From Marivirga sericea (GTDB lineage Bacteria; Bacteroidota; Bacteroidia; Cytophagales; Cyclobacteriaceae): a DNA stretch of 64,000 bases. Where the stretch lies: contig NZ_FXAW01000008.1 in the NCBI RefSeq assembly GCF_900177665.1, positions 124,001 to 188,000 on the forward strand, read 5' to 3'. Below are positions 1 through 64,000 of this stretch, piece after piece; position 1 is the stretch's first letter, and each line of letters begins with the position of its first letter. The notes under the pieces are model-generated. The model was not told where the DNA came from, ran no database searches, and saw only the letters and a list, made by a program, of their open reading frames with translations. The position numbers and the translations under genes are program-made.

Positions 1-312
1 ATCTCTAAAGAATTTCACCCAGATTATTTTTTGATTGGATTATGTGCGATTGTTGTGGTCTTGTTTGCTCGCTTAATAGGAGTAGGAATTCCAGTGAAAA
101 TAATGGAAAGACTTAGAACTTTTGAAAAGAATACTTTGGCGATTCTGACATGGGGTGGTTTAAGAGGAGGCATTTCTGTTGCCTTAGCCTTGTCTATTCC
201 CGATGATTTTGAAGCCAAAAACATTATTCTCTCTGCTACTTATTCTGTTGTGGTATTTTCAATTTTAGTTCAAGGTTTAACCATAAAAAAGCTGGTACCT
301 AAAAAGTCTTAA
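1..312 (+). CDS. Na+/H+ antiporter, CPA1 type (3' end only)
   Basis: This is the C-terminal end of a monovalent cation:proton antiporter of the CPA1/NhaP family, an inner-membrane exchanger used for Na+ and pH homeostasis. The reading frame is open from base 1, so the gene begins outside the window; about 103 residues remain. What is visible is a hydrophobic helix, then the characteristic loop-helix motif LTWGGLRGGISVALALSIP that is conserved in CPA1 antiporters, then a last membrane helix followed by a short basic tail (KKLVPKKS). No C-terminal TrkA or cNMP regulatory domain follows, so it is a short-tailed member. The family call is firm; ion specificity cannot be told from this fragment. 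Confidence 0.85.
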   Translation: MSKEFHPDYFLIGLCAIVVVLFARLIGVGIPVKIMERLRTFEKNTLAILTWGGLRGGISVALALSIPDDFEAKNIILSATYSVVVFSILVQGLTIKKLVPKKS

Positions 313-331
313 CACTATTAGGAACTTGTAG

Positions 332-904
332 TTAGTGCTCTACTTTAATCCTATATTTGCTTAAAAGCCCAGGTAGTGCTTCAATACTGAATGAGGCAGC
401 TTTCAATTTATTATTTTCAGGGTCGATAGTGTAATTTATTGCATGCCTAAAGTCGGCTTTTTGCAAATCGCAATTTTCGAAAATAGCAGCTGATAAATCA
501 GAATAATTGAATTTTGTTTCTCTTAGGTCACACTCCCCGAAGTCTACTTCGATTAGCTTTGAGTTGATAAATTTAGTTTTGGGCAGCTGAAGTTGAAAGA
601 AAACCGAATGATTAAGTTGGCAATTTTCAAAATTTACGTTTAATCCAAACGTATTACATTCGTTAAAATGAATCCCTAGAAGCTTGCAATCCTTGAAATC
701 TACCGTTTGCAGAGATGTGCTCTTCATTTTGACAGAACTTAAATTGCAGCCTTCAAATGCGCAGTCGATAAACTTGAAATTTGAAAGATCGTAATCTTGG
801 AAATTACAATTTCTAAAAGTGCAATGCTCGTAATCACCTTTTTTAAGTATAGATACCTTAAAGTCTACAGCATTAAAAAGTTCTTCCACAATAATATTGA
901 CCAC
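332..904 (-). CDS. Pentapeptide-repeat protein
   Basis: A 190-residue protein made almost entirely of degenerate pentapeptide repeats. Units such as CTFRN, CNFQD, YDLSN, FKFID, CAFEG and CNLSS recur with an aromatic or leucine centre every five residues from about residue 25 to 150, which predicts a right-handed quadrilateral beta-helix. There is no signal peptide or membrane helix, so it should be cytoplasmic. The length and all-repeat architecture resemble the Qnr/McbG group, some of which mimic DNA and protect gyrase, but nothing in the sequence shows that this one does so. It is convergent with the antiporter and divergent from the thiosulfate operon. Function is unknown. Confidence 0.8.
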   Translation of the reverse strand: MVNIIVEELFNAVDFKVSILKKGDYEHCTFRNCNFQDYDLSNFKFIDCAFEGCNLSSVKMKSTSLQTVDFKDCKLLGIHFNECNTFGLNVNFENCQLNHSVFFQLQLPKTKFINSKLIEVDFGECDLRETKFNYSDLSAAIFENCDLQKADFRHAINYTIDPENNKLKAASFSIEALPGLLSKYRIKVEH

Positions 905-988
905 CTATTTACTTGTTGTTTGATTTGATATGCAAATTATAGAATATATTTTCTTTTTTGGTAGAATCAGTTGCAATTTGTAATCCCC

Positions 989-1002
989 ATGACATTTGTC
1001 AT
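989..1002. promoter_or_regulatory. Upstream dyad ATGAC-N4-GTCAT
   Basis: A perfect 5-4-5 inverted repeat, ATGACATTTGTCAT, centred 21 bp upstream of the second dyad, so that both lie on about the same helix face. Its half-site length and spacing match Crp/Fnr-family operators. If the -7 element at 1046-1053 is real, the centre lies near -64, a typical class I activator position. The assignment to a Crp/Fnr protein is inference. Confidence 0.45.
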
Positions 1003-1009
1003 CTAATTC

Positions 1010-1023
1010 GTAACTTTTGTTAC
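1010..1023. promoter_or_regulatory. Crp/Fnr-like operator GTAAC-N4-GTTAC
   Basis: A perfect 14-bp interrupted palindrome, GTAACTTTTGTTAC, in front of the YeeE/YedE-TsdA-porin operon. Exactly the same sequence, in reverse complement, lies at 9311-9324 before the DUF2892 gene. Relative to the -7 element its centre is near -43, close to the class II position of Crp/Fnr activators. The identity of the regulator is not encoded in this window. Confidence 0.55.
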
Positions 1024-1045
1024 GCCTCAATGAATGTTACTACAT

Positions 1046-1053
1046 TAATTTTG
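1046..1053 (+). promoter_or_regulatory. Bacteroidota -7 element, thiosulfate operon
   Basis: TAATTTTG is an exact match to the Bacteroidota TAnnTTTG -7 consensus. There is no convincing -33 TTG at normal spacing, which would fit an activator-dependent promoter given the dyad just upstream. It predicts a start of transcription near 1060 and a leader of roughly 85 bases before the ATG at 1144. Confidence 0.45.
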
Positions 1054-1143
1054 TTTATCAGTTTTGGAAAATGGTGGTACGCCTCATTTAAAAAATTGCT
1101 TTAATGAATGTTTAATAAGATTGAATTTTAACTAAAATATTAT

Positions 1144-1719
1144 ATGAGTGAATTATTAGATTGGATTAGTCAGCCATGGCCATGGTATGTGGCAGGTCCG
1201 TTAATAGCGTTGGTTATGTTCTCTATGTTGTTTTTTGGCAAATCATTTGGCCTGTCTGCCAATTTAAGAACTATGTGTTCTATTTTGGGAGCTGGTAAAT
1301 CCTGTGATTTTTTCGATTTCAATTGGAGGGATCAAATGTGGAATTTGGTTTTTGCGGCAGGCTTAGTATTAGGGGGGGTAATATCCCATCTGTATTTAGG
1401 CTATGAGCCGGCTGCTAATATTTCTGAAACAACGATTACCGAATTGCAAGCTTTTGGAATTGAGAATCCTGGAGAAAATGTGGTGCCAATTGAGATTTTC
1501 AATTGGGAAAATTTACTTACTGTGCAAGGTTTTTTGATGATAGTGGTGGGAGGTTTTTTAGTAGGCTTTGGAACTCGATATGCAGGTGGTTGTACTTCTG
1601 GTCACGCTATTTCAGGATTGAGTGATTTGCAGCCTGCTTCGCTCTTGGCAGTTGTAGGGTTCTTTATCGGGGGGCTAGTTATGACCTACTTTATTTTACC
1701 TTATTTACTAGTGCTATAA
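1144..1719 (+). CDS. YeeE/YedE family transporter, N-terminal half protein
   Basis: A 191-residue membrane protein of the YeeE/YedE (sulf_transp) family, whose full-length members such as TsuA import thiosulfate. Four hydrophobic helices are visible. The diagnostic motif GGCTSGHAISG lies at about residues 148-158 with Cys150, the type of conserved cysteine over which thiosulfate is thought to pass. Full-length members are about 350 residues with two such motifs; here the family is split over two adjacent genes, this one and the next, a common arrangement in bacteria. It is first in an operon with a TsdA-like cytochrome and a porin, which supports a sulfur-oxyanion substrate. The exact substrate is inferred. 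Confidence 0.85.
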   Translation: MSELLDWISQPWPWYVAGPLIALVMFSMLFFGKSFGLSANLRTMCSILGAGKSCDFFDFNWRDQMWNLVFAAGLVLGGVISHLYLGYEPAANISETTITELQAFGIENPGENVVPIEIFNWENLLTVQGFLMIVVGGFLVGFGTRYAGGCTSGHAISGLSDLQPASLLAVVGFFIGGLVMTYFILPYLLVL

Positions 1720-1743
1720 TCATTTTTAAATTACAAAAATCAA

Positions 1744-2166
1744 ATGAAAGGAATGAAATTTTTAAGATATTTATTGATAGGAACTGTCTTTGGTATTACC
1801 CTTGCAAAGGCTGAAGTGATCTCTTGGTTTAGGATCTATGAGATGTTTAAATTCCAATCTTTCCATATGTATGGTGTGATTGGTTCAGCGGTTGTTGTAG
1901 GGATTATTGTGATTCAACTTATCAAAAGGAAGAAATTGAAATCGATTGATGGCGAGAGAATTATTGTTGCCCCAAAGCAATTTAGCTGGGCGAGATATAT
2001 AATCGGGGGTTCAATATTCGGTTTAGGCTGGGCGATGACAGGAGCTTGTCCTGGTCCAATGTTTATCCTTTTAGGGAATGGAGTAGGTGTGATTTTAGTA
2101 GTAATTGCTGCTGCTGTATTAGGAACTTACGTTTATGGTAAGATAAGGCATAAATTACCACATTAA
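1744..2166 (+). CDS. YeeE/YedE family transporter, C-terminal half protein (DUF6691-like)
   Basis: A 140-residue membrane protein and the partner half of the preceding gene. It has about four helices and the second family motif TGACPGPMF at residues 99-107, with Cys102 as the conserved cysteine. It starts 24 bases after its partner stops, so the two should be co-translated and probably form a heterodimeric pore equivalent to one full-length YeeE. An internal cytoplasmic loop rich in lysine and arginine (residues 59-66) sets the orientation. The neighbouring thiosulfate dehydrogenase-like cytochrome suggests thiosulfate, but sulfite or another sulfur species cannot be excluded. Confidence 0.82.
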   Translation: MKGMKFLRYLLIGTVFGITLAKAEVISWFRIYEMFKFQSFHMYGVIGSAVVVGIIVIQLIKRKKLKSIDGERIIVAPKQFSWARYIIGGSIFGLGWAMTGACPGPMFILLGNGVGVILVVIAAAVLGTYVYGKIRHKLPH

Positions 2167-2217
2167 TATTCAAATTAACTCGTAAGAGTGGCCGATTTTT
2201 AATTTAATTTAGGAGAA

Positions 2218-3252
2218 ATGGACTTTTTGAAATTGATCAAGATGACCACAGGAGCTATGCTGGGTGTCTTGCTTATCGTGATCACTCTATTTATGGCGGT
2301 CCTTTTGATTGATGAAGCTCCACAATGGTTGGGTTTTTCATCTACTTATGAGAATAGGATCTGGAGCCTGCCTGATATTGAGACTAATTTACCGGAGGGT
2401 CAAAAAGGGAAACAAGTAAAATTTGGTTTTCTATTGGCAACTGAATCACCAAAATGGATGGGGCCACAAGTCATCAATAAGGATGAAAGATTATATGCCG
2501 GAAATAATCTGACTTGTCAAAACTGCCATTTAGAGGCTGGTACGAAACCAGGATCAGGATCTTGGGTAGGAGTGACCAATCGTTTCCCTCAGTTTAGAGG
2601 TAGGGAAAATAAGATAGGAACAATTGAAGAGCGCATTAATGGCTGCATGGAACGCAGCATGAATGGAGAAGCCTTGCCTGAAGATTCAGAACAGATGCAG
2701 GCTTTAGTGGCTTATATGGAATGGTTAAGTGAAGATGTTCCAGCCGATACAGTCGATTGGTATAAAGGTTTTGTAAGTATAAAAATACCAACAGTAAAAG
2801 CGGATACTATCTTCGGTAAGCAGGTATACATCAATGAATGTCAAGTTTGCCACGGGGAAGATGGACAAGGGACAAAGTTAACAGATGAGCGAAAGGGTTA
2901 TCAATATCCTCCACTTTGGGGAGATGATTCTTTTAATCATGGGGCAGGTATGCACCGAGTATTAACGGCTGCGCAATTCATTAAAGCAAATATGCCGCAC
3001 TTAATCGCTACTAAAGAAAATCCAAAATTAACGGATGAAGAGGCCTTTCATGTGGCAGCTTATATAAACAGTTTTGACAGACCATTAAAACCAGAAGCAG
3101 ATAAGGATTTTCCTGATTTGAAATTAAAGCCTGTTTCTACTTCTTATGGTCCTTGGGATGATTCTTTTTCAGCTGAACAACATCAATTTGGCCCATTTCC
3201 GCCTATCATTCAATATTATGACAGTGTCTATCAAATTAAGAAAACCAAATAA
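2218..3252 (+). CDS. tsdA: TsdA-like dihaem cytochrome c (thiosulfate dehydrogenase / tetrathionate reductase)
   Basis: A 344-residue periplasmic dihaem cytochrome c anchored by an N-terminal helix (residues 13-31). It should join two thiosulfates to tetrathionate, or run in reverse. Haem site 1 is CQNCH (100-104) followed by the TsdA-type stretch up to INGCMERSMNG. Cys143 in that stretch occupies the position of the unusual cysteine axial ligand of haem 1 in TsdA. Haem site 2 is CQVCH (208-212). The segment LVAYMEWLS is also typical. The gene follows the two YeeE/YedE halves and abuts a porin gene. TsdA family membership is well supported by the Cys143 context; the physiological direction of the reaction is not visible. 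Electrons would go to a soluble or membrane cytochrome c. Confidence 0.82.
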   Translation: MDFLKLIKMTTGAMLGVLLIVITLFMAVLLIDEAPQWLGFSSTYENRIWSLPDIETNLPEGQKGKQVKFGFLLATESPKWMGPQVINKDERLYAGNNLTCQNCHLEAGTKPGSGSWVGVTNRFPQFRGRENKIGTIEERINGCMERSMNGEALPEDSEQMQALVAYMEWLSEDVPADTVDWYKGFVSIKIPTVKADTIFGKQVYINECQVCHGEDGQGTKLTDERKGYQYPPLWGDDSFNHGAGMHRVLTAAQFIKANMPHLIATKENPKLTDEEAFHVAAYINSFDRPLKPEADKDFPDLKLKPVSTSYGPWDDSFSAEQHQFGPFPPIIQYYDSVYQIKKTK

Positions 3253-4596
3253 ATGAAGTTTACTTCTATAGTTTCCATATTGCTTTTATCTACTTTCCTA
3301 AGTTTTGCTCAAGACGATCAAGCTGAAAATAAAAAAGGAAATCTCAGTGGACAATGGCGAAATTACTATATGCATTCCTTCAATGAGGGAGCTTTACAAG
3401 ATTGGTATACTATAGCCACAGGCTTAAAATTAAAATACACCTATGATTTTAATGAGCATTGGCAAGTTGGAGGGGCAGTTTACAGCAGTTGGAATACCGG
3501 AATCGGTAATGTGGAAGTATTAGATCCTACAACGGGAAGAGAAAGTCGATATGCAGCAGGTAATTTTAATGTTCAAGACCTTTCGCAACGGTTTATCGCC
3601 TATCCAGGGGAATTGTTTGTGCAATACAAAGCTGGTAATCATCAAGTAAAAATTGGAAGACAAGGTTTTTTCTCTCCGTTTATGAATGGGCAAGATGGTA
3701 GAATGATTCCTACCCTTTTTGAAGGAGCATTTTATAAATATGAGGAAAAAGGTAAATTAAAGTTCCAGTTGGGAGCGATTAATCGGATTGCACCAAGAAG
3801 TTACAATGGATTTGAAAATATCGGTCAGACCTTGGGGATTTATCCAGTCGGCAGAGATATTAACGGACAAGGAAGTGAATACAGAGAAAATTCGATATCT
3901 AATTATGTGGCTTTGACTAATGTTGATTATCAAATTAGCCCCCATCTAAAAGTTGAGCTATGGGATTATTATGTAGATAATATTTTCAATGTCCTCTATG
4001 TAAAGCCCACTTATAATTTTACTGACGCTGGCTTAGAATTGTCAGCAGAATGGTTGTTACAAAATAGGGTAGGAGAAGGTGGACATCCTGACCCTGCCTT
4101 ACGATATGTGCAAAATGAAACGGCACAGATTTTTGGTCTGCAATTATCTCATCTTCTAACAAATGGAAAAATCAGTTTAGGATATGATCATATCACAGGT
4201 CAGGGTAGATTTTTATTTCCTCGTGAATGGGGGCGAGAGTTTTTGTTTAGTTTTCAGAAAAGAGAACGGAGTGAAGGATTTGGAAATAATCATGCGGCTG
4301 TGATGTACTACCACCAGAATTTCAAATTTTCTGATCAAAAGCTAAAATCGATTTTCAGTATTGGTCATCAATGGAGACCATCAGTGACAGAACCCGAGTT
4401 GAATAAGTATGCCATTCCGAATTATATGCATATCAATTTGGATTTATTCTATGAAAATGTAAAATGGAAAGGTTTAAAACCTGAACTGTTAATTACTTAC
4501 AAATATAGGACGGGAGATTTTCCTGATAATCCTGTATTCATTCTCAACAAAGTAAATCTGTTCTTGATCAATGCGATTGTGAATTACAATTTTTAA
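3253..4596 (+). CDS. Outer-membrane porin, OprD-like
   Basis: A 447-residue protein with a cleavable signal peptide (ends SFAQ) and alternating amphipathic strands through to a terminal aromatic (VNYNF), as expected for a beta-barrel. The segments VKIGRQGF and DGRMIPTLFEGA resemble the OprD family strand and loop where the substrate channel is lined. The ATG follows the tsdA stop codon with no gap, so it is certainly co-transcribed and probably translationally coupled. In this context it may be the outer-membrane entry or exit for thiosulfate or tetrathionate. The OprD-like call comes from motif resemblance only; the substrate is inference. Confidence 0.7.
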   Translation: MKFTSIVSILLLSTFLSFAQDDQAENKKGNLSGQWRNYYMHSFNEGALQDWYTIATGLKLKYTYDFNEHWQVGGAVYSSWNTGIGNVEVLDPTTGRESRYAAGNFNVQDLSQRFIAYPGELFVQYKAGNHQVKIGRQGFFSPFMNGQDGRMIPTLFEGAFYKYEEKGKLKFQLGAINRIAPRSYNGFENIGQTLGIYPVGRDINGQGSEYRENSISNYVALTNVDYQISPHLKVELWDYYVDNIFNVLYVKPTYNFTDAGLELSAEWLLQNRVGEGGHPDPALRYVQNETAQIFGLQLSHLLTNGKISLGYDHITGQGRFLFPREWGREFLFSFQKRERSEGFGNNHAAVMYYHQNFKFSDQKLKSIFSIGHQWRPSVTEPELNKYAIPNYMHINLDLFYENVKWKGLKPELLITYKYRTGDFPDNPVFILNKVNLFLINAIVNYNF

Positions 4597-4601
4597 AAAT
4601 A

Positions 4602-4628
4602 CAAAAGACTTCCTTGCGGAAGCCTTTT
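4602..4628. terminator. Bidirectional terminator between porin and aceA
   Basis: Stem CTTCC-TTGC-GGAAG with flanking AAAAG/CTTTT pairs (one A-C mismatch), so it has U-rich tails on both strands. It serves the convergent porin (+) and aceA (-) genes. Confidence 0.7.
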
Positions 4629-4675
4629 GAAACATGAAACACCTCTCGGTGTAAACTACGGAAACGGTATTTTAT

Positions 4676-5950
4676 TTAAAATTGGGCTTCTTCAGTTGAG
4701 CCTTTTAAAGCTGTGGTAGAAGATTTACCTTGCATGACTGCATTTTGCACTGCGTCAAAATAACCTGTTCCTACAAATGCCTGGTGTTTAACCGCTTTAA
4801 AACCTTGCTTCTGTAGGGCAAATTCTCTTTGTTGCAATTCAGAATACCCAGCCATGCCTTTGTTTTTATAAGCAGTTGCTAATTCGAACATAGCAGTATT
4901 CAATGCATGGAAGCCAGCTAGCGTTATGAACTGGAATTTGTATCCCATTTCAGCTAGTTTTTCTCGGTATTCTAACATCTCATTTTCAGTCAGCTTTGCT
5001 GCCCAATTGAAAGATGGGGAGCAATTGTAAGCCAGCATTTTGTTTGGATATTTTTCCTTGATGGCCTGAGCAAATTCTCTAGCCTCTCCTAAGTCAGGAT
5101 GAGATGTTTCACACCACACTAGATCAGCATATGGAGCATAAGCAAGACCCCGGTTAATCGCTTGTTCCAAGCCGTTTTTTACGCCAAAGAATCCTTCGGA
5201 AGATCTTGTTCCATCTAGAAATTTACGATCTCTTTCATCAACATCTGACGTCAATAAATTAGCAGCATCTGCATCAGTTCTGGCAATGATCAGGGTAGGA
5301 ACTCCCATCACATCTGTTGCTAGTCTTGCAGATATTAACTTATTGATCGCTTCTTGTGTAGGGACTAATACTTTTCCGCCTAGGTGGCCACATTTTTTGG
5401 CTGAGGATAGTTGATCTTCGAAATGCACACCAGCAGCACCAGCTTCTATCATCCCTTTCATAAGTTCGAAGGCATTCAAGTTGCCACCAAATCCAGCTTC
5501 CGCATCAGCTACAATTGGAGCCATCCAGTGAATATCACCTTCACCACTTACCGACTGAATTTGATCTGCTCTTAATAGTGCGTTGTTAATCCTTTTCACC
5601 ACATTTGGCACGCTGTCAGCAGGATATAAACTTTGATCAGGATACATCTGCCCGGCTAAGTTAGCATCGGCAGCAACTTGCCATCCACTTAGGTAAATAG
5701 CTTTTAGGCCTGCTTGTACTTCTTGTACAGCTTGATTTCCTGTAAGGGCACCAAGGCCAGCTACGAAATCTTCTTTCTTCAACAGATCCCATAGTCTTTC
5801 TGCTCCTAAGCGAGCAAGACTATGATCTATTTTTACAGTGCCAGCTAGTTTTACAACTTCTTCTGCGGTATACGTACGTTCTACATCTTTCCATCTTGGG
5901 TTTGAAGTCCAATCAGATACTAATTGATCGATTTTTTGTTGAGTATTCAT
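4676..5950 (-). CDS. aceA: Isocitrate lyase
   Basis: Isocitrate lyase, 424 residues, cleaves isocitrate to glyoxylate and succinate, the first step of the glyoxylate shunt that lets cells grow on C2 compounds. The catalytic signature KKCGH is at 185-189 with the nucleophile/base Cys187, preceded by the metal-binding region [10 protein letters not shown] and HFEDQ. Further conserved parts are IARTDADAA and CSPSFNW. Length matches the short bacterial form. It lies 33 bases downstream of malate synthase on the same strand, so the two form an aceB-aceA operon, and a divergent ScfR-type regulator is next to it. No key residue is missing. Confidence 0.97.
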
Positions 5951-5983
5951 GTCGTTTGATTTTATATAGTAGTGAAATTGATT

Positions 5984-7576
5984 TTATAAATAAGGGTAAG
6001 CTTTAAGCGTTAAGAAATCTTCAAATTCTTCGCTTTTCACTAGTTTTTTGAGGATATCTCTCGCTATTGCTATTTTTCCTGTTTCAACCCGTTTTTGACC
6101 GAGCATTTCCTTTACCTTTTCGGTTTCTTCCTCTAAGAGCATACAAAACAAAGCTCTATTGAAGATCTTACCATTTTTAAATGATATTTGGTGATGGTAC
6201 CATTGCCATAATTGAGCTCGGCTGATTTCTGCTGTAGCGGCATCTTCCATTAGATTGTAAATTGCAGCAGCTCCCGTTCCTTGTAGCCATGATTCTATGT
6301 ACAATAAGGCTACATTGATATTCATTCGTACTCCTTTTTCAGTTACCTCGCCATACATCACGTGTGGACTTGTTAAAGCAGAAGGTGTTGTTGTAAACTC
6401 CTCTCTGAGAACATGCTTTTGGTGCGGTTTTTCACCAATAATTTGTTCAAATACTGCTTCAACAGCAGGGATTAAAGCAGGATGGGCTACCCAGCTGCCA
6501 TCGTATCCGGCTAGTGCCTCTTCTGTTTTATCATTTCTGACTTTATCTAATATTTTCTGATTTTGCTCCTCATCTTTGGTAGGGATGAAAGCAGACATAC
6601 CACCAATCGCATGAGCACCTCTTTTATGGCAAGTCTTTACCAAAAGATTAGCATATGCTTTCATGAAAGGAACTTGCATGGTTACTTCATTTCTATCGGG
6701 AAGAATGTAGCCTGGTCGATTTCTAAATTTCTTGATAAAGCTGAAGATGTAATCCCATCTGCCAGCATTAAGTCCTGCCATATGATCTCTTAGCTCATAA
6801 ATAATCTCCTCCATCTGAAAAGCAGCTGTAATAGTTTCTACTAACACAGTGGCTTTGATAGTGCCAACGGGTATTCCCAGTTCATTTTGGGCAAATACAA
6901 AAACTTCATTCCATAATCTTGCTTCAAATCTGTGTTCTAATTTCGGCAAGTAAAAGTAGGGTCCACTTCCGTTTCTGATCATTTCATGAGCATTATGAAA
7001 GAAATATAAACCGAAGTCAAAAAGTGAGGCTGAAATAGGTTCGCCATTTACCAGAAAGTTTTTTTCAGATAAATGCCACCCTCTAGGTCTCACTTTTAAT
7101 ACCGCAGGATTTGCTTTTAACTTGTAGCTTTTGCCTTGGTCAGAAGTAAAATCAATCTGCTTTCGTATTGCATCATATAAATTTTGCTGTCCATCTGTTA
7201 TATTTTTCCAAGTGGGACTAGTGGCATCTTCAAAATCTGCCATGAAAACTCTTGCGCCAGAATTTAAAGCATTGATGATCATTTTTCTATCAACAGGCCC
7301 AGTGATTTCCACTTTCCTGTCTTGTAAGTCTTTTGGTAAAGGCGCAATTTTCCAGTCTAAGTCATTACGTACATCTTCAGTAGTTTTTGGAAAATCAAGT
7401 TCTTTCCCTTGCTTGATTTGATCATAAACCTGCTCTCTTCTGCCGAGTATTTCAAGTCGCTTTTCATTAAACCTTTCGTGCAGTTTATTTAAAAATGAAA
7501 TTGCTTCATCTGTTAATAAGTTAAAGCCCTCTACTTTCTTTTTTGAATTCCTTATTTGTGCTGATGTAGTTTCCAT
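5984..7576 (-). CDS. aceB: Malate synthase A
   Basis: Malate synthase, 530 residues, condenses glyoxylate with acetyl-CoA to malate, completing the glyoxylate shunt in the cytoplasm. Visible signatures are KVRPRGWHL with the active-site arginine (about 163), the acidic metal ligands in VLVETI (about 247) and the family signature MAGLNAGRWDYIFS (266-279). GGMSAFIPTK and YDGSWVAHPALIP further on are also diagnostic. The length fits the A isoform (about 530) rather than the 720-residue G form. First gene of the aceB-aceA operon. Its promoter has an exact -7 element and lies inside a cluster of TTCGCT boxes shared with the divergent regulator. Confidence 0.97.
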   Translation of the reverse strand: METTSAQIRNSKKKVEGFNLLTDEAISFLNKLHERFNEKRLEILGRREQVYDQIKQGKELDFPKTTEDVRNDLDWKIAPLPKDLQDRKVEITGPVDRKMIINALNSGARVFMADFEDATSPTWKNITDGQQNLYDAIRKQIDFTSDQGKSYKLKANPAVLKVRPRGWHLSEKNFLVNGEPISASLFDFGLYFFHNAHEMIRNGSGPYFYLPKLEHRFEARLWNEVFVFAQNELGIPVGTIKATVLVETITAAFQMEEIIYELRDHMAGLNAGRWDYIFSFIKKFRNRPGYILPDRNEVTMQVPFMKAYANLLVKTCHKRGAHAIGGMSAFIPTKDEEQNQKILDKVRNDKTEEALAGYDGSWVAHPALIPAVEAVFEQIIGEKPHQKHVLREEFTTTPSALTSPHVMYGEVTEKGVRMNINVALLYIESWLQGTGAAAIYNLMEDAATAEISRAQLWQWYHHQISFKNGKIFNRALFCMLLEEETEKVKEMLGQKRVETGKIAIARDILKKLVKSEEFEDFLTLKAYPYL

Positions 7577-7608
7577 GTGATTATCAGTTTTTTGTGTGAT
7601 TGATATCT

Positions 7609-7639
7609 CAAATGTATATCAGCGAAAAATAAATAACAA
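7609..7639 (-). promoter_or_regulatory. aceB promoter (TTG-N20-TACATTTG)
   Basis: On the minus strand, TACATTTG (plus 7609-7616) is an exact TAnnTTTG -7 element, with a -33 TTG (plus 7637-7639) 20 bases upstream. Both fit the Bacteroidota primary sigma consensus. The -33 TTG touches the first palindromic operator and a lone TTCGCT box lies in the spacer, so a bound regulator would directly affect polymerase. Confidence 0.65.
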
Positions 7640-7682
7640 GCGAATATTCGCTATTGGATTTTATTCGCTATCTTAGCGAATG
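7620..7682. promoter_or_regulatory. TTCGCT-box operator cluster between aceB and its regulator
   Basis: Three elements built on the same half-site. AGCGAA is at 7621-7626, the perfect palindrome AGCGAATATTCGCT at 7639-7652, and the perfect inverted repeat ATTCGCTA-TCT-TAGCGAAT at 7663-7681. Another lone TTCGCT sits at 7739-7744 just before the regulator gene. The spacing between the two palindrome centres is about 26-27 bp. I infer these are binding sites for the adjacent ScfR/RamB-type protein, controlling both aceB and itself. Confidence 0.65.
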
Positions 7683-7783
7683 CTTGGAAAGGAAGCTGGG
7701 TGGGATTAAAAGCTGTAAAAAAAAAATAAAAAACTTTTTTCGCTTGATGGGAGAACGATAAAATTCATAAAAAATCAGAAGAA

Positions 7784-9271
7784 ATGGCGATATCTCAAGA
7801 AAATGTAAAATTGATATTTGGGTTAAAAGTGAGACAATTACGGATTGAAAAAGGCTTGTCTTTTGCTCAATTGTCAAAGCAAACAGGCTTATCAGCATCC
7901 TACCTAAATGAAATTGAAAAGGGTAAAAAATATCCTAAAATTGAAAAGATTAATATTCTATCAGAGGCGCTCGAAGTGACTTTTGACGATCTGGTGTCTT
8001 TGCAGCTTTCTAAGAAACTTGCGCCATTAGGAGAGTTGTTGCAATCAAATTTGTTTAAAGAACTTCCGCTGGAGTTATTTGGAATTGAACCAGCGCATCT
8101 TTTAGACCTTTTGAGCAACGCTCCGGCCAAATTAGGAGCTTTTTTAAGTACGCTTATCGAGATCAGTAGAAATTATGGGCTTCGTGTCGAAAGTTTATAT
8201 CTAAATATGTTGCGCTCTTTTCAGGAGATGCATGATAACTATTTTGAAGGTATTGAAGAGCAGGTTGAATCTTTCAGAGCGCAGTTCTTTAGCATGAATT
8301 CCTTTCCTTACACATTTGAGCAATTAGAGGAGGTTCTTAATTCAGAATACAATTATCAAGTTATTCCAAAAGGACTTCAACATCAGCAAGAGTTGAAACC
8401 ATTACGTTCTATGACAATTCCTGGTGATGCTCCTCAATTGTTGATGAATCCGAAATTAACGGATGCACAGCAGTTATTCACTATGGCAAAAGAGTTGGGT
8501 TACCAGTATTTAAAATTAAGTCCGAGACCTTTTACCTCCAGCTGGATATCAGTCAATTCTTTTGAAGAGGTTTTGAATAATTATAAAGCATCTTATTTTG
8601 CTTGTGCATTAGCTTTACCGGAAAACACAATTGTGGAGGATCTGAAAAAGTTCTTATCGGAACCCCAGTTTAATGCCGATTTGCTCTTAAATATTTTAGA
8701 GACCTACCAATGCACTCCTGAAATGTTGATGCATAGAATGACTAATCTGCTTCCAAAGGTGTTTGGTATTAAGGAGTTGTTCTTTTTGAGATTTAGCACA
8801 TCCAATGAAGAGACTTTTAAGCTGACTAAAGAGATGCATCTTTCAGGACTTCATAATCCTCACGGAACGGCATTGGATCAGCATTATTGCAGAAGGTGGG
8901 CTTCTATTGAGATTTTAAAAGAACTGCGAAATCAGGAAGAACAAAAACAAGATGGAGTAAAATGTAAAGTGCAGCGCAGTCAATACGTGAATTCTGATAA
9001 TGAGTACTTGATTATTAGCTTAGCTAAACCTAGCAATAAAAGTATTGGACAGAATAGCAGCGTATCTATCGGGTTATTAATCACACCAGCGATGAAGAAA
9101 AAGGTAAAATTTCATAATGACCCTGCTATTCCTATTAGAATTGTTAATGAAACTTGTGAGACCTGTCCGCTCTACGATTGCCACGAAAGAGCCGCCTCTC
9201 CCCATGTCTATGAAGAAGCTCAGCGATTAAATGCCATGAGGAAAGCAGTAGATTTATTAACTAGAAAATAA
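7784..9271 (+). CDS. ScfR/RamB-type XRE-family regulator of the glyoxylate shunt
   Basis: A 495-residue transcription factor. Residues about 12-65 form an XRE helix-turn-helix (VRQLRIEKGLSFAQLSKQTG, then LSASYLNEIEKGKKYP). The long remainder resembles the short-chain fatty acyl-CoA regulator family (DUF2083, to which RamB and MccR belong). It ends with the family's cysteine cluster CETCPLYDC (Cys458, Cys461, Cys466). RamB in Corynebacterium controls aceA, aceB and acetate genes, and here the gene is divergent from aceB-aceA. It therefore probably senses acetyl- or propionyl-CoA and binds the TTCGCT boxes between the two genes. I cannot tell activation from repression. An M78-peptidase-like HExxH motif, found in some relatives, is not seen. 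Confidence 0.8.
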   Translation: MAISQENVKLIFGLKVRQLRIEKGLSFAQLSKQTGLSASYLNEIEKGKKYPKIEKINILSEALEVTFDDLVSLQLSKKLAPLGELLQSNLFKELPLELFGIEPAHLLDLLSNAPAKLGAFLSTLIEISRNYGLRVESLYLNMLRSFQEMHDNYFEGIEEQVESFRAQFFSMNSFPYTFEQLEEVLNSEYNYQVIPKGLQHQQELKPLRSMTIPGDAPQLLMNPKLTDAQQLFTMAKELGYQYLKLSPRPFTSSWISVNSFEEVLNNYKASYFACALALPENTIVEDLKKFLSEPQFNADLLLNILETYQCTPEMLMHRMTNLLPKVFGIKELFFLRFSTSNEETFKLTKEMHLSGLHNPHGTALDQHYCRRWASIEILKELRNQEEQKQDGVKCKVQRSQYVNSDNEYLIISLAKPSNKSIGQNSSVSIGLLITPAMKKKVKFHNDPAIPIRIVNETCETCPLYDCHERAASPHVYEEAQRLNAMRKAVDLLTRK

Positions 9272-9310
9272 TTTTAATACTTGCGAGGGTAGCAATCACT
9301 AATGCTTTCT

Positions 9311-9353
9311 GTAACAAAAGTTACCTATTTAAATTTCAGATTAAGTATTTTTA
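9311..9353 (+). promoter_or_regulatory. Second GTAAC-N4-GTTAC dyad and weak -7 element
   Basis: GTAACAAAAGTTAC at 9311-9324 is the exact reverse complement of the dyad at 1010-1023. A weaker -7 candidate, TATTTTTA (9346-9353, last base off consensus), lies 28-29 bp from the dyad centre. At the thiosulfate promoter the equivalent distance is 29-30 bp. The matched geometry suggests the same activator drives both genes. Confidence 0.5.
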
Positions 9354-9382
9354 ATACAGTAAATCACTTAAAATAAAAGATC

Positions 9383-9598
9383 ATGAAAGCCAATATGGGA
9401 ACTGCAGATAAAATCATCAGAATTTTATTAGCGATTTCAGTCGGTATATTATATTATGCTGGAGTTATTTCTGGGACCTTAGCAGTAATATTAGGAGTAT
9501 TAGCTGCGGTATTTATCGCTACAAGTTTCATTAGCTTTTGCCCGCTATACCTCCCTTTTGGAATTTCTACTAAGCGCAAAGCAACTGAACAGAAATAA
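9383..9598 (+). CDS. DUF2892 (YgaP transmembrane-domain-like) small membrane protein
   Basis: A 71-residue protein with two membrane helices (about 10-30 and 32-56) and the DUF2892 pattern beginning MGTADKIIRI and ending CPLYLPFGIST. DUF2892 is the membrane domain found at the C-terminus of the rhodanese YgaP and as free-standing proteins. It is often encoded near sulfur-transfer genes. No rhodanese domain is attached here. The upstream dyad, identical to that of the thiosulfate operon at 1.0 kb, supports a role in sulfur or redox physiology, but no biochemical function is established. Confidence 0.82.
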   Translation: MKANMGTADKIIRILLAISVGILYYAGVISGTLAVILGVLAAVFIATSFISFCPLYLPFGISTKRKATEQK

Positions 9599-9600
9599 AA

Positions 9601-9624
9601 AAAGCGACTCGAAAGAGTCGCTTT
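9601..9624. terminator. Bidirectional terminator with GNRA loop
   Basis: A perfect 10-bp stem AAAGCGACTC / GAGTCGCTTT closed by a GAAA tetraloop, with A-rich and T-rich flanks. It separates the convergent DUF2892 (+) and large lipoprotein (-) genes. Confidence 0.85.
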
Positions 9625-9663
9625 AAACACTATTCAACTATGAAAAAAAATGGCTTTCTTAGG

Positions 9664-11472
9664 TTAATCGGTAATTGTAATAGTTCCTGTCATTGAACTA
9701 TGAAATTCACAATTGTAAAATAAAGTGTTAGGTGCATCGCTGGGAACGGTGAAAGTAATAGTGCCAGATTGAGCCCCATTATTCGTCACTCCATTATTAT
9801 ATGCATTTGAACTACCAGTTCCTTGCGTCTCGTTAATGTAAAACGGATGTCCAGAGGCATTTACAGTAAATGTGTAAGTTTCACCTCTCACTAACGTAAT
9901 GTCAGGATTTGACACATTAGTAAGTCCGTTTCCAGTAAATTGGTAAGCGCTTGCTCCATCATTGGTCACATCATAATTAACAGTGCTTGCTGTCGATACT
10001 TCAATGTCCGAAAAGGTAATAGGGTTGTCAAAATTATTAGCTCCATCAAATTCATACTCTCCAACAACTCCATTGTCATTGTGTAGCATGATCCATAATG
10101 TTTCTCCATCTTCAACAGTTTCTCCATCAGAAAAGGAAATCTCAACATCTGTCGAAGTTCCTGTTTCTAAAGCTACCGGCTCCGAAATAATTCCAGGGGC
10201 TACAAAAGAGCCCATTCCATTATCTCTATGGATAACTACCCACGAAGGTTGTCCCACGGTGATGCTTTCTACTACTACATTACCATTTGTCAAGGTTTGG
10301 TCGTTTGCAGTAAATGTTCCGGTAGGGGCTTGAACTGTTATTGATTCTGTAGTGACAGGTCCATCAAAACCATTAGCTCCGTCAAACTCATATTCTCCTA
10401 CGGTACCATTTTCGGTATGTAGCATGACATATAGCACATCATCTGCTGCTACAGTTTCTGTTAGCTCAATTTCAACATCAGTATTAGATCCAGCTTCTAA
10501 TTGTACGGGAGTGGAAATAATTTCGGGTACTTGAGGTCCATCACCAGCTTCGTTACTAGCATGTACTACTACCCAAGCAGTAGCATTAACAGTTAATTCA
10601 TTTGCAATAAGAGTGTTTCCTTGTATAATTTGATTGGCTGCTGTAATGCTACCACTTGGCGCTTCTGTTTCGAAGCCCACCACAATTATATTATTGCCAA
10701 ATACTTCTGGGCCATCTCCATTATCTGGAAAACCATATTCTCCGTCCGCTGGGCTTTCAATATGTAACATAGGGAAAAGCATTTCGCCACCACTGAAAGT
10801 AGCGCTACCTAAGTCTATCATCACATCTGAGTTAGTGCCAGCTTCAACAAAAGTTTGACCAATCACTGGACCAGGGTTTCCATCACCATCATCTTCGTGA
10901 ATTACAATCCATCCATCAACGGCAGCATTTACTTCTTCAATAGTGACCATGTTTTCATTCACTACTTGATTATTAACAGTTACGCTTGGGGCAGATATTT
11001 CTATTTCGGTCATTACTATTTCACCTTCCTCTGTAGTAAGTGGTGCGTCTAGTCCATTTGCTCCGTCAAATTCGTAGACGCCTAATTCGCCATCATCAGT
11101 ATGTAGCATTACCCAAACATTCGCATCTTCGGATAGATTTTCAAAATCTATAATAGGGATTTCAATATCGCTATTATCTCCAGCTTCTACCAAAACCGGC
11201 TCTGAAATGATTTCAGGAACCACAGGCGCATCTTCTTCACTCGCATGAACTACTAACCATCCATTCTGATCCAAATTTACATTTGAAACCACAATAGTAT
11301 TCTGCGAAATTGTTTGATCAGAGACCGTCAACATACCAGTTGCCATTTCTGGTTCCATCATTTCTTCGTCCTCTTCAGTATTACAAGCAGTAAATAATAA
11401 ACTAGAAGCTGCTATTCCAAGCAACGCTCTTTTCATTAGTACTTTTAAATTTAGTTCTTTAATCATCATCAT
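9664..11472 (-). CDS. Repeat lipoprotein with C-terminal cupredoxin domain
   Basis: A 602-residue surface or periplasmic lipoprotein. The lipobox is LLFTAC with Cys30; MKRALLG at Met13 (start 11436) is an equally good start. After an acidic linker there are four repeats of about 105 residues (46-147, 162-262, 271-375, 381-486). Each has the pattern T-x-x-Q, WxVVH, P-x-I-x, VEAGxNxDVEI, VMLH and GEYEFDGANG, which resembles DUF7282. Residues about 498-602 form a plastocyanin-like domain with all four type-1 copper ligands in order: His542 (GHPFYI), Cys588, His591 and Met594 (CEFHSSM). It may bind copper and pass electrons, or act as a copper sink. The repeats are acidic and probably structural. 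It is a single-gene unit. Confidence 0.75.
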   Translation of the reverse strand: MMMIKELNLKVLMKRALLGIAASSLLFTACNTEEDEEMMEPEMATGMLTVSDQTISQNTIVVSNVNLDQNGWLVVHASEEDAPVVPEIISEPVLVEAGDNSDIEIPIIDFENLSEDANVWVMLHTDDGELGVYEFDGANGLDAPLTTEEGEIVMTEIEISAPSVTVNNQVVNENMVTIEEVNAAVDGWIVIHEDDGDGNPGPVIGQTFVEAGTNSDVMIDLGSATFSGGEMLFPMLHIESPADGEYGFPDNGDGPEVFGNNIIVVGFETEAPSGSITAANQIIQGNTLIANELTVNATAWVVVHASNEAGDGPQVPEIISTPVQLEAGSNTDVEIELTETVAADDVLYVMLHTENGTVGEYEFDGANGFDGPVTTESITVQAPTGTFTANDQTLTNGNVVVESITVGQPSWVVIHRDNGMGSFVAPGIISEPVALETGTSTDVEISFSDGETVEDGETLWIMLHNDNGVVGEYEFDGANNFDNPITFSDIEVSTASTVNYDVTNDGASAYQFTGNGLTNVSNPDITLVRGETYTFTVNASGHPFYINETQGTGSSNAYNNGVTNNGAQSGTITFTVPSDAPNTLFYNCEFHSSMTGTITITD

Positions 11473-11801
11473 TTTTTTATGTTTTGATTTCGATTGGATT
11501 TACGCAGTTAATCAAAAATCAGATTTATTTCACTTTGCCTTTTGTAGAAAAGCATCTTGTTCATTTCCTGATTTTAGTGATTAAATTGCTTATAAGGTTA
11601 ATACACTGTGGAATCCAATTGTTAAAAAAAAAAGTATAATTTTAAAAAGAACTAGCTTAGTTCTTTTATATTTTTAGTAGATTAGTATCATTATTTAAAG
11701 TAGGATAGCGATCGAATATGGCTTTTTTAATTCTACCTCAGAAATCCATTTTTATAGGTTGAAACGTATTTATTTCTCAGTTACCTACTAAATTATTTTC
11801 C
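11473..11801. other. Divergent intergenic region with a 10-bp hairpin
   Basis: No gene is seen in these 329 bases. The region holds the promoters of the cupredoxin lipoprotein (-) and the SprB-repeat cytochrome operon (+). The only ordered structure is the palindrome AAAAGAACTA-GCT-TAGTTCTTTT at 11645-11667, a perfect 10-bp inverted repeat that could be an operator or an RNA hairpin. A run of ten A residues lies just before it. I could not identify a good TAnnTTTG element for either direction. Confidence 0.5.
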
Positions 11802-12611
11802 ATGAATTATAAAATCAATTCTTTACCCATTTTACTTCTTCTTTCTACATTCATTTTTGCTTGTGAATATGAAAGAATAGCAAGTCCAGAAACTGATTGC
11901 GGATCTAATAGCCTAGAGCTAATCATCGAATCCGTTCAGAATACTACATGTCAAGAAGCCTCAGGTGAAATAGTGGCATCCGTTAATGGAGATGCGGTTT
12001 ATGAATTCAGATTAAATGAAGGTGATTTTGTTGCAAATAGTGTTTTTACGGGATTAGCTGCTGGTACTTACACTATTCAAGCAAGAAATATAAATTCAAA
12101 TTGCGTTAGTGAGGAAATGGAGGCAAATGTAAGAAATGAGGGAGGTCTCCAGCTTTCTGTAGTTGAAACCAAGGATTCTAATTGTGGGACAAGTTCTGGT
12201 AGTATTCTGATTAGTCAGGTGGGAGGTGTCGAACCGATTGACTATGTTTTAAATGGCGATCAAAGTCAAACTGAGCCAGAATTTACTGGTTTATCGAATG
12301 GTAGCTATACGATCGTGGCGAGAGATGCGAATGGTTGTGAAGCTGAGATATCGGAGATTGAAATTAGATCTGGAATAAGTTTTAGTAATGATATAAAATC
12401 AATTATTACTACTAATTGTGCCGTTAGTGGTTGCCATAATGGTTCCCAACCCCCTAATTTTTCTACTGATGATAATATATTTGTGAACGCATCCAGAATT
12501 AAAACCAGAACTTCTGCAGGGACAATGCCACCAGCAGGCAGACCTGACTTGACAGAAGATGAAATTCAAGCGATTGCTTGCTGGGTTGATGATGGAGCCT
12601 TAGATAATTAA
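11802..12611 (+). CDS. Lipoprotein with SprB-like repeats and a C-x4-CH haem site
   Basis: A 269-residue lipoprotein (lipobox ending FAC, Cys21). Two tandem SprB-like Ig-type repeats follow (about 33-108 and 110-190). Each opens with an x-C-x-x-x-SG-x-I pattern and closes with GLxxGxYTIxARxxxxxC. The C-terminal part is a small cytochrome-c-like domain with an unusual CAVSGCH haem-attachment site (Cys206, Cys211, His212: four residues between the cysteines instead of two) and a possible Met ligand in GTMPPAG. It is first in a three-gene operon with a DUF5777 barrel and a dihaem cytochrome, with 4-5 base gaps. It probably takes part in electron transfer at the outer membrane or periplasm; its partner is unknown. 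Confidence 0.72.
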   Translation: MNYKINSLPILLLLSTFIFACEYERIASPETDCGSNSLELIIESVQNTTCQEASGEIVASVNGDAVYEFRLNEGDFVANSVFTGLAAGTYTIQARNINSNCVSEEMEANVRNEGGLQLSVVETKDSNCGTSSGSILISQVGGVEPIDYVLNGDQSQTEPEFTGLSNGSYTIVARDANGCEAEISEIEIRSGISFSNDIKSIITTNCAVSGCHNGSQPPNFSTDDNIFVNASRIKTRTSAGTMPPAGRPDLTEDEIQAIACWVDDGALDN

Positions 12612-12615
12612 TTAT

Positions 12616-13446
12616 ATGAAAAAAACGGTAATATTATTGATCATACAGTTTTGGGTCTTTAACTTATTTTCGCAACAAGACCGGGAAAAAGTTTTTAGAG
12701 ATACTCGAGTTGTCAATGGCCATTCTACAGAGCTTCTTCCAAAAGGAATGATGAAATTTATTATTTCCCATAGGTTTGGAGATATAAGCTCAGGTATCCA
12801 ACAACTCTATGGGCTTGATAATTCTACAATTAGGATTGGTCTAGACTATGCAATCACTGATTTTATCAATATCGGGTTCGGCAGAAGTTCATTGCAGAAA
12901 CATTATGATGTATATTTAAAATACAGGTTATTGCAACAAAAGAAAGATGGAGGTAGCCCAGTTTCCTTAGTGTACTATACAAATGCGGCTGTCAGAACTA
13001 TTCAAACGCCTCAAACTGAAACTTTATCCTTTACGAATAATCTAACCTTTGTTCATCAATTACTTTTAGGTAGGAAATTTAACGAATTTATTAGCTTTCA
13101 GATTATGCCGACTTATGTGCATCGTAATTTTGTTTTAGACCTAGAAAGCAATAATGATATTTACAGTTTAGGAGCCGCAGCAAGGATTCAAGTATCTAAA
13201 GTATTGGCTTTTAATCTTGAATATTATTTGAATTTACCTGATCAGTTGGCATCACAATACCAATCTTCAGCCGGACTAGGAGTTGAATTAGAAACCAAAG
13301 GCCATATCTTTCAATTAAATTTCACTAATTCATTGGGTATGATAGCTCCTTTGTACATAGCGGAAACCACGGGAAGAGTACAGAACGGAAATATACATTT
13401 TGGTTTCAATATCACCAGGGATTTTAAAGTTGGGGCAAGGAAGTAG
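12616..13446 (+). CDS. DUF5777 family beta-barrel protein
   Basis: A 276-residue exported protein with a signal peptide ending LFSQ. The N-terminal portion (VFRDTRVVNGHSTELLPKG, then FIISHRFGDI) is typical of DUF5777, a Bacteroidota family of predicted outer-membrane beta-barrels often encoded beside c-type cytochromes and YceI proteins. Alternating hydrophobic strands run to the end (GNIHFGFNITRDFKVG). It lies 4 bases after the SprB-repeat cytochrome and 5 bases before a dihaem cytochrome. A porin-cytochrome arrangement is imaginable but unproven. No enzymatic motif is visible. Confidence 0.8.
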   Translation: MKKTVILLIIQFWVFNLFSQQDREKVFRDTRVVNGHSTELLPKGMMKFIISHRFGDISSGIQQLYGLDNSTIRIGLDYAITDFINIGFGRSSLQKHYDVYLKYRLLQQKKDGGSPVSLVYYTNAAVRTIQTPQTETLSFTNNLTFVHQLLLGRKFNEFISFQIMPTYVHRNFVLDLESNNDIYSLGAAARIQVSKVLAFNLEYYLNLPDQLASQYQSSAGLGVELETKGHIFQLNFTNSLGMIAPLYIAETTGRVQNGNIHFGFNITRDFKVGARK

Positions 13447-13451
13447 CGATT

Positions 13452-14477
13452 ATGAACAATGCTAAAAAATATAATATCAAAATAGCGATAGCAGTTGCCT
13501 TATTGCTATCAGCGGCTTCATTTACTTTTCTCGAGAAGCAAGAGATTAATTCTAAAGATAATCTCATGGAAGTTTTATATGCTTTAGGGCAAGATTATCC
13601 TGAGCATTACATTGAAAAACCTGATTCAGCTAATATAAAGAGAGGGTATGAACTAATTCATGTGGGTAAAACAAAATCAGCAGATGGAATTGCATCTAAG
13701 GCCATCAGTAAGTTTTATACCTGTACCAGCTGTCATAATGTTGAAAGAGAGGACTTGGATTTAACATTGGTTGATCAAGATGCTAGATTGGAATATGCAA
13801 TGGAAAATAAATTGCCTTATTTGCAAGGATCTACTTTTTGGGGTATAGTCAATAGAGAGTCTTGGTATAATGACGACTACATCTTAAAATATGGAAGTTT
13901 AGTAGATGACGCTAAAAACAGTCTAAAAGGAAGTATTCAGTTATGTGCCACAGTATGTTCGCAAGGACGAGAGTTGGAGGATTGGGAAATGACAAGTATT
14001 CTCTCTTATTTATCGACACTTCAAATGAAAGTTGAAGACTTAGAATTGAATATTGCAGAATTTGAACAGATGAATTCCTTGGCTGAATCTAATCCGGATA
14101 GTGCCATTGCATTTATTAAATCTCACTACCTTTCTAAATCTCCGGCTACTTTTGCGGAATTACCAGAAAGTAAGGAAAAGGGTTATTCTTTTGAAGGAAG
14201 ACCCCAATATGGAAAAGCAATTTATGAATTGGGATGTCAACATTGCCATCATGCTTATGGAGAAAGTGATTTAGTTTTGGATAATTCAGTGCTTACATTT
14301 AGATGGCTTAAAAAGCATATGCCAGATAATAGTAAAAAATCTATTTATGAAATTATTAGAAAAGGTTCTTACTCCGAATTAGGTCATAAAGAGTATATGC
14401 CTAATTATACTTTAGAAAAAATGAGTCATCGGCAGGTGGAAGATTTAAGGGCTTATATTGAATCAAATGTAAAATAA
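13452..14477 (+). CDS. Dihaem cytochrome c
   Basis: A 341-residue exported protein with an N-terminal hydrophobic helix (about 11-27) and two CxxCH haem sites, CTSCH at 91-95 and CQHCH at 262-266. Each sits in its own cytochrome-c-like domain; the first is followed by a stretch like that of dihaem oxidase-type cytochromes (YLQGSTFWGIVNRESW). The last domain carries a possible Met ligand in the EYMPNYT segment. It closes the SprB-cytochrome/DUF5777 operon and is followed by a terminator, then by an Rrf2-type regulator. It probably carries electrons in the periplasm. It is not a recognisable TsdA, since no Cys ligand motif is present. Confidence 0.75.
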   Translation: MNNAKKYNIKIAIAVALLLSAASFTFLEKQEINSKDNLMEVLYALGQDYPEHYIEKPDSANIKRGYELIHVGKTKSADGIASKAISKFYTCTSCHNVEREDLDLTLVDQDARLEYAMENKLPYLQGSTFWGIVNRESWYNDDYILKYGSLVDDAKNSLKGSIQLCATVCSQGRELEDWEMTSILSYLSTLQMKVEDLELNIAEFEQMNSLAESNPDSAIAFIKSHYLSKSPATFAELPESKEKGYSFEGRPQYGKAIYELGCQHCHHAYGESDLVLDNSVLTFRWLKKHMPDNSKKSIYEIIRKGSYSELGHKEYMPNYTLEKMSHRQVEDLRAYIESNVK

Positions 14478-14478
14478 T

Positions 14479-14508
14479 AAGGACTATTCTTTTTAATGAT
14501 TAGTCCTT
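14479..14508 (+). terminator. Hairpin after the cytochrome operon
   Basis: An 8-bp perfect stem AAGGACTA / TAGTCCTT with a 14-base loop, directly after the cytochrome stop codon. There is only a short A-rich tail and no T-run, so termination efficiency is uncertain. Confidence 0.5.
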
Positions 14509-14527
14509 AAAAATCACTTTCAAAGCG

Positions 14528-14535
14528 TATATTTG
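14528..14535 (+). promoter_or_regulatory. -7 element abutting the Rrf2 start codon
   Basis: TATATTTG matches the Bacteroidota -7 consensus exactly and ends five bases before the ATG at 14541. Transcription would start on or next to the A of the start codon, giving a leaderless message. No clear -33 element is present. Confidence 0.4.
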
Positions 14536-14540
14536 CCGAT

Positions 14541-14984
14541 ATGATTTCCAAAAAATCAAAATACGCTATTAACGCTCTTGTCCATTTAGGTAGGAAATAT
14601 GGTGAGGGTCCTACATTAATCAGTACCATAGCAGAAGAAGAAAATATACCACAGAAATTTTTGGAAGCCATATTGCTGGAGTTAAAAAATGATGGTATTT
14701 TAGGAAGTAAAAAGGGAAAAGGAGGAGGCTACTATCTACGAAAAAACCCTGAAACTGTAAATCTTGCCCAAGTTCTGAGGCTTTTTGATGGAGCTATAGC
14801 ACTACTTCCTTGTGTTACATTTAAATTCTATGAACGTTGCGAAGAATGTAAGGACGAAGAAACCTGTTCTATTAGAGAAGCATTTCTGAAAGTCCGAAAT
14901 GAAACAGTCAAAATCTTTAAAAGCCAGACTCTGAAAGGTTTAGTTGACAAGGAAAAAAAATTGATTGCTAAAAAGAAAGTATGA
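14541..14984 (+). CDS. Rrf2-family transcriptional regulator with cysteine cluster
   Basis: A 147-residue Rrf2/IscR-type winged-helix regulator. The start is canonical (MISKKSKYAINALVHLG). The recognition region includes IPQKFLEAILLELKNDG and the wing GSKKGKGGGYYL. The effector loop has four cysteines, Cys91, Cys100, Cys103 and Cys109 (LPCV, YERCEECKDEETC). In IscR and NsrR the equivalent loop holds an iron-sulfur cluster, so this protein may sense redox state, iron, NO or sulfur. The spacing differs from IscR (92/98/104). It is downstream of the cytochrome operon and convergent with a histidine kinase gene only 9 bases away. Regulated genes are not evident. Confidence 0.85.
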   Translation: MISKKSKYAINALVHLGRKYGEGPTLISTIAEEENIPQKFLEAILLELKNDGILGSKKGKGGGYYLRKNPETVNLAQVLRLFDGAIALLPCVTFKFYERCEECKDEETCSIREAFLKVRNETVKIFKSQTLKGLVDKEKKLIAKKKV

Positions 14985-14993
14985 TTAGGCAGA

Positions 14994-17900
14994 TTACTTT
15001 TTCTTTAATGGGAATTCAATTGTGAATCTAGTGAATTTATGTTCTTCTGATTCACATTTTAACTTGCCACCAATTTTCTCCACTGCAACCTTTACTAAAT
15101 ATAATCCGAGCCCGTTCCCAATAGATTTTTCTGACCCTCTGTAGAACATTTCAAATATTTTGGGCATTTGCTTTTCCGGAATTCCAACGCCATTATCTTC
15201 AACAAAAAGGACGAAAGATTTATCCTTTCTTATTGTACTTAACTTTATTTCTTGTTGGGGCTTATGATCATCCGAATAAATTAAGGCGTTTTCCAATAAA
15301 TTGAGCAAGATCAACTCGAGCATTTTTTCATCAGTCTTGAGTTCATTTTCGTTCTTCAAGTCAAATTGAAATTTGAAATTTGATTGTTCAACCAAAGGAC
15401 TGATTTTCTCCATCACTTGCTTAAAGATAGTTGGGATGTCGATGGTATTATATTCTACTTGTGAATTGTAGATATTATGGACCTGCGTCAATTTATCCAA
15501 AAGGATATCCATCTCTTTAGTAGTTTTTTCGATCAAGTCTAAGTACTTATCACTTTTAGCTTCAGGATTCTCAAACCTGGCTAAGGCTAAAATACCCTTA
15601 ATCCTGCTAATAGGACCTTTTAAATCATGAGAGGTTTTGTAGGTGAAAGTGTCAAGGTCTTTATTAGTCTGCTGAAGCTTTTTGATCGTGTCTTTGATTT
15701 TAGCTGTCCTTTTTTCAACCCTAGTTTCAAGTGCTTGATTAAGTTCTTGCAATTTGTTATTGATGGCAATTACTTCCTCTTGAGAGCTTTCCAGTTCATG
15801 GTTTTTTTCTAATATGTCATCTCTTTGTTGACTGATTTCCTCATTAAGATTTTGCATTTTTAGCAATTGCTTTTCAATCACCTTTTTTTGTTGGATGACT
15901 TCAAAGGTTCGATCAGCTACAATCAGCTTAAGTCTTTTTCGATGCTGTCTAATTCTATAGGTATATCCTAGCATCAAGAGCCATATAATGCTAACTACAA
16001 TGATACTAAAAAGGAAGTATGCCCAAGTGGTCTGATACCAAGGAGGTAAGATCACGAATTGGTAAGAAGCAATTTCACCTTCAGTTTCGTATAGGTTCCT
16101 ACCCTTCACCGTAAAAGTGTATTTACCAGCGGGTAAATTGGTATATTCCTTATTATTCATTAGAGACCAGTCAGACCATTTTTTATCAAACCCTTGAAGA
16201 TAGTAGGAGTATTGATTTCTTTCGGGCTGTTCATAGAATAGTGCGCTATATTCAAATTTGATATTGTTGTCTTTAAATTCTAATTGAGGAATTGATTCCT
16301 TGGGTTGTTTGATTACTAATGTTGGAATGCTGTCAGTGGTTCTATATTCTTTATATGATCCGAAAGAAAGTATAGAATCATTAAGACTTACTTTTTTTAT
16401 AAAAGTATTGAAGGGGATCTCTAAATCTACTTTCACTTTTTCATCATATCGATAGAGGCCTTCATTACCGGCTATCCAGATTACACTATCTTCGGCCTCA
16501 TCAACATAAATGCTAGAGAAATTCTGATTAGGAATAGCTTTTAATGGTCGGGTTACTTTACGATAGCTCCCATCTTTCGTTCTTTCTAATTTTAATACGA
16601 TTTGCTTTTGCGATTCCTCAATGACAGTCAGCCAAAAATTACCGTTTCGATCTTGATCTATGTTAGTGATATTCAATTTTTCATGAGTGATTTTTGAAGA
16701 TGGAATAAATAAATCTGAAGAATCAGCTTTAGGACTTTTATTCAGCGCATAAAATCCTTTTGAGGTACTGAAAAGGATTTCACCATCTGTAGATTTTAAA
16801 ATATTAATAGCATTAACATCAGGTAAGCCATGTCTTTGATTAAAAAATTGCCATATGGGACTTCCCTTATTGTCATTAATTAAGTATACGCCTTGTGATT
16901 TATAACTTAACCAATGTTGCGACTGCTGACTTAATATGCTATTACAGAACCCACTAATTTCTCCAATGTATTCTTCCGTTTGATCTGATATAGGTGAGTA
17001 TTGAATTATCCCATTACGGAATGTAGTGATATTGTAATTATTGTCACCTGTTGGAAAGGCGTTGGTTCCTCCCTTGATAGATATGGTTTTAATTACATCT
17101 TCATTTTTGATTTTATAAAGTCCGTTATCCCCAATTGCAAAAATATAATCTTTGGTATTAAATATGTTGAATAGTCGATCTTTCGTATTTTCTACGAAGC
17201 GAAGTTTTTTTTTATTGTTAAAGGTGTATAAGCCAGCAAAAGACAGGATATATATTCGATTATTTATATTAAAAACCTCGTTGACTGACGTCTTTAAGTT
17301 AGAATTTTCTCCCCAAAACATTAACATATTACTTGCCTGAATTCGAGTAATTCCTTCTTGGTGAACTGACCAAGTTCCATTTTGAAAATCAGAATAAATA
17401 TTTAAGTTAATATTGCTTGGTAATCCATTATGTATATTTAAGTTATTTAATATTGTATCTTCAATATTAAAACTAAAAACTCCTTGATTTGCAGTAGAAG
17501 CCCAAATTGAATTACTTCGACTCAAGGAAAGAATTGATTTCCCGAAGCTATACTGACGACTTGTTTCAATGATTGAATCGTTCCGAAATATGAATCCCTT
17601 ATTTCGGGATGATCCTATAATGTACTTTTCGTTTTTATTAAGCCCATCAATAATATTGTTTCTTATAGATGACGGAATGCTTTTATTTGACCCTGAAATT
17701 GGATTAAGCTGATCATCGTCAAGTTTTAATAAAGCTTGATTAACTTGTTTTACATAAAGTTTTTCTTCGTGAATAAATCCTCCAAAACCTCTGTTTAATG
17801 GCCAATATTTAAAGTCATTTTTGCTATATCTGATTAAATAGTTTCTTGTGATAAAAAATATATCATTTTTGTTATGCAGTATTTGAAGGACGAGACCAAA

Positions 17901-18314
17901 TCTTTCAAGTTTAAAATTTTTGCTTAATGATTGGTAAAAGATTTTATTCCTGTCGCTTGTATCTATGTATCCAAATTCATCATTACTCCCTACAAAAATC
18001 CTGTCATTTGAATCCTTATGGATCGTCCGTACAAATTTGCCTCCCGCTATTTCAATAAAATCCCATTCCTTTCCATCATATCGTAAAACTCCGTTTAAAT
18101 TGGCAAAGTAAAAGAGTCCGTTCGAAGTTTGTATAATGTCCCAATTTGATATTCCTGCCTTATATTCCTTAGCGGAATAATTTTGTAACATGGGCGCGAA
18201 GTATGATTGGCTATTTGCAATTGATATTTTTAATATCAAAAGGCTTGCAACCAAAAAGCTGAGTGATAATTTTTTGGTTTGGAAGTTATGAATATGTGAC
18301 CAACTTACTTTCAA
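14994..18314 (-). CDS. Propeller-sensor (Reg_prop/Y_Y_Y) histidine kinase
   Basis: A 1106-residue sensor kinase of the type common in Bacteroidota. An N-terminal signal anchor (residues 17-36) precedes a large periplasmic two-component-regulator propeller region (about 40-690) with repeated short units such as GLPDVNAINI and GNEGLYRY. A Y_Y_Y domain follows (about 690-755, YYLQGFDKKWSDWS, AGKYTFTVKGRN), then a membrane helix (about 760-780) and a long coiled coil (about 795-880). The kinase core has the phospho-acceptor His896 in KTSHDLKGPISR and ATPase motifs NLLENALIYS, DNGVGI and GNGLGLYLV. There is no receiver or AraC domain, so unlike hybrid SusR-type regulators it needs a separate response regulator, and none is adjacent. 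Confidence 0.88.
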   Translation of the reverse strand: MKVSWSHIHNFQTKKLSLSFLVASLLILKISIANSQSYFAPMLQNYSAKEYKAGISNWDIIQTSNGLFYFANLNGVLRYDGKEWDFIEIAGGKFVRTIHKDSNDRIFVGSNDEFGYIDTSDRNKIFYQSLSKNFKLERFGLVLQILHNKNDIFFITRNYLIRYSKNDFKYWPLNRGFGGFIHEEKLYVKQVNQALLKLDDDQLNPISGSNKSIPSSIRNNIIDGLNKNEKYIIGSSRNKGFIFRNDSIIETSRQYSFGKSILSLSRSNSIWASTANQGVFSFNIEDTILNNLNIHNGLPSNINLNIYSDFQNGTWSVHQEGITRIQASNMLMFWGENSNLKTSVNEVFNINNRIYILSFAGLYTFNNKKKLRFVENTKDRLFNIFNTKDYIFAIGDNGLYKIKNEDVIKTISIKGGTNAFPTGDNNYNITTFRNGIIQYSPISDQTEEYIGEISGFCNSILSQQSQHWLSYKSQGVYLINDNKGSPIWQFFNQRHGLPDVNAINILKSTDGEILFSTSKGFYALNKSPKADSSDLFIPSSKITHEKLNITNIDQDRNGNFWLTVIEESQKQIVLKLERTKDGSYRKVTRPLKAIPNQNFSSIYVDEAEDSVIWIAGNEGLYRYDEKVKVDLEIPFNTFIKKVSLNDSILSFGSYKEYRTTDSIPTLVIKQPKESIPQLEFKDNNIKFEYSALFYEQPERNQYSYYLQGFDKKWSDWSLMNNKEYTNLPAGKYTFTVKGRNLYETEGEIASYQFVILPPWYQTTWAYFLFSIIVVSIIWLLMLGYTYRIRQHRKRLKLIVADRTFEVIQQKKVIEKQLLKMQNLNEEISQQRDDILEKNHELESSQEEVIAINNKLQELNQALETRVEKRTAKIKDTIKKLQQTNKDLDTFTYKTSHDLKGPISRIKGILALARFENPEAKSDKYLDLIEKTTKEMDILLDKLTQVHNIYNSQVEYNTIDIPTIFKQVMEKISPLVEQSNFKFQFDLKNENELKTDEKMLELILLNLLENALIYSDDHKPQQEIKLSTIRKDKSFVLFVEDNGVGIPEKQMPKIFEMFYRGSEKSIGNGLGLYLVKVAVEKIGGKLKCESEEHKFTRFTIEFPLKKK

Positions 18315-18432
18315 ATTCTTTTATTGATATTGCTCTGAAATAGAAATATATAGAATTTAATCTGAAATTATTAGCGATTTATAATATATGAGGATTTAAC
18401 AGTAGGTATTTTCTTACTTTAGTCAATAAAAA

Positions 18433-18470
18433 AAAACGGTAGGAATATATAGTATATAACCTACCGTTTT
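18433..18470. terminator. Bidirectional terminator
   Basis: A perfect 11-bp stem AAAACGGTAGG / CCTACCGTTTT with a 16-base AT loop and A- and T-rich flanks. It lies after the minus-strand 168-aa gene and about 120 bases upstream of the histidine kinase start. Confidence 0.8.
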
Positions 18471-18494
18471 TAGTACATCTTATATTATTAATTT

Positions 18495-19001
18495 TTATCT
18501 TTTCAAAGCATGAATTTTCTTTTTACTGAATTTTTCAGGAAATTCTTCATACCATTTACTGACCGTTTCTGCCCCTAATTTGTCATAGATATAGGAGAGT
18601 TGTTGACTTAATTTTTCTTCCTGTTGCTGCTGAAACTTTTGTTTCTCTTCATCGCTGTCAAACCCTATTATTTGTGCAGCTTTAGGTGTAGGTTCATGGT
18701 GCACAAATAAATTTAGTTTTTCATGACAAAATTTTTGATAAGCACGAGTATGCAAAATAAAATTATGCCACATTTCATCAATGATGATCAAAGAGTGATC
18801 AATAAACATGCGAAAGCTCTTTTTTTCTTTGATGTTTTCTGATGCCAACCATAACCATTTCTTAGTTTCGGTTAAGATTTCTTCGGCTTCTTCTCTGCTG
18901 ACCGAATATCTTTCCATAAAACCTTCAATAATGACATTGTCCTCATTACAGTCCAATGCTGTTTCCAGGGTTGAATCGATTTTTGAAATTATTTGAGCCA
19001 T
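18495..19001 (-). CDS. GRDP-like (DxxWH motif) protein of unknown function
   Basis: A 168-residue soluble, probably cytoplasmic protein. The core has Asp75, Trp78-His79, His84, Tyr88 and Phe91-Cys92 (DEMWHNFILHT, YQKFC), followed by a His101-His102 pair. This resembles the DxxWHxHxL...Y...C pattern of the glycine-rich-domain-containing-protein-like family (DUF1399/PF07173) known mostly from plants and fungi. The clustered His, Asp and Cys suggest a metal or catalytic site, but no reaction is established. The C-terminus is basic and ends KKKIHALKR. It sits 11 bases downstream of a 41-residue peptide gene under one promoter and one terminator, so the two probably act together. Confidence 0.6.
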   Translation of the reverse strand: MAQIISKIDSTLETALDCNEDNVIIEGFMERYSVSREEAEEILTETKKWLWLASENIKEKKSFRMFIDHSLIIIDEMWHNFILHTRAYQKFCHEKLNLFVHHEPTPKAAQIIGFDSDEEKQKFQQQQEEKLSQQLSYIYDKLGAETVSKWYEEFPEKFSKKKIHALKR

Positions 19002-19012
19002 TTCAATAAGAA

Positions 19013-19138
19013 TTAATGGCTTTCACAAAGTGACATGCACGCTGTCTGGATATTGTTATTTTTATTGATAATTTTCTTCAATAATTGTGCTTTTTCTGTG
19101 TTTACTTTTGAAGTAGTTTTTGTAGAAGTAGTTTTCAT
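19013..19138 (-). CDS. 41-residue Cys-containing peptide, partner of the GRDP-like protein
   Basis: A small gene found by reading the minus strand between a good promoter and the 168-aa gene. It begins MKTTSTKTTSKVNTEK and ends QTACMSLCESH, then TAA. The first 30 residues are rich in Lys, Thr and Asn and could form a short helix (AQLLKKIINK); the C-terminus holds two cysteines spaced C-x3-C plus a terminal histidine. There is no signal peptide or membrane helix, and no double-glycine leader cleavage site. Arrangement and composition recall a precursor peptide (leader plus short Cys core) or a small metal-binding peptide serving the downstream protein. It is unlike any peptide family I recognise; function is unknown. 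Confidence 0.6.
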   Translation of the reverse strand: MKTTSTKTTSKVNTEKAQLLKKIINKNNNIQTACMSLCESH

Positions 19139-19177
19139 TTCTTGTACTTTTTAGAGTTAAATTAAATTTTCAGAGCG

Positions 19178-19207
19178 CAAAGGTAATTTCTGCAAATTAG
19201 CACACAA
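19178..19207 (-). promoter_or_regulatory. Promoter of the 41-aa peptide/GRDP-like operon
   Basis: On the minus strand, -7 TACCTTTG (plus 19178-19185) is an exact consensus match and -33 TTG (plus 19205-19207) lies 19 bases upstream. The predicted leader is about 33 bases before the peptide ATG at 19138. This supports the 41-aa frame as the true first gene. Confidence 0.65.
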
Positions 19208-19334
19208 GAAAAATTGCAACTATTTGAAATGCTGTATTTTAACCGATTTAATAAATCATGAGATAGTTAATTTTATTATTTAAATATGAATATAATTACG
19301 AAGAAGGTTCAAGGAAATTCATGAAGTTGTAAGG

Positions 19335-19378
19335 TAAGAATTATGATAAATTGTGACTGATTTATATCATAATTCTTA
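19335..19378. repeat. 14-bp perfect inverted repeat
   Basis: TAAGAATTATGATA and its exact complement TATCATAATTCTTA separated by 16 bases, between the end of the 19.4-20.7 kb gene and the promoter of the peptide operon. It could end transcription of the upstream minus-strand gene, but no T-run follows on that strand, so an operator or mRNA 3'-end stabiliser is equally possible. Confidence 0.5.
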
Positions 19379-19434
19379 GAAGATGGATTTGATAACAAAG
19401 AATTTGATGGACTGTTTAAATTGTATTTAACTTA

Positions 19435-20703
19435 TTAAGTCTTCTTCTTTTTCTTTTTAGCAGCAGGAAACAAAATATTATTTAAAATTAACCGGTAACC
19501 AGGTGAGTTTGGGTGTAAATTCAAATCGGTTGGAGGCTCACCCACAAAGTGCTGATAATCTTCCGGATCATGACCTCCATAAAAAGTCCAAAAACCTTTG
19601 CCAAAGATGCCATGGATATAGCGCGCCTCGTCAATTTCATTATTTTCACCCAGAATAACCACGTCAGGCTTTATTAATGACTTCCTATAAGCGGTAGTTT
19701 GTCCCATAAATCCCTTAACCAATTTTTCATGATTTTGAGTCAACATAGTGGGTATAGGATCCCATTTTGCAGAAAACTCAAATAAAGTAAAGAAATCATT
19801 TCCTTCTTTTATGCCAGGTCTGTCAATCTGGTTCTGATCGATATTGGAATATTCGTATTCCAACGGGTTCATTTCCAATTTGAAATTCTTAAAGGCAAGG
19901 GTTTGCTCATAATCTAATTTTTCTTGAGCATTAGGGTCTGCCGGATCCCCATCATACATTCTTGCGGCAATATCTATTCCTGCTGCGGCAAGTGCAATAT
20001 CATAGGTGTCAGTAGCAGAGCACATGGCAAAAAGGAAACCTCCTTTGTTTACAAAACCTCTTATTTTTTGCGTGATGGCTAGTTTAAGTTGCGATACTTT
20101 TCTAAAGCCATGCTTTTTGGCCATGGCCTCATACTCTTTTTGTTGCTCTATATACCAGGGTTGATTGGCATAACTACGATAAAATTTACCGTATTGTCCT
20201 GTGAAATCTTCATGGTGTAAGTGCAACCAATCATAGTCAGAAAGACCTTCTGTCATAATCTCATCGTCAAAGATAACATCATAAGGAATTTCGGCATAAG
20301 TCAAAACGAGCGTAACTGCATCATCCCAAGGTTGCTTCGATTTAGGTGAATAAACAGCAATTTTGGGTACTTTGTCCAGTCGCATCGCATCTTTGTTAGA
20401 GGAAGGGCTCGCAATTTCATCCAACATACTATTAGCAGTCGCATCTGAAATAATTTCGTATGACACCCCTCTAATGATTAATTCATTTATTATGCTTTGT
20501 TTGCTTTCTATTAAAAAACTTCCCCCTCTGTAATTTAACAGCCAATCTATAGGAATTTCCTTTTCCAATACCCAGAATGACAATCCATAAGCTTTTAAAT
20601 GGTTGGATTGCTCTTTATCCATTGGGATCAAAATTTGATTAGCCTTTGCACAAATGGTGGACAGAGAGATTACTAGTATAAGTAAAGTGATTTTTTTTAA
20701 CAT
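19435..20703 (-). CDS. Secreted conserved protein, often labelled asparagine synthetase B
   Basis: A 422-residue exported protein with a signal peptide (ends CAKA, about residue 21) and a lysine-rich end (AAKKKKKKT). Relatives in Cytophagales are often annotated asparagine synthetase B, but no glutaminase Cys2, PP-loop ATP motif or AsnB fold signature is visible. The middle contains GGFLFAMCSATDTYDIALA and, near the end, HGIFGKGFWTFYGGHDPED. These resemble glutamine-amidotransferase-like/ThuA or DUF4159-type folds with a Cys and a His that could be reactive. Conserved segments QILIPMD and NYRGGSFLIE follow the signal peptide. It is a single gene. True function is unknown; the enzyme name should not be carried over. 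Confidence 0.6.
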   Translation of the reverse strand: MLKKITLLILVISLSTICAKANQILIPMDKEQSNHLKAYGLSFWVLEKEIPIDWLLNYRGGSFLIESKQSIINELIIRGVSYEIISDATANSMLDEIASPSSNKDAMRLDKVPKIAVYSPKSKQPWDDAVTLVLTYAEIPYDVIFDDEIMTEGLSDYDWLHLHHEDFTGQYGKFYRSYANQPWYIEQQKEYEAMAKKHGFRKVSQLKLAITQKIRGFVNKGGFLFAMCSATDTYDIALAAAGIDIAARMYDGDPADPNAQEKLDYEQTLAFKNFKLEMNPLEYEYSNIDQNQIDRPGIKEGNDFFTLFEFSAKWDPIPTMLTQNHEKLVKGFMGQTTAYRKSLIKPDVVILGENNEIDEARYIHGIFGKGFWTFYGGHDPEDYQHFVGEPPTDLNLHPNSPGYRLILNNILFPAAKKKKKKT

Positions 20704-20835
20704 ATAAGCTGCTATTATTGCGTTATAAATGTATAACTAAATATAATAAATGGAGTTTCAAATCAAAGTTTCTTACTTTTATGTAATATATCGTGAATAA
20801 TCACATTAAATTGCTAAAATTTACAAAAAAATTGA

Positions 20836-22080
20836 TTGATTTTGGATTATCTGGAAAACATTAAAGAAGGGGTAAGGTCGATTAAAGGTAATCGATTGAG
20901 GACTATTTTAACAGCTGCAATTATCGCAATTGGGATCACCGCTTTGGTTGGGATTTTAACCGCTATTGATGGCATACAAAACTCAGTAAGTGGAAATCTT
21001 GCAGGTTTAGGGGCTAATAATTTTGATATAGAAGCTAGAGGCCTAGACGGTAGGAGAAGTACTTCAGAAGGCAAAAAAGAAAAAAGGTATGAACCTATCG
21101 GCTACAAAGAAGCTGTACAATTTAAAAGTAAATACAATTACGCAGGCAATGTTTCAATTTCAACGAGAATTACAGGAAATGCAGAATTAAAGTACAAGTC
21201 TGAAAAAACAACTCCTACCATAAGAGTGTATGCTTCGGATGAAAATTATTTGATTCAAAATGCTTATGAGATCGATAAAGGTCGAAATTTTGCTCCGCTG
21301 GAGGTTCAGAATAACAGTGGTGTCGTTATACTGGGAGCCAATGTGGTAGATAAATTATTTAAGGAAAATGTAGACCCTGTCAATAAAGATATTTCGTTTT
21401 TTGGATCTCGTTTTAAGGTGATTGGTGTCCTGAAAGAGCAAGGTGGCATGGGAGGCGGAGGAGCTGATCAATCCATTGTTATTCCTGTAGGTCTATCAAC
21501 TTTATTTGCAAACCGCACATTGCAGTATAATATCACAGTCGCACTTCCTGATCCAATATTAATGGATCAGGGGATTGCTGAAGCGACAGGAATCATGCGC
21601 GGAATAAGAGGAGATGGAATTGGACAAGAAAACTCATTCAATATTCAGAAAAGTGAATCACTAGCTGACAGATTGGAGGACATCGCAGGATATTTGAGGA
21701 TTGGTGGATTCGCAATAGGCGCTATTACACTGCTGGGAGCTTCCATTGGATTAATGAATATTATGATGGTATCCGTCACTGAGAGAACAAGAGAGATTGG
21801 TATTAGGAAAGCAATTGGAGCTTCTCCTTCTAAAATCCGTTTACAATTTTTATGGGAAGCAATCGTCATCTGTCAAATTGGAGGGATAGCTGGAATAATT
21901 TTAGGGATAGGCATTGGTAACGGTATTTCTGCAATTATTGGTGATGGGGGATTTGTTGTACCCTGGCTATGGATGATAGTAGGAGTTACAATTTCTGCTT
22001 CCGTTGGCCTTATCTCTGGTTATTATCCTGCCTATAAAGCTTCAAAGCTGGACCCTATCGAATCATTGAGATATGAATGA
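20836..22080 (+). CDS. MacB/FtsX-type ABC transporter permease
   Basis: A 414-residue permease with the MacB architecture. One N-terminal helix (about 22-42, [20 protein letters not shown]) is followed by a periplasmic MacB_PCD domain (about 45-270) and three C-terminal helices forming the FtsX domain, with the hallmark [20 protein letters not shown] at about 311-330. The frame opens right after a TGA and has no ATG near the N-terminus, so it must start at TTG (20836, or 20842 six bases on). No ATP-binding subunit is next to it, so it presumably shares an ATPase encoded elsewhere. It is co-directional with a 259-aa exported protein 18 bases downstream. Substrate is unknown. Confidence 0.85.
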
Positions 22081-22098
22081 TCGATAAGTTTAAGAATT

Positions 22099-22878
22099 AT
22101 GATTAAGAAATTGTTCCTCATAGTGCTCTTTGCAAATATCTCCTTTTCATTAATTGGAAAAGACAGCTATTTTAGAGGGTTTTATCATGGGGAAAATATC
22201 TTTGTAAGGAACCCATATTTAGGTCAAGATGCTGGATTTTGTATAGAACAGATTTATTTAAATGGTAAATTGCTGGTTGAAAATCCAGAAATTTCGGCAT
22301 TTGAAATCGACATGGAAAGTCTTGAGCTCGATACTAGGGTAGTGATTCGGATTGTTCATCAAAATGACTGCCAGCCAGAGCTAGCTAATCCTGAGGTAAT
22401 TGAAGCGGATTTAAAATTTAGCTGGCTTAAGATTTATGTGGATGAAAATCAGATTATTTGGATAACCACGAAGGAGGCTGAAGAAGGGTTTTACATCGTT
22501 GAAAAACAGATGGACGATGATTGGATGCCTTTAGATACTGTAAAAACAAAAGGTGGTATATTCATTAACCAGCATAGTGTAGAGTTGGATCATCTCAAGG
22601 GAGATAATTTATATAGAGTGCAATACCATGATCCTAAACTGGATGTCAACTATTCGGAAAGCTTTAATTTTTACTCTGATAAGGAAGAAATTAGCCATGC
22701 AATAGATGAAGATAAATGGATAATCGAGTTCACGCAAGAAGTAAGCTATTTACTCTATAATGATAATAGTAGGATTATAAAACGAAATAAAGGAGTCTCT
22801 TGCGACATTAGTAAACTTCCTAAAGGGCAATATATGGTCAAGTATGACAATAAAGAAGTTTATTTTCAGAAGAAGTAG
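22099..22878 (+). CDS. Exported protein of unknown function
   Basis: A 259-residue protein with a signal peptide (about 1-20, ends SLIGK). The mature N-terminus has a conserved-looking stretch with FRGFYHGENIFVRNP and a single pair of cysteines at DAGFC and QNDC that could form a disulfide. The rest is beta-rich, with a C-terminal segment like a type IX sorting-style Ig strand (PKGQYMVKYDNKEVYFQKK), though it lacks a clear sorting signal. It forms an operon with the MacB-type permease. I do not recognise the family with confidence; it may be periplasmic or outer-membrane associated. Confidence 0.6.
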   Translation: MIKKLFLIVLFANISFSLIGKDSYFRGFYHGENIFVRNPYLGQDAGFCIEQIYLNGKLLVENPEISAFEIDMESLELDTRVVIRIVHQNDCQPELANPEVIEADLKFSWLKIYVDENQIIWITTKEAEEGFYIVEKQMDDDWMPLDTVKTKGGIFINQHSVELDHLKGDNLYRVQYHDPKLDVNYSESFNFYSDKEEISHAIDEDKWIIEFTQEVSYLLYNDNSRIIKRNKGVSCDISKLPKGQYMVKYDNKEVYFQKK

Positions 22879-23409
22879 TAAAATTTAGCACAGACTTGGA
22901 ACAGTTTGAATTTAGGTTTACATAAATCTTCCACTTTCAATACTGTCGAAGTAGAAAAATTGTATTTGCGATAGTGCAATCTCTCATTTAAAAATAGTAG
23001 CTAAGGTTGTTTAAGCCTCTGATGTTAATTGTGGTATCTAGGAATCACACCTCTTTAAAATCTTTATTTTTAAAATATCGAACAGCTTACTAATCTGTTT
23101 TTTCAGAGTTATGAGGGAAGTTTATCCTGTCTATTACTGTATTCTTTACAGCTTTGTCGTGTTCAAACTTCTTTTTCTTCATATTATCTAGGTTGTCCTC
23201 AGGTAATAATTATTATTAAATTAGAATATTATTTGCTTGTCAATTTATAGAAAATAGGTCTCAATATCTGTTAAGTCAAATTTCTCATTCGTTTAATTCC
23301 TTTTTTATTAATTATATACAAATTTAATTCTAACAAACGCTTGTAAGTTATATTTAAGTTTTGCAATTTACTCTGCATACAGCATAAAATATAACCAAAA
23401 CTAATTACT
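22879..23409. other. Intergenic region, no supported gene
   Basis: These 531 AT-rich bases have no frame of useful length. A 30-codon minus-strand frame (23090-23182, starting MKKKKFEH) has coding-like composition and its reading continues past two stop codons, which may be a relic, but I could not identify it. The promoter of the subtilase gene must lie near the right end. Confidence 0.4.
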
Positions 23410-24954
23410 ATGGAAATGAGAAAAATTTTAACAGTATTTTTAGCTTCAGCCCTTTTGTGGTCTTGTACACAAGATGATGAAGATATGAGCCTAATCGATG
23501 AAAAAGTTCAGCCAGAACAAGAAATTGAGATAGTCCCCAAAGAAGAAATTGATGCTATCATTAAAAATGCATTGGAGGAGAAGAACGAATTTAACTGGTC
23601 TGAATTAAATGATGTACAATTGTGGAGTGCTTTAGTACATTCTGACAGCATTTTGACAGTTGGTTATTTAGCTGCAGGTGAGACTAATATTAATGAAAGA
23701 ATGACTTCTATCAATGTTCAAGCACCTAATTGGGTAAACTCAAGAACTGATATTATTGAAGAAACTCGATCTGTGATTGAAAGGAAAAGACAGATGACTA
23801 TTACTGACGAGGATCTGCCTAATTTCTCGCATGAAGTATTGCCTTTTGTAGAGATGAAGGTGTCTGATCTAGAAGTTATTAGCAGACTGAGAACTTTAGA
23901 TAATGTGCGATACGTAGAACCATTAAGCTACCAGGTAGACTTTCAGAAATATGGCGAAGGAGAGCGATATAGTGATTCTGGCTGTTCAAACGATCCAAAT
24001 TATAATTTAGCGGGTTTATATACAGAGATTGCACCGGGTGCAAAAATGTCTTGGAATTATCCGCAAATGGGAATTGACCAAGCGTGGAATTATAGCACAG
24101 GTGCAGGAATTACCATTGGAATGATTGATACCGGGCTTTCCCCAAATCAAGATAAATTAGGTAGCCAATTCAATTCGGGTTTCTCTCAAAACAGAACAGT
24201 TGAAAGAGTTGGTACCTATCAAACAGGATCATGGTGGTGGAAAAAGTATGACGGTCCAGATGATAAATGTGGACACGGAACTTCGATGGCAGGCGCTGCA
24301 GTTGCACCTAGAAGCAACGATGGTTCTGCAGTGGGTGTCGCTTATAACGCCAATTTAGTAGGTATAAGAGGTACTAGTGACGTTATTGTTAATGGTGGTA
24401 ATGAAAAAGATGGAGTTACTGAAGCCTTGGTATATTTAGGTAATCGTAACGATGTTAAAATTATTAGTATGTCAATAGGTGATGTATTCAATAATTCCAA
24501 AGTAGCAGACGGTATCCGCTATGCTTATGGGAGAGGTAAATTGATATTTGCAGCAGCAGGTACTTCAACCAGTTGGACAAATTGGTTTGGCGTTATTTTC
24601 CCAGCTAATATGAATGAGACCGTGGCAGTTACTGGCGTTAAAGAAGGTCAATACGAAAGATGTAATACCTGTCACTCCGGAAGCAAAGTTGATTTTACAG
24701 TTATTATGGAAAAAGCAGGATCTGATGCCCATCCGCTTTCAGTAGCAATGAGTGGAAATCAACCCTCAACTGTCGGTGGTTCATCTGTGGCTACTGCTAC
24801 AACTGCCGGAATAGCGGCTTTGGTTTGGTCTAAAAATCCTTCCTGGAACCGAGACCAGGTATTGCAGAAACTCAGAGAGTCTTCCGATTTTTATCCAAAT
24901 CGGAATTCACAGTTCGGATATGGAAATCTAAATGCGCTGACTGCAGTGCAGTAA
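23410..24954 (+). CDS. Subtilisin-like serine protease lipoprotein (S8)
   Basis: A 514-residue lipoprotein (LLWSC, Cys19) and peptidase of family S8. An N-terminal acidic segment and a propeptide-like region (about 100-180, ending with the RYVEPLS pattern of I9-type inhibitors) precede the catalytic domain. The triad is Asp240 (GMIDTG), His289 (CGHGTSMAG) and Ser459 (GGSSVATATTAGIAALV). The usual proline after SMAT is replaced by threonine. A CNTC pair in the 416-421 region may form a disulfide or bind metal. It stands alone, followed by a strong terminator. It is probably anchored in the outer membrane or periplasm and degrades proteins. Confidence 0.9.
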   Translation: MEMRKILTVFLASALLWSCTQDDEDMSLIDEKVQPEQEIEIVPKEEIDAIIKNALEEKNEFNWSELNDVQLWSALVHSDSILTVGYLAAGETNINERMTSINVQAPNWVNSRTDIIEETRSVIERKRQMTITDEDLPNFSHEVLPFVEMKVSDLEVISRLRTLDNVRYVEPLSYQVDFQKYGEGERYSDSGCSNDPNYNLAGLYTEIAPGAKMSWNYPQMGIDQAWNYSTGAGITIGMIDTGLSPNQDKLGSQFNSGFSQNRTVERVGTYQTGSWWWKKYDGPDDKCGHGTSMAGAAVAPRSNDGSAVGVAYNANLVGIRGTSDVIVNGGNEKDGVTEALVYLGNRNDVKIISMSIGDVFNNSKVADGIRYAYGRGKLIFAAAGTSTSWTNWFGVIFPANMNETVAVTGVKEGQYERCNTCHSGSKVDFTVIMEKAGSDAHPLSVAMSGNQPSTVGGSSVATATTAGIAALVWSKNPSWNRDQVLQKLRESSDFYPNRNSQFGYGNLNALTAVQ

Positions 24955-24976
24955 AATTATTTAAATGCTGTAGAAT

Positions 24977-25014
24977 AAAGGCTGTCTTGTGTCGAACAAG
25001 ACAGCCTTTTTTTT
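24977..25014 (+). terminator. Rho-independent terminator of the subtilase gene
   Basis: A 13-bp stem AAAGGCTGTCTTG / CAAGACAGCCTTT with a 7-base loop and an eight-T tail. It is a textbook terminator. Confidence 0.92.
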
Positions 25015-25188
25015 GGTCTAAACCGGACTAGCGCCTTATGGAAATGTGCGAAAAAAGAGGATGTACGGATAATTTCATGCTGAAGTATTTACGCTTCATC
25101 CTAGTAATCTGACACTTCAGTCAACTTTAATTTATTATAATAGAATTCTACCCCACATTTGGTGCATAGCTCAACAATCAAAAGCACC

Positions 25189-27339
25189 ATGAAAAATATT
25201 TTGATCATACTACTAATAATCGCTGGCATCAGGGTAGAGGCACAGAATCTCGTTGAAGGTTTTGTCACCTCTACCAAAGGGGATAGCCTACCAGGAGTGA
25301 ATGTTTATCTTAAAAATACCTACGATGGCACATCTACTAAGGTCAATGGCTATTTCTCTTTTAAAACCTCAGCAACTGGTAATCAAACACTAGTTGCACA
25401 GTCTGTAGGTTTTAAAAAGCGAGAGTTTCCTGTTGTATTTAATGATGGACCTATCGAAATCGATATAGAGCTCAAAGAAGCTATTGACCAGCTAAATGCG
25501 GTGACCATTACAGCAGGAGCTATGGAAGCTTCAGATGCAAAAAAAGCAGTAGTGCTAAAGCCATTAGATATTGTAACTACCCCTAGTGCTATGGGAGATA
25601 TCATCGGTGCTTTTCAAACTTTGCCGGGAACTTCCACAGTAGGAAATGATGGACGATTGTTTGTAAGAGGAGGCGATGCATCTGAAACGGCAATCTTTAT
25701 TGATGGCTTGCAGGTCGGGAATGCCTTTGGAACAACTGCTTCTAATGTGCCTACTCGCACACGTTTCAGCCCCAATCTTTTCAAAGGTTCTTTCTTTAGC
25801 ACGGGCGGTTATTCAGCTGAATACGGACAGGCACTCTCTTCAGCCTTGGCTTTAAACACAGTAGATATCCCACTTCGCAGCCAGGGTGACATCAGCATTA
25901 TGTCATTAGGTGGAGGTTACACGCAAACTTTAGTGGGAAAGAATAATAGCATAACCGCTTCAGCTAATTATTTTGACCTTTCCCCTTATCAATCACTGAT
26001 TAAACAAGATTTTGACTGGGAACGCAGCCCATATGGCTGGGATGCATCACTTGCAGCTAGCCAGAAATTGAGCAATGGAGGGATGTTGAAAGCTTATTTC
26101 CAAAAGGAGTCTAACGGTTTGAAACTATGGCAAAAACAGCCAGGTGAAGCAGGAAGAGGCACTCTAATTGGCATCAAGAATAAGTACACTTACGCTCAGT
26201 CTAATATTAAGTTGATCGGAAAGAATGGCTGGAGCTATACAGGTGGAGCTTCTTATTCTGATAATCTGGATCAATTTGACCTGGATAGCCAAATGGTAAG
26301 CCAACAAAATAGGCTAATACATCTAAAAGGGGTAGCGATCAAAGATTTTTCTGATGCTATTTCCTTAAAAACAGGTGTGGAAAGCACCTGGTCATCTTAC
26401 CAAGAAACATTGGTAAATGAAGGCTTAAGTAGAGATTTTCTTGATCAACGCTATAACGTATTCCTGGAATCGGATTATTATTTGAGTAATCAATTGATAT
26501 TCAGAGGAGGAGTACGTTCTGGATACAGCGTTTTGAATGATGAATTTTGGATTGATCCAAGAGCATCAGTTTCTTACAAATTTGAGCACGAAGGTCAGAT
26601 GTCTTTTGCTTATGGCACATTTAGTCAACTGCCATTAGAAAGATTCAGAATACTTAATAACAATTTAGGGAACACAGAAGCGGAACATTTTATATTAAAT
26701 TATTTCATTTCTAAAAGTGGACGAACCTTTCGTGCAGAGGCTTTTCATAAATCTTATGACAATCTAGTTACTTTTAATGGATATAATCAAGCACCGGAAG
26801 ATATATCCTTAAGCGGACAAGGTTATGCAAAGGGAATGGATTTCTTTTATAGAGATCGCAAATCCATTAAAGAAACTGATTTTTGGATTACCTATAGTTT
26901 TGTAGATTCTAAAAGAAAATTTGATTCCTTCGAATCTCAAGTGCAACCCAGTTTTGCACCCAGACATAATGCTTCTGTAGTTGCTAAGCATTATGTGTCA
27001 TTCCTTCAATCTCAGCTCGGAATGTCATTCAGTGTCAATGATGGGTATACGTATACAAATCCGAATTTACCCGGCGAGCAAAATGCAAAAACCAAGAGTT
27101 TTCAGGATATGAGCATCAGTTGGAGCTATCTGCCAAAACCTAACCTGATTATTCATTTGGCATGTAGCAATGTATTGGGTAGAGATAACATTTTTGGTTA
27201 TCAGTATGGACAGGAGGCCAACGAATCAGGTTTGGTTCCCGGCATGCCTGTTGTTCAAGGAGCACCCCGGTTCTTATTCCTTGGCATCTTCTTAACACTT
27301 TCTAGTGATAAATCAGCAAATCAATTAAATAACCTATAA
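25189..27339 (+). CDS. TonB-dependent outer-membrane receptor
   Basis: A 716-residue outer-membrane receptor. I start it at ATG 25189 (MKNILIILLIIAGIRVEAQ, a normal signal peptide) rather than at the in-frame TTG 30 bases upstream. Residues about 20-95 are a carboxypeptidase-regulatory-like domain (VEGFVTSTKGDSLPGVNVYL). The plug domain follows (about 105-220, with LPGTSTVGNDGRLFVRGG), and then the 22-strand barrel. It is a stand-alone receptor, without a SusD partner. It is followed 11 bases later by a small exported TPR-like protein and then by a LytS/LytTR pair, so the four genes form a probable sensing/uptake unit. The substrate is unknown. Confidence 0.88.
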   Translation: MKNILIILLIIAGIRVEAQNLVEGFVTSTKGDSLPGVNVYLKNTYDGTSTKVNGYFSFKTSATGNQTLVAQSVGFKKREFPVVFNDGPIEIDIELKEAIDQLNAVTITAGAMEASDAKKAVVLKPLDIVTTPSAMGDIIGAFQTLPGTSTVGNDGRLFVRGGDASETAIFIDGLQVGNAFGTTASNVPTRTRFSPNLFKGSFFSTGGYSAEYGQALSSALALNTVDIPLRSQGDISIMSLGGGYTQTLVGKNNSITASANYFDLSPYQSLIKQDFDWERSPYGWDASLAASQKLSNGGMLKAYFQKESNGLKLWQKQPGEAGRGTLIGIKNKYTYAQSNIKLIGKNGWSYTGGASYSDNLDQFDLDSQMVSQQNRLIHLKGVAIKDFSDAISLKTGVESTWSSYQETLVNEGLSRDFLDQRYNVFLESDYYLSNQLIFRGGVRSGYSVLNDEFWIDPRASVSYKFEHEGQMSFAYGTFSQLPLERFRILNNNLGNTEAEHFILNYFISKSGRTFRAEAFHKSYDNLVTFNGYNQAPEDISLSGQGYAKGMDFFYRDRKSIKETDFWITYSFVDSKRKFDSFESQVQPSFAPRHNASVVAKHYVSFLQSQLGMSFSVNDGYTYTNPNLPGEQNAKTKSFQDMSISWSYLPKPNLIIHLACSNVLGRDNIFGYQYGQEANESGLVPGMPVVQGAPRFLFLGIFLTLSSDKSANQLNNL

Positions 27340-27350
27340 ATCTAAAAATT

Positions 27351-28001
27351 ATGAAAAAGTACACATTTATTATCGCACTTTACTTTATTGGAATCGTGAA
27401 TTTAATGGCTAATGACTCTGCTTATGTAGAAGCTATGAAGAGTCAGTTAGAGAAATTTGAAGCAGCAAAATCAGCAGAGGATTTTCAAGCAGTGGCCAAT
27501 GGCTTTTCTAGAATCGGTGAGATGAATGCTACAGAATGGCTGCCGATGTATTACACTGCTTTTTCACTTACCAAGGCAGGCTTCAGAACCGAAGGCGTAA
27601 AAGAAAAGGATGCGTTTTTTAAGCAAGCTCAGGATTTAATAGACAAGGCAGTAAATCAGCATGGAGAAAATTCCGAGTTAGTTGCTATGAAGGGCTATGC
27701 GTTGATGGGTGAACTGTCAGTCGATCCAGGAAGCCGTGGTCAACATATGTCTGGTTTGGTCATGAATACTTACAGAAAAGCACTTTCTTATGATCCTGAA
27801 AACCCAAGAGCCATGATTTTGATGGCACAAATGGAATACGGCACTGCTAAATTTTTTGGGCAAGGGCCAGAAAAAGCATGTGGAATGGCGAAGAAGAGTT
27901 TGCAGCTTTTTGAATTGGAAGCCAGTACTGTAAATGATAATCCACTAGCTCCCAAATGGGGAAAAGATATGGCTGAAAAAATGAGCCAGCAATGTCAATA
28001 A
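27351..28001 (+). CDS. Exported TPR-like protein
   Basis: A 216-residue periplasmic protein with a signal peptide (about 1-20, ends NLMA). The mature part is mostly alpha-helical, with TPR-like helix pairs: AAKSAEDFQAVANGFSRIGE, KAVNQHGENSELVAMKGYAL, YRKALSYDPENPRAMILMAQ. A motif GQGPEKACGMAKKSLQ lies near the end. It is translated directly after the TonB receptor gene (11 bases), so it may assist the receptor or link it to the downstream LytS sensor. No enzymatic site is visible. The TPR assignment comes from helix spacing and is moderate. Confidence 0.65.
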   Translation: MKKYTFIIALYFIGIVNLMANDSAYVEAMKSQLEKFEAAKSAEDFQAVANGFSRIGEMNATEWLPMYYTAFSLTKAGFRTEGVKEKDAFFKQAQDLIDKAVNQHGENSELVAMKGYALMGELSVDPGSRGQHMSGLVMNTYRKALSYDPENPRAMILMAQMEYGTAKFFGQGPEKACGMAKKSLQLFELEASTVNDNPLAPKWGKDMAEKMSQQCQ

Positions 28002-28084
28002 AAAGTGTTACTAAGCTTCGTTAGCAATACTCGTGTTTTAAATTTTATAGAAAATCAAGTTCTAGAAACATCCTCATTAAATTT

Positions 28085-29200
28085 ATGAGTAGTTTAGGGC
28101 TTGGTTTTCTTAATGCTAAACTAATTATTAAGATGGGTTACTTTTACTTCATAAAGCAAGAATCAGCACCGAAGAGAATTGGAAAGTTTATTCTAGTAAA
28201 CATACTAATTGCTCTAGGATTGGTAGTGTTTTTTTGCCCAAAGTGCTTTTTGAGTTTGAGAGGACTTAAGTTAATTTACCCCGATTTTATTTTCTCTTTT
28301 TTCATGTCTTCCTCCTTGGCTTTTGGAGGATTAGTGGTCGAAGCTTATTTTAACAAGAAAATCAGTTGGGTGAATTTCCCAGTGAAGCGCTTGTTGTTGA
28401 CATTGCTTATCTATTTAACCTATTCATTTGTAGTAAGCTACTTGATTTCAGTCATTGGCTATTTGATTATGTTTCAGGAGATTACCCTTGATAACATCGA
28501 TTGGGTGGCGATGATGGATGAAACAATTTTCCCTATCGGAGTTGCGCTAGTTCTTATTTCCTTATTTACAGCAAGGTCATGGCTTTACGAATGGCGAAAT
28601 GCAGCAATTGAAGCGGAACAATTAAGAACTGAAAAGCTGGCTGGGCAATATCAATCCCTCAAAAATCAGCTCAACCCGCATTTTTTATTCAACTCTTTAA
28701 ACGTGCTGACTAACTTGGTGTATGAAGATGCGGATAAATCTGCCTCTTTTATTCAGCAGCTATCCAGGATCTATCGGTATGTGTTGGATGTTCAGCAGGA
28801 AGAACTCGTGAGTTTGTCCGATGAGATTGGCTTTGCCCAAAATTACTTGAGCCTACAGAAATTAAGGTTTGAAGAGAACTTGATTTATGAGATCAAAATT
28901 GACCGAATTGATAATTTATATTTGCCTCCACTTTCTTTACAGTTGTTGCTAGAAAATGCCATTAAGCATAACATTGTGAGCATGGAGCATCCACTAAAAA
29001 TCAGCATTTATCAAAGACAGGATATGTTAATTGTGTCAAATAATTTCCAACCGAAAAAGCTTGAAACTATAGACAGTAAAGGAATTGGACTGGAGAATAT
29101 TCGAAAACGTTATGAATTGTTAAGTGATAGGCAACTGGAAATAATCAAAGCAGAGGCAGAATTTTGTGTGAAATTGCCTTTATTAACTTTAGCTAAATGA
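28085..29200 (+). CDS. LytS-family sensor histidine kinase
   Basis: A 371-residue membrane kinase of the His_kinase (PF06580) family. Four hydrophobic helices occupy about residues 30-165, then comes a short coiled coil. The phospho-acceptor motif is LNPHFLFNSLNVLTNLV with His199. ATP-binding motifs LLLENAIKHN and SKGIGLENIRKRYELL are present. It has no separate sensory domain, so the membrane part probably senses the signal. The stop overlaps the start of the LytTR regulator by four bases (ATGA), which indicates translational coupling. Met17 is an alternative start. Confidence 0.92.
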   Translation: MSSLGLGFLNAKLIIKMGYFYFIKQESAPKRIGKFILVNILIALGLVVFFCPKCFLSLRGLKLIYPDFIFSFFMSSSLAFGGLVVEAYFNKKISWVNFPVKRLLLTLLIYLTYSFVVSYLISVIGYLIMFQEITLDNIDWVAMMDETIFPIGVALVLISLFTARSWLYEWRNAAIEAEQLRTEKLAGQYQSLKNQLNPHFLFNSLNVLTNLVYEDADKSASFIQQLSRIYRYVLDVQQEELVSLSDEIGFAQNYLSLQKLRFEENLIYEIKIDRIDNLYLPPLSLQLLLENAIKHNIVSMEHPLKISIYQRQDMLIVSNNFQPKKLETIDSKGIGLENIRKRYELLSDRQLEIIKAEAEFCVKLPLLTLAK

Positions 29201-29952
29201 GAGTACTGATAATTGAAGACGAGCGACCGGCAGCTACTAGAATGAAACAGCTCCTTGAAAAGTATTTACCAGAGGCTGATTTGTTTGGTCATTTAGATAG
29301 CATTTCTTCAGCTGTGAACTGGCTACAAAAGGAGGTTAGCCCCGATTTGATTTTTTGCGATATAGAACTAGCAGATGGGCAAAGCTTTGAGATTTTTGAA
29401 CAAGTGCAAGTCAAGAGTCCCATTATTTTTACAACGGCTTATGATCAATATGCTATTAAGGCATTTAAACTTAATTCCATAGATTACCTATTAAAGCCCA
29501 TAGATCCGCAAGAACTTGAAAAAGCTATTGTGAAGTATAAAGAGCATTCAAGTCAGCAGCAATTTGACATAGGTCAGCTTCAGCAGCTACTTAAACTGCA
29601 AAACACTGATTATAAAAGTAGGTTTATGGTCAAAATAGGAGAGAAGATTCAAAGTATTCCGACTGAAGAAGTGGCCTATTTTTTTAGTTCCGAAAGAACC
29701 ACTTTTATGCAGTCAAAGGAAAGTAACAAAAGATATATTTTAGATTATACGCTCGACCAGATTGAAGAAATGCTCGATCCAAAGGAGTTTTTTAGATTAA
29801 ATCGAAAATATGTAGCTTCTTTTGAGTCAATTGAACAAGTATTGAGCTATTCCAATAGTAGATTAAAGATAAAGTTGATTGGCTGCGATGATCATGATAT
29901 CCTGATTAGTCGGGAAAAGGTAGCGAAACTCAAAGAATGGTTAGATAATTGA
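29197..29952 (+). CDS. LytTR-family response regulator
   Basis: A 251-residue DNA-binding response regulator. The receiver domain (1-120) has the acidic pair Glu7-Asp8, phospho-acceptor Asp55 (LIFCDIELADG), Thr in FTTAYDQ and Lys in YLLKPID. The LytTR domain (about 145-248) includes IPTEEVAYFFSSERTTFM and FFRLNRKYVASFESIEQV. It overlaps its LytS kinase by four bases and probably controls the upstream TonB receptor/TPR genes, since such pairs usually act locally. Confidence 0.94.
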   Translation: MRVLIIEDERPAATRMKQLLEKYLPEADLFGHLDSISSAVNWLQKEVSPDLIFCDIELADGQSFEIFEQVQVKSPIIFTTAYDQYAIKAFKLNSIDYLLKPIDPQELEKAIVKYKEHSSQQQFDIGQLQQLLKLQNTDYKSRFMVKIGEKIQSIPTEEVAYFFSSERTTFMQSKESNKRYILDYTLDQIEEMLDPKEFFRLNRKYVASFESIEQVLSYSNSRLKIKLIGCDDHDILISREKVAKLKEWLDN

Positions 29953-30069
29953 TCTTTACTTGCTTTCATTATAACTAATGCGGACTTTTGATGGCATCAG
30001 AAGCCCAAACCTTTTGCTACCTTTATATTAATTTATTTCTAATTGTATTATACCCCAAACTATTTTACT

Positions 30070-30077
30070 TACCTTTG
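30070..30077 (+). promoter_or_regulatory. -7 element of typA
   Basis: TACCTTTG exactly matches the Bacteroidota -7 consensus and predicts transcription from about 30084, giving a leader of about 70 bases before the ATG at 30153. The nearest -33 TTG is 24 bases upstream, longer than usual. Confidence 0.45.
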
Positions 30078-30152
30078 CAACTTGATTAGTTATAACTTTT
30101 TCATTATAGTGTTAACTAATTGAATATCAGTTAATTTATTTATATTATTTAG

Positions 30153-31949
30153 ATGTCAGAAATTAGAAATGTGGCGATTATCGCCCACGTTGACCACGGT
30201 AAAACTACCTTAGTCGACAAAATTATCTATGCATGTCAAGAATTTCGTGAAGGAACGGAATCAGACGAATTAATTTTGGATAATAATGATCTGGAAAGAG
30301 AGCGTGGAATTACCATTTTGAGTAAAAACGTTTCCGTTACATACAACGGTGTTAAAATTAATATTATTGATACTCCTGGTCACTCCGATTTTGGTGGTGA
30401 AGTGGAGCGAGTATTGAAAATGGCTGATGGTGTATTACTATTAGTAGATGCCTTTGAAGGGCCTATGCCTCAAACTCGTTTCGTTTTAGGAAAAGCTTTA
30501 GACTTAGGCTTAAAGCCAATAGTTGTAGTAAATAAAGTAGACAAAGAAAACTGTCGTCCTGACGAAGTGCACGAGCAAGTTTTTGACTTAATGTTCAACT
30601 TAGACGCTACTGAAGATCAGTTAGACTTTCAAACCATTTACGGTTCAAGTAAAAACGGTTGGATGAGCACTGATTGGAAAGAGCAGACTGATAATGTTTT
30701 CCCTCTTTTGGATGAAATCATTAAAACAATCCCTGCAGCACCTGTTAAAGAAGGTGTGCCGAAATTACAGATTGTATCTTTGGATTATTCTTCTTTTGTA
30801 GGGCGAATTGCAATTGGAAGATTGTACCAAGGTACATTAAAAGAAGGCATGCAAATTGGTCTTTGTAAAAAAGACGGTTCTGTTAAGAAAATGAGAATCA
30901 AAGAATTGCATACTTTCGAAGGCTTAGCAAGAAAAAGAGTGGAGGAAGTACATTCAGGCGATCTTTGTGCAATCATTGGTTTAGAGGGTTTTGATATTGG
31001 AGATACAGTAACAGATCCTGAAAATCCAGAGCCATTACCAAGAATTTCTATAGATGAGCCTACCATGAGTATGCTTTTCACCATCAACAACTCACCATTC
31101 TTCGGCAAGGAAGGTAAATTTGTTACTTCTCGTCATTTGCGTGATCGTTTGATGAAAGAGACAGAGAAAAACCTGGCCTTGCGCGTAGAGTCTATGGATT
31201 CTGAGGATAAATTTTTGGTTTACGGAAGAGGAATTTTGCACTTATCTGTTTTGATTGAAACGATGAGAAGGGAAGGCTATGAATTGCAAGTAGGTCAGCC
31301 ACAAGTATTATTTAAAGAAATTGATGGCGTTCGTTGTGAGCCAATTGAGCATATGGTGATTGATGTGCCAGATGATGTTTCAGGTAAAGCCATTGAGTTA
31401 GTGACCCAAAGAAAAGGTGAACTTTTGGTAATGGAGCCGAAAGGTGATGTTCAGCATTTGGAATTTGAAATTCCGGCTCGAGGTATTATAGGCCTAAGAA
31501 ATAACATGATGACAGCTACTGCTGGAGAAGCTGTAATGAACCATAGATATAAAGAATATGCTCCATATAAGGGACATATTCCTGAAAGGAATAAAGGATC
31601 ACTAATTTCCATGGAAGAGGGTGCATCTACAGCATTTGCGATCAATAGATTGCAAGACAGAGGGGTCTTCTTTGTTGATCCAGGTGATGTGATCTACAAA
31701 GGTCAGGTTATTGGACAACATTCAAGAGATAATGATCTGGATGTGAATATCAATAAAGGAAAGCAGTTAACCAATATGCGTAAATCAGGAACTGATGACG
31801 CAATGAGAATTGCTCCGAAAATCAATTTCTCATTAGAGGAGGCTATGGAATTCATTCAGAAAGATGAGTATTTGGAAGTAACTCCGAAAAGCATCAGAAT
31901 GCGTAAAATCTACCTTGATGAGAATGAACGTAAAAGAATGTCGAAATAA
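30153..31949 (+). CDS. typA: Ribosome-associated GTPase TypA/BipA
   Basis: A 598-residue translational GTPase that binds the ribosome and aids 50S assembly and stress adaptation. G1 is AHVDHGKTTL (11-20), switch I RERGITI, G3 DTPGHSDFGGEVERV, and G4 NKVDKENCR. EF-G-like domains II, III and V follow, then the TypA-specific C-terminal domain (GIIGLRNNMMTATAGEAVMN). The length is standard. It is a single gene with its own promoter and terminator. All GTPase residues are present. Confidence 0.97.
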   Translation: MSEIRNVAIIAHVDHGKTTLVDKIIYACQEFREGTESDELILDNNDLERERGITILSKNVSVTYNGVKINIIDTPGHSDFGGEVERVLKMADGVLLLVDAFEGPMPQTRFVLGKALDLGLKPIVVVNKVDKENCRPDEVHEQVFDLMFNLDATEDQLDFQTIYGSSKNGWMSTDWKEQTDNVFPLLDEIIKTIPAAPVKEGVPKLQIVSLDYSSFVGRIAIGRLYQGTLKEGMQIGLCKKDGSVKKMRIKELHTFEGLARKRVEEVHSGDLCAIIGLEGFDIGDTVTDPENPEPLPRISIDEPTMSMLFTINNSPFFGKEGKFVTSRHLRDRLMKETEKNLALRVESMDSEDKFLVYGRGILHLSVLIETMRREGYELQVGQPQVLFKEIDGVRCEPIEHMVIDVPDDVSGKAIELVTQRKGELLVMEPKGDVQHLEFEIPARGIIGLRNNMMTATAGEAVMNHRYKEYAPYKGHIPERNKGSLISMEEGASTAFAINRLQDRGVFFVDPGDVIYKGQVIGQHSRDNDLDVNINKGKQLTNMRKSGTDDAMRIAPKINFSLEEAMEFIQKDEYLEVTPKSIRMRKIYLDENERKRMSK

Positions 31950-32374
31950 GGACTTTTCTTAATAGAATATATTCTTAAAGTGAAAAAGCCGGTTTTAATC
32001 GGCTTTTTTTATGCTTAATGCTTTTTAAGAGAGCTTTTTAATATGTGAGTAAATTATGGCGTTTTGTGGTGATAAATTGTAGATTCTTAACCACAGATGT
32101 TATAGTCATAATTTTTAGTAGGATACCATAATCTATAAAAAAATACTTATATATTTACATTGTAAGTTCAAATATATCCAAAACCTAAGGTCGTCTGCAC
32201 TTATCAATTCTGCCTTAATTTTTGGTTCGGAAACGGCTCAAATATTCCTACAATTTTAATTATTTGGCATGCCTAAAAACAGGTGTGAGGGAATAAAGCC
32301 AATTTTAAAGTCATCAATTTATTGATATTCAAATAAGTACTTAGATATATTATACAACTATATTTTTTTTAGAA
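31950..32374. other. Intergenic region: typA terminator, otherwise nothing recognised
   Basis: After the terminator at 31983-32010 there are about 360 AT-rich bases without a coding frame, repeat or convincing promoter motif. The promoter for the following lipoprotein is presumably here. Confidence 0.5.
31983..32010 (+). terminator. typA terminator
   Basis: A 9-bp stem AAAAAGCCG / CGGCTTTTT with an 8-base loop, ending in a run of T. Confidence 0.9.
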
Positions 32375-33004
32375 ATGACTAATACGATCACAAAAATTTT
32401 TACAATTGCCACGATCTTCATTTTATCAGGATGTGCTGTATCCTATAAGCCAATTCATCCTGTTTCATTGAATTATGATTCTCATCAATCTGAAGATGGT
32501 GTAGAATTGTCCTATAAATATGATGTGCTAAGGCAGAATGGAAACAAAAAATATGCTAAAAAAGAAGATAAGAGAGGAGTAAAACTGATAGCTCTAAAAA
32601 TTACCAATAATTCACAATCGGCTGTTAATCTTGGGAAAAACTTAACTTTATACTCAGGAAATAATCAAATAAGGCCAATGGAGCCTATGATTATAAAGGA
32701 ATCGATCAAACAAATTGTGCCAGGATATTTGCCATATTTGCTATTAACATTTGTTAATTTAACCACCACAAAAGAACAGAATGGAATCATAGAGCAAAAT
32801 GTTATCCCAATTGGTTTAGTGTTAGGACCAGGCATTACGGTTGGTAATATGTTGATTGCTGGAGATGCAAACACCAAATTATTAGATGAATTAAGATTAT
32901 ATAATTTAATAGGAAAAGATATTAAGCCTGGAGAAACAGTCTACGGAATTATAGGTGTTCGAGATATCGGTTATAGTCCGATTACAGTAGAGGTCACAAA
33001 ATAA
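32375..33004 (+). CDS. Lipoprotein of unknown function
   Basis: A 209-residue lipoprotein with lipobox ILSGC (Cys20). The mature part is predicted beta-rich, with a domain pattern (GVKLIALKITNNSQSAVNLG) typical of Ig-like periplasmic proteins. Two hydrophobic segments (YLPYLLLTFVNL and IGLVLGPGITVGNML) could be membrane-associated or buried. It ends with DIKPGETVYGIIGVRD, a pattern seen in DUF4352-like or FxLYD-like extracellular domains. A single gene, followed by its own terminator. The family is not recognised with confidence. Confidence 0.6.
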   Translation: MTNTITKIFTIATIFILSGCAVSYKPIHPVSLNYDSHQSEDGVELSYKYDVLRQNGNKKYAKKEDKRGVKLIALKITNNSQSAVNLGKNLTLYSGNNQIRPMEPMIIKESIKQIVPGYLPYLLLTFVNLTTTKEQNGIIEQNVIPIGLVLGPGITVGNMLIAGDANTKLLDELRLYNLIGKDIKPGETVYGIIGVRDIGYSPITVEVTK

Positions 33005-33372
33005 ATCTTCTAAAGCCGGTTCAAGCCGGCTTTTTTTATACCTAAAATTTAAACCTTTCCCGCTTTTTTAGGACGTCACAGTATTGTAATAATTAAAGCC
33101 TACTTGAAGCGTCATACCTTTAAAAGAGATGACGTGCAGCTCTATCTTTTAGAGCTCTCTGTCATATCTTTTCTTCTACTTGATCAAGCAGATGTCCTGA
33201 CCTTAGATTCATTCTTGTAAATCAAGCTTATTTATAGTTTTTCAGATGTATGAATTAATGAAAGAATTACCACTTTAACTCAATAAAATTTTAAGTGAAT
33301 AATTTATATCTCCTATTTCATTATATTAGTACACAATTAATCAAAGTTTAATATATTTAAAACATAAGTCCC
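33005..33372. other. Intergenic region: terminator and a small inverted repeat
   Basis: It contains the lipoprotein terminator (33012-33037) and an AGCTCTA / TAGAGCT inverted repeat with a 5-base loop (33138-33156). No coding frame is supported in the remaining AT-rich bases before the DUF1801 gene. Confidence 0.5.
33012..33037 (+). terminator. Lipoprotein terminator
   Basis: An 8-bp stem AAAGCCGG / CCGGCTTT with a 6-base loop and a seven-T run. Confidence 0.9.
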
Positions 33373-33795
33373 ATGGCAGAATTAAAAACAAAACAGAACG
33401 ATTCAAACGTTCAGGAATTCATCAATTCCTTTGCCAATACGGAACAAAAGAAGCAGGACAGTTATGAGATTGTAAAACTTATGCAATCTGTTTCAGGATT
33501 TGAACCCAAAATGTGGGGCGAATCTATTATCGGTTTTGGTCAGTATCACTACAAATCGAATAGGAGCAGCCAAGAAGGTGATTGGCCACTAATTGGATTT
33601 TCGCCTCGAAAAACTGCCATTTCATTTTATGTTTATAGTGGCTGTGCTGGTCAAGAAGAACTGCTTAAAGAGCTGGGAAAATTCAAGATGGGGACAGCAT
33701 GTATTTACGTTAAGAAGCTTTCAGACATTAATCAAGAGCCTCTCAAAAAACTGATGAAATCCACTATTGAATATCTTCAAACAAAATACGCTTAA
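33373..33795 (+). CDS. DUF1801 domain protein
   Basis: A 140-residue soluble protein of the DUF1801 family (YdhG-like fold, related to frataxin-like iron proteins in structure). Conserved segments are EIVKLMQSVSGFEPKMWGES, IIGFGQYHYKS, WPLIGFSPRKTAISFYV and GTACIYVKKLSDI. Function of the family is not established. It is followed 16 bases later by a DUF4287/DUF5655 protein, a frequent companion. A truncated relative of its first 23 residues lies at 39492-39572, about 6 kb downstream. Confidence 0.85.
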   Translation: MAELKTKQNDSNVQEFINSFANTEQKKQDSYEIVKLMQSVSGFEPKMWGESIIGFGQYHYKSNRSSQEGDWPLIGFSPRKTAISFYVYSGCAGQEELLKELGKFKMGTACIYVKKLSDINQEPLKKLMKSTIEYLQTKYA

Positions 33796-33811
33796 TCAAA
33801 CCAATACCAAC

Positions 33812-34363
33812 ATGGAAAAGGCAGCACAAACTATGATTGACAACCTGCATAAAAACACAGGGAAAACGCTGGAGCAGTGGATAGTGATCGTAAGAGCACA
33901 AAACTTTACAAAGCACGGAGAGATTATGAAATTCCTCAAAGAAGAACACGGTCATTCCCATGGCTTTGCTAATTTGATAGCGCATAAAGCAAAAGGCTCA
34001 GATGCAGGTTCAGCTGAAAACCAAGATGATTTGATTATAAAACAGTATAAAGGCAAAGAGCATCTAAAACCAATTTACGAGAAACTCATTTCAGAAATTA
34101 AAGGCTTTGGTACTGATATTGAAATAGCTCCGAAAAATAAATATGTGAGTCTAAGACGCAAGAAACAGTTTGCTCTTTTGAATCCAGCCACAAAAACAAG
34201 ATTCGAAATTGGTATTAACTTGAAGGGCCAAGAGCCCAATGGAAAATTGGAAGCTGAAAAACCAAATGCCATGTGTTCACATAAGATGAAGCTCGAAGAT
34301 ATTAGAGACATTGACCAAGAGGTATTCAAATGGTTAAAGCTTGCTTATCAAAACGCAGGTTAA
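33812..34363 (+). CDS. DUF4287/DUF5655 protein
   Basis: A 183-residue soluble protein. I choose the ATG at 33812 (MEKAAQTMIDNLHKNTGKTL), which begins the DUF4287 domain; an upstream ATG at 33767 would overlap the DUF1801 gene by 29 bases and adds only non-conserved residues. Residues 1-60 match DUF4287 (HGEIMKFLKEEHGHSHGFAN), and residues about 75-180 match DUF5655 (YVSLRRKKQFALLNPATKTR). Predicted DUF5655 proteins are thought to bind nucleic acid or other ligands, but there is no proven role. It pairs with the upstream DUF1801 gene. Confidence 0.8.
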   Translation: MEKAAQTMIDNLHKNTGKTLEQWIVIVRAQNFTKHGEIMKFLKEEHGHSHGFANLIAHKAKGSDAGSAENQDDLIIKQYKGKEHLKPIYEKLISEIKGFGTDIEIAPKNKYVSLRRKKQFALLNPATKTRFEIGINLKGQEPNGKLEAEKPNAMCSHKMKLEDIRDIDQEVFKWLKLAYQNAG

Positions 34364-34381
34364 TAAACTGTCCCTATTATT

Positions 34382-36058
34382 ATGAGAATAAAAACTTACA
34401 CCTTTATAGTAATAATAAGCATCATTTGCTTGATGTTGCATTCCTGCTACTACAAACCTTTTGTTGGTTATACATTAAATAAAAAAGGGTTCAAAAATTT
34501 TAGTAAAAAAGAAAGAATGGCGGGAGATAATTCAAATCCTGCCCGTGATTATAAGATAAATCGATATGATTGGGTTGTAGAAGTTTTCCCGGAACAGCAA
34601 AGAATTTCGGGAACAATGGATATACACTTGAACACTTTATCCTCCCAAAAGGTATTGCTCTTTGATCTTCAGAAAAAAATGAGGATTAGCTCCTATCATT
34701 GTTCAGTGGAAGATGCCCATATTAATAGAAAAGGTGATTTTTTGTACTTGAAATTTGATAAGCCTGTTCCTAAAAACACAAGCTTAAAGCTTAAAATTTC
34801 ATATGAAGGAAAACCGGCAAATGTGGCAAGTCAAGGGCCTGTTCAATGGAAAAAAGATAAGCAAGACAGATTTTGGATATCAACTGTTACGGAAGGAATT
34901 GGTCCACACTTTATTATGCCTTGCAATGCTTTACTAAACGCGGAGGCAGATTCTTCAAGCATAACGGTAACGGTTCCCGACCAATTAGTTGCAGTGGCGA
35001 ACGGACGATTAACAGGTGTTAAAAACCATAAAGGGAATAAAACGAAAACGTACCGATATCAAATCTTGAACCCTATCAACACCTACAGTTTATCATTCAA
35101 TTTGGGTCATTTTGTGAAACTTACAAAACCCTACACTGATATCAGTGGCAGTGAAAGAGATCTAGTTTTTCAAGTATTGGATTACAATCAAGATACAGCT
35201 AGTTCCTTCTATGATCAAACGCCTATTATTTTTAAAGAGTTGGAAAAGCTCTATGGTGGATTTCCTTTTTGGGAGGACGGTAGTAAATTTATTGAGTCCA
35301 CTTTTTCAGCTATGGAGCATCAGTCAGGTATCGCAATGGGGTCAAATTACAGGAATAATTGGAAGGAATTCAACACTACTTTGATTCATGAACTAGCACA
35401 TGAATGGTGGGGGAACAGTGTGACTGGTTTGGATTATTGTGACATTTGGATGCATGAAGGGATGGCGACATATTCTGAAGCCTTAGTATTGGAAAGGATT
35501 TATGGTCCGGATGCTTACGATTTAAGGATAAAGCTGGCTGCGAGAAGGGTGAAAAATACGATTCCAATACTGAAGGAATGTGGTGTTCTATATAACAGTT
35601 GGGTGAACCCGGCTGATCAAGATATTTACAACAAAGGTGCATTAATGATGCATTCTCTCAGAATAGTGGTGGATAACGATAGTCTATTTTTTAACACTCT
35701 TGCGGATATTCAGAATGACTTGGCAAAACAAAATGTATCCACTGCCTCCTTAATTGCAAAGTTTAATAATTTATTGGGAAATGATTATTCATCTTTATTC
35801 GAATACTATCTAAAAGAAGCTAAACCACCAGTCTTGGAAGTGTTCATAGATAAAGAAGAAGATAAAATTTATTACAGATGGCAGGAAGAAATTCCATTCT
35901 ACAAGGACGGAGAGATTTCAATTGAGCAAGATGATAAAGAATTCCATTTGATTCCCACTACAGCTTATAAATCGATAAAACTAAAAAATGCAATCCCCAT
36001 TAGTTTTCAGATTGAGAAATCAATTTATTACACTGTCAAATATCAAAAAGAGATTTAA
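34382..36058 (+). CDS. M1-family aminopeptidase lipoprotein
   Basis: A 558-residue zinc metallopeptidase of family M1 with an N-terminal lipobox (MLHSC, Cys22). The zinc site is HELAH (His336, Glu337, His340) with Glu359 exactly 18 residues later (WMHEGMATYSE). Instead of the usual GAMEN motif there is SAMEHQSGIAMG, placing AMEH where GAMEN would be. The N-terminal beta domain (about 50-230) and the catalytic domain are present. The large C-terminal HEAT-like domain of classic aminopeptidase N is missing, as in short M1 members. It is probably a periplasmic or outer-membrane exopeptidase. Confidence 0.88.
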   Translation: MRIKTYTFIVIISIICLMLHSCYYKPFVGYTLNKKGFKNFSKKERMAGDNSNPARDYKINRYDWVVEVFPEQQRISGTMDIHLNTLSSQKVLLFDLQKKMRISSYHCSVEDAHINRKGDFLYLKFDKPVPKNTSLKLKISYEGKPANVASQGPVQWKKDKQDRFWISTVTEGIGPHFIMPCNALLNAEADSSSITVTVPDQLVAVANGRLTGVKNHKGNKTKTYRYQILNPINTYSLSFNLGHFVKLTKPYTDISGSERDLVFQVLDYNQDTASSFYDQTPIIFKELEKLYGGFPFWEDGSKFIESTFSAMEHQSGIAMGSNYRNNWKEFNTTLIHELAHEWWGNSVTGLDYCDIWMHEGMATYSEALVLERIYGPDAYDLRIKLAARRVKNTIPILKECGVLYNSWVNPADQDIYNKGALMMHSLRIVVDNDSLFFNTLADIQNDLAKQNVSTASLIAKFNNLLGNDYSSLFEYYLKEAKPPVLEVFIDKEEDKIYYRWQEEIPFYKDGEISIEQDDKEFHLIPTTAYKSIKLKNAIPISFQIEKSIYYTVKYQKEI

Positions 36059-36431
36059 AAGACTTTAGATAAAATGAGATACTATTAGGATTTTCTTCCA
36101 GCTATTTGGGTGCAATTGATTGGCGTAATAGTTTATTACATACCTCTTAAACTCTGTATGATGTTTTTCTCTTTTGCTTGATTGATTATAGCCTTGGGCT
36201 TCAATTTGACTAGCTCGCCTTTATGGTTTTTGGAGCGACATGTTATTTATATTCTTCAAGATGATTTTGTATGTTTATCTGGATGATAGCGATAATCAAC
36301 AAGAAAAACATTAAAAAGCACAGTTACTCACCACTAATCCCTCAATTGTGCACCTAATCGAATTTGGGCTAGCGGATTTCAATCATTTCTGTTAGATTTA
36401 AGAATTAGCATTAATAATAATCAGAAAATAT
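36059..36431. other. Intergenic region, nothing recognised
   Basis: A 373-base AT-rich gap without a supported gene, terminator or repeat. Frames are shorter than 30 codons. Confidence 0.45.
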
Positions 36432-37922
36432 ATGAAGAATATAAAATCTATAGTCTTGATTAGTCTGCTTTTCACTGGAATTGCAGCGTCAGCGCAAAAA
36501 CGAAAAATTGCAGTAGACACTATAGTGGTCACGAGCCACACTACCACCATTGAAGGGCAGAAAGTTTCCTATACCGCCACTACTGGGACTCAGCCTGTTT
36601 GGAATGAAACAGGGGAGCCCGATGCCACTTTATTCTATACTTACTACAAAAGAACTGATGTGCAAGATGGAAATCGTCCGCTCTTAATTTCCTTCAATGG
36701 TGGACCAGGTTCGGCTTCTGTTTGGATGCATGTAGCGTATACGGGTCCTAAAATTTTAAATATTGATGCTGAAGGTTATCCAGTGCAGCCGTATGGCTTT
36801 CATGAAAATCCACATTCTATTTTGGATGTAGCAGATATCGTATTCGTAAATCCTGCCAATACAGGCTATTCACGTACAATACCTGAGAGTGGAAAAGATG
36901 TTAATAGAGATAAGTTTTTTGGCGTAAATGCAGATATCGAATACTTGGCAGAATGGTTGAATACCTTCGTGACGCGCCACGAAAGATGGACCTCGCCTAA
37001 ATACTTAATAGGGGAGAGTTATGGTGGAACACGAGTATCTGGTTTAGCCTTGGCACTTCAAGAGCAACAGTGGATGTACCTAAATGGTGTAATTCTTGTT
37101 TCTCCTGCAGATTATACTGCGATCAATTCTGATCCGGCCGTTTCTACTGCTATTAATTTCCCCTACTTTACGGCAGCAGCCTGGCATCATGGAGTACTAC
37201 CCGAGGCCTTGCAATCAAAAGATTTGTTAGAAATTTTACCAGAATCAGAGGAATTTGCCATCAATACATTAATGCCAGCTTTAGCAAAAGGAGGATTTCT
37301 TTCTGAAGCGGAGAAGCAAGTGGTTGCAGAAAAGATGGCCTACTATTCTGGCTTATCAGAAGAATCTATTTTACAGCATAATTTGGATGTGCCCACCAGC
37401 TTTTTCTGGAAGGAGCTCTTGCGTGATGAAACGGGTCAAACCATCGGTCGATTAGATTCGCGCTATTTGGGTATTGACAAAACAGAAGCTGGGATTGCTC
37501 CTGATTATAGTGCAGAATTAACCTCCTGGTTGCATTCTTTCACACCCGCTATTAATTCCTATATCCGGGAAGAATTGAAATTCAAGACTGATATCAAATA
37601 CAATATGTTCGGCTCAGTATATCCATGGGATTTCGATAACAATACTACACGAGATGATCTTAGAAAAGCGATGGCGGAAAATCCATATTTAAATGTGATG
37701 TTTCAAACAGGCTATTATGATGGGGCTACCACTTACTTCAACTCTAAATACACGATGTGGCAGATTGACCCAAGTGGTAAAATGAAAGATCGCTTAAGCT
37801 TTAAAGGCTATAGAAGTGGTCATATGATGTATCTGCGCAAAGCTGATCTTAAAACAGCAAATGACGACTTGCGGAAGTTTATTAAAGAGAGTCTACCTAA
37901 GGGTAAATCAGCGAAGTATTAA
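36432..37922 (+). CDS. S10 serine carboxypeptidase-like protein
   Basis: A 496-residue exported protein of peptidase family S10. The signal peptide ends ASAQ (about 21). The oxyanion segment NGGPGSASVWMH is followed by VFVNPANTGYS. The catalytic residues are Ser196 (GESYGGTR), Asp430 (TGYYDGATTY) and His464 (SGHMMYLR). The order and spacing are those of serine carboxypeptidases. It should remove C-terminal residues from peptides in the periplasm. It is followed 17 bases later by a DUF1697 gene, which may be co-transcribed. Confidence 0.9.
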   Translation: MKNIKSIVLISLLFTGIAASAQKRKIAVDTIVVTSHTTTIEGQKVSYTATTGTQPVWNETGEPDATLFYTYYKRTDVQDGNRPLLISFNGGPGSASVWMHVAYTGPKILNIDAEGYPVQPYGFHENPHSILDVADIVFVNPANTGYSRTIPESGKDVNRDKFFGVNADIEYLAEWLNTFVTRHERWTSPKYLIGESYGGTRVSGLALALQEQQWMYLNGVILVSPADYTAINSDPAVSTAINFPYFTAAAWHHGVLPEALQSKDLLEILPESEEFAINTLMPALAKGGFLSEAEKQVVAEKMAYYSGLSEESILQHNLDVPTSFFWKELLRDETGQTIGRLDSRYLGIDKTEAGIAPDYSAELTSWLHSFTPAINSYIREELKFKTDIKYNMFGSVYPWDFDNNTTRDDLRKAMAENPYLNVMFQTGYYDGATTYFNSKYTMWQIDPSGKMKDRLSFKGYRSGHMMYLRKADLKTANDDLRKFIKESLPKGKSAKY

Positions 37923-37939
37923 ATCTAAACTTGAAAACT

Positions 37940-38476
37940 ATGAGTAATAAACTGGCAATCCTTAGGGGGATCAATGTAGGAGGGAAGAGAAAAATTCTCA
38001 TGGCAGATTTAAAATCCTTGTGCGAAAAACTTGGATGGAAAGAGGTGAGTACCTATATCCAAAGTGGAAATGTTATCTTTAAATCCGAAAAAGAGAATGA
38101 AGATTTGGGGAAAGAATTGACAGACGGAGTTTTGGAGCAGTTTGGTTTTGAAGTTCCTGTGCTCGTTCGTAATTCAGAAGAATTTCAAAATTCCATAGAG
38201 AAAAACCCATTTTACAATTCGCAAGCGGATATAACCAAATTACATCTCACATTCTTGAAAGAAAATCCGCAAGATGAAGATCTCCAACAAATCAAATTGC
38301 TTGGTTGTGAACCTGATCAGTTCGCTGTTGATGGTAAAGATGTTTTTATATACTGTGAGGGTAAATATCATCAATCAAAATTGACCAATAATTTTTTTGA
38401 AAAGAAGCTGAAGGTAGGCGCCACAACTAGAAATTGGAAAACGGTCTTAAAACTTTTAGACTTGGCTAGTGAGTGA
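37940..38476 (+). CDS. DUF1697 protein
   Basis: A 178-residue soluble protein of the DUF1697 family, which starts LAILRGINVGGKRKILM and contains STYIQSGNVIF, VPVLVRN and the C-terminal ATTRNWKTVLKLLDLA. I start it at ATG 37940, as the in-frame TTG at 37931 adds only three residues. The family is widespread and of unknown function. All conserved blocks are present. Confidence 0.88.
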   Translation: MSNKLAILRGINVGGKRKILMADLKSLCEKLGWKEVSTYIQSGNVIFKSEKENEDLGKELTDGVLEQFGFEVPVLVRNSEEFQNSIEKNPFYNSQADITKLHLTFLKENPQDEDLQQIKLLGCEPDQFAVDGKDVFIYCEGKYHQSKLTNNFFEKKLKVGATTRNWKTVLKLLDLASE

Positions 38477-38625
38477 GAATACTATTTATTAGCACTCTAA
38501 CCATATACTCTTAATTTGTGCTTGATTGCAAAAACAAGCCTCTAAATTGCAGAGCTAAAAATTATCTGATCTACTTCCAACTTCCCGAGGCAAAGTGGAG
38601 TCTTAAATGAGTACATTTTATAGAT

Positions 38626-39246
38626 ATGAAGAGAACTTCCGCCCTGCTAGCACTTTTGCTTTTGACCAATATTCCGATATCATGCGATTGGAGATGTGGT
38701 CCTTTTACTCCCTTAGAAAGTAAAATTACAGATTTATCAGCAGTAGTGGGGGTCTTAGATTCCTCATTTAATTTCTCGACCGTAGAGTCAAACTATTTTA
38801 ATGAAGCAGCTATTGAAGTAATTATTTCAGATATGGATTATTCTGAAACGGCAGCAATTGAGGATAGGATGAGGATTTCCTTTCTTTCTACAGCTTATGC
38901 ATGTAGCCCACCTGATCCTCAGCCCTCGCAGGCTATTAAGTCTATAAAAATAACTTCTGATAAATCGATATATGCGGTAAATCGAAAATATGAAGCGGGT
39001 GAAAGTTTAAATGAGCTATTTCATATTGCGAAATACTCGTTCAATAATGAGAAAATTTCAATTGCTGACTATTTAGAACTACAGCAAAACTATCTGGATC
39101 ACTTTGCCTACTTCGGAGACTACATGATTTTTCAATTAAAAGATAAACCAGATAGCATCATCAGCCAATTAATATTGATGGACTATGAATTTTCTGACGG
39201 AGAACGTATTAGTATTGAAAGTGATTTATTTGAAGTCGTTAACTAA
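38626..39246 (+). CDS. Hypothetical lipoprotein
   Basis: A 206-residue lipoprotein with lipobox IPISC (Cys20). The mature part begins DWRCGPF and has further cysteine at AYACSPP, which may form a disulfide with the earlier Cys. It is mixed alpha/beta without repeats. I do not recognise a family. It is a single gene and is followed by a long stretch with only gene relics. Confidence 0.55.
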   Translation: MKRTSALLALLLLTNIPISCDWRCGPFTPLESKITDLSAVVGVLDSSFNFSTVESNYFNEAAIEVIISDMDYSETAAIEDRMRISFLSTAYACSPPDPQPSQAIKSIKITSDKSIYAVNRKYEAGESLNELFHIAKYSFNNEKISIADYLELQQNYLDHFAYFGDYMIFQLKDKPDSIISQLILMDYEFSDGERISIESDLFEVVN

Positions 39247-39491
39247 TTGGTGACCGTCAAATGGCATATACATTGTTTCACTAGATTTGTGCTAAATGCT
39301 CTCTATACCAGAAAAGAGGATTATTATTGGAGTATTCTGAAGGCAAAAAAACCAAATATGCAGAGTATTTATAGGTTAACAGTGTAAGGATTTTCAGCGA
39401 TTTTATTAGATTGATTAGTCCAGTAGATCTTTTTTTATCTATTGTAAATCAAGCGAAGCTTTGCATTACCTGACCTAAAAGAATAATCGAT

Positions 39492-39572
39492 ATGACAGAA
39501 CCAAAGACCAAAAAGAACGATGCTAATATCTTCGAATTTATTGACTCTTTGGCCAATTCACTGCTTAATTAA
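39492..39572 (+). pseudogene. Truncated DUF1801 relic
   Basis: A 26-codon frame starting MTEPKTKKNDANIFEF and ending SLLN then TAA. Its first 23 residues match the start of the DUF1801 protein at 33373 (MAELKTKQNDSNVQEF...) at 14 positions, without gaps. Everything after residue 23 of the family is missing, so this is a decayed or truncated paralogue. Confidence 0.65.
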
Positions 39573-39610
39573 GTATTTTTGAAATAATGCTTGAAGTAAT
39601 TAAGACCGGC

Positions 39611-39803
39611 TTAAACATCTATTTTCTGAAAATTGACAATCCCCAATCTATTCACTGCTCTTCCTCTACGTGGGTGATCATTTAGCTTTTCGAAGTATTC
39701 AAGTACCGTAACTTTATTGATTGTGGTATTGTCATATGGCTTGTGCTAAGTAAGTAGTCTTAATAGTTAAGTATCCCTTTTCAATATTCAAGTATTCATT
39801 CAT
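39611..39803 (-). pseudogene. Possible frameshifted small-gene relic
   Basis: Reading the minus strand, a frame starting MNEYLNIEKGYLTIKTTYL runs into a stop at 39732. An overlapping frame (39614-39745) continues with HKPYDNTTINKVTVLEYFEK and ends FQKIDV then TAA at 39611. A single frameshift near 39735-39745 would join them into about 65 residues with a basic motif PRRGRAVNR. The composition looks coding in both halves. I do not recognise the family, and it could still be chance. Confidence 0.3.
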
Positions 39804-40066
39804 TTCTATTTTGTCAATAACTTAAGAGAATTTTGGGTAATTAAAGACCTAGATCGTAAATGATTTTCTTATGTAGTTCTCGAAGTATTAATTTTTAAAA
39901 TTTCTTTTTGGGGGATTAATTTAAATTAATGATTGCTGCCTTTGATCAATAAATAGAATTGCTGTAAGTGCCTTACAGTATCTTTCAATGTAAATAATTG
40001 ATGATCAGTTAAATATTAATCAAAACATATTATTTGCAATTAAGGTTATTTCACAAAACTAATCTT

Positions 40067-41614
40067 ATGGCAAAGCATATCTTACCCAAAGCAGAATGGT
40101 CTGTACTTTATGATCAATTGAAAAATCTCATTCCAGAAGCATTCGATAAAGAAGGAAACGTGATGAATCTTATCAAAGGAGACTGGAACGATCAAATGAA
40201 TTTAAAACCATTCAATTCCTGTCTGGATGGTACTCAATTAGGTTTTTATCCAATGTTGAAGACTCAGGATGGAAAAGAGGCGGTAGAATACTGTGCTAAA
40301 GAGCTCGAAAGTTGGAAAGAAGTGCCGCTCGCCAAACGGAAAGAAATGGTGGGTAAAACCATCGATTTATTAGAAGAGCATAAAGAACTATTAGGTTTAA
40401 TCTTGGTTTGGGAAATTGGCAAGCCATACCCCCAAGCTTTGGATGGAGTTCAGCGATGCATTGATGGAGTAAGATGGTATATCGATAATATTGAAGGAAT
40501 GATAAGCGGGAGAGAGGCCTTGGGCCTTATTTCCAATATCGCCTCCTGGAATTATCCGCTTTCGGTTTTGGTTCACGCTTGCATGGTGCAGGTGCTATCT
40601 GGAAATGTAGTTATTGCTAAAACACCATCTGATGGCGGTCTTTGGTCGCTTTCACTTTGTTTTGCCTTAGCAAAAAGGGAAGGCTTGCCGGTTTCTTTAA
40701 TTAGCGGCTCGGGCAGAATATTAAGTGAGGCGCTTGTGACGCATGAAGCAGTAGATTGCTTGTCTTATGTAGGAGGGAAGAGTAATGGTAGGTCAATTGC
40801 CAGCTCTTTGTATAATAAAGATAAACGCTACATGCTCGAAATGGAAGGCATTAACACCTATGGTGTATGGGAATTTTCCGACTGGGAAAATCTGGCTAAG
40901 CAGATAAAATCCGGTTTTAAATATGGCAAACAAAGGTGCACCGCTTACGTGAGATTTGTTGTTCAAAGAAATCTGTTTCCAAAGTTTTTGGATATGTATT
41001 TACCAGTGCTAAAGTCTTTGCGTTTTGGCCACCCGCTGTTGGTGGAAGAGGGGGAAGAGGAGTTACCTGATTACGATTTTGGTCCGCTTATTAATTCAAA
41101 TAAAACAAGTGAGCTAGATGTGATGTATAATGATGCAATCGGCAAGGGGGCAGTTTCTATCTATCAAGGGGAATTGGATGATAATCTCTTTCTTCCCAAT
41201 CAAGATACCTCAGCTTATTATGCACCAGCATCTTTATTAAGCCTACCGAAGAATGCTGAACTTTATCATAACGAGCCTTTTGGTCCTTTGGACAGCATTA
41301 TTTTAGTAGATCATAAAAATGAGTTGATTAATGAAATGAATGTGTCTAATGGAGCATTAGTAGGTTCTGTTGCTTGCGATGATGATGCTGAGGCACAAGA
41401 TATTGCTTCTCAATTACGAGCTTACAAGGTTGGAATCAACAAAATGAAGTCGAGAGGCGATAATGAAGCTACTTTTGGAGGAATAGGTGAATCTTGGAAA
41501 GGGTGTTTCGTAGGAGGTAAGTACCTGGTGGAGGCCGTGACCAAAACAAATGCTGAAGAAAAACTATTTGGTAATTTCCCTGAATACACGAAGCTTCCAG
41601 AAAATAGGGGTTAA
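40067..41614 (+). CDS. Aldehyde dehydrogenase family protein
   Basis: A 515-residue NAD(P)-dependent aldehyde dehydrogenase family protein. I start it at ATG 40067, since the in-frame TTG at 40034 is poor. The cofactor domain includes NIASWNYPLSVLVHA and NVVIAKTPSDGG. The catalytic general base is Glu258 (LEMEGIN in place of the usual LELGGNN) and the nucleophile is Cys291 (KQRCTAYVRF). The C-terminal PFGPLDSIILV is typical. The LEMEGIN change and an acidic insert (EEGEEELPDYDFGP) mark a divergent subfamily. The substrate is not evident. It is a single gene with a terminator, upstream of the fatty-acid block. Confidence 0.85.
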   Translation: MAKHILPKAEWSVLYDQLKNLIPEAFDKEGNVMNLIKGDWNDQMNLKPFNSCLDGTQLGFYPMLKTQDGKEAVEYCAKELESWKEVPLAKRKEMVGKTIDLLEEHKELLGLILVWEIGKPYPQALDGVQRCIDGVRWYIDNIEGMISGREALGLISNIASWNYPLSVLVHACMVQVLSGNVVIAKTPSDGGLWSLSLCFALAKREGLPVSLISGSGRILSEALVTHEAVDCLSYVGGKSNGRSIASSLYNKDKRYMLEMEGINTYGVWEFSDWENLAKQIKSGFKYGKQRCTAYVRFVVQRNLFPKFLDMYLPVLKSLRFGHPLLVEEGEEELPDYDFGPLINSNKTSELDVMYNDAIGKGAVSIYQGELDDNLFLPNQDTSAYYAPASLLSLPKNAELYHNEPFGPLDSIILVDHKNELINEMNVSNGALVGSVACDDDAEAQDIASQLRAYKVGINKMKSRGDNEATFGGIGESWKGCFVGGKYLVEAVTKTNAEEKLFGNFPEYTKLPENRG

Positions 41615-41635
41615 ATATATAGCTTTAATTTACTT

Positions 41636-41670
41636 AAGCCGATGTAATTCAATATCATCGGCTTTTTTTA
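41636..41670 (+). terminator. Aldehyde dehydrogenase terminator
   Basis: A 9-bp stem AAGCCGATG / CATCGGCTT with an 11-base loop and a seven-T run. Confidence 0.88.
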
Positions 41671-41840
41671 TGCCCTGTTTATTAAAGTTCTACGAAATAG
41701 GACTTAATTTTACTGCCACTATCTATACTTTTTATTGGTCAGCTATGCTTTTAATTTGGGTTAATCCTTCCTAAATATGGCTATTAAGCCTTTTTGTAGA
41801 ATATTATTGTAGTTTTTGATCTTTATTTAGATTAAAATGT

Positions 41841-41875
41841 TGTTAAATTGGTATATATATGTTAAATTGATATAC
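41841..41875 (+). repeat. Tandem direct repeat before the zinc-ribbon/HTH gene
   Basis: TGTTAAATTGGTATAT (41841-41856) and TGTTAAATTGATATAC (41860-41875) differ at two of 16 positions, and the period is 19 bp. The second copy runs into TATACTT, the half-site of the palindrome at 42337-42359. These may be operators in front of the regulator's own gene. Confidence 0.5.
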
Positions 41876-41915
41876 TTCGATACTATTTTAACATTCAGAC
41901 CAGATTTTAAGCCAG

Positions 41916-42332
41916 ATGAAATTAACTATTTGTCCTAAGTGCCAGTCAGAAGAAATTATAAAAAGTGGTATAATTAAGAATAGACAGCGATTTAAGTGCA
42001 AAAGTTGTAACTATAATTTCACGGTCAATAAAGTAGGGAAAGAAATTGATTCCTATTATGTGGTAAAGGCACTTCAGCTTTATGTTGAAGGAATATCCAT
42101 GCGAGAAATTGAACGAGTCCTAGGAGTTAGCCATGTTTCTGTAAGCAATTGGGTCAAAAAATATAATATAAAAGCTCCGGAAAAATTCGAGTACCATCCT
42201 ACCTATAAAGTGTTGTCGCATAGTGAATTAGTTCGATTTGTGGAAGAAGGTAATAATCTCAGTGAAGCAGGATTAATGATTACCTCATTAGGTGATAAAT
42301 ATATGGTTATCAGGTGGGAGCGATTTAGGTAG
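41916..42332 (+). CDS. Zinc-ribbon/HTH protein like the DNA-binding half of an IS1-type transposase
   Basis: A 138-residue protein. An N-terminal zinc ribbon (Cys6, Cys9, Cys28, Cys31: CPKC and CKSC) is followed by a helix-turn-helix (about 48-85, LYVEGISMREIERVLGVSHV). This is the InsA-type, DNA-binding part of IS1-family transposases. There is no DDE catalytic domain in this frame or in the bases after it, and no terminal inverted repeats of an IS. The extra C-terminal 50 residues (HPTYKVLSHSEL, IRWERFR) are not transposase-like. It sits directly before the porin and fatty-acid transport genes, next to palindromic sites. I infer a domesticated transcription factor for this block. Confidence 0.7.
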   Translation: MKLTICPKCQSEEIIKSGIIKNRQRFKCKSCNYNFTVNKVGKEIDSYYVVKALQLYVEGISMREIERVLGVSHVSVSNWVKKYNIKAPEKFEYHPTYKVLSHSELVRFVEEGNNLSEAGLMITSLGDKYMVIRWERFR

Positions 42333-42336
42333 TAGC

Positions 42337-42359
42337 TATATACTTAGCAGAAGTATATA
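42337..42359. promoter_or_regulatory. Palindromic site upstream of the porin
   Basis: A perfect 9-bp inverted repeat, TATATACTT-AGCAG-AAGTATATA, in the 112-base gap between the zinc-ribbon/HTH gene and the porin start at 42445. A TATACTT half-site also lies upstream of the regulator (41871-41877). It is a candidate operator for the adjacent regulator; alternatively it is a short RNA hairpin. Confidence 0.5.
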
Positions 42360-42444
42360 TGTAAAAGTAGAAATAAGTTTTAGGTCGCTCACCTTTAGTC
42401 GACAAAGCAAGGGTTTTGTGAATGTTCACCATAAAATTTCACCG

Positions 42445-43794
42445 ATGAAAAAACTTATTTTACTTAGTGTAGTCCTCTTCGGCTTTTCTCAGTTTTCGTT
42501 TTCTCAGAACGACAGCACTAAAAGCCCCTTGAAAAAGGAAAAAAAATGGGATGATGTCGCTCAAACGGAAGTAGATCATTCGTATAAATCGCTTACTGTT
42601 AAGCTGTCGGAAGATGGTGCCAAGTATGTACGATTTATTTTGTGGCACCAGCAATGGTTGCAAACTTCCAATCTTGCCATTGATGACGCCCCGCTAAATC
42701 TCAATTCATTAGTTCGGAGATCAAGGGTGTTGGCATTTGCTCAGGTGTCTCCAAGATTTCTGATCTTGACACATTTTGGCTTGAATAATTTGTCCGCGGC
42801 AAATATGAATGCGTTGGGTAGCCAAGGAGATGGCCCTCAGCTATTCCTACATGATGCTTGGACAGAGTTTAAAGTTTTAGATAATTCTAATGCACTTTAC
42901 GTGGGTGGTGGTCTTCATTACTGGAAAGGACTTACCCGACTCGCGAACCAGAGCACACTGAATTTCATGACCATGGACAATACAAGGCCCTTTGTTCAAT
43001 GGCATTCTTTGGGCATAACTGACCAATTTGCAAGACATATTGGATTTTACGCCAAAGGACAAATTGGTAAGTTTGATTATCGATTGGCTGCCAACAACCC
43101 AATGAACCCAGCAAATGCCTTAGGTCAAGGAGTAGATTTTATTAATGAAGCGAATGGAGGTGTTGATAGTGATTTAACCTATGCAGGAAGTGTCAATCCA
43201 GATGCAGACGGAAACCGAGTGGGGAATTCTGTTGTAGAAGGCTATTTCCGTTACAACTTTTTCGATACTGAATCCACTAAGCTACCGTATCAGGTAGGGA
43301 CTTACATGGGTAGCAAGAAAGTTTTGGGAGTTGGTTTAGGCTTTTTTGCGCATCCGAAAGGCATGTTCAATACGGTTACTACAGAGCATTCAGATGTTAC
43401 ACATTTGGCTGCAGATATCTTTTACGATGCACCAGTTGGTACTTCCGGAAATGCCATTAATGCTTATGCCTCAGTCATTAATTTCAATTATGGCGAAAAT
43501 TACATGTCTCGATGGGCGGGCACAGGAACAAATCTTTACGGACAATTAGGCTACTACATCGGAAAAGCCAAAATTATGCCATATGTGGCTTTTCAAACAG
43601 GAAGCTACGAAGCTTACGCAGATAATCTAAACGCATTTGACGCGGGTGTGAACTATTACGTGAACGGGCATAATGCTAAAATAACATTAGAATATCACAC
43701 TATTTCCAACAACCCACTAGAAGGAGGACTTGATGCTAACGGAAATCCTAATGGTGTACAGCAATTACGATTACAACTTCACATCTTTTTATAA
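42445..43794 (+). CDS. Outer-membrane porin of the fatty-acid uptake block
   Basis: A 449-residue predicted beta-barrel. I start it at ATG 42445, which gives a normal signal peptide (MKKLILLSVVLFGFSQFSFSQ); the frame is open 51 codons further upstream but overlaps the previous gene. Alternating strands run through to a terminal aromatic-like end (RLQLHIFL), with long polar loops. Segments such as LYVGGGLHYWKGLTRLANQS and VQWHSLGITDQFARHIGFY suggest a Bacteroidota phosphate-porin-like family. It is 12 bases upstream of the DUF4212 symporter subunit, so it probably lets acetate or other small carboxylates cross the outer membrane. Confidence 0.75.
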   Translation: MKKLILLSVVLFGFSQFSFSQNDSTKSPLKKEKKWDDVAQTEVDHSYKSLTVKLSEDGAKYVRFILWHQQWLQTSNLAIDDAPLNLNSLVRRSRVLAFAQVSPRFLILTHFGLNNLSAANMNALGSQGDGPQLFLHDAWTEFKVLDNSNALYVGGGLHYWKGLTRLANQSTLNFMTMDNTRPFVQWHSLGITDQFARHIGFYAKGQIGKFDYRLAANNPMNPANALGQGVDFINEANGGVDSDLTYAGSVNPDADGNRVGNSVVEGYFRYNFFDTESTKLPYQVGTYMGSKKVLGVGLGFFAHPKGMFNTVTTEHSDVTHLAADIFYDAPVGTSGNAINAYASVINFNYGENYMSRWAGTGTNLYGQLGYYIGKAKIMPYVAFQTGSYEAYADNLNAFDAGVNYYVNGHNAKITLEYHTISNNPLEGGLDANGNPNGVQQLRLQLHIFL

Positions 43795-43806
43795 AACTTA
43801 ACAGCT

Positions 43807-44070
43807 ATGACAGACAAAAAAGCAAGCATGAAAGCATACTGGAAGAGAAATCTCCGGTATTTACTCATCCTACTATCCATTTGGTTCTTAGTATCCTATG
43901 GATTAGGGATTCTACTCGTGGAACCACTTAATTATTTCCATATTGGAGGATTTCCTCTCGGTTTTTGGTTCGCCCAACAAGGAGCAATCTATGTTTTTGT
44001 AATTCTGATATTCGCCTATGTTCGCTTAATGAACAAGTTGGATAAAGAGTTTGATGTGGATGAAAAATAA
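43807..44070 (+). CDS. DUF4212 symporter small subunit
   Basis: An 87-residue membrane protein with two helices (about 15-36 and 52-74). The DUF4212 signature is clear: AYWKRNLRYLLILLSIWF, then GFPLGFWFAQQGAIYVFVIL, then a short acidic tail. DUF4212 proteins are small partners of sodium:solute symporters of the VC_2705 subfamily, encoded directly after, as here (27 bases). The pair probably forms one transporter for acetate or a related carboxylate. Confidence 0.93.
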   Translation: MTDKKASMKAYWKRNLRYLLILLSIWFLVSYGLGILLVEPLNYFHIGGFPLGFWFAQQGAIYVFVILIFAYVRLMNKLDKEFDVDEK

Positions 44071-44097
44071 TAGTTAAACTTTTAAAAGTTATTAGAA

Positions 44098-45792
44098 ATG
44101 GATCAACAAACTTGGATATACTTATTAGTGGGAGTTTCTTTCGCTATTTATATAGGAATTGCAATCTGGTCAAGGGCCGGATCAACTAAAGAGTTTTACG
44201 TAGCAGGTGGAGGAGTTTCTCCTTTAGCAAATGGAATGGCAACGGCTGCAGACTGGATGTCGGCTGCCTCTTTTATTTCGATGGCAGGTCTTATTTCCTT
44301 TGCGGGATATGATGGTGCCGTATTTTTAATGGGATGGACTGGCGGTTATGTGCTTCTAGCTTTATTGCTCGCTCCTTACCTCAGGAAGTTCGGTAAGTTT
44401 ACCGTTCCAGATTTTATTGGCGATCGCTACTATTCCAATACTGCAAGAACGGTAGCAGTTATTTGTGCGCTCTTTGTGTCATTCACTTATGTAGCCGGGC
44501 AAATGAGAGGAGTAGGTGTAGTCTTCAGTCGCTATCTTGAAGTAGATATCAATACAGGAGTGTATATAGGAATGGCAATAGTATTCTTTTACGCTGTTTT
44601 AGGCGGCATGAAAGGGGTAACCTATACGCAAGTGGCGCAATATTGTATTTTGATTTTTGCTTTTATGGTTCCTGCTATATTCATCTCCATGCAGCTTACT
44701 GGAAATCCTATCCCGCAATTAGGATTCGGTTCTACCATGGCTGGCAGTGATACCTATTTGCTGGATAAGCTAAATGGCTTACATGCTGAGTTAGGATTTG
44801 CAGAATATACGGATGGATCAAAATCGATGATAGACGTATTTTTTATTACCGCTGCCTTAATGGTAGGTACAGCTGGTTTGCCGCACGTAATTGTGAGATT
44901 CTTCACAGTACCAAGAGTGAAAGATGCTCGAGTTTCTGCCGGATATGCTTTGGTGTTTATTGCTATTCTTTACACCACTGCACCTGCAGTAGCGGCTTTT
45001 GCAAGAACAAACCTCATTAATACAGTAAGTAATAATGAGTATTCAGAAATGCCACAATGGTTTTCCACTTGGGAAAAAACAGGGTTGTTAACCTTTACCG
45101 ATAAAAATAATGATGGTCGTATACAGTATGTGGCAGACGAAGAAAAAAATGAGTTAGCCATTGATCGTGATATAATCGTGTTAGCTAATCCTGAAATTGC
45201 GCAATTACCTAATTGGGTAATTGCATTAGTGGCAGCTGGAGGACTTGCTGCAGCACTTTCAACAGCAGCAGGTTTACTTTTAGTAATTTCCAGTTCTGTT
45301 TCGCATGACTTGGTGAAAAAACAAATTGCTCCGGATATCTCGGATGGGGCAGAGCTTTGGATTGCAAGAGGCTCCTCCCTTGTAGCAGTTGTAGTAGCGG
45401 GTTATTTTGGTATCAACCCTCCAGGCTTTGTAGCTGCCGTTGTGGCTTTAGCTTTCGGCTTGGCAGCGGCTTCCTTCTTCCCAGCTATCATTTTGGGAAT
45501 ATTTTACCAAAGAATGAACAAACAAGGAGCTATTGCTGGAATGATTTCAGGTTTGAGCATCATGCTATTTTACATGATCACCTACAAATTCAATCTTTTT
45601 GGTGAGACAACTTCTGCAGATTGGTGGTTTGGAATTTCTCCTGAAGGATTCGGTACTGTAGCTATGATAGTAAATTTCATAGTATCATTTGTCGTAAGTT
45701 CCAGAACTCCACCTCCGCCACAGCACGTGATGGACATAGTAGACAATATCAGGTTCCCAAGAGGAGCAGCGGAAGCAACGAATGTGCATTAA
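44098..45792 (+). CDS. Sodium:solute symporter (ActP-like, VC_2705 subfamily)
   Basis: A 564-residue inner-membrane symporter of the SSS family with about 13 helices. Family motifs include FYVAGGGVSPLANGMATAAD, WMSAASFISMAGLI and GGLAAALSTAAGLLLVISSS. It is related to the acetate permease ActP, and the DUF4212 partner plus two acyl-CoA synthetase genes downstream support acetate or propionate. One loop contains an EF-hand-like stretch DKNNDGRI starting at Asp335, which may bind calcium; the canonical position-12 Glu is displaced by two. Na+ is the likely coupling ion. The substrate is inferred from context. Confidence 0.9.
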   Translation: MDQQTWIYLLVGVSFAIYIGIAIWSRAGSTKEFYVAGGGVSPLANGMATAADWMSAASFISMAGLISFAGYDGAVFLMGWTGGYVLLALLLAPYLRKFGKFTVPDFIGDRYYSNTARTVAVICALFVSFTYVAGQMRGVGVVFSRYLEVDINTGVYIGMAIVFFYAVLGGMKGVTYTQVAQYCILIFAFMVPAIFISMQLTGNPIPQLGFGSTMAGSDTYLLDKLNGLHAELGFAEYTDGSKSMIDVFFITAALMVGTAGLPHVIVRFFTVPRVKDARVSAGYALVFIAILYTTAPAVAAFARTNLINTVSNNEYSEMPQWFSTWEKTGLLTFTDKNNDGRIQYVADEEKNELAIDRDIIVLANPEIAQLPNWVIALVAAGGLAAALSTAAGLLLVISSSVSHDLVKKQIAPDISDGAELWIARGSSLVAVVVAGYFGINPPGFVAAVVALAFGLAAASFFPAIILGIFYQRMNKQGAIAGMISGLSIMLFYMITYKFNLFGETTSADWWFGISPEGFGTVAMIVNFIVSFVVSSRTPPPPQHVMDIVDNIRFPRGAAEATNVH

Positions 45793-45800
45793 TTTTTTAA

Positions 45801-45842
45801 ATAACTAAAGAGAGCTGAAGTGTTAAAGTTCTCTTTAGTTAT
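45801..45842 (+). terminator. 13-bp hairpin between symporter and sensor genes
   Basis: A perfect 13-bp stem ATAACTAAAGAGA / TCTCTTTAGTTAT with a 16-base loop, eight bases after the symporter stop codon. No T-run follows, so it may be an mRNA 3'-end stabiliser or partial terminator separating transport and sensing parts of the block. Confidence 0.5.
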
Positions 45843-45858
45843 ATTATATTAGAAGTGT

Positions 45859-46071
45859 ATGAGATTACTAGAGACAGCCAAAAGATTAGCATTCATCAGT
45901 ATACTTTTTATTATACTGTTCAACTTCCCGTTTATTGCTGTTTTTAATACTGCTCAAAATCTTCTTGGTGTTCCAGTAATGTACCTATTCGTATTTGTTA
46001 CTTGGGCCTTATTTATAACGATACTATTTTTCTTTTTTAAGAAGAGAAATGTAAAGGGGGATAAGGAATGA
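45859..46071 (+). CDS. Small two-helix membrane protein, symporter-subunit-like
   Basis: A 70-residue protein with two membrane helices (about 11-31 and 38-60) and a basic tail (KKRNVKGDKE). The pattern PFIAVFN...LLGVPVMYLFVFVTWAL resembles the DUF3311-type small subunits that accompany sodium:solute symporters. Its stop overlaps the start of the symporter-fused histidine kinase by four bases (ATGA). I infer that it pairs with the symporter domain of that kinase, as DUF4212 pairs with the true transporter. Confidence 0.65.
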   Translation: MRLLETAKRLAFISILFIILFNFPFIAVFNTAQNLLGVPVMYLFVFVTWALFITILFFFFKKRNVKGDKE

Positions 46072-48818
46072 TAAGCAATTGGGCGATCATATTGATATCG
46101 GTAGGATACCTCTTTTTACTTTTTATGGTGGCTTATTTTGGTGAGTACCGAGCAAAGAAAGGAAAAAGCTTACTGAAAAATCCTTATATCTATGCTCTGA
46201 GCCTTGCAGTATATTGTACTGCCTGGACGTATTATGGTTCTGTTGGAAATGCTGCGGAATCAGGCTTGAATTTTTTAGCCACTTATATTGGGCCTACTCT
46301 TTTGGCACCGATCTGGTGGTTTGTCTTTAGGAAGATCATTCGAATCAGTAAATTTTATCGCATCACCACCATAGCCGATCTGATTTCGACTCGCTACGGT
46401 AAATCAGTTTCTCTGGGAAGTCTGGTCGCTATATTTTGCGTGTTAGGAATCATACCCTACATATCTATTCAACTGAAGGCGATCTCTTCCAGTTTTCAGA
46501 TGCTTTATGACTTTAATCTTGAAAGTACGGTGAATGCTTCACTTTCGAATTTCATCTTGGCAGATTATACTTTATATATTACCATTGGCTTGGCAGTTTT
46601 CACCATCCTATTCGGTACACGAAATATTGATGCCACTGTGAAGCAGGAAGGAATGGTGACAGCTATTGCTTTTGAATCGGTTCTTAAGCTGATTGCATTC
46701 TTGGTGGTAGGTTTCTTTATCACTTTTGTCGTTTTTGATGGCTTTGATGATATTTTTTCCACTGCGGCAAATGATCCTTCGTTAAAAAGTTTAACCACTA
46801 TAGATTTCGATGGTGGTTATTCAGAGTGGTTTTGGTTAAACATGCTTTCCATGATGGGCTTTATGTTTTTGCCTCGACAGTTCCATGTATCCATTAAAGA
46901 AAATACCAACGAAAAGCATCTGGATAAGGCAGTATGGTTATTTCCTTTGTATCTGTTGGTGATTAATATCTTCGTTATTCCCATTGCATTGGCTGGAAAA
47001 ATAATGTTTGCCGGTCAGGAAGGTGTATTAGCTGATACCTACGTTATGGCTATACCGATTTTTCTGTCGAAAGATTTCCTTGCTGTTTTTGTTTACTTAG
47101 GAGGCTTTGCCGCAGGTACCAGTATGGTGATCGTTTCTACTATTGCTTTGAGCATTATGGTGAGCAATAATCTTATCTTTCCCTACTTGGTGAGCAATAA
47201 GCGCTTCATCCGATTTTTCAAAGGTAATTTTAGCGGTGTTCTCTTGAATGTCAGAAGAGCCAGCATCCTTATGGTTTTACTGTTGAGCTATGCTTATTAC
47301 AGCCTAGTGAGTTTCCGCTTTCCGATCGTTTCAGTTGGTTTGATTTCTTTTGTGGCGGTGGCACAATTTGCTCCTGCAATTATTGGAGGAATTTTCTGGA
47401 AAGAAGGCAATAAAAAAGGAGCAATTAGTGGATTAGTGGCAGGCTTCCTAATCTGGTTTTTGTTTTTGGTATTACCAACAGTAGATCAGGCAGGTTTTAT
47501 GGGCTTTATCATTCAAGATGAGAAGTTATTTAATCTTATTCCCTTAGCAGACGGGAAGGCCTTTGGCTTACCGATGAATAAAATTCCTGCAGCGCTGTTC
47601 TGGAGTTTATTCTTGAATACCGGATTATATGTTTTTCTATCATTAGTGTTCAAGCAAAAATCTAAGGAGCGAAATCATGCTGAGGTTTTTGTGGATGTTT
47701 TTAGGTATTCTAAGGAGTTCGAATCTACAATGATTTGGAAAGGTTCCGCTTACGTGCAGGATATAAAAGATCTTTTGACCCATTTTGTTGGGGGGGCTAA
47801 GACTGAAGAAATACTGAAGGAGTATGAAGAAAGATACAAGCTGAGACTTCATCCCGAGGAAAAAGCTAACGCCAAGCTCGTTAATTCGGTGGAGATGACT
47901 TTGGCCGGCCTAATAGGGTCTTCCTCGGCACGGCTATTAATAAGTACTTCCTTAGAGGAGGAGGAAATCTCCACCACTGAGGTATTAGAAATATTAAAGG
48001 AGACTCAGCAAATTGTAATTGTAAACAAACAATTGAAAGAAAAATCGGAGGCTTTGCAAAAGGTGACCCAAGAGCTCTTTAGTTCTAATGAGCAACTCTT
48101 GAAGATGGACCAAACCAAAGACGAATTTATCAGCACTATTACGCATGAAATGAGAACCCCCATCACTTCTATCAGAGCCTTCTCAGAGATTTTGCATGAC
48201 GATGAGGATGTTTCTTTAGCAGAAAAGCAGCAATTTCTCAATACCATCATCAAAGAGACAGAAAGAATGGATAGGCTGATCTCTCAGGTCTTGGATCTAG
48301 AGAAGTTTAATACTGGGAAGCAGGAGCTTCATTTAGAATATCTAAAAATCAATGATATCATTTATGAATCCATTGATTCAGTTCAGACTTTATTGTCACA
48401 AAATAGTATTGAATTGAATACGGACTTATCAGATCATCATGATTACATCTATGCCAATAAAGATAGGATTATTCAGGTTTTGCTGAATTTAATATCAAAT
48501 GCGATTAAATTTTGTGCGTCTGAGAAAGGACAGATCTCGATAAAAAGCAGTCAACAAGATGATCATTTTGTGATTGAGGTGATCGATAATGGTAAAGGGA
48601 TAATGAAGGAAATGCAGCATACAATTTTTGATGTGTTTTACCAGGCACCGGATCAGACCCTTAAGAAGCCACAAGGCAGTGGGTTGGGATTGAGTATCAG
48701 TAAAAAAATAATCGAGTATCACCAAGGAAAAATATGGGTGGAAAGTGATGGGCAACAGGGATCTAAATTTGTTTTTACAATCCCTGTTAAAGTTAAAGAG
48801 AGTATAATAGAGTCTTAA
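46068..48818 (+). CDS. Sodium:solute-symporter-fused sensor histidine kinase (CbrA-like)
   Basis: A 916-residue membrane kinase. Residues 1-530 form a 13-helix sodium:solute symporter domain (AYFGEYRAKKGKSLLKNP, LAVYCTAWTYYGSVGNAAES, IIGGIFWKEGNKKGAISG). A linker and coiled coil follow (about 600-680), then HisKA with His693 (THEMRTPITSIRAFSEIL) and an ATPase domain (LLNLISNAIKFC, VIDNGKGI, GSGLGLSISKK). This is the CbrA layout; CbrA also couples transport to sensing of carbon supply. No PAS domain is recognisable. It overlaps the 70-aa membrane protein gene and is followed 9 bases later by a receiver-only regulator, its probable partner. Confidence 0.93.
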   Translation: MISNWAIILISVGYLFLLFMVAYFGEYRAKKGKSLLKNPYIYALSLAVYCTAWTYYGSVGNAAESGLNFLATYIGPTLLAPIWWFVFRKIIRISKFYRITTIADLISTRYGKSVSLGSLVAIFCVLGIIPYISIQLKAISSSFQMLYDFNLESTVNASLSNFILADYTLYITIGLAVFTILFGTRNIDATVKQEGMVTAIAFESVLKLIAFLVVGFFITFVVFDGFDDIFSTAANDPSLKSLTTIDFDGGYSEWFWLNMLSMMGFMFLPRQFHVSIKENTNEKHLDKAVWLFPLYLLVINIFVIPIALAGKIMFAGQEGVLADTYVMAIPIFLSKDFLAVFVYLGGFAAGTSMVIVSTIALSIMVSNNLIFPYLVSNKRFIRFFKGNFSGVLLNVRRASILMVLLLSYAYYSLVSFRFPIVSVGLISFVAVAQFAPAIIGGIFWKEGNKKGAISGLVAGFLIWFLFLVLPTVDQAGFMGFIIQDEKLFNLIPLADGKAFGLPMNKIPAALFWSLFLNTGLYVFLSLVFKQKSKERNHAEVFVDVFRYSKEFESTMIWKGSAYVQDIKDLLTHFVGGAKTEEILKEYEERYKLRLHPEEKANAKLVNSVEMTLAGLIGSSSARLLISTSLEEEEISTTEVLEILKETQQIVIVNKQLKEKSEALQKVTQELFSSNEQLLKMDQTKDEFISTITHEMRTPITSIRAFSEILHDDEDVSLAEKQQFLNTIIKETERMDRLISQVLDLEKFNTGKQELHLEYLKINDIIYESIDSVQTLLSQNSIELNTDLSDHHDYIYANKDRIIQVLLNLISNAIKFCASEKGQISIKSSQQDDHFVIEVIDNGKGIMKEMQHTIFDVFYQAPDQTLKKPQGSGLGLSISKKIIEYHQGKIWVESDGQQGSKFVFTIPVKVKESIIES

Positions 48819-48827
48819 TATTGATAG

Positions 48828-49190
48828 ATGAAGAAGATTTTGATAGTGGACGATGAGCCAAGTATTTTAATGTCGCTGGAGTTTCTGATGAAAAAGGCGG
48901 GCTATTCCATTTTCATTGCCCGAAACGGACGTGAGGCGATTGAGATAGTGGAGAGGGAGTTGCCTGATGGATTAATATTAGATATTATGATGCCGGAAGT
49001 CGATGGTTACGAAGTATGCGAATTCATTAAAGGAAATGAAAAGACTAAGCACATAAAAGTGATTTTTCTAACAGCAAAAGCTAAAGAAGAAGATGTAAAA
49101 AAAGGTCTAGAGGCAGGGGCGGATTTATACTTGAAAAAGCCTTTTGCTACCAAAGAATTAGTAAAGAAAGTAAAAGACATTATAAATTAA
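48828..49190 (+). CDS. Receiver-only response regulator
   Basis: A 120-residue CheY-like protein with a complete receiver: Asp8-Asp9, phospho-acceptor Asp52 (LILDIMMPEVDGYE), Thr in FLTAKAKEED and Lys in LKKPFATKELV. There is no output domain. Nine bases downstream of the symporter-fused kinase, it must act by protein contact or a phosphorelay rather than by binding DNA itself. Possible targets are neighbouring enzymes, the DUF294 protein or another regulator elsewhere in the genome. Confidence 0.93.
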   Translation: MKKILIVDDEPSILMSLEFLMKKAGYSIFIARNGREAIEIVERELPDGLILDIMMPEVDGYEVCEFIKGNEKTKHIKVIFLTAKAKEEDVKKGLEAGADLYLKKPFATKELVKKVKDIIN

Positions 49191-49201
49191 ATTGTAAGAG
49201 C

Positions 49202-49426
49202 ATGAAAATTCAAATTAATTCAACAGCTTCAGATATCATTATTACTATTTATGTGCTGTTAACACTCTTCTATAGGATAAGCTTTGAAGCTCAGGCTGGT
49301 GTCAGCGGGTTCACTTCATTAATAACAGGAGTTGTATTGCTAAGCTTTTTATGGCTTCTAATTAAGTTAAAAATATTAAATCCAAATTGGTTCGGTTTAT
49401 TTAATAAGAAAACGACTAAGTCATGA
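49202..49426 (+). CDS. Small two-helix membrane protein
   Basis: A 74-residue protein with two hydrophobic helices (about 10-28 and 34-56) and a basic C-terminus (FNKKTTKS). It overlaps the start of the propionyl-CoA-synthetase-like gene by four bases (ATGA), so translation is coupled. No family is recognised. It might tether the ligase or the receiver to the membrane, near the symporter, but that is only suggested by context. Confidence 0.6.
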   Translation: MKIQINSTASDIIITIYVLLTLFYRISFEAQAGVSGFTSLITGVVLLSFLWLLIKLKILNPNWFGLFNKKTTKS

Positions 49427-51318
49427 ACTACGAGGAATATTATAATCAAAGCATCAGCCATCCCATAGAGTTTTGGAAAGAGCAATCGAATCAATTGGAT
49501 TGGTATAAGGCTCCGGAAAATATTCTCAGTAAGGATGAGCATAAGTATCCCCAATGGTTTGAAGATGGGCAACTCAACTTAAGCTATTTATGCATCGACA
49601 AACACATTAAAGATGGCTTTGGTGGTGCAATAGCGTTGATTTACGACTCACCTGTTACCAACACGAAAGAGCGCATAAGCTTTAACCAATTGCATCAGGA
49701 AGTGTCTAAATTGGCTGGTGGCCTGCAAAAGTTGGGCTTAAAAAAAGGCGATACCTGCATTATCTATATGCCTATGATTCCGCAGGCCATATATTCCATG
49801 TTGGCTTGCGTTAGAATTGGCGTGATTCATTCGGTAGTATTTGGTGGCTTTGCTCCACATGAATTAGCCATCAGAATTACCGACTGCAAGGCGAAAGCCA
49901 TTATTACAGCCTCCCACGGCATTGAGATTGATAAAATCATTCCGTACAAACCTTTTGTAGATGAGGCTATCGATAAAGTAGAAGACAAGCCAAATCACGT
50001 CATCGTTTTTAACCGCAATGAAGAGCCTGGAGCTCCTCAAAAAAAATATGATGTAGATTATGCGACATTAGTGGATGGTGCACCCTCGGTGGAGGCAGTT
50101 CCCGTGGATTCTACACATCCTTCCTATATTTTATATACATCAGGCACTACAGGTACACCCAAAGGAATAATCAGAGATACGGGAGGTTATGCGACTGCCT
50201 TGAAATTTTCTATGAAATATATTTATGGGGTAGCGGAAGGTGAAGTTTTTTGGGCAGCTAGCGATGTGGGCTGGGTTGTAGGGCATAGTTATATAGTGTA
50301 TGGTCCGCTGCTGAATCGAAATACTACTATTTTGTTTGAAGGCAAGCCGATAAAAACACCTGATGCTTCTACCTTTTGGAGGGTCATAAGCGAACATAAA
50401 GTAAATGTGATGTTTACGGCTCCCACAGCAATTCGGGCGATTAAGAAAGAAGACCCTCAGGGGAAATTCATTAAGAAATTTAATATGGACTCCTTACGCT
50501 ATCAATTTCTTGCAGGTGAGCGCTGCGATTTAGCCACTTTGAACTGGACCAAAGAGCATCTAAAGGTTCCGGTGATTGATCATTGGTGGCAAACTGAGAG
50601 TGGCTGGCCAATGATTGCAAACATGGCGGGTCTAGAGCTAAAAAAAGTGAAGCCCGGATCAGCTTCTTTAGCAGTCTGTGGTTATGATATTAAAATCCTA
50701 AATGAGGAAGGACAGGAGGTATTAGAAGATACTGAAGGTTATGTAGCCGTGAAACTTCCATTACCACCGGGTACTTTAACCAATCTGTGGGGAAATCCGA
50801 AGCGCTTTAAGTTAGGTTATTTAGATCGCTTCCCGGGTTACTATTTTTCAGGGGATGGGGGCTTTAAGGATGAAGACGGGTACATCTTCATCACAGGAAG
50901 GGTAGATGATGTCATTAATGTTGCCGGCCACCGTTTGTCTACAGCAGAAATGGAAGAAGTTGTCTCCTCACACCCATCCGTTGCGGAATGTGCCGTTTTC
51001 GGAATAAACTGTGAACTGAAGGGGCAGAAACCTCTAGGGTTAGTGGTTTTGAAAACGGAGAATGAATTAGAGGAAACCGAAATTGAGGAGAGCATTGTAC
51101 AAATGGTAAGGAAAGAAATCGGAGCAGTAGCTTCCTTTCGAGATGTGTTGATTGTCCAAAGATTACCCAAAACCAGGAGTGGTAAGATTTTGCGTAAGCT
51201 ACTCCGAAATATAGCCGATGAAAAACAATACAATGTGCCATCAACTATTGATGATTTGCAGATTATTGACGAAATTAAGTCCGTTTATGAAAAGCAGCGT
51301 ATCGGGATTTTTAAATAA
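49423..51318 (+). CDS. prpE: Propionyl-CoA synthetase-like acyl-CoA ligase
   Basis: A 631-residue AMP-forming ligase. The ATP signature is YTSGTTGTPKGIIRDTGGYA, which has the RDxGG form of propionyl-CoA synthetases rather than the HTTGG form of Acs. WWQTESGWPM is likewise PrpE-like. The C-terminal catalytic lysine is Lys588 (KTRSGKILRKLLRNIA), the residue acetylated for control in this family. It should convert propionate, and perhaps acetate or acrylate, to the CoA thioester. Located between the small membrane protein and acs. The symbol reflects motif type; substrate preference is not proven. Confidence 0.8.
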   Translation: MNYEEYYNQSISHPIEFWKEQSNQLDWYKAPENILSKDEHKYPQWFEDGQLNLSYLCIDKHIKDGFGGAIALIYDSPVTNTKERISFNQLHQEVSKLAGGLQKLGLKKGDTCIIYMPMIPQAIYSMLACVRIGVIHSVVFGGFAPHELAIRITDCKAKAIITASHGIEIDKIIPYKPFVDEAIDKVEDKPNHVIVFNRNEEPGAPQKKYDVDYATLVDGAPSVEAVPVDSTHPSYILYTSGTTGTPKGIIRDTGGYATALKFSMKYIYGVAEGEVFWAASDVGWVVGHSYIVYGPLLNRNTTILFEGKPIKTPDASTFWRVISEHKVNVMFTAPTAIRAIKKEDPQGKFIKKFNMDSLRYQFLAGERCDLATLNWTKEHLKVPVIDHWWQTESGWPMIANMAGLELKKVKPGSASLAVCGYDIKILNEEGQEVLEDTEGYVAVKLPLPPGTLTNLWGNPKRFKLGYLDRFPGYYFSGDGGFKDEDGYIFITGRVDDVINVAGHRLSTAEMEEVVSSHPSVAECAVFGINCELKGQKPLGLVVLKTENELEETEIEESIVQMVRKEIGAVASFRDVLIVQRLPKTRSGKILRKLLRNIADEKQYNVPSTIDDLQIIDEIKSVYEKQRIGIFK

Positions 51319-51385
51319 TAATGAGCGCTCTACGCTAAGTACTATTAATTAAAACTGAATTATTCAAAAATAACAAATATCAATT

Positions 51386-53293
51386 ATGAGTAACTACCAT
51401 ATTAAACACTTAGAGGAATATTATCAGGTATATCGTAAATCAGTTAGAAACCCCACCGCTTTTTGGGAGGAAATTGCTGAAGAGCACTTTATGTGGCGTA
51501 AAAAGTGGGATAATGTGTTAAGCTGGGATTTTTCTAAGCCTGAAGTAAAGTGGTTTGAGGGTGCTAAACTCAATATTACTGAAAATTGCATTGATCGGCA
51601 TCTATTCACCAGAGGAGATAAAACCGCTATAATTTTTGAACCTAATAGTCCAGATGAAGAAGCGCTTCATATTTCCTATAAAGAATTGCATAAGCGGGTA
51701 TACAAATTCGCAAACGTGTTAAAAAATAATAATATCAAGAAAGGGGATAGGGTTTGTATTTACCTGCCAATGATACCTGAGCTTGCGGTAGCGGTCTTAG
51801 CTTGTGCTAGAATTGGCGCTATTCACTCAGTAGTTTTTGCGGGGTTTTCTTCAAACGCTTTGGCTACTCGTATAAACGATTGTGATTGTAAAATGGTCAT
51901 CACAAGCGATGGATCTTACCGAGGAGCAAAAACGCTAGATTTGAAAAGTATTGTGGACGATGCTTTAGAAAACTGTCCTGATGTGGAAAGTGTGCTTGTC
52001 GCAAAGAGAATCAATTCTGAGATAAATATGGTCGATAAGCGCGATCAGTGGTTGCAGCCTTTGCTTGAGGAGGCTTCTTCTGATTGTGAACCAGAGATCA
52101 TGGATGCGGAAGATCCACTATTTATTCTCTACACCTCAGGGTCTACAGGTACTCCAAAAGGTATGGTGCATTCCACTGCCGGTTATATGGTGTACTCTGC
52201 TTACACCTTTAAAAATGTTTTTCAATACCGCGAACCGGATGTGTATTGGTGTACCGCTGACATTGGCTGGATTACAGGTCATAGTTATATTGTTTATGGC
52301 CCTTTATGTAATGGAGCGACTACCGTAATGTTTGAAGGAGTGCCGAACTATCCTGACTTTGGTCGTTTCTGGGAAATAGTCGAGAAACATAAAGTGAATC
52401 AGTTTTATACCGCTCCAACGGCAATTAGAGCTCTTGCAAAAGAAGGGATATCGCATTTAGAAAAACATGATCTATCTTCTTTAAAAGTATTAGGAACTGT
52501 AGGGGAGCCGATCAATGAAGAAGCATGGCACTGGTATGATGATAATGTAGGGAAAAAGAAGGCGCCTATAGTGGATACATGGTGGCAAACGGAAACTGGT
52601 GGAATTATGATTACCCCTTTGGCCTTTTGTACGCCTACCAAACCGACATATGCCACTCTTCCATTTATTGGGATTCAGCCTGCATTGATGGACGCTGATG
52701 GCAATGAATTAGAAGGAAATCAAGTGGATGGTAATTTATGTATCAAATTCCCTTGGCCAAGTATGGCAAGAACAATTTGGGGGAATCATCAAAGGTACAA
52801 GGATACTTATTTCTCTGCATACGAAAATAAATACTTCACGGGAGATGGTGCCTTAAGAGATGAAGTAGGTTATTATAGAATCACAGGTAGAGTGGATGAT
52901 GTAATTATTGTATCGGGTCACAATCTTGGAACTGCTCCTATTGAGGATGCCATTAATGAGCACCCAGCTGTAGCTGAAAGTGCAATTGTAGGCTTCCCTC
53001 ATGAAATTAAGGGAAATGCACTTTACGGATATATTACTTTAAAAGATACCGGTGAAGGGAGGATTCATGATAACTTACGAAAGGAAATTAATCAGTTGAT
53101 AACCGATCAAATAGGACCGATTGCTAAGCTGGATAAAATGCAGTTTACACAAGGCTTACCTAAAACCAGATCAGGGAAAATCATGAGAAGAATACTTCGA
53201 AAAATAGCAGAAGGTGATACAAGCAATTTGGGGGACACTTCTACTCTTTTGAATCCGGAAGTGGTAGAATCTATTATTGAAGGAAAGAAGTAG
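51386..53293 (+). CDS. acs: Acetyl-CoA synthetase
   Basis: A 635-residue AMP-forming acetate-CoA ligase, which activates acetate in the cytoplasm. Motifs are YTSGSTGTPKGMVHSTAGY, WWQTETGGIMITPL, FTGDGALRD, GRVDDVIIVSGH and the C-terminal PKTRSGKIMRRILRKIA with catalytic Lys598. All are of the Acs type, and the length is standard. It is the main entry point from acetate to the glyoxylate shunt encoded at 4.7-7.6 kb. It lies downstream of PrpE and is followed by a strong hairpin before the DUF294 gene. Confidence 0.95.
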   Translation: MSNYHIKHLEEYYQVYRKSVRNPTAFWEEIAEEHFMWRKKWDNVLSWDFSKPEVKWFEGAKLNITENCIDRHLFTRGDKTAIIFEPNSPDEEALHISYKELHKRVYKFANVLKNNNIKKGDRVCIYLPMIPELAVAVLACARIGAIHSVVFAGFSSNALATRINDCDCKMVITSDGSYRGAKTLDLKSIVDDALENCPDVESVLVAKRINSEINMVDKRDQWLQPLLEEASSDCEPEIMDAEDPLFILYTSGSTGTPKGMVHSTAGYMVYSAYTFKNVFQYREPDVYWCTADIGWITGHSYIVYGPLCNGATTVMFEGVPNYPDFGRFWEIVEKHKVNQFYTAPTAIRALAKEGISHLEKHDLSSLKVLGTVGEPINEEAWHWYDDNVGKKKAPIVDTWWQTETGGIMITPLAFCTPTKPTYATLPFIGIQPALMDADGNELEGNQVDGNLCIKFPWPSMARTIWGNHQRYKDTYFSAYENKYFTGDGALRDEVGYYRITGRVDDVIIVSGHNLGTAPIEDAINEHPAVAESAIVGFPHEIKGNALYGYITLKDTGEGRIHDNLRKEINQLITDQIGPIAKLDKMQFTQGLPKTRSGKIMRRILRKIAEGDTSNLGDTSTLLNPEVVESIIEGKK

Positions 53294-53298
53294 CTGTT

Positions 53299-53340
53299 AA
53301 GCTAAAATACTGCGTTTAAAATAGCGTAGTCTTTTAGCTT
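53299..53340. terminator. Strong hairpin after acs
   Basis: A two-part stem. The outer part is a perfect 9 bp, AAGCTAAAA / TTTTAGCTT. The inner part is ACTGCG / CGTAGT with one G-U pair. They are separated by one mismatch and close a 10-base loop. There is no T-run beyond the stem, so it may attenuate rather than fully end transcription into the DUF294 gene. Confidence 0.6.
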
Positions 53341-53365
53341 AGCATTAATTCATGATTTAAACTAA

Positions 53366-55276
53366 ATGGCGAATATTATTTCTTCCAAGATAGCAGACTT
53401 TATCATACGCTTTCCTCCTTTTGATAAGGTAGCAAGGGAAGAAATAATACGCCTAAGTGAAGAGGCAGAGGTGCTTTATTTTAAAAAAGGCCAATTAGTT
53501 TTTCAGCAAAAAGAAAAAGCTAAGCCCTTTATCTATTTCTTGAAGGAAGGTGAGATCCTGCTAAACGAAAATAGAGATAAGAAGAAAGTTCTGATCGATG
53601 CATGCGATGAAGGGGAACTATTTGGAGTTAGAGCTATGCTTACAGGCAATCCTTATGTGTTTGAAGCCTTCTGTCAGGAAGAGTCGTTGGTTTATGCTTT
53701 TCCGCTTTCTATATTTAAACCTATCCTAGAATCTAATAAAGACCTAAGCTTATTTTTTGCAGCTGGTCTTGCTTCTGGCCAGAAACCTTCAGGGTTTCAG
53801 GCGATTTATCAACAGAATAAAGAGGCAGGTGGAGCTGATTTCTTAAGCTGGCAAAGACCTGTGGAGGAGCTGAGCGAACCCCTGATCTGTGTTAAGCCTA
53901 CCGTATCTATAGAAGAGGCAGCAAGGGAAATAACAGCTAAATCTTCAAATGCTTTGATCGTGAAAGATGAACAAGGTAAAGCTGTGGGTATTGTTACCGA
54001 TACGGATTTTAGAGCCAAAGTGGGTGGAGGAATTGCTTTAATTAGTGATCCTATTACAAAAATCATGTCTATCCAGCTAATTTCTAAAGAATTGGGACTG
54101 CCACTGGCGGAATATGTGATTAGTATGCTCAAACAAAATGTAAAGCATTTGTTGATCACCAAAAATGAGGAGGTATATGGAATCTTTAGTCAACAATCTT
54201 TATTCTCTCAACTTCAATTAAATCCTTTTTCAATTCTTTACAGTATTGAAGCAGCGGATAGCTTGGAAAAGCTGTGTTCATATAGAAATGAAGTAGCTTC
54301 TTTCCTTAAGTATTATTTGCAGCAAAATCTTAAAATCTCGGTTTTATCGCAACTTATTACGACCATTAATGATGCGCTCATTAAGAAAGCCATAAAATTC
54401 GCAATTGCTGCTTTAGAGGAAGAGAAGTACCTCAAACCTGATGTAGACTTTGCCTGGATTTCATTAGGTAGTGAAGGTCGGGAAGAGCAATTATTACAAA
54501 CTGATCAGGATAATGCTATTATTTTTGGAGAGGTTGATGCAGCTCAGCTAAACTATACGAGAGAGTATTTTATCCAATTGGGCCGGCGAGTAAACGATAC
54601 CCTCCATCAGGCCGGCTTCGAATATTGTCCAGCTAATATGATGGCAGGAAATCCTGACTGGTGCCTGACTATTTCTGAATGGGAGAAGCGTTTTCAGGGC
54701 TGGATTCGCACTCCAGAGAAGCAGGCTCTCTTGATGGCTACAATATTTTTCGACTACAGATATATCTATGGTGACCAAGGGCTGGTAGAAAGACTGGACA
54801 AGCATTTAAAAACTGAAATAAAATCCAATAGAATTTTTCTCAATTATCTAGCAAAAAATGCTACTCAGAATCCTGCACCGCTAAGTTTTTTCAAGAATTT
54901 AATCGTTGAGCGATCCGGTGCTCACAAAGAGGACTTTGATCTAAAGGGAAGAGCGTTAATGCCATTAGCAGACATTGCGAGAGTTTTATGTTTAGAGGCA
55001 GGGAATATCACGATTAAAAATACGGTAGAGAGGTATTTGTTTTTAGCGCAACAAGATAAATCAAGAAAGGAGGTCTTTATAGATGCAGTACAGGCTTACG
55101 AACTTTTACAACATTTTAGGGCTTCGGAAGGAATCAGAAATGATGATTCCGGAAGGTTTATTCCAATTAAGGAGATCTCAAAGTTTGATAGACAGGTATT
55201 GAGAAATGCTTTCGAACCTATTTATGCATTGCAGCAGATGATCGAATTAAAATTTCAGTTAAATTATTTCAATTAA
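53366..55276 (+). CDS. cNMP-binding/CBS/DUF294 nucleotidyltransferase-like protein
   Basis: A 636-residue soluble protein with four parts. A cyclic-nucleotide-binding-like domain (about 15-130, LFGVRAMLTGNPYVFEAF) is followed by two CBS motifs (about 170-290) that may bind adenosine ligands. A GlnD-like nucleotidyltransferase domain follows (about 300-440), with GSEGREEQ and the metal-binding acidic pair Asp380/Asp382 (TDQDN). The last part is a helical DUF294_C domain (about 470-632). It resembles proteins encoded beside acetate-type symporters and acs in many bacteria. Function is unknown; it may modify or sense a partner in acetate metabolism. It is translationally coupled to the exonuclease gene. 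Confidence 0.85.
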   Translation: MANIISSKIADFIIRFPPFDKVAREEIIRLSEEAEVLYFKKGQLVFQQKEKAKPFIYFLKEGEILLNENRDKKKVLIDACDEGELFGVRAMLTGNPYVFEAFCQEESLVYAFPLSIFKPILESNKDLSLFFAAGLASGQKPSGFQAIYQQNKEAGGADFLSWQRPVEELSEPLICVKPTVSIEEAAREITAKSSNALIVKDEQGKAVGIVTDTDFRAKVGGGIALISDPITKIMSIQLISKELGLPLAEYVISMLKQNVKHLLITKNEEVYGIFSQQSLFSQLQLNPFSILYSIEAADSLEKLCSYRNEVASFLKYYLQQNLKISVLSQLITTINDALIKKAIKFAIAALEEEKYLKPDVDFAWISLGSEGREEQLLQTDQDNAIIFGEVDAAQLNYTREYFIQLGRRVNDTLHQAGFEYCPANMMAGNPDWCLTISEWEKRFQGWIRTPEKQALLMATIFFDYRYIYGDQGLVERLDKHLKTEIKSNRIFLNYLAKNATQNPAPLSFFKNLIVERSGAHKEDFDLKGRALMPLADIARVLCLEAGNITIKNTVERYLFLAQQDKSRKEVFIDAVQAYELLQHFRASEGIRNDDSGRFIPIKEISKFDRQVLRNAFEPIYALQQMIELKFQLNYFN

Positions 55277-55279
55277 GTG

Positions 55280-55900
55280 ATGGGTTTTAAGTTTTGGCAA
55301 AAGAGTACTAAACCCGACTATCCAGAGGAAATTCTCGATTATTTTGAACTCAATAATTCTGATAAAGGGGTTTCGGGCGATTTTGTGGTACTAGATACAG
55401 AGGCTTCATCTCTAAGAATTGATCGTGCAGATTTATTGTCAGTTGGCGCAGTAAAGATTAAAAACGATAGTGTTTCCGTGAAAGATTCCTTCCATCTTTT
55501 TATTGATACGGGTAAATCAGGTATGACTGCTAATGTAGAGATTCACGAAATCATGGCATCTGGGAAAGAGCATAAAATGGAGCCGAAAAAAGTACTCTTG
55601 GCTTTTCTAAAATATATTGGAAATAGTATTTTAGTTGCACAGCATGCTAGGTATGATATTGGATTAATAAACCGATATTTATCGGAGCACTTTCCAGGAG
55701 TTCGTTTAGTAAATCAGGTCTTGGATACAGCTGACTTGGCAATTCAGAAAGACCAAAGAGATAATCCTGACCTTAAATTTAATCCACAGAATTATTCGCT
55801 TGACGCCCTTTTAGAAAGATACAAAATTGAACCCTTAGAGAGACATACAGCGCTTGGTGATGCCTATAGTACTGCACTTCTATTTCTTAAAATCAAATGA
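55280..55900 (+). CDS. DEDDh 3'-5' exonuclease (DnaQ-like)
   Basis: A 206-residue soluble exonuclease of the DnaQ/RNase T superfamily. Exo I has Asp and Glu in VVLDTEASSL, exo II has Asp in AQHARYDIGLIN, and exo III has His and Asp in RHTALGDAYSTALLFL, so all DEDDh residues are present. The start could be GTG at 55277, directly after the DUF294 stop, or ATG at 55280; I choose ATG. It usually accompanies the DUF294/CBS protein in acetate clusters, for reasons unknown. Its substrate may be nucleotides or oligonucleotides produced by, or controlling, the neighbour. Confidence 0.88.
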   Translation: MGFKFWQKSTKPDYPEEILDYFELNNSDKGVSGDFVVLDTEASSLRIDRADLLSVGAVKIKNDSVSVKDSFHLFIDTGKSGMTANVEIHEIMASGKEHKMEPKKVLLAFLKYIGNSILVAQHARYDIGLINRYLSEHFPGVRLVNQVLDTADLAIQKDQRDNPDLKFNPQNYSLDALLERYKIEPLERHTALGDAYSTALLFLKIK

Positions 55901-55940
55901 TTAATTTGCTTACAGAAGTTTTTAAATGGAGTAATTAAAA

Positions 55941-55966
55941 AGCCGATGAAATTGGCTCCATCGGCT
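55941..55966. terminator. Terminator after the exonuclease gene
   Basis: An 8-bp stem AGCCGATG / CATCGGCT with a 10-base loop between the exonuclease (+) and aldo/keto reductase (-) genes. A-rich bases precede it, so on the minus strand it ends in T residues and could serve the reductase. Confidence 0.7.
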
Positions 55967-56015
55967 GTTATCTTCTTAATTACCTAATAGTTCGTTGTTT
56001 TTAATTATTAATTAC

Positions 56016-56966
56016 TCAACCCCAAAGGTCTTCCATGCTGTATGGGGAACCCTCTTGAGTCCAGAAGCTGCCATCCACAAATCTGTAATTTTTATCAGAT
56101 TTGCTGATTTCTTCGACCTCTTCTGGGCTTAGATTAATCTCATCCGCTTCAAGATTTTGTTTGATTCGACCTGCATTGGTAGATTTCGGAATCACCGATA
56201 TCCCTCTGTTAAGTGCAAATGCAATTAATATTTGAGCGGGCGTTTTGCCGTGTTTTTGGGCTATAGATTTTACAGAGTCGAGCTCAAAAAGATCTGGCTC
56301 ATCATCTTTCTTCATTTGGCTTACTCTATCTTTTGATCCCAAGGGAGAATAAGCTGTCACCAATATGTCGTGCTTTTTGCAGAATGTTACTAAGTCGTCC
56401 TGAACTAGTGCAGGATGTAGTTCGACCTGATTCATCTCCGGTTTAATGTCAGCAATTCCTCTCAGTTTTTCCAGATTATTTACGTTGAAATTGGCGACTC
56501 CAATATGTTTAGTGAGTCCTTTTTCAACCAAGTTTTCCATTGCTTTCCAAGTTTTCTGAATCGGAGCTAAGTCTTGTCCAAGAAAGTCATCACCCGATTT
56601 TGGAAATTCCGCTTCTGGCTTTAACGCAACCGACCAATGCATTAAATAAAGATCTAAGTACTCTAACTGTAAGTCTTTTAGCGTCTTATTTAGTGCAGGC
56701 TCAACATCCTCAGGAAGATGAGCATTATTCCATAATTTAGAGGTCACGAAAAGCTCTTTTCTGGAGCATAAACCGTCCTTGAACGCTTTTTGAAGCGCGT
56801 CTCCTATTTCTTTTTCATTTCCATAAATATACGCACAATCAATATGTCGATAGCCTACTTTAATGGCTTCTAAAACCGCCTCATACACTTCACCGGGCTC
56901 TGATTTCCAAGTTCCAAGACCTAAAGCAGGTAAAACATCTCCGTTTCTAAATGTTAATTTTTTCAT
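56016..56966 (-). CDS. Aldo/keto reductase
   Basis: A 316-residue NAD(P)H-dependent aldo/keto reductase. I start it at ATG 56966 (MKKLTFRNGDVLPALGLGTW), as the upstream extension to 57014 is not conserved-looking. The catalytic tetrad is visible: Asp and Tyr in GYRHIDCAYIYGNEKEIG, Lys in FVTSKLWN, His in LMHWS. The C-terminal cofactor motif is VIPKSTNAGRIKQNLEA. It is similar to aldose-reductase-like bacterial AKRs. It is convergent with the fatty-acid block and probably not part of it. Confidence 0.93.
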   Translation of the reverse strand: MKKLTFRNGDVLPALGLGTWKSEPGEVYEAVLEAIKVGYRHIDCAYIYGNEKEIGDALQKAFKDGLCSRKELFVTSKLWNNAHLPEDVEPALNKTLKDLQLEYLDLYLMHWSVALKPEAEFPKSGDDFLGQDLAPIQKTWKAMENLVEKGLTKHIGVANFNVNNLEKLRGIADIKPEMNQVELHPALVQDDLVTFCKKHDILVTAYSPLGSKDRVSQMKKDDEPDLFELDSVKSIAQKHGKTPAQILIAFALNRGISVIPKSTNAGRIKQNLEADEINLSPEEVEEISKSDKNYRFVDGSFWTQEGSPYSMEDLWG

Positions 56967-57500
56967 TTGATAAGTTAGTTTTATAGTTTGTATTAGTATA
57001 CTCATTGAATTCATTTATGTTGAACAAAATGTGAATTTCTACGGAGGAGGTCTATTTGTGACAATACTATACTATCATTTGCTTTGTGCCCTGCTGATAC
57101 ATAAAAGCTTTATCGAATCAGAGTTTTAGAGGGGTATTTGTTTTGTTATCGATTCGATTAAATTTGGAACCTTTATCCTATGTCAGGAGAAAAGTAGAGT
57201 AAAACTTGGAGAGCTGATCAGTTGGATTCAAGATATACCTTCAAGGAAAAACTTTCAGTGGATGAAGCTATTTCTTTGGTAAATTGTTGATTTAACTGGT
57301 ATTGTAAATCGAAACAGCACAATGAGTTTAGATTACTAAAATATGAGCCGTTTCAACGAATCACTACTATTTCAATACTAAGCAGTGAATTCATTGTATT
57401 ATTCCGTTAATTTTCTGTAAATGCAGAAATAGTTCAAAAGCATCACTATTTATAATTTTTCTAAATTAGACTTGTGTTAACTAATAAAAATAGCATAATA

Positions 57501-57531
57501 GGCTTAAAATCAGTTGTTTAAGCCCTTTTTT
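57501..57531 (+). terminator. Orphan terminator upstream of the act operon
   Basis: A perfect 8-bp stem GGCTTAAA / TTTAAGCC, an 8-base loop, then C and six T. On the plus strand the nearest upstream gene already has its own terminator 1.5 kb away. This one must therefore serve a non-coding transcript, read-through from further upstream, or an attenuated leader. Confidence 0.75.
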
Positions 57532-57584
57532 GTGAATTGCTTAATAAAAATGCCAAATTTGTATTCGAAATGTATTTGAAATAA

Positions 57585-57592
57585 TAGCTTTG
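57585..57592 (+). promoter_or_regulatory. -7 element of the act operon
   Basis: TAGCTTTG matches TAnnTTTG exactly and predicts transcription from about 57599. This rules out the in-frame TTG at 57603 as a practical start and supports ATG 57633 or 57654, giving a leader of about 35-55 bases. Confidence 0.55.
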
Positions 57593-57653
57593 GGCAGTAG
57601 ATTTGTACCCAATTAATAATTGGTGTTCCCAGATGCTAAATGAACAAATAAAT

Positions 57654-58925
57654 ATGTCCTTGAAAACGTATATTACTCGCTTATCTTTTATAGCATTCCT
57701 AATAGTGAGTTTTTTATCATTACCAAACGATGCTTTCGCACAGGCCGATGAGTTGCCAACAAGCGAAGAAGCTATTGCTAATGGTGAAAAACTATTTAAG
57801 AATAATTGTGCTGTTTGTCACCAGGTTCAACAAAAGATGGTTGGACCAGCTCTTAAAAACGTTTATGAAAGAAGAGAGTTGCCTTGGTTGCTTAATTTTA
57901 TAAGTAATTCTCAAAAAGTCATTCAAAGCGGTGATGAGTATGCTGTTAATCTGTATAACGAATATGGTAAGGCGGTAATGCCTAACTTTGATTACTTTGC
58001 AGATGAGGAAATCAAAAGCATTTTAGGATATATTAAGTATCAAACTGAAAATCCACCACAAGAAGAAACTGCTGCTGCAGCTGGTGCTTCTACTGAGGCA
58101 GGAACTGGTGGAGGTAGTGGTATTCCATCAGAATATCTTACGCTTATCATAGTTGGATTTGTAATTGTCCTAATTTTGATTTTGGTAGTTTTGATTTTGA
58201 TCGTAACGGTTTTAACGAAATTCATCAATCAAAAAGACAATGTTGATGCGAGAGATAAGGAATATGTAAATCAAAGCTTTAACCTCAATAAGTTAGTTAG
58301 AAGTAACGGATTTTTATTCTTTGTAATATTGATCTTTACAGCGGTTGTAGCAAAGACAGTAATTGATGGCCTTTACACTGTAGGTGTTCAGCAAGGATAT
58401 CAGCCAACTCAACCGATTGCCTTCTCCCATGAGATACATGCAGGTCAATATGAAATTGAATGTCAGTATTGTCACACAGGGGTTATGATCAGCAAGAGTG
58501 CAAATATTCCTTCTGCAAATATTTGTATGAATTGTCATACTGCTATTAAAACAGAATCAAAAGAGATTGCAAAAATATATAAAGCCATAGATTATGATCC
58601 TGAAACTGGTGAATATGGTGATAATATCAAGCCAATAGAATGGGTAAGAGTACATAATTTACCTGACTTAGCTTATTTTAATCATTCCCAGCACGTAAAT
58701 GTGGGTGAAATCGAATGTCAAACATGTCATGGTCCTATTGAAGAGATGGCTGTTGTAAAACAGTGGAGTACATTAACAATGGGATGGTGTATCAATTGTC
58801 ACAGAGAGACTAAAGTAAATGCAAAGGGAAATGCTTATTACGATCAATTAGTTGAAGCACACGATGGTGGCGACTTGAAAGTAGTGGACATAGGTGGTTT
58901 AGAGTGTGCAAAGTGTCATTATTAA
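57654..58925 (+). CDS. actA: Alternative complex III subunit ActA, multihaem cytochrome c
   Basis: A 423-residue cytochrome of alternative complex III, the enzyme that oxidises menaquinol and reduces a cytochrome c or oxidase. I start it at ATG 57654 (MSLKTYITRL), which gives a clean signal peptide ending AFAQ. A monohaem domain (CAVCH at 52-56) comes first, then a membrane helix, a second helix and a pentahaem region with CQYCH, CMNCH, CQTCH, CINCH and CAKCH. That makes six haem sites, one more than the pentahaem ActA of Rhodothermus. The fused N-terminal cytochrome domain may be the electron exit. It heads the act operon. Confidence 0.93.
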   Translation: MSLKTYITRLSFIAFLIVSFLSLPNDAFAQADELPTSEEAIANGEKLFKNNCAVCHQVQQKMVGPALKNVYERRELPWLLNFISNSQKVIQSGDEYAVNLYNEYGKAVMPNFDYFADEEIKSILGYIKYQTENPPQEETAAAAGASTEAGTGGGSGIPSEYLTLIIVGFVIVLILILVVLILIVTVLTKFINQKDNVDARDKEYVNQSFNLNKLVRSNGFLFFVILIFTAVVAKTVIDGLYTVGVQQGYQPTQPIAFSHEIHAGQYEIECQYCHTGVMISKSANIPSANICMNCHTAIKTESKEIAKIYKAIDYDPETGEYGDNIKPIEWVRVHNLPDLAYFNHSQHVNVGEIECQTCHGPIEEMAVVKQWSTLTMGWCINCHRETKVNAKGNAYYDQLVEAHDGGDLKVVDIGGLECAKCHY

Positions 58926-58960
58926 GTAAAAGAATTTAATCGACTTCATTAATCATAGAT

Positions 58961-61900
58961 ATGAGTGATCAAAAAACATATTGGAAAGGAACTGAACAAT
59001 TAACAAATGATCCTTCATTTGTTAAAAATGCGGAAAAGGAATTTCCTGAGTACTTACCAATCAATGATAAGAAAGAGTCTAATGGTGGTAGTCCTTCCAG
59101 AAGAGATTTCTTGAAAATGATGGGGTTTGGTGTAGCTGCAGCATCTCTTGCTGCTTGTGAAGCACCTGTTAGAAAAGCAATCCCTTATTTAAATAAGCCT
59201 GTTGATGTAGATCCAGGTATTCCTAATTACTATGCTTCTACCTATTCAGTTGGTGGTGATTACGCTAGTATCGTTGTGAAAACACGTGAAGGTAGACCAA
59301 TCAAAATAGAAGGAAATAAAAATTCTTCTATCACTCAAGGGGGTGTGAATGCGCAAGTTGAGGCTTCTGTCCTGTCTTTGTATGACCAAGAGCGTCTCAA
59401 AGGTCCTTTGAAGGATGGTAAGAATGCAGATTGGGGTACAATTGATAAAGAGATTAAGGAGCAGCTTCAAGCAATAAGCGATGCTGGTGGACAGATTAAA
59501 TTAGTTTCAAATACTGTTAATTCACCCTCTACTTTAAAAGCTATTAAGGAAATGGCTGCGAAGTATGGTAATACTGAGCATATCATGTATGATGCGATTT
59601 CGCAGCATGGAATGTTGGTTGCAAATGAAACAATGTTTGGAGTAAAGGCACTTCCTTCATATGACTTTAGTAAAGCCAAAACAATTGTAAGTTTTAATGC
59701 TGATTTCCTCGGAACTTGGGTTTCGCCAATAGAGCATACTAAACAATACAGTAAGACGAGAAAAGTAAATAACGAGAACAAGAAAATGTCTCGTCACTAC
59801 CAATTCGAGGCGAATCTTTCATTAACTGGGTCTAACGCTGATTATAGAACGCCTGTTAGACCCTCTCAAGAAGGATTAGTCGTAGCGGCACTTTATAATG
59901 AAGTAGCGAAAATGACTGGTAGTGCTCCTATCAATACTAATAAAGTTGAGGTCGCAAATATTACAAAAGCGGCTAGAGACTTGGTCGCTTCTCAAGGGCA
60001 ATCTTTAGTAGTTGCTGGTTCTAATGATGCTGATATTCAACTGTTGGTGAACGGGATCAATTCCATGTTGAATAATTATGGCGCTACTCTTGATCTGAAT
60101 CAGTATTCAAATGCTAGAAAAGGAGATGAGGCAGCATTCAGCCAGATGGTGAAGGATGCAAAAGCTGGAAAAATTAGCGCTGTTCTATTCTATAATTCTA
60201 ATCCTGTTTATAATTCTGGACTGGGAGAGGAGCTGAAGACAGCCATGGAAAAGGTATCATTGACTGTTTCTACTTCTGACAGAAAAGATGAAACTGCTGA
60301 TATAGTAAAATATGTAGCGCCTGATCATCATTTCCTGGAATCATGGAACGATGCAGAGCCTAAGAAAGGAGAATTGAGTTTAGCTCAGCCAACTATTTCT
60401 CCGCTCTTCAAAACCCGTCAGGCTCAAGACAGCTTCTTGACTTGGACTGGTAACAAACAAGAATATTATAATTTTCTTAGAAAGAATTGGGAAGAAAATC
60501 ACTACAGTGGTCAGGAGCCTACATTCGATATCTTCTGGGATAAGACATTATATAATGGTGTTTTCACCTACAAAGTTGAAAGCAGTGATTTAGCAGCTCA
60601 ATCTGTTGATTTAGCAGCATGTGCAAACAGAATCAATAAGTCCTACAAGACTGCAAATGAAGGTCTAGAGATAGTTTTCTATCAAAAAGTATCTATTGGG
60701 AATGGACAACACGCCAATAATCCATGGTTACAAGAATTACCAGACCCAATTTCAAAGGCCACTTGGGATAACTATGCCACCATCTCTCAAAAGATGGCGA
60801 ATGATTTAGGAATCAAAATCTTTGAAGGTAAGACTTCAAAAATTAATCTTACAATCAACGGTCAAGCAATGGAAGTTCCTGCCTTGGTACAACCAGGTCA
60901 GGCTAATGGTACTATTGGTCTTGCTTTAGGATACGGTAGAAAAATGGCTGGGAAAGTTGCTAATGGTGTTGGATTCGATGTATATCCTTTATTGGGCCAA
61001 CTAAATGGTACTAAGTCTTTTGCATTAACTTCTGGCGTAAGTATAGATGGAACTGCAGGAAGCTATCAGTTAGCTCAGACTCAAACGCACCAAACATTCA
61101 TGGGTCGTGAGACTGTCATTCAGGAAGCTTTATTGGAAGATTACCAAAAGAAAAACTGGAAAAGGGACTTTCAACCTCATGTTGCAACGAGCAAAGGAAA
61201 AGTTGCCCCTTCTAAACTGACACTTTGGAATGGTCACAAATATAATAATCATCATTGGGGATTAGCAATAGACTTAAACTCATGTACAGGTTGTGCTGCA
61301 TGTACAATTGCTTGTCAATCAGAAAATAACATCCCAGTTGTAGGTAAAGAAGAGGTAGTAATGAGAAGAGATATGCAGTGGATGCGTGTTGACCGTTACT
61401 ATAGCTCTGATGCTGCTGCAGATGATACGAAAGGCTTAGAAAAAGCTGCTGAAAATCCGGAAGTTACCTTCCAACCAATGATGTGTCAGCATTGTAATAA
61501 TGCACCTTGCGAAACTGTTTGTCCGGTTGCGGCCACAACTCACAGTTCAGAAGGTTTAAATCAAATGACTTACAATAGATGTGTGGGTACAAGGTATTGT
61601 GCTAACAACTGTCCTTATAAAGTAAGACGATTCAACTGGTTCAAATACCATGATAATACCAAGTTTGATAAAAACATGGCCATGAATAATGACCTCGGTA
61701 AGATGGTATTAAATCCGGACGTTACGGTTCGTTCTCGTGGAGTTATGGAAAAATGCTCTATGTGTGTTCAGAGAATTCAGTCAGGTAAATTGAAAGCGAA
61801 GAAAGAGAAAAGAAAATTGGAGGATAAAGATGTAACTACTGCATGTGCTTCAGCTTGTCCTTCTGACGCTATCGTTTTTGGAGATTTGAATAATCAAGAT

Positions 61901-62065
61901 TCTGCTATTTCTAAATACTTGAAATTGAAAGAAAGAACCGATGAACCAATTAAAGAGGTGAATGAAGAGCGTGCTTACCATGTATTGGAAGAGTTGCGTG
62001 TAGCACCTAACGTTTGGTACATGACCAAAATCAGAAATAAAGATAAAGTAAATACTAAGGCTTAA
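58961..62065 (+). CDS. actB: Alternative complex III subunit ActB, molybdopterin-like/Fe-S protein
   Basis: A 1034-residue periplasmic subunit. A twin-arginine-type signal (SRRDFLKMMGFGVAAASLAAC) near residues 46-66 with a following Cys suggests export folded and possibly lipid anchored. Most of the protein (about 70-740) is a molybdopterin-oxidoreductase-like domain, which in alternative complex III lacks the cofactor. The C-terminal part binds iron-sulfur clusters: CTGCAACTIAC (from Cys775), CQHCNNAPC, CVGTRYC, CSMC and CASACP. It passes electrons between quinol site and haems. It lies 35 bases after actA. Confidence 0.95.
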   Translation: MSDQKTYWKGTEQLTNDPSFVKNAEKEFPEYLPINDKKESNGGSPSRRDFLKMMGFGVAAASLAACEAPVRKAIPYLNKPVDVDPGIPNYYASTYSVGGDYASIVVKTREGRPIKIEGNKNSSITQGGVNAQVEASVLSLYDQERLKGPLKDGKNADWGTIDKEIKEQLQAISDAGGQIKLVSNTVNSPSTLKAIKEMAAKYGNTEHIMYDAISQHGMLVANETMFGVKALPSYDFSKAKTIVSFNADFLGTWVSPIEHTKQYSKTRKVNNENKKMSRHYQFEANLSLTGSNADYRTPVRPSQEGLVVAALYNEVAKMTGSAPINTNKVEVANITKAARDLVASQGQSLVVAGSNDADIQLLVNGINSMLNNYGATLDLNQYSNARKGDEAAFSQMVKDAKAGKISAVLFYNSNPVYNSGLGEELKTAMEKVSLTVSTSDRKDETADIVKYVAPDHHFLESWNDAEPKKGELSLAQPTISPLFKTRQAQDSFLTWTGNKQEYYNFLRKNWEENHYSGQEPTFDIFWDKTLYNGVFTYKVESSDLAAQSVDLAACANRINKSYKTANEGLEIVFYQKVSIGNGQHANNPWLQELPDPISKATWDNYATISQKMANDLGIKIFEGKTSKINLTINGQAMEVPALVQPGQANGTIGLALGYGRKMAGKVANGVGFDVYPLLGQLNGTKSFALTSGVSIDGTAGSYQLAQTQTHQTFMGRETVIQEALLEDYQKKNWKRDFQPHVATSKGKVAPSKLTLWNGHKYNNHHWGLAIDLNSCTGCAACTIACQSENNIPVVGKEEVVMRRDMQWMRVDRYYSSDAAADDTKGLEKAAENPEVTFQPMMCQHCNNAPCETVCPVAATTHSSEGLNQMTYNRCVGTRYCANNCPYKVRRFNWFKYHDNTKFDKNMAMNNDLGKMVLNPDVTVRSRGVMEKCSMCVQRIQSGKLKAKKEKRKLEDKDVTTACASACPSDAIVFGDLNNQDSAISKYLKLKERTDEPIKEVNEERAYHVLEELRVAPNVWYMTKIRNKDKVNTKA

Positions 62066-62083
62066 TTTAATAACTGTAGCAAT

Positions 62084-63457
62084 ATGGAAGTCACTTCACC
62101 AGTAAGAGAAGTATTAGTAACGGGAAATAAGACCTATCATGATGTTTCTCATGATATCTGTAGGCATGTAGAAGCCAAACCAAATCCAAAATGGATGGCG
62201 GCTATGGCACTTTCCCTAGGAGCACTATTTGTCGGAGGCTATGCTTTGGCCATTACCCTTTGGGATGGAATCGGCATGTGGGGATTGAATAAAACTGTAG
62301 GATGGGCATGGGATATTACCAACTTCGTTTGGTGGGTAGGTATTGGTCACGCAGGGACTTTGATTTCTGCAGTACTGCTTCTATTCCGTCAAAAATGGAG
62401 AACCTCTATTAACAGAGCAGCAGAGGCCATGACTATTTTTGCCGTTATTTGTGCTTTGTTATTTCCATTAATTCACACAGGTAGACCTTGGTTAAGTTTT
62501 TATTGGTTTGTTCCAATTCCAAATACTTGGGGATCATTATGGGTTAATTTCCATTCCCCATTATTATGGGATTTCTTCGCAATCTCTACATACTTCACTG
62601 TTTCCTTAGTATTCTGGTATATTGGATTGATTCCTGATTTTGCTACAATCAGAGATAGAGCGACTAACAAAATTTCAAAGGCTATTTATGGTGGTTTAAG
62701 TTTTGGATGGGATGGAGCTGCCAAAACTTGGCAACGATATGAAACAGTTTCTTTGGTTTTGGCAGGTTTAGCTACACCATTGGTACTTTCCGTTCACACT
62801 ATTGTATCTATGGACTTTGCTACTTCGGTTATTCCGGGATGGCACACTACGATTTTCCCTCCATATTTTGTGGCTGGGGCGATTTTCTCAGGATTTGCGA
62901 TGGTATTAACGCTAATGTTAGTGACCAGAAAGGTTTACAACTTAGAGGACTATATCACAATTAACCACATTGAATTGATGAATATAATCATCATGATTAC
63001 CGGTTCAATTGTAGGTGTGGCCTATATCACTGAGTTGTTTATGGCGTGGTATTCAGGAGTACAATATGAACAGTATGCTTTCTTAAACAGAGCAACAGGT
63101 CCTTATTGGTGGGCATATTGGTCAATGATGACTTGTAATGTGATATCTCCACAATTATTCTGGTTCAAGAAAATTAGAACAAGTTTATGGGCTACATTCA
63201 TTTTATCAATTGTGGTGAATATTGGTATGTGGTTCGAAAGATTTGTAATTATAGTAACCTCACTACATAGAGATTATCTACCGTCAAGTTGGGCAATGTT
63301 TAGCCCGACCATTTATGACATGGGAATCTACCTATTCAGTTTTGGTTTATTCTTTACACTGTTTTTCTCTTTCGCTAAATTCTTCCCAGTGATTAATATG
63401 GCAGAGGTAAAGGCAGTATTGAAATCTAGTTCAGGTGAAATTGAAAACAAAAAATAA
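62084..63457 (+). CDS. actC: Alternative complex III subunit ActC (NrfD-like)
   Basis: A 457-residue inner-membrane protein of the NrfD/PsrC family with about ten helices, the quinol-binding subunit. Visible features are [46 protein letters not shown] and [20 protein letters not shown]. His and Asp residues in these helices are those proposed for quinol binding and proton transfer. It lies 18 bases after actB in the operon. No truncation. Confidence 0.96.
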
Positions 63458-63459
63458 TT

Positions 63460-63984
63460 ATGGAAAGCGGTAAAAACTTTATCGTAGGGATTTTCGATGA
63501 CGAGTCAGTGCTTTTAAGCGCAGTTAAGAAAGTCCGCGGTAGCGATGTAAAAATTCATGAATGTTATACTCCATATCCAGTTCATGGTTTGGATGATGAA
63601 TTGGGCTACAAGCGCTCCAGAATTTCCATAGCAGCTTTTATGTTTGGTATCACTGGAACTTGTCTTGCATTCTTAATGATGATTTATATGATGGGCATTG
63701 ATTGGCCAATGATTATTGGAGGTAAGGATCATATTGCAATTCCATCTTTCGTACCAGTTGGCTTTGAGGTAACAGTATTACTTTCTGCTTTGGGTATGGT
63801 GGGAACTTTCTTTGTGATAAGTAACCTTAAGCCTTATGGAAAGCCTAGAATATACGATATTCGTAGCACAGATGACAAGCATGTTATGGCGATAGATTTG
63901 GCTAAGAATAGCAAATCATCTGATGAACTGAATGCGATTTTGAAAGATTCAGGTGCCGTAGAAATTAATGAAAAGAAGTTTTAA
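63460..63984 (+). CDS. actD: Alternative complex III subunit ActD (DUF3341)
   Basis: A 174-residue membrane protein of DUF3341 with an N-terminal soluble domain (IVGIFDDESVLLSAVKKVRG, YTPYPVHGLDDELGYKRS) and two helices (about 49-72 and 94-120). In alternative complex III, ActD stabilises the membrane part. It starts 2 bases after the actC stop. The complete gene fits in the window; the next subunits (ActE and ActF) are expected just beyond the end. Confidence 0.94.
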   Translation: MESGKNFIVGIFDDESVLLSAVKKVRGSDVKIHECYTPYPVHGLDDELGYKRSRISIAAFMFGITGTCLAFLMMIYMMGIDWPMIIGGKDHIAIPSFVPVGFEVTVLLSALGMVGTFFVISNLKPYGKPRIYDIRSTDDKHVMAIDLAKNSKSSDELNAILKDSGAVEINEKKF

Positions 63985-64000
63985 GTTGAATTATCAAATG

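What the first reader, a model, noticed from the sequence alone, without database searches (positions are those of the whole stretch)
18495..19207. Unlisted 41-aa Cys-containing peptide coupled to a GRDP-like protein
A promoter with both elements (TTG-N19-TACCTTTG) leads into a 41-codon frame ending QTACMSLCESH. Eleven bases later comes a 168-aa protein with a DxxWH...Y..FC...HH set of conserved-type residues, then a strong terminator. A Lys/Thr/Asn-rich leader-like part plus a short Cys-containing end, next to a probable metal- or substrate-binding protein, is the layout of a precursor peptide and its modifier, or of a small metallopeptide and its handler. I know of no described system of this form. 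There is no double-glycine site or transporter nearby, which weakens a secreted-RiPP reading.
Basis: partly seen in the sequence, partly recalled or inferred. Interest (0 to 1): 0.72.

Follow-up and report, generated by a model that had tools for sequence, protein, structure and literature searches.

The report
Cysteine peptide with GRDP-like partner protein
A tiny unlisted cysteine-containing peptide gene and its neighbour form a conserved pair that recurs in several bacterial phyla, looks like a new kind of ribosomal peptide natural-product system, and suggests a testable function for a protein domain that has had none.

Summary
In detail: a 41-codon frame (19013-19138, minus) under a TTG-N19-TACCTTTG promoter, 11 bases, a 168-aa protein (18495-19001), then a strong hairpin. 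The frame is coding: all 10 same-genus (Marivirga-type) loci have it with the same promoter, dN/dS is about 0.43 in 9 of them, and its two cysteines never change. Among 80 relatives of the 168-aa protein in six phyla I find, by eye, a short Cys peptide beside 68. The peptides share a leader (K/E..LI..IL) but have different Cys cores; some loci hold 2-5 copies. Operon partners differ by clade: histidine kinase (ours); TonB receptor, DUF4374 lipoprotein and ABC-2 genes; HlyD plus C39-peptidase exporter with double-glycine leaders; methyltransferase plus P450. In Azotobacter, Saccharospirillum and small E. coli plasmids a Cys tail is fused to the protein itself. The protein is all-helical, distantly GRDP-like (DUF1399), with conserved D75, W78, H79, Y88, H102. 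Best reading: precursor peptide plus its (probably metal-dependent) maturase, a RiPP-like class that my searches did not find described. Chemistry, export and product are unproven; in this genome no exporter is linked.

The parts
19178..19207 (-). Bacteroidota-type promoter, TTG-N19-TACCTTTG
   Evidence: Read; same pattern and distance in 10 of 10 genus loci. Transcription start not measured.
19013..19138 (-). 41-aa Cys-containing precursor-like peptide: leader about residues 1-28, core with C35-x3-C39
   Evidence: Conserved coding frame in 10 of 10 genus loci, dN/dS 0.43 over 9 loci, homologues beside relatives of the 168-aa protein.
18495..19001 (-). 168-aa GRDP-like, all-helical partner protein, candidate metal-dependent maturase (D75, W78, H79, Y88, H101, H102)
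18425..18471 (-). Hairpin plus T run, terminator of the two-gene unit
   Evidence: z -4.21.
14994..18314 (-). Propeller/Y_Y_Y sensor histidine kinase, syntenic neighbour in this subtype; candidate receptor or response gene (inferred)
   Evidence: Pfam Y_Y_Y, HATPase_c (HisKA and Reg_prop below cut-off); the same kind of kinase follows on the same strand in 17 of 17 loci L032-L048.

Best explanation
The two genes are a minimal RiPP-like system. The 41-aa product is a precursor: an N-terminal leader with an amphipathic LI..IL segment (shown as conserved) that the 168-aa GRDP-like protein binds (inferred), and a C-terminal core with two cysteines. The GRDP-like protein is the primary maturase: a helical protein whose conserved D75/H79/H102 set would bind a metal, perhaps as a two-His-one-carboxylate site, and act on core cysteines (inferred). 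The matured peptide is cut from its leader and leaves the cell, through a linked C39 exporter in the gammaproteobacterial members (genetically shown), by an unlinked route here (unknown). In the Marivirga-Fulvivirga clade the likeliest use is as a signal or surface-acting peptide sensed by the conserved neighbouring histidine kinase (inferred from synteny only); in the TonB/DUF4374 clade a metallophore-like role (inferred).
For: Coding and conserved leader plus faster core: pN 0.195 leader, 0.439 core. Linkage: hmmsearch with 13 Marivirga/Fulvivirga-type peptides over 8275 short ORFs of 80 loci: first pass 21 adjacent (6 of them seeds), 0 elsewhere; second pass 43 adjacent, 0 elsewhere; fourth pass 51 adjacent in 49 loci, 10 elsewhere, all 10 themselves Cys peptides farther off in the same loci. 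Motif control: 59 of 80 loci adjacent against 8, 6 and 12 of 80 in three control windows. Position is not fixed: the peptide is downstream in L056, L059, L066, L068, L088, L091 and others; tandem copies in L054, L073, L090, L095, L100, L101. Double-glycine leaders plus HlyD plus C39 exporter: C39 domain in 5 of 5 exporters scanned of 11 such loci. Fusion of a Cys tail to the protein in L092, L103 and an E. coli plasmid protein. Operon type follows the protein's tree: 14 label changes against 52.4 shuffled, 0 of 200 as low. Site residues outside the search patterns are conserved: H102 69/69, Y88 69/69, G143 69/69, H101 66/69, W150 67/69; D, W, H, Y, H also in 5 of 5 distant GRDP-like proteins.
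Against: No modification, metal or product was seen. No solved structure resembles the fold (best E 0.53), so an enzymatic mechanism rests on conserved residues alone; D75-H79 invariance is partly built in, because DEMWH was a search pattern. 4 of 80 loci show no peptide (L065, L067, L097, L105). The window's peptide has no GG site and no exporter beside it; the one C39 exporter of the genome sits by other GG peptides. The core's higher change rate is synonymous too (dN/dS 0.38 core, 0.42 leader), so positive selection is not shown. The kinase lies behind the terminator, so it may be a mere neighbour. Group F (S9 peptidase neighbours) is scattered on the tree.
Confidence: 0.68

Rival explanations
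1. Class II-like Cys-rich bacteriocin or secreted peptide, unmodified or only disulfide-bonded, with the GRDP-like protein as its immunity protein.
For: A small gene directly after double-glycine peptides and before HlyD/C39 is where immunity genes often lie (established knowledge); homologues sit on small mobilizable E. coli plasmids.
Against: The same protein family with conserved polar site residues spans six phyla while cores differ entirely; it carries the Cys tail itself in the fused forms; tailoring-type genes (P450, methyltransferase, dioxygenase, JmjC) accompany some members.
Confidence: 0.12
2. Intracellular metal handling: the peptide is a small metal-binding peptide and the GRDP-like protein its metallochaperone or partner; nothing is modified covalently.
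For: CX2-4C and HCxxCxHC cores; TonB plus DUF4374 neighbours in the B clade, DUF4374 being the siderophore-binding XusB family (PMC13142918, passages); CobN/ExbB genes beside one such locus; no exporter in the window's clade.
Against: Double-glycine leaders and C39 exporters in relatives; long, conserved leader; P450 and methyltransferase neighbours.
Confidence: 0.13
3. Regulatory upstream frame: a Cys-coding leader peptide that controls translation or transcription of the downstream gene.
For: Location just upstream of the gene in the window; two Cys codons near the end.
Against: Peptide lies downstream of the gene in several groups, in tandem copies, or fused in frame; amino acids, not only Cys codons, are conserved.
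Confidence: 0.03
4. Peptide pheromone system in the window's clade only: peptide, GRDP-like maturase and histidine-kinase receptor as one circuit.
For: Kinase with signal-type N-terminus, propeller and Y_Y_Y follows in 17 of 17 loci of this type.
Against: Terminator between; L052 in the same clade lacks it; no ligand evidence.
Confidence: 0.25

Closest known systems
MNIO (DUF692) RiPPs such as bufferins and methanobactin
   Same: Short Cys-rich precursor beside a metal-enzyme gene; link to metals (listing and abstracts seen; mechanism recalled).
   Different: The enzyme here is an unrelated all-helical GRDP-like protein; no MNIO in this genome.
GRDP-like / DUF1399 family (PF07173), plant GRDP1/2
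   Same: Distant homology; AtGRDP2 has an N-terminal DUF1399 and a C-terminal Gly-rich domain with interspersed Cys (PMC4299439, passages), like the Cys tails of the fused bacterial forms.
   Different: No peptide partner described there; bacterial protein falls below every Pfam cut-off.
Double-glycine class II bacteriocins/microcins with C39 exporters
   Same: GG leader, HlyD and C39 ABC exporter in the gammaproteobacterial members.
   Different: Extra GRDP-like gene; Marivirga peptides lack the GG site.
TIGR04165 Cys-rich peptide (methanogens)
   Same: Short Cys-rich peptide; weak hit of one B-clade peptide, E 0.0044, 17.3 bits against cut-off 60.
   Different: Far below cut-off; other peptides tested do not hit.
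Xus siderophore piracy loci (TonB receptor plus DUF4374 XusB)
   Same: TonB receptor and DUF4374 lipoprotein in the B clade.
   Different: Here combined with a peptide, a GRDP-like gene, an unknown 306-aa gene and ABC-2 genes.

Membership tests
RiPP system | Short ribosomal precursor with conserved leader and divergent core | tested here: met
RiPP system | Dedicated partner gene always linked to the precursor | tested here: met
   68 of 80 loci adjacent by eye (L052, L055, L080 weak), 4 distal, 2 fused, 2 at contig ends, 4 none.
RiPP system | Post-translational modification of the core | not testable with these tools
   Needs mass spectrometry.
RiPP system | Leader removal and export genes | tested here: inconclusive
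   C39/HlyD in one clade; none beside the window locus; the genome's C39 exporter is elsewhere.
GRDP-like (PF07173) | Score above the Pfam cut-off | tested here: not met
   0 of 19 relatives' genomes over the cut-off.
GRDP-like superfamily (wider than PF07173) | Profile homology with DxxWH..Y..HH segment | tested here: met
   hhalign 98.9 and 99.0 % to proteins of which 2 of 5 hit PF07173 just under its cut-off, so the link is indirect.
MNIO RiPP | MNIO/DUF692 enzyme | tested here: not met
   No PF05114 match in the own genome.
Double-glycine class II bacteriocin | GG cleavage site | tested here: not met
   Absent in the window peptide and genus peptides; present in gammaproteobacterial relatives.
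Attenuator leader peptide | Fixed position upstream of the regulated gene | tested here: not met
   Downstream, tandem and fused arrangements.
TIGR04165 Cys-rich peptide | Score above the NCBIfam cut-off | tested here: not met
   17.3 of 60 bits for one peptide.

The most novel reading that the evidence does not exclude
The GRDP-like/DUF1399 fold is a previously unrecognised metalloenzyme family that modifies cysteines in Cys-rich peptides and tails, defining a new RiPP class spread over at least six phyla and E. coli plasmids; eukaryotic GRDPs, with their own Cys-bearing glycine-rich tails, would be self-modifying descendants of the same chemistry.
Probability: 0.3. Interest if true: 0.93.

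Novelty: new variant of a known kind. Interest (0 to 1): 0.77.

Why it matters
RiPP classes are defined by their maturases. If this protein family is one, a whole class of Cys-peptide products has been overlooked because its precursors are too short to be annotated and its enzyme matches no model. It would also give a domain of unknown function found in plants, fungi and giant viruses a first biochemical hypothesis, and small E. coli plasmids a possible peptide product.

Tried and rejected
Pfam and NCBIfam scans of the 168-aa protein: no family over cut-off. NCBIfam on 3 peptides plus 2 further upstream ORFs and 9 peptides, Pfam on 10 peptides: nothing over cut-off. PDB sequence and fold searches: nothing. 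RRE test of the 306-aa B-clade protein: 1 of 16 C-terminal segments hit PqqD at E 0.074, the profile hit no PDB chain, so inconclusive. Literature: searches; none listed a GRDP-like RiPP, and literal core strings gave 0 papers; the library lacks most subscription papers, and one search was swamped by 'ripple'. Antisense or chance frame: rejected. The second copy idea: the own genome has one peptide locus only. The first hmmsearch count (21/0, 44/0, 51/1, 59/12) was inflated in later rounds by frames overlapping the GRDP-like gene; it was redone without them. The motif was written after seeing the peptides, and its shifted control windows hold both strands, so it is a rough control. The linked-gene census by eye is subjective.

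Full report
1. The observation. On the minus strand a 41-codon frame (19013-19138) is followed after 11 bases by a 168-aa ORF (18495-19001). A Bacteroidota-type promoter stands 40 bases upstream of the start codon (19207-19178; read), and a hairpin with z -4.21 ends the unit. The window lies in a 4.74-Mb genome whose close relatives in named records are Marivirga.

2. The short frame is a gene. All 10 same-genus genomes searched carry the 168-aa protein (50-100 % identity, own included), and all 10 loci have the short frame upstream, 41-42 aa, ending in a C-x3-C core. The promoter pattern is present in the same 10 and absent from three more distant family loci looked at. Over 9 loci dN/dS is 0.43 (leader 0.42, core 0.38; pN 0.195 and 0.439), that is purifying selection with a faster core, but no sign of positive selection. 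Codon-position bias and open frames in 7 equal-length loci agree.

3. The pair recurs widely. A sample of 148 genomes of the family gave 21 with a match at E <= 1e-3, the weak ones being other GRDP-like proteins; 395 genomes of the phylum gave 3, own included, at E <= 1e-10: the system is patchy. A scan of GTDB genomes with 19 sequences found 126 stretches that encode relatives, of which the best 80 were kept (L032-L111). By eye 68 of 80 have a short Cys peptide beside the gene (L052, L055 and L080 are weak cases), 4 have it farther off (L077, L081, L082, L083), 2 have a fused tail (L092, L103), 2 are cut by a contig end (L084, L107) and 4 show none (L065, L067, L097, L105). Two less subjective counts agree: the profile search (43 adjacent, 0 elsewhere among 8275 short ORFs in its second round; 6 of the 43 are seeds) and the motif control (59 of 80 loci against 8, 6 and 12 of 80). 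The loci belong to Bacteroidota, Pseudomonadota, Cyanobacteriota, Planctomycetota, Myxococcota and Bdellovibrionota; a few are metagenome bins whose label may be wrong (L097, L111).

4. Anatomy of the peptides. A basic or polar start, a segment K/E-x-x-LI-x-x-IL, then a Cys core: C-x3-C in Marivirga, [ST]HCxxxxHC in the B clade, C-x3-C-x3-C-x3-C after a GG site in Shewanella and Alteromonas, FCGCVIC in Pseudoalteromonas. Tandem copies occur, up to five in L090.

5. Operon types. A: the histidine kinase in 17 of 17 loci L032-L048 (L052 inside the clade has none). B: a 306-aa protein in 20 loci, TonB receptor in 19, DUF4374 lipoprotein in 17, ABC-2 genes in many. C: HlyD in 12 loci; a C39 domain was found in all 5 of the exporters scanned, and in L072, L086, L095, L100 and L107 no further gene stands between the GRDP-like gene and the exporter. 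D: P450 in 6 and methyltransferase in 5 Pseudoalteromonas loci. E: Cys tail fused, with an ABC exporter next to it. F: S9 peptidase in 6 loci, scattered on the tree. In a tree of 83 proteins B, D and E are each one group, A needs two changes, C three, F five of five. Fulvivirga imtechensis and F. kasyanovii carry both A and B types, each with its own peptide.

6. The E. coli homologues. tblastn against plasmids found 32 records at E <= 1e-3, 25 of them E. coli, mostly about 7.9 kb and mobilizable, annotated as hypothetical protein. Three were fetched. In the one read in full the 232-aa protein ends in a Cys-rich tail; a second record carries the same protein accession. An ABC exporter and a JmjC/cupin gene follow.

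7. The protein. AlphaFold2 with 69 sequences gives pLDDT 90.7 and pTM 0.86, all helical. No PDB fold matches (best E 0.53). Among viral models a Harvfovirus GRDP-like protein is first (E 5.8e-3, probability 1.00, TM 0.48/0.57). Profile comparison with GRDP-like relatives gives 99.0 %. Conserved over 69 sequences: D75, M77, W78, H79, Y88, H102, G143 in all; H101 66, W150 67, E76 67. D75-H79 lies in one of the two search patterns, so its invariance is partly selected; H102, Y88, G143 and W150 are not, and D, W, H, Y, H recur in 5 of 5 distant GRDP-like proteins.

8. Mechanism. The only parts common to the types are the peptide and the GRDP-like protein; exporters, receptors and tailoring genes come and go. 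In several C loci the GRDP-like gene is the only gene without an assigned role. The fused forms tie protein and Cys core physically. Hence the reading as precursor and maturase. Immunity protein, metallochaperone and attenuator are weighed in the rivals. For the window's clade a signalling use through the neighbouring kinase is suggested by synteny alone.

9. Known or new. The plant member AtGRDP2 has DUF1399 plus a C-terminal glycine-rich domain with interspersed cysteines and no known biochemistry (PMC4299439, passages). DUF4374 is the XusB siderophore-binding fold (PMC13142918, passages). MNIO RiPPs are the nearest kind by layout (listing), but no MNIO is in this genome. Ten literature searches of the held library listed no description of this pair; that is not proof of absence from print.

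Noticed in passing
L121 (own genome C15, about 434-441 kb): HlyD plus C39 ABC exporter beside short GG-leader, microcin-like frames, unrelated to the Cys peptide.
   Followed up: partly
L071 10450-11367 and 19 relatives: A 306-aa protein of no known family, always next to the GRDP-like gene in the B clade, with a C-terminal W..ADG segment that faintly recalls PqqD/RRE.
   Followed up: partly
L117 (Aureibacter plasmid pAT2): CobN, ExbB-type and DUF2149 genes directly before a B-type peptide/GRDP/TonB/DUF4374 set, pointing to metal uptake.
   Followed up: no
L020 and L022: Other GRDP-like proteins with their own short C-terminal CGSC tail.
   Followed up: no
L025, upstream of a GRDP-like hit: A protein with a long Gly-Cys-Ser-rich tail (GCSSCSGCSGCGGCGGCS) beside a GRDP-like gene; TIGR04222-like is recalled, not tested.
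   Followed up: no
L051, L073, L082, L090: Two GRDP-like genes in tandem in one locus.
   Followed up: no
L053 10462-11097: A TauD-family dioxygenase overlaps the end of the GRDP-like gene in a Bdellovibrionota bin.
   Followed up: no
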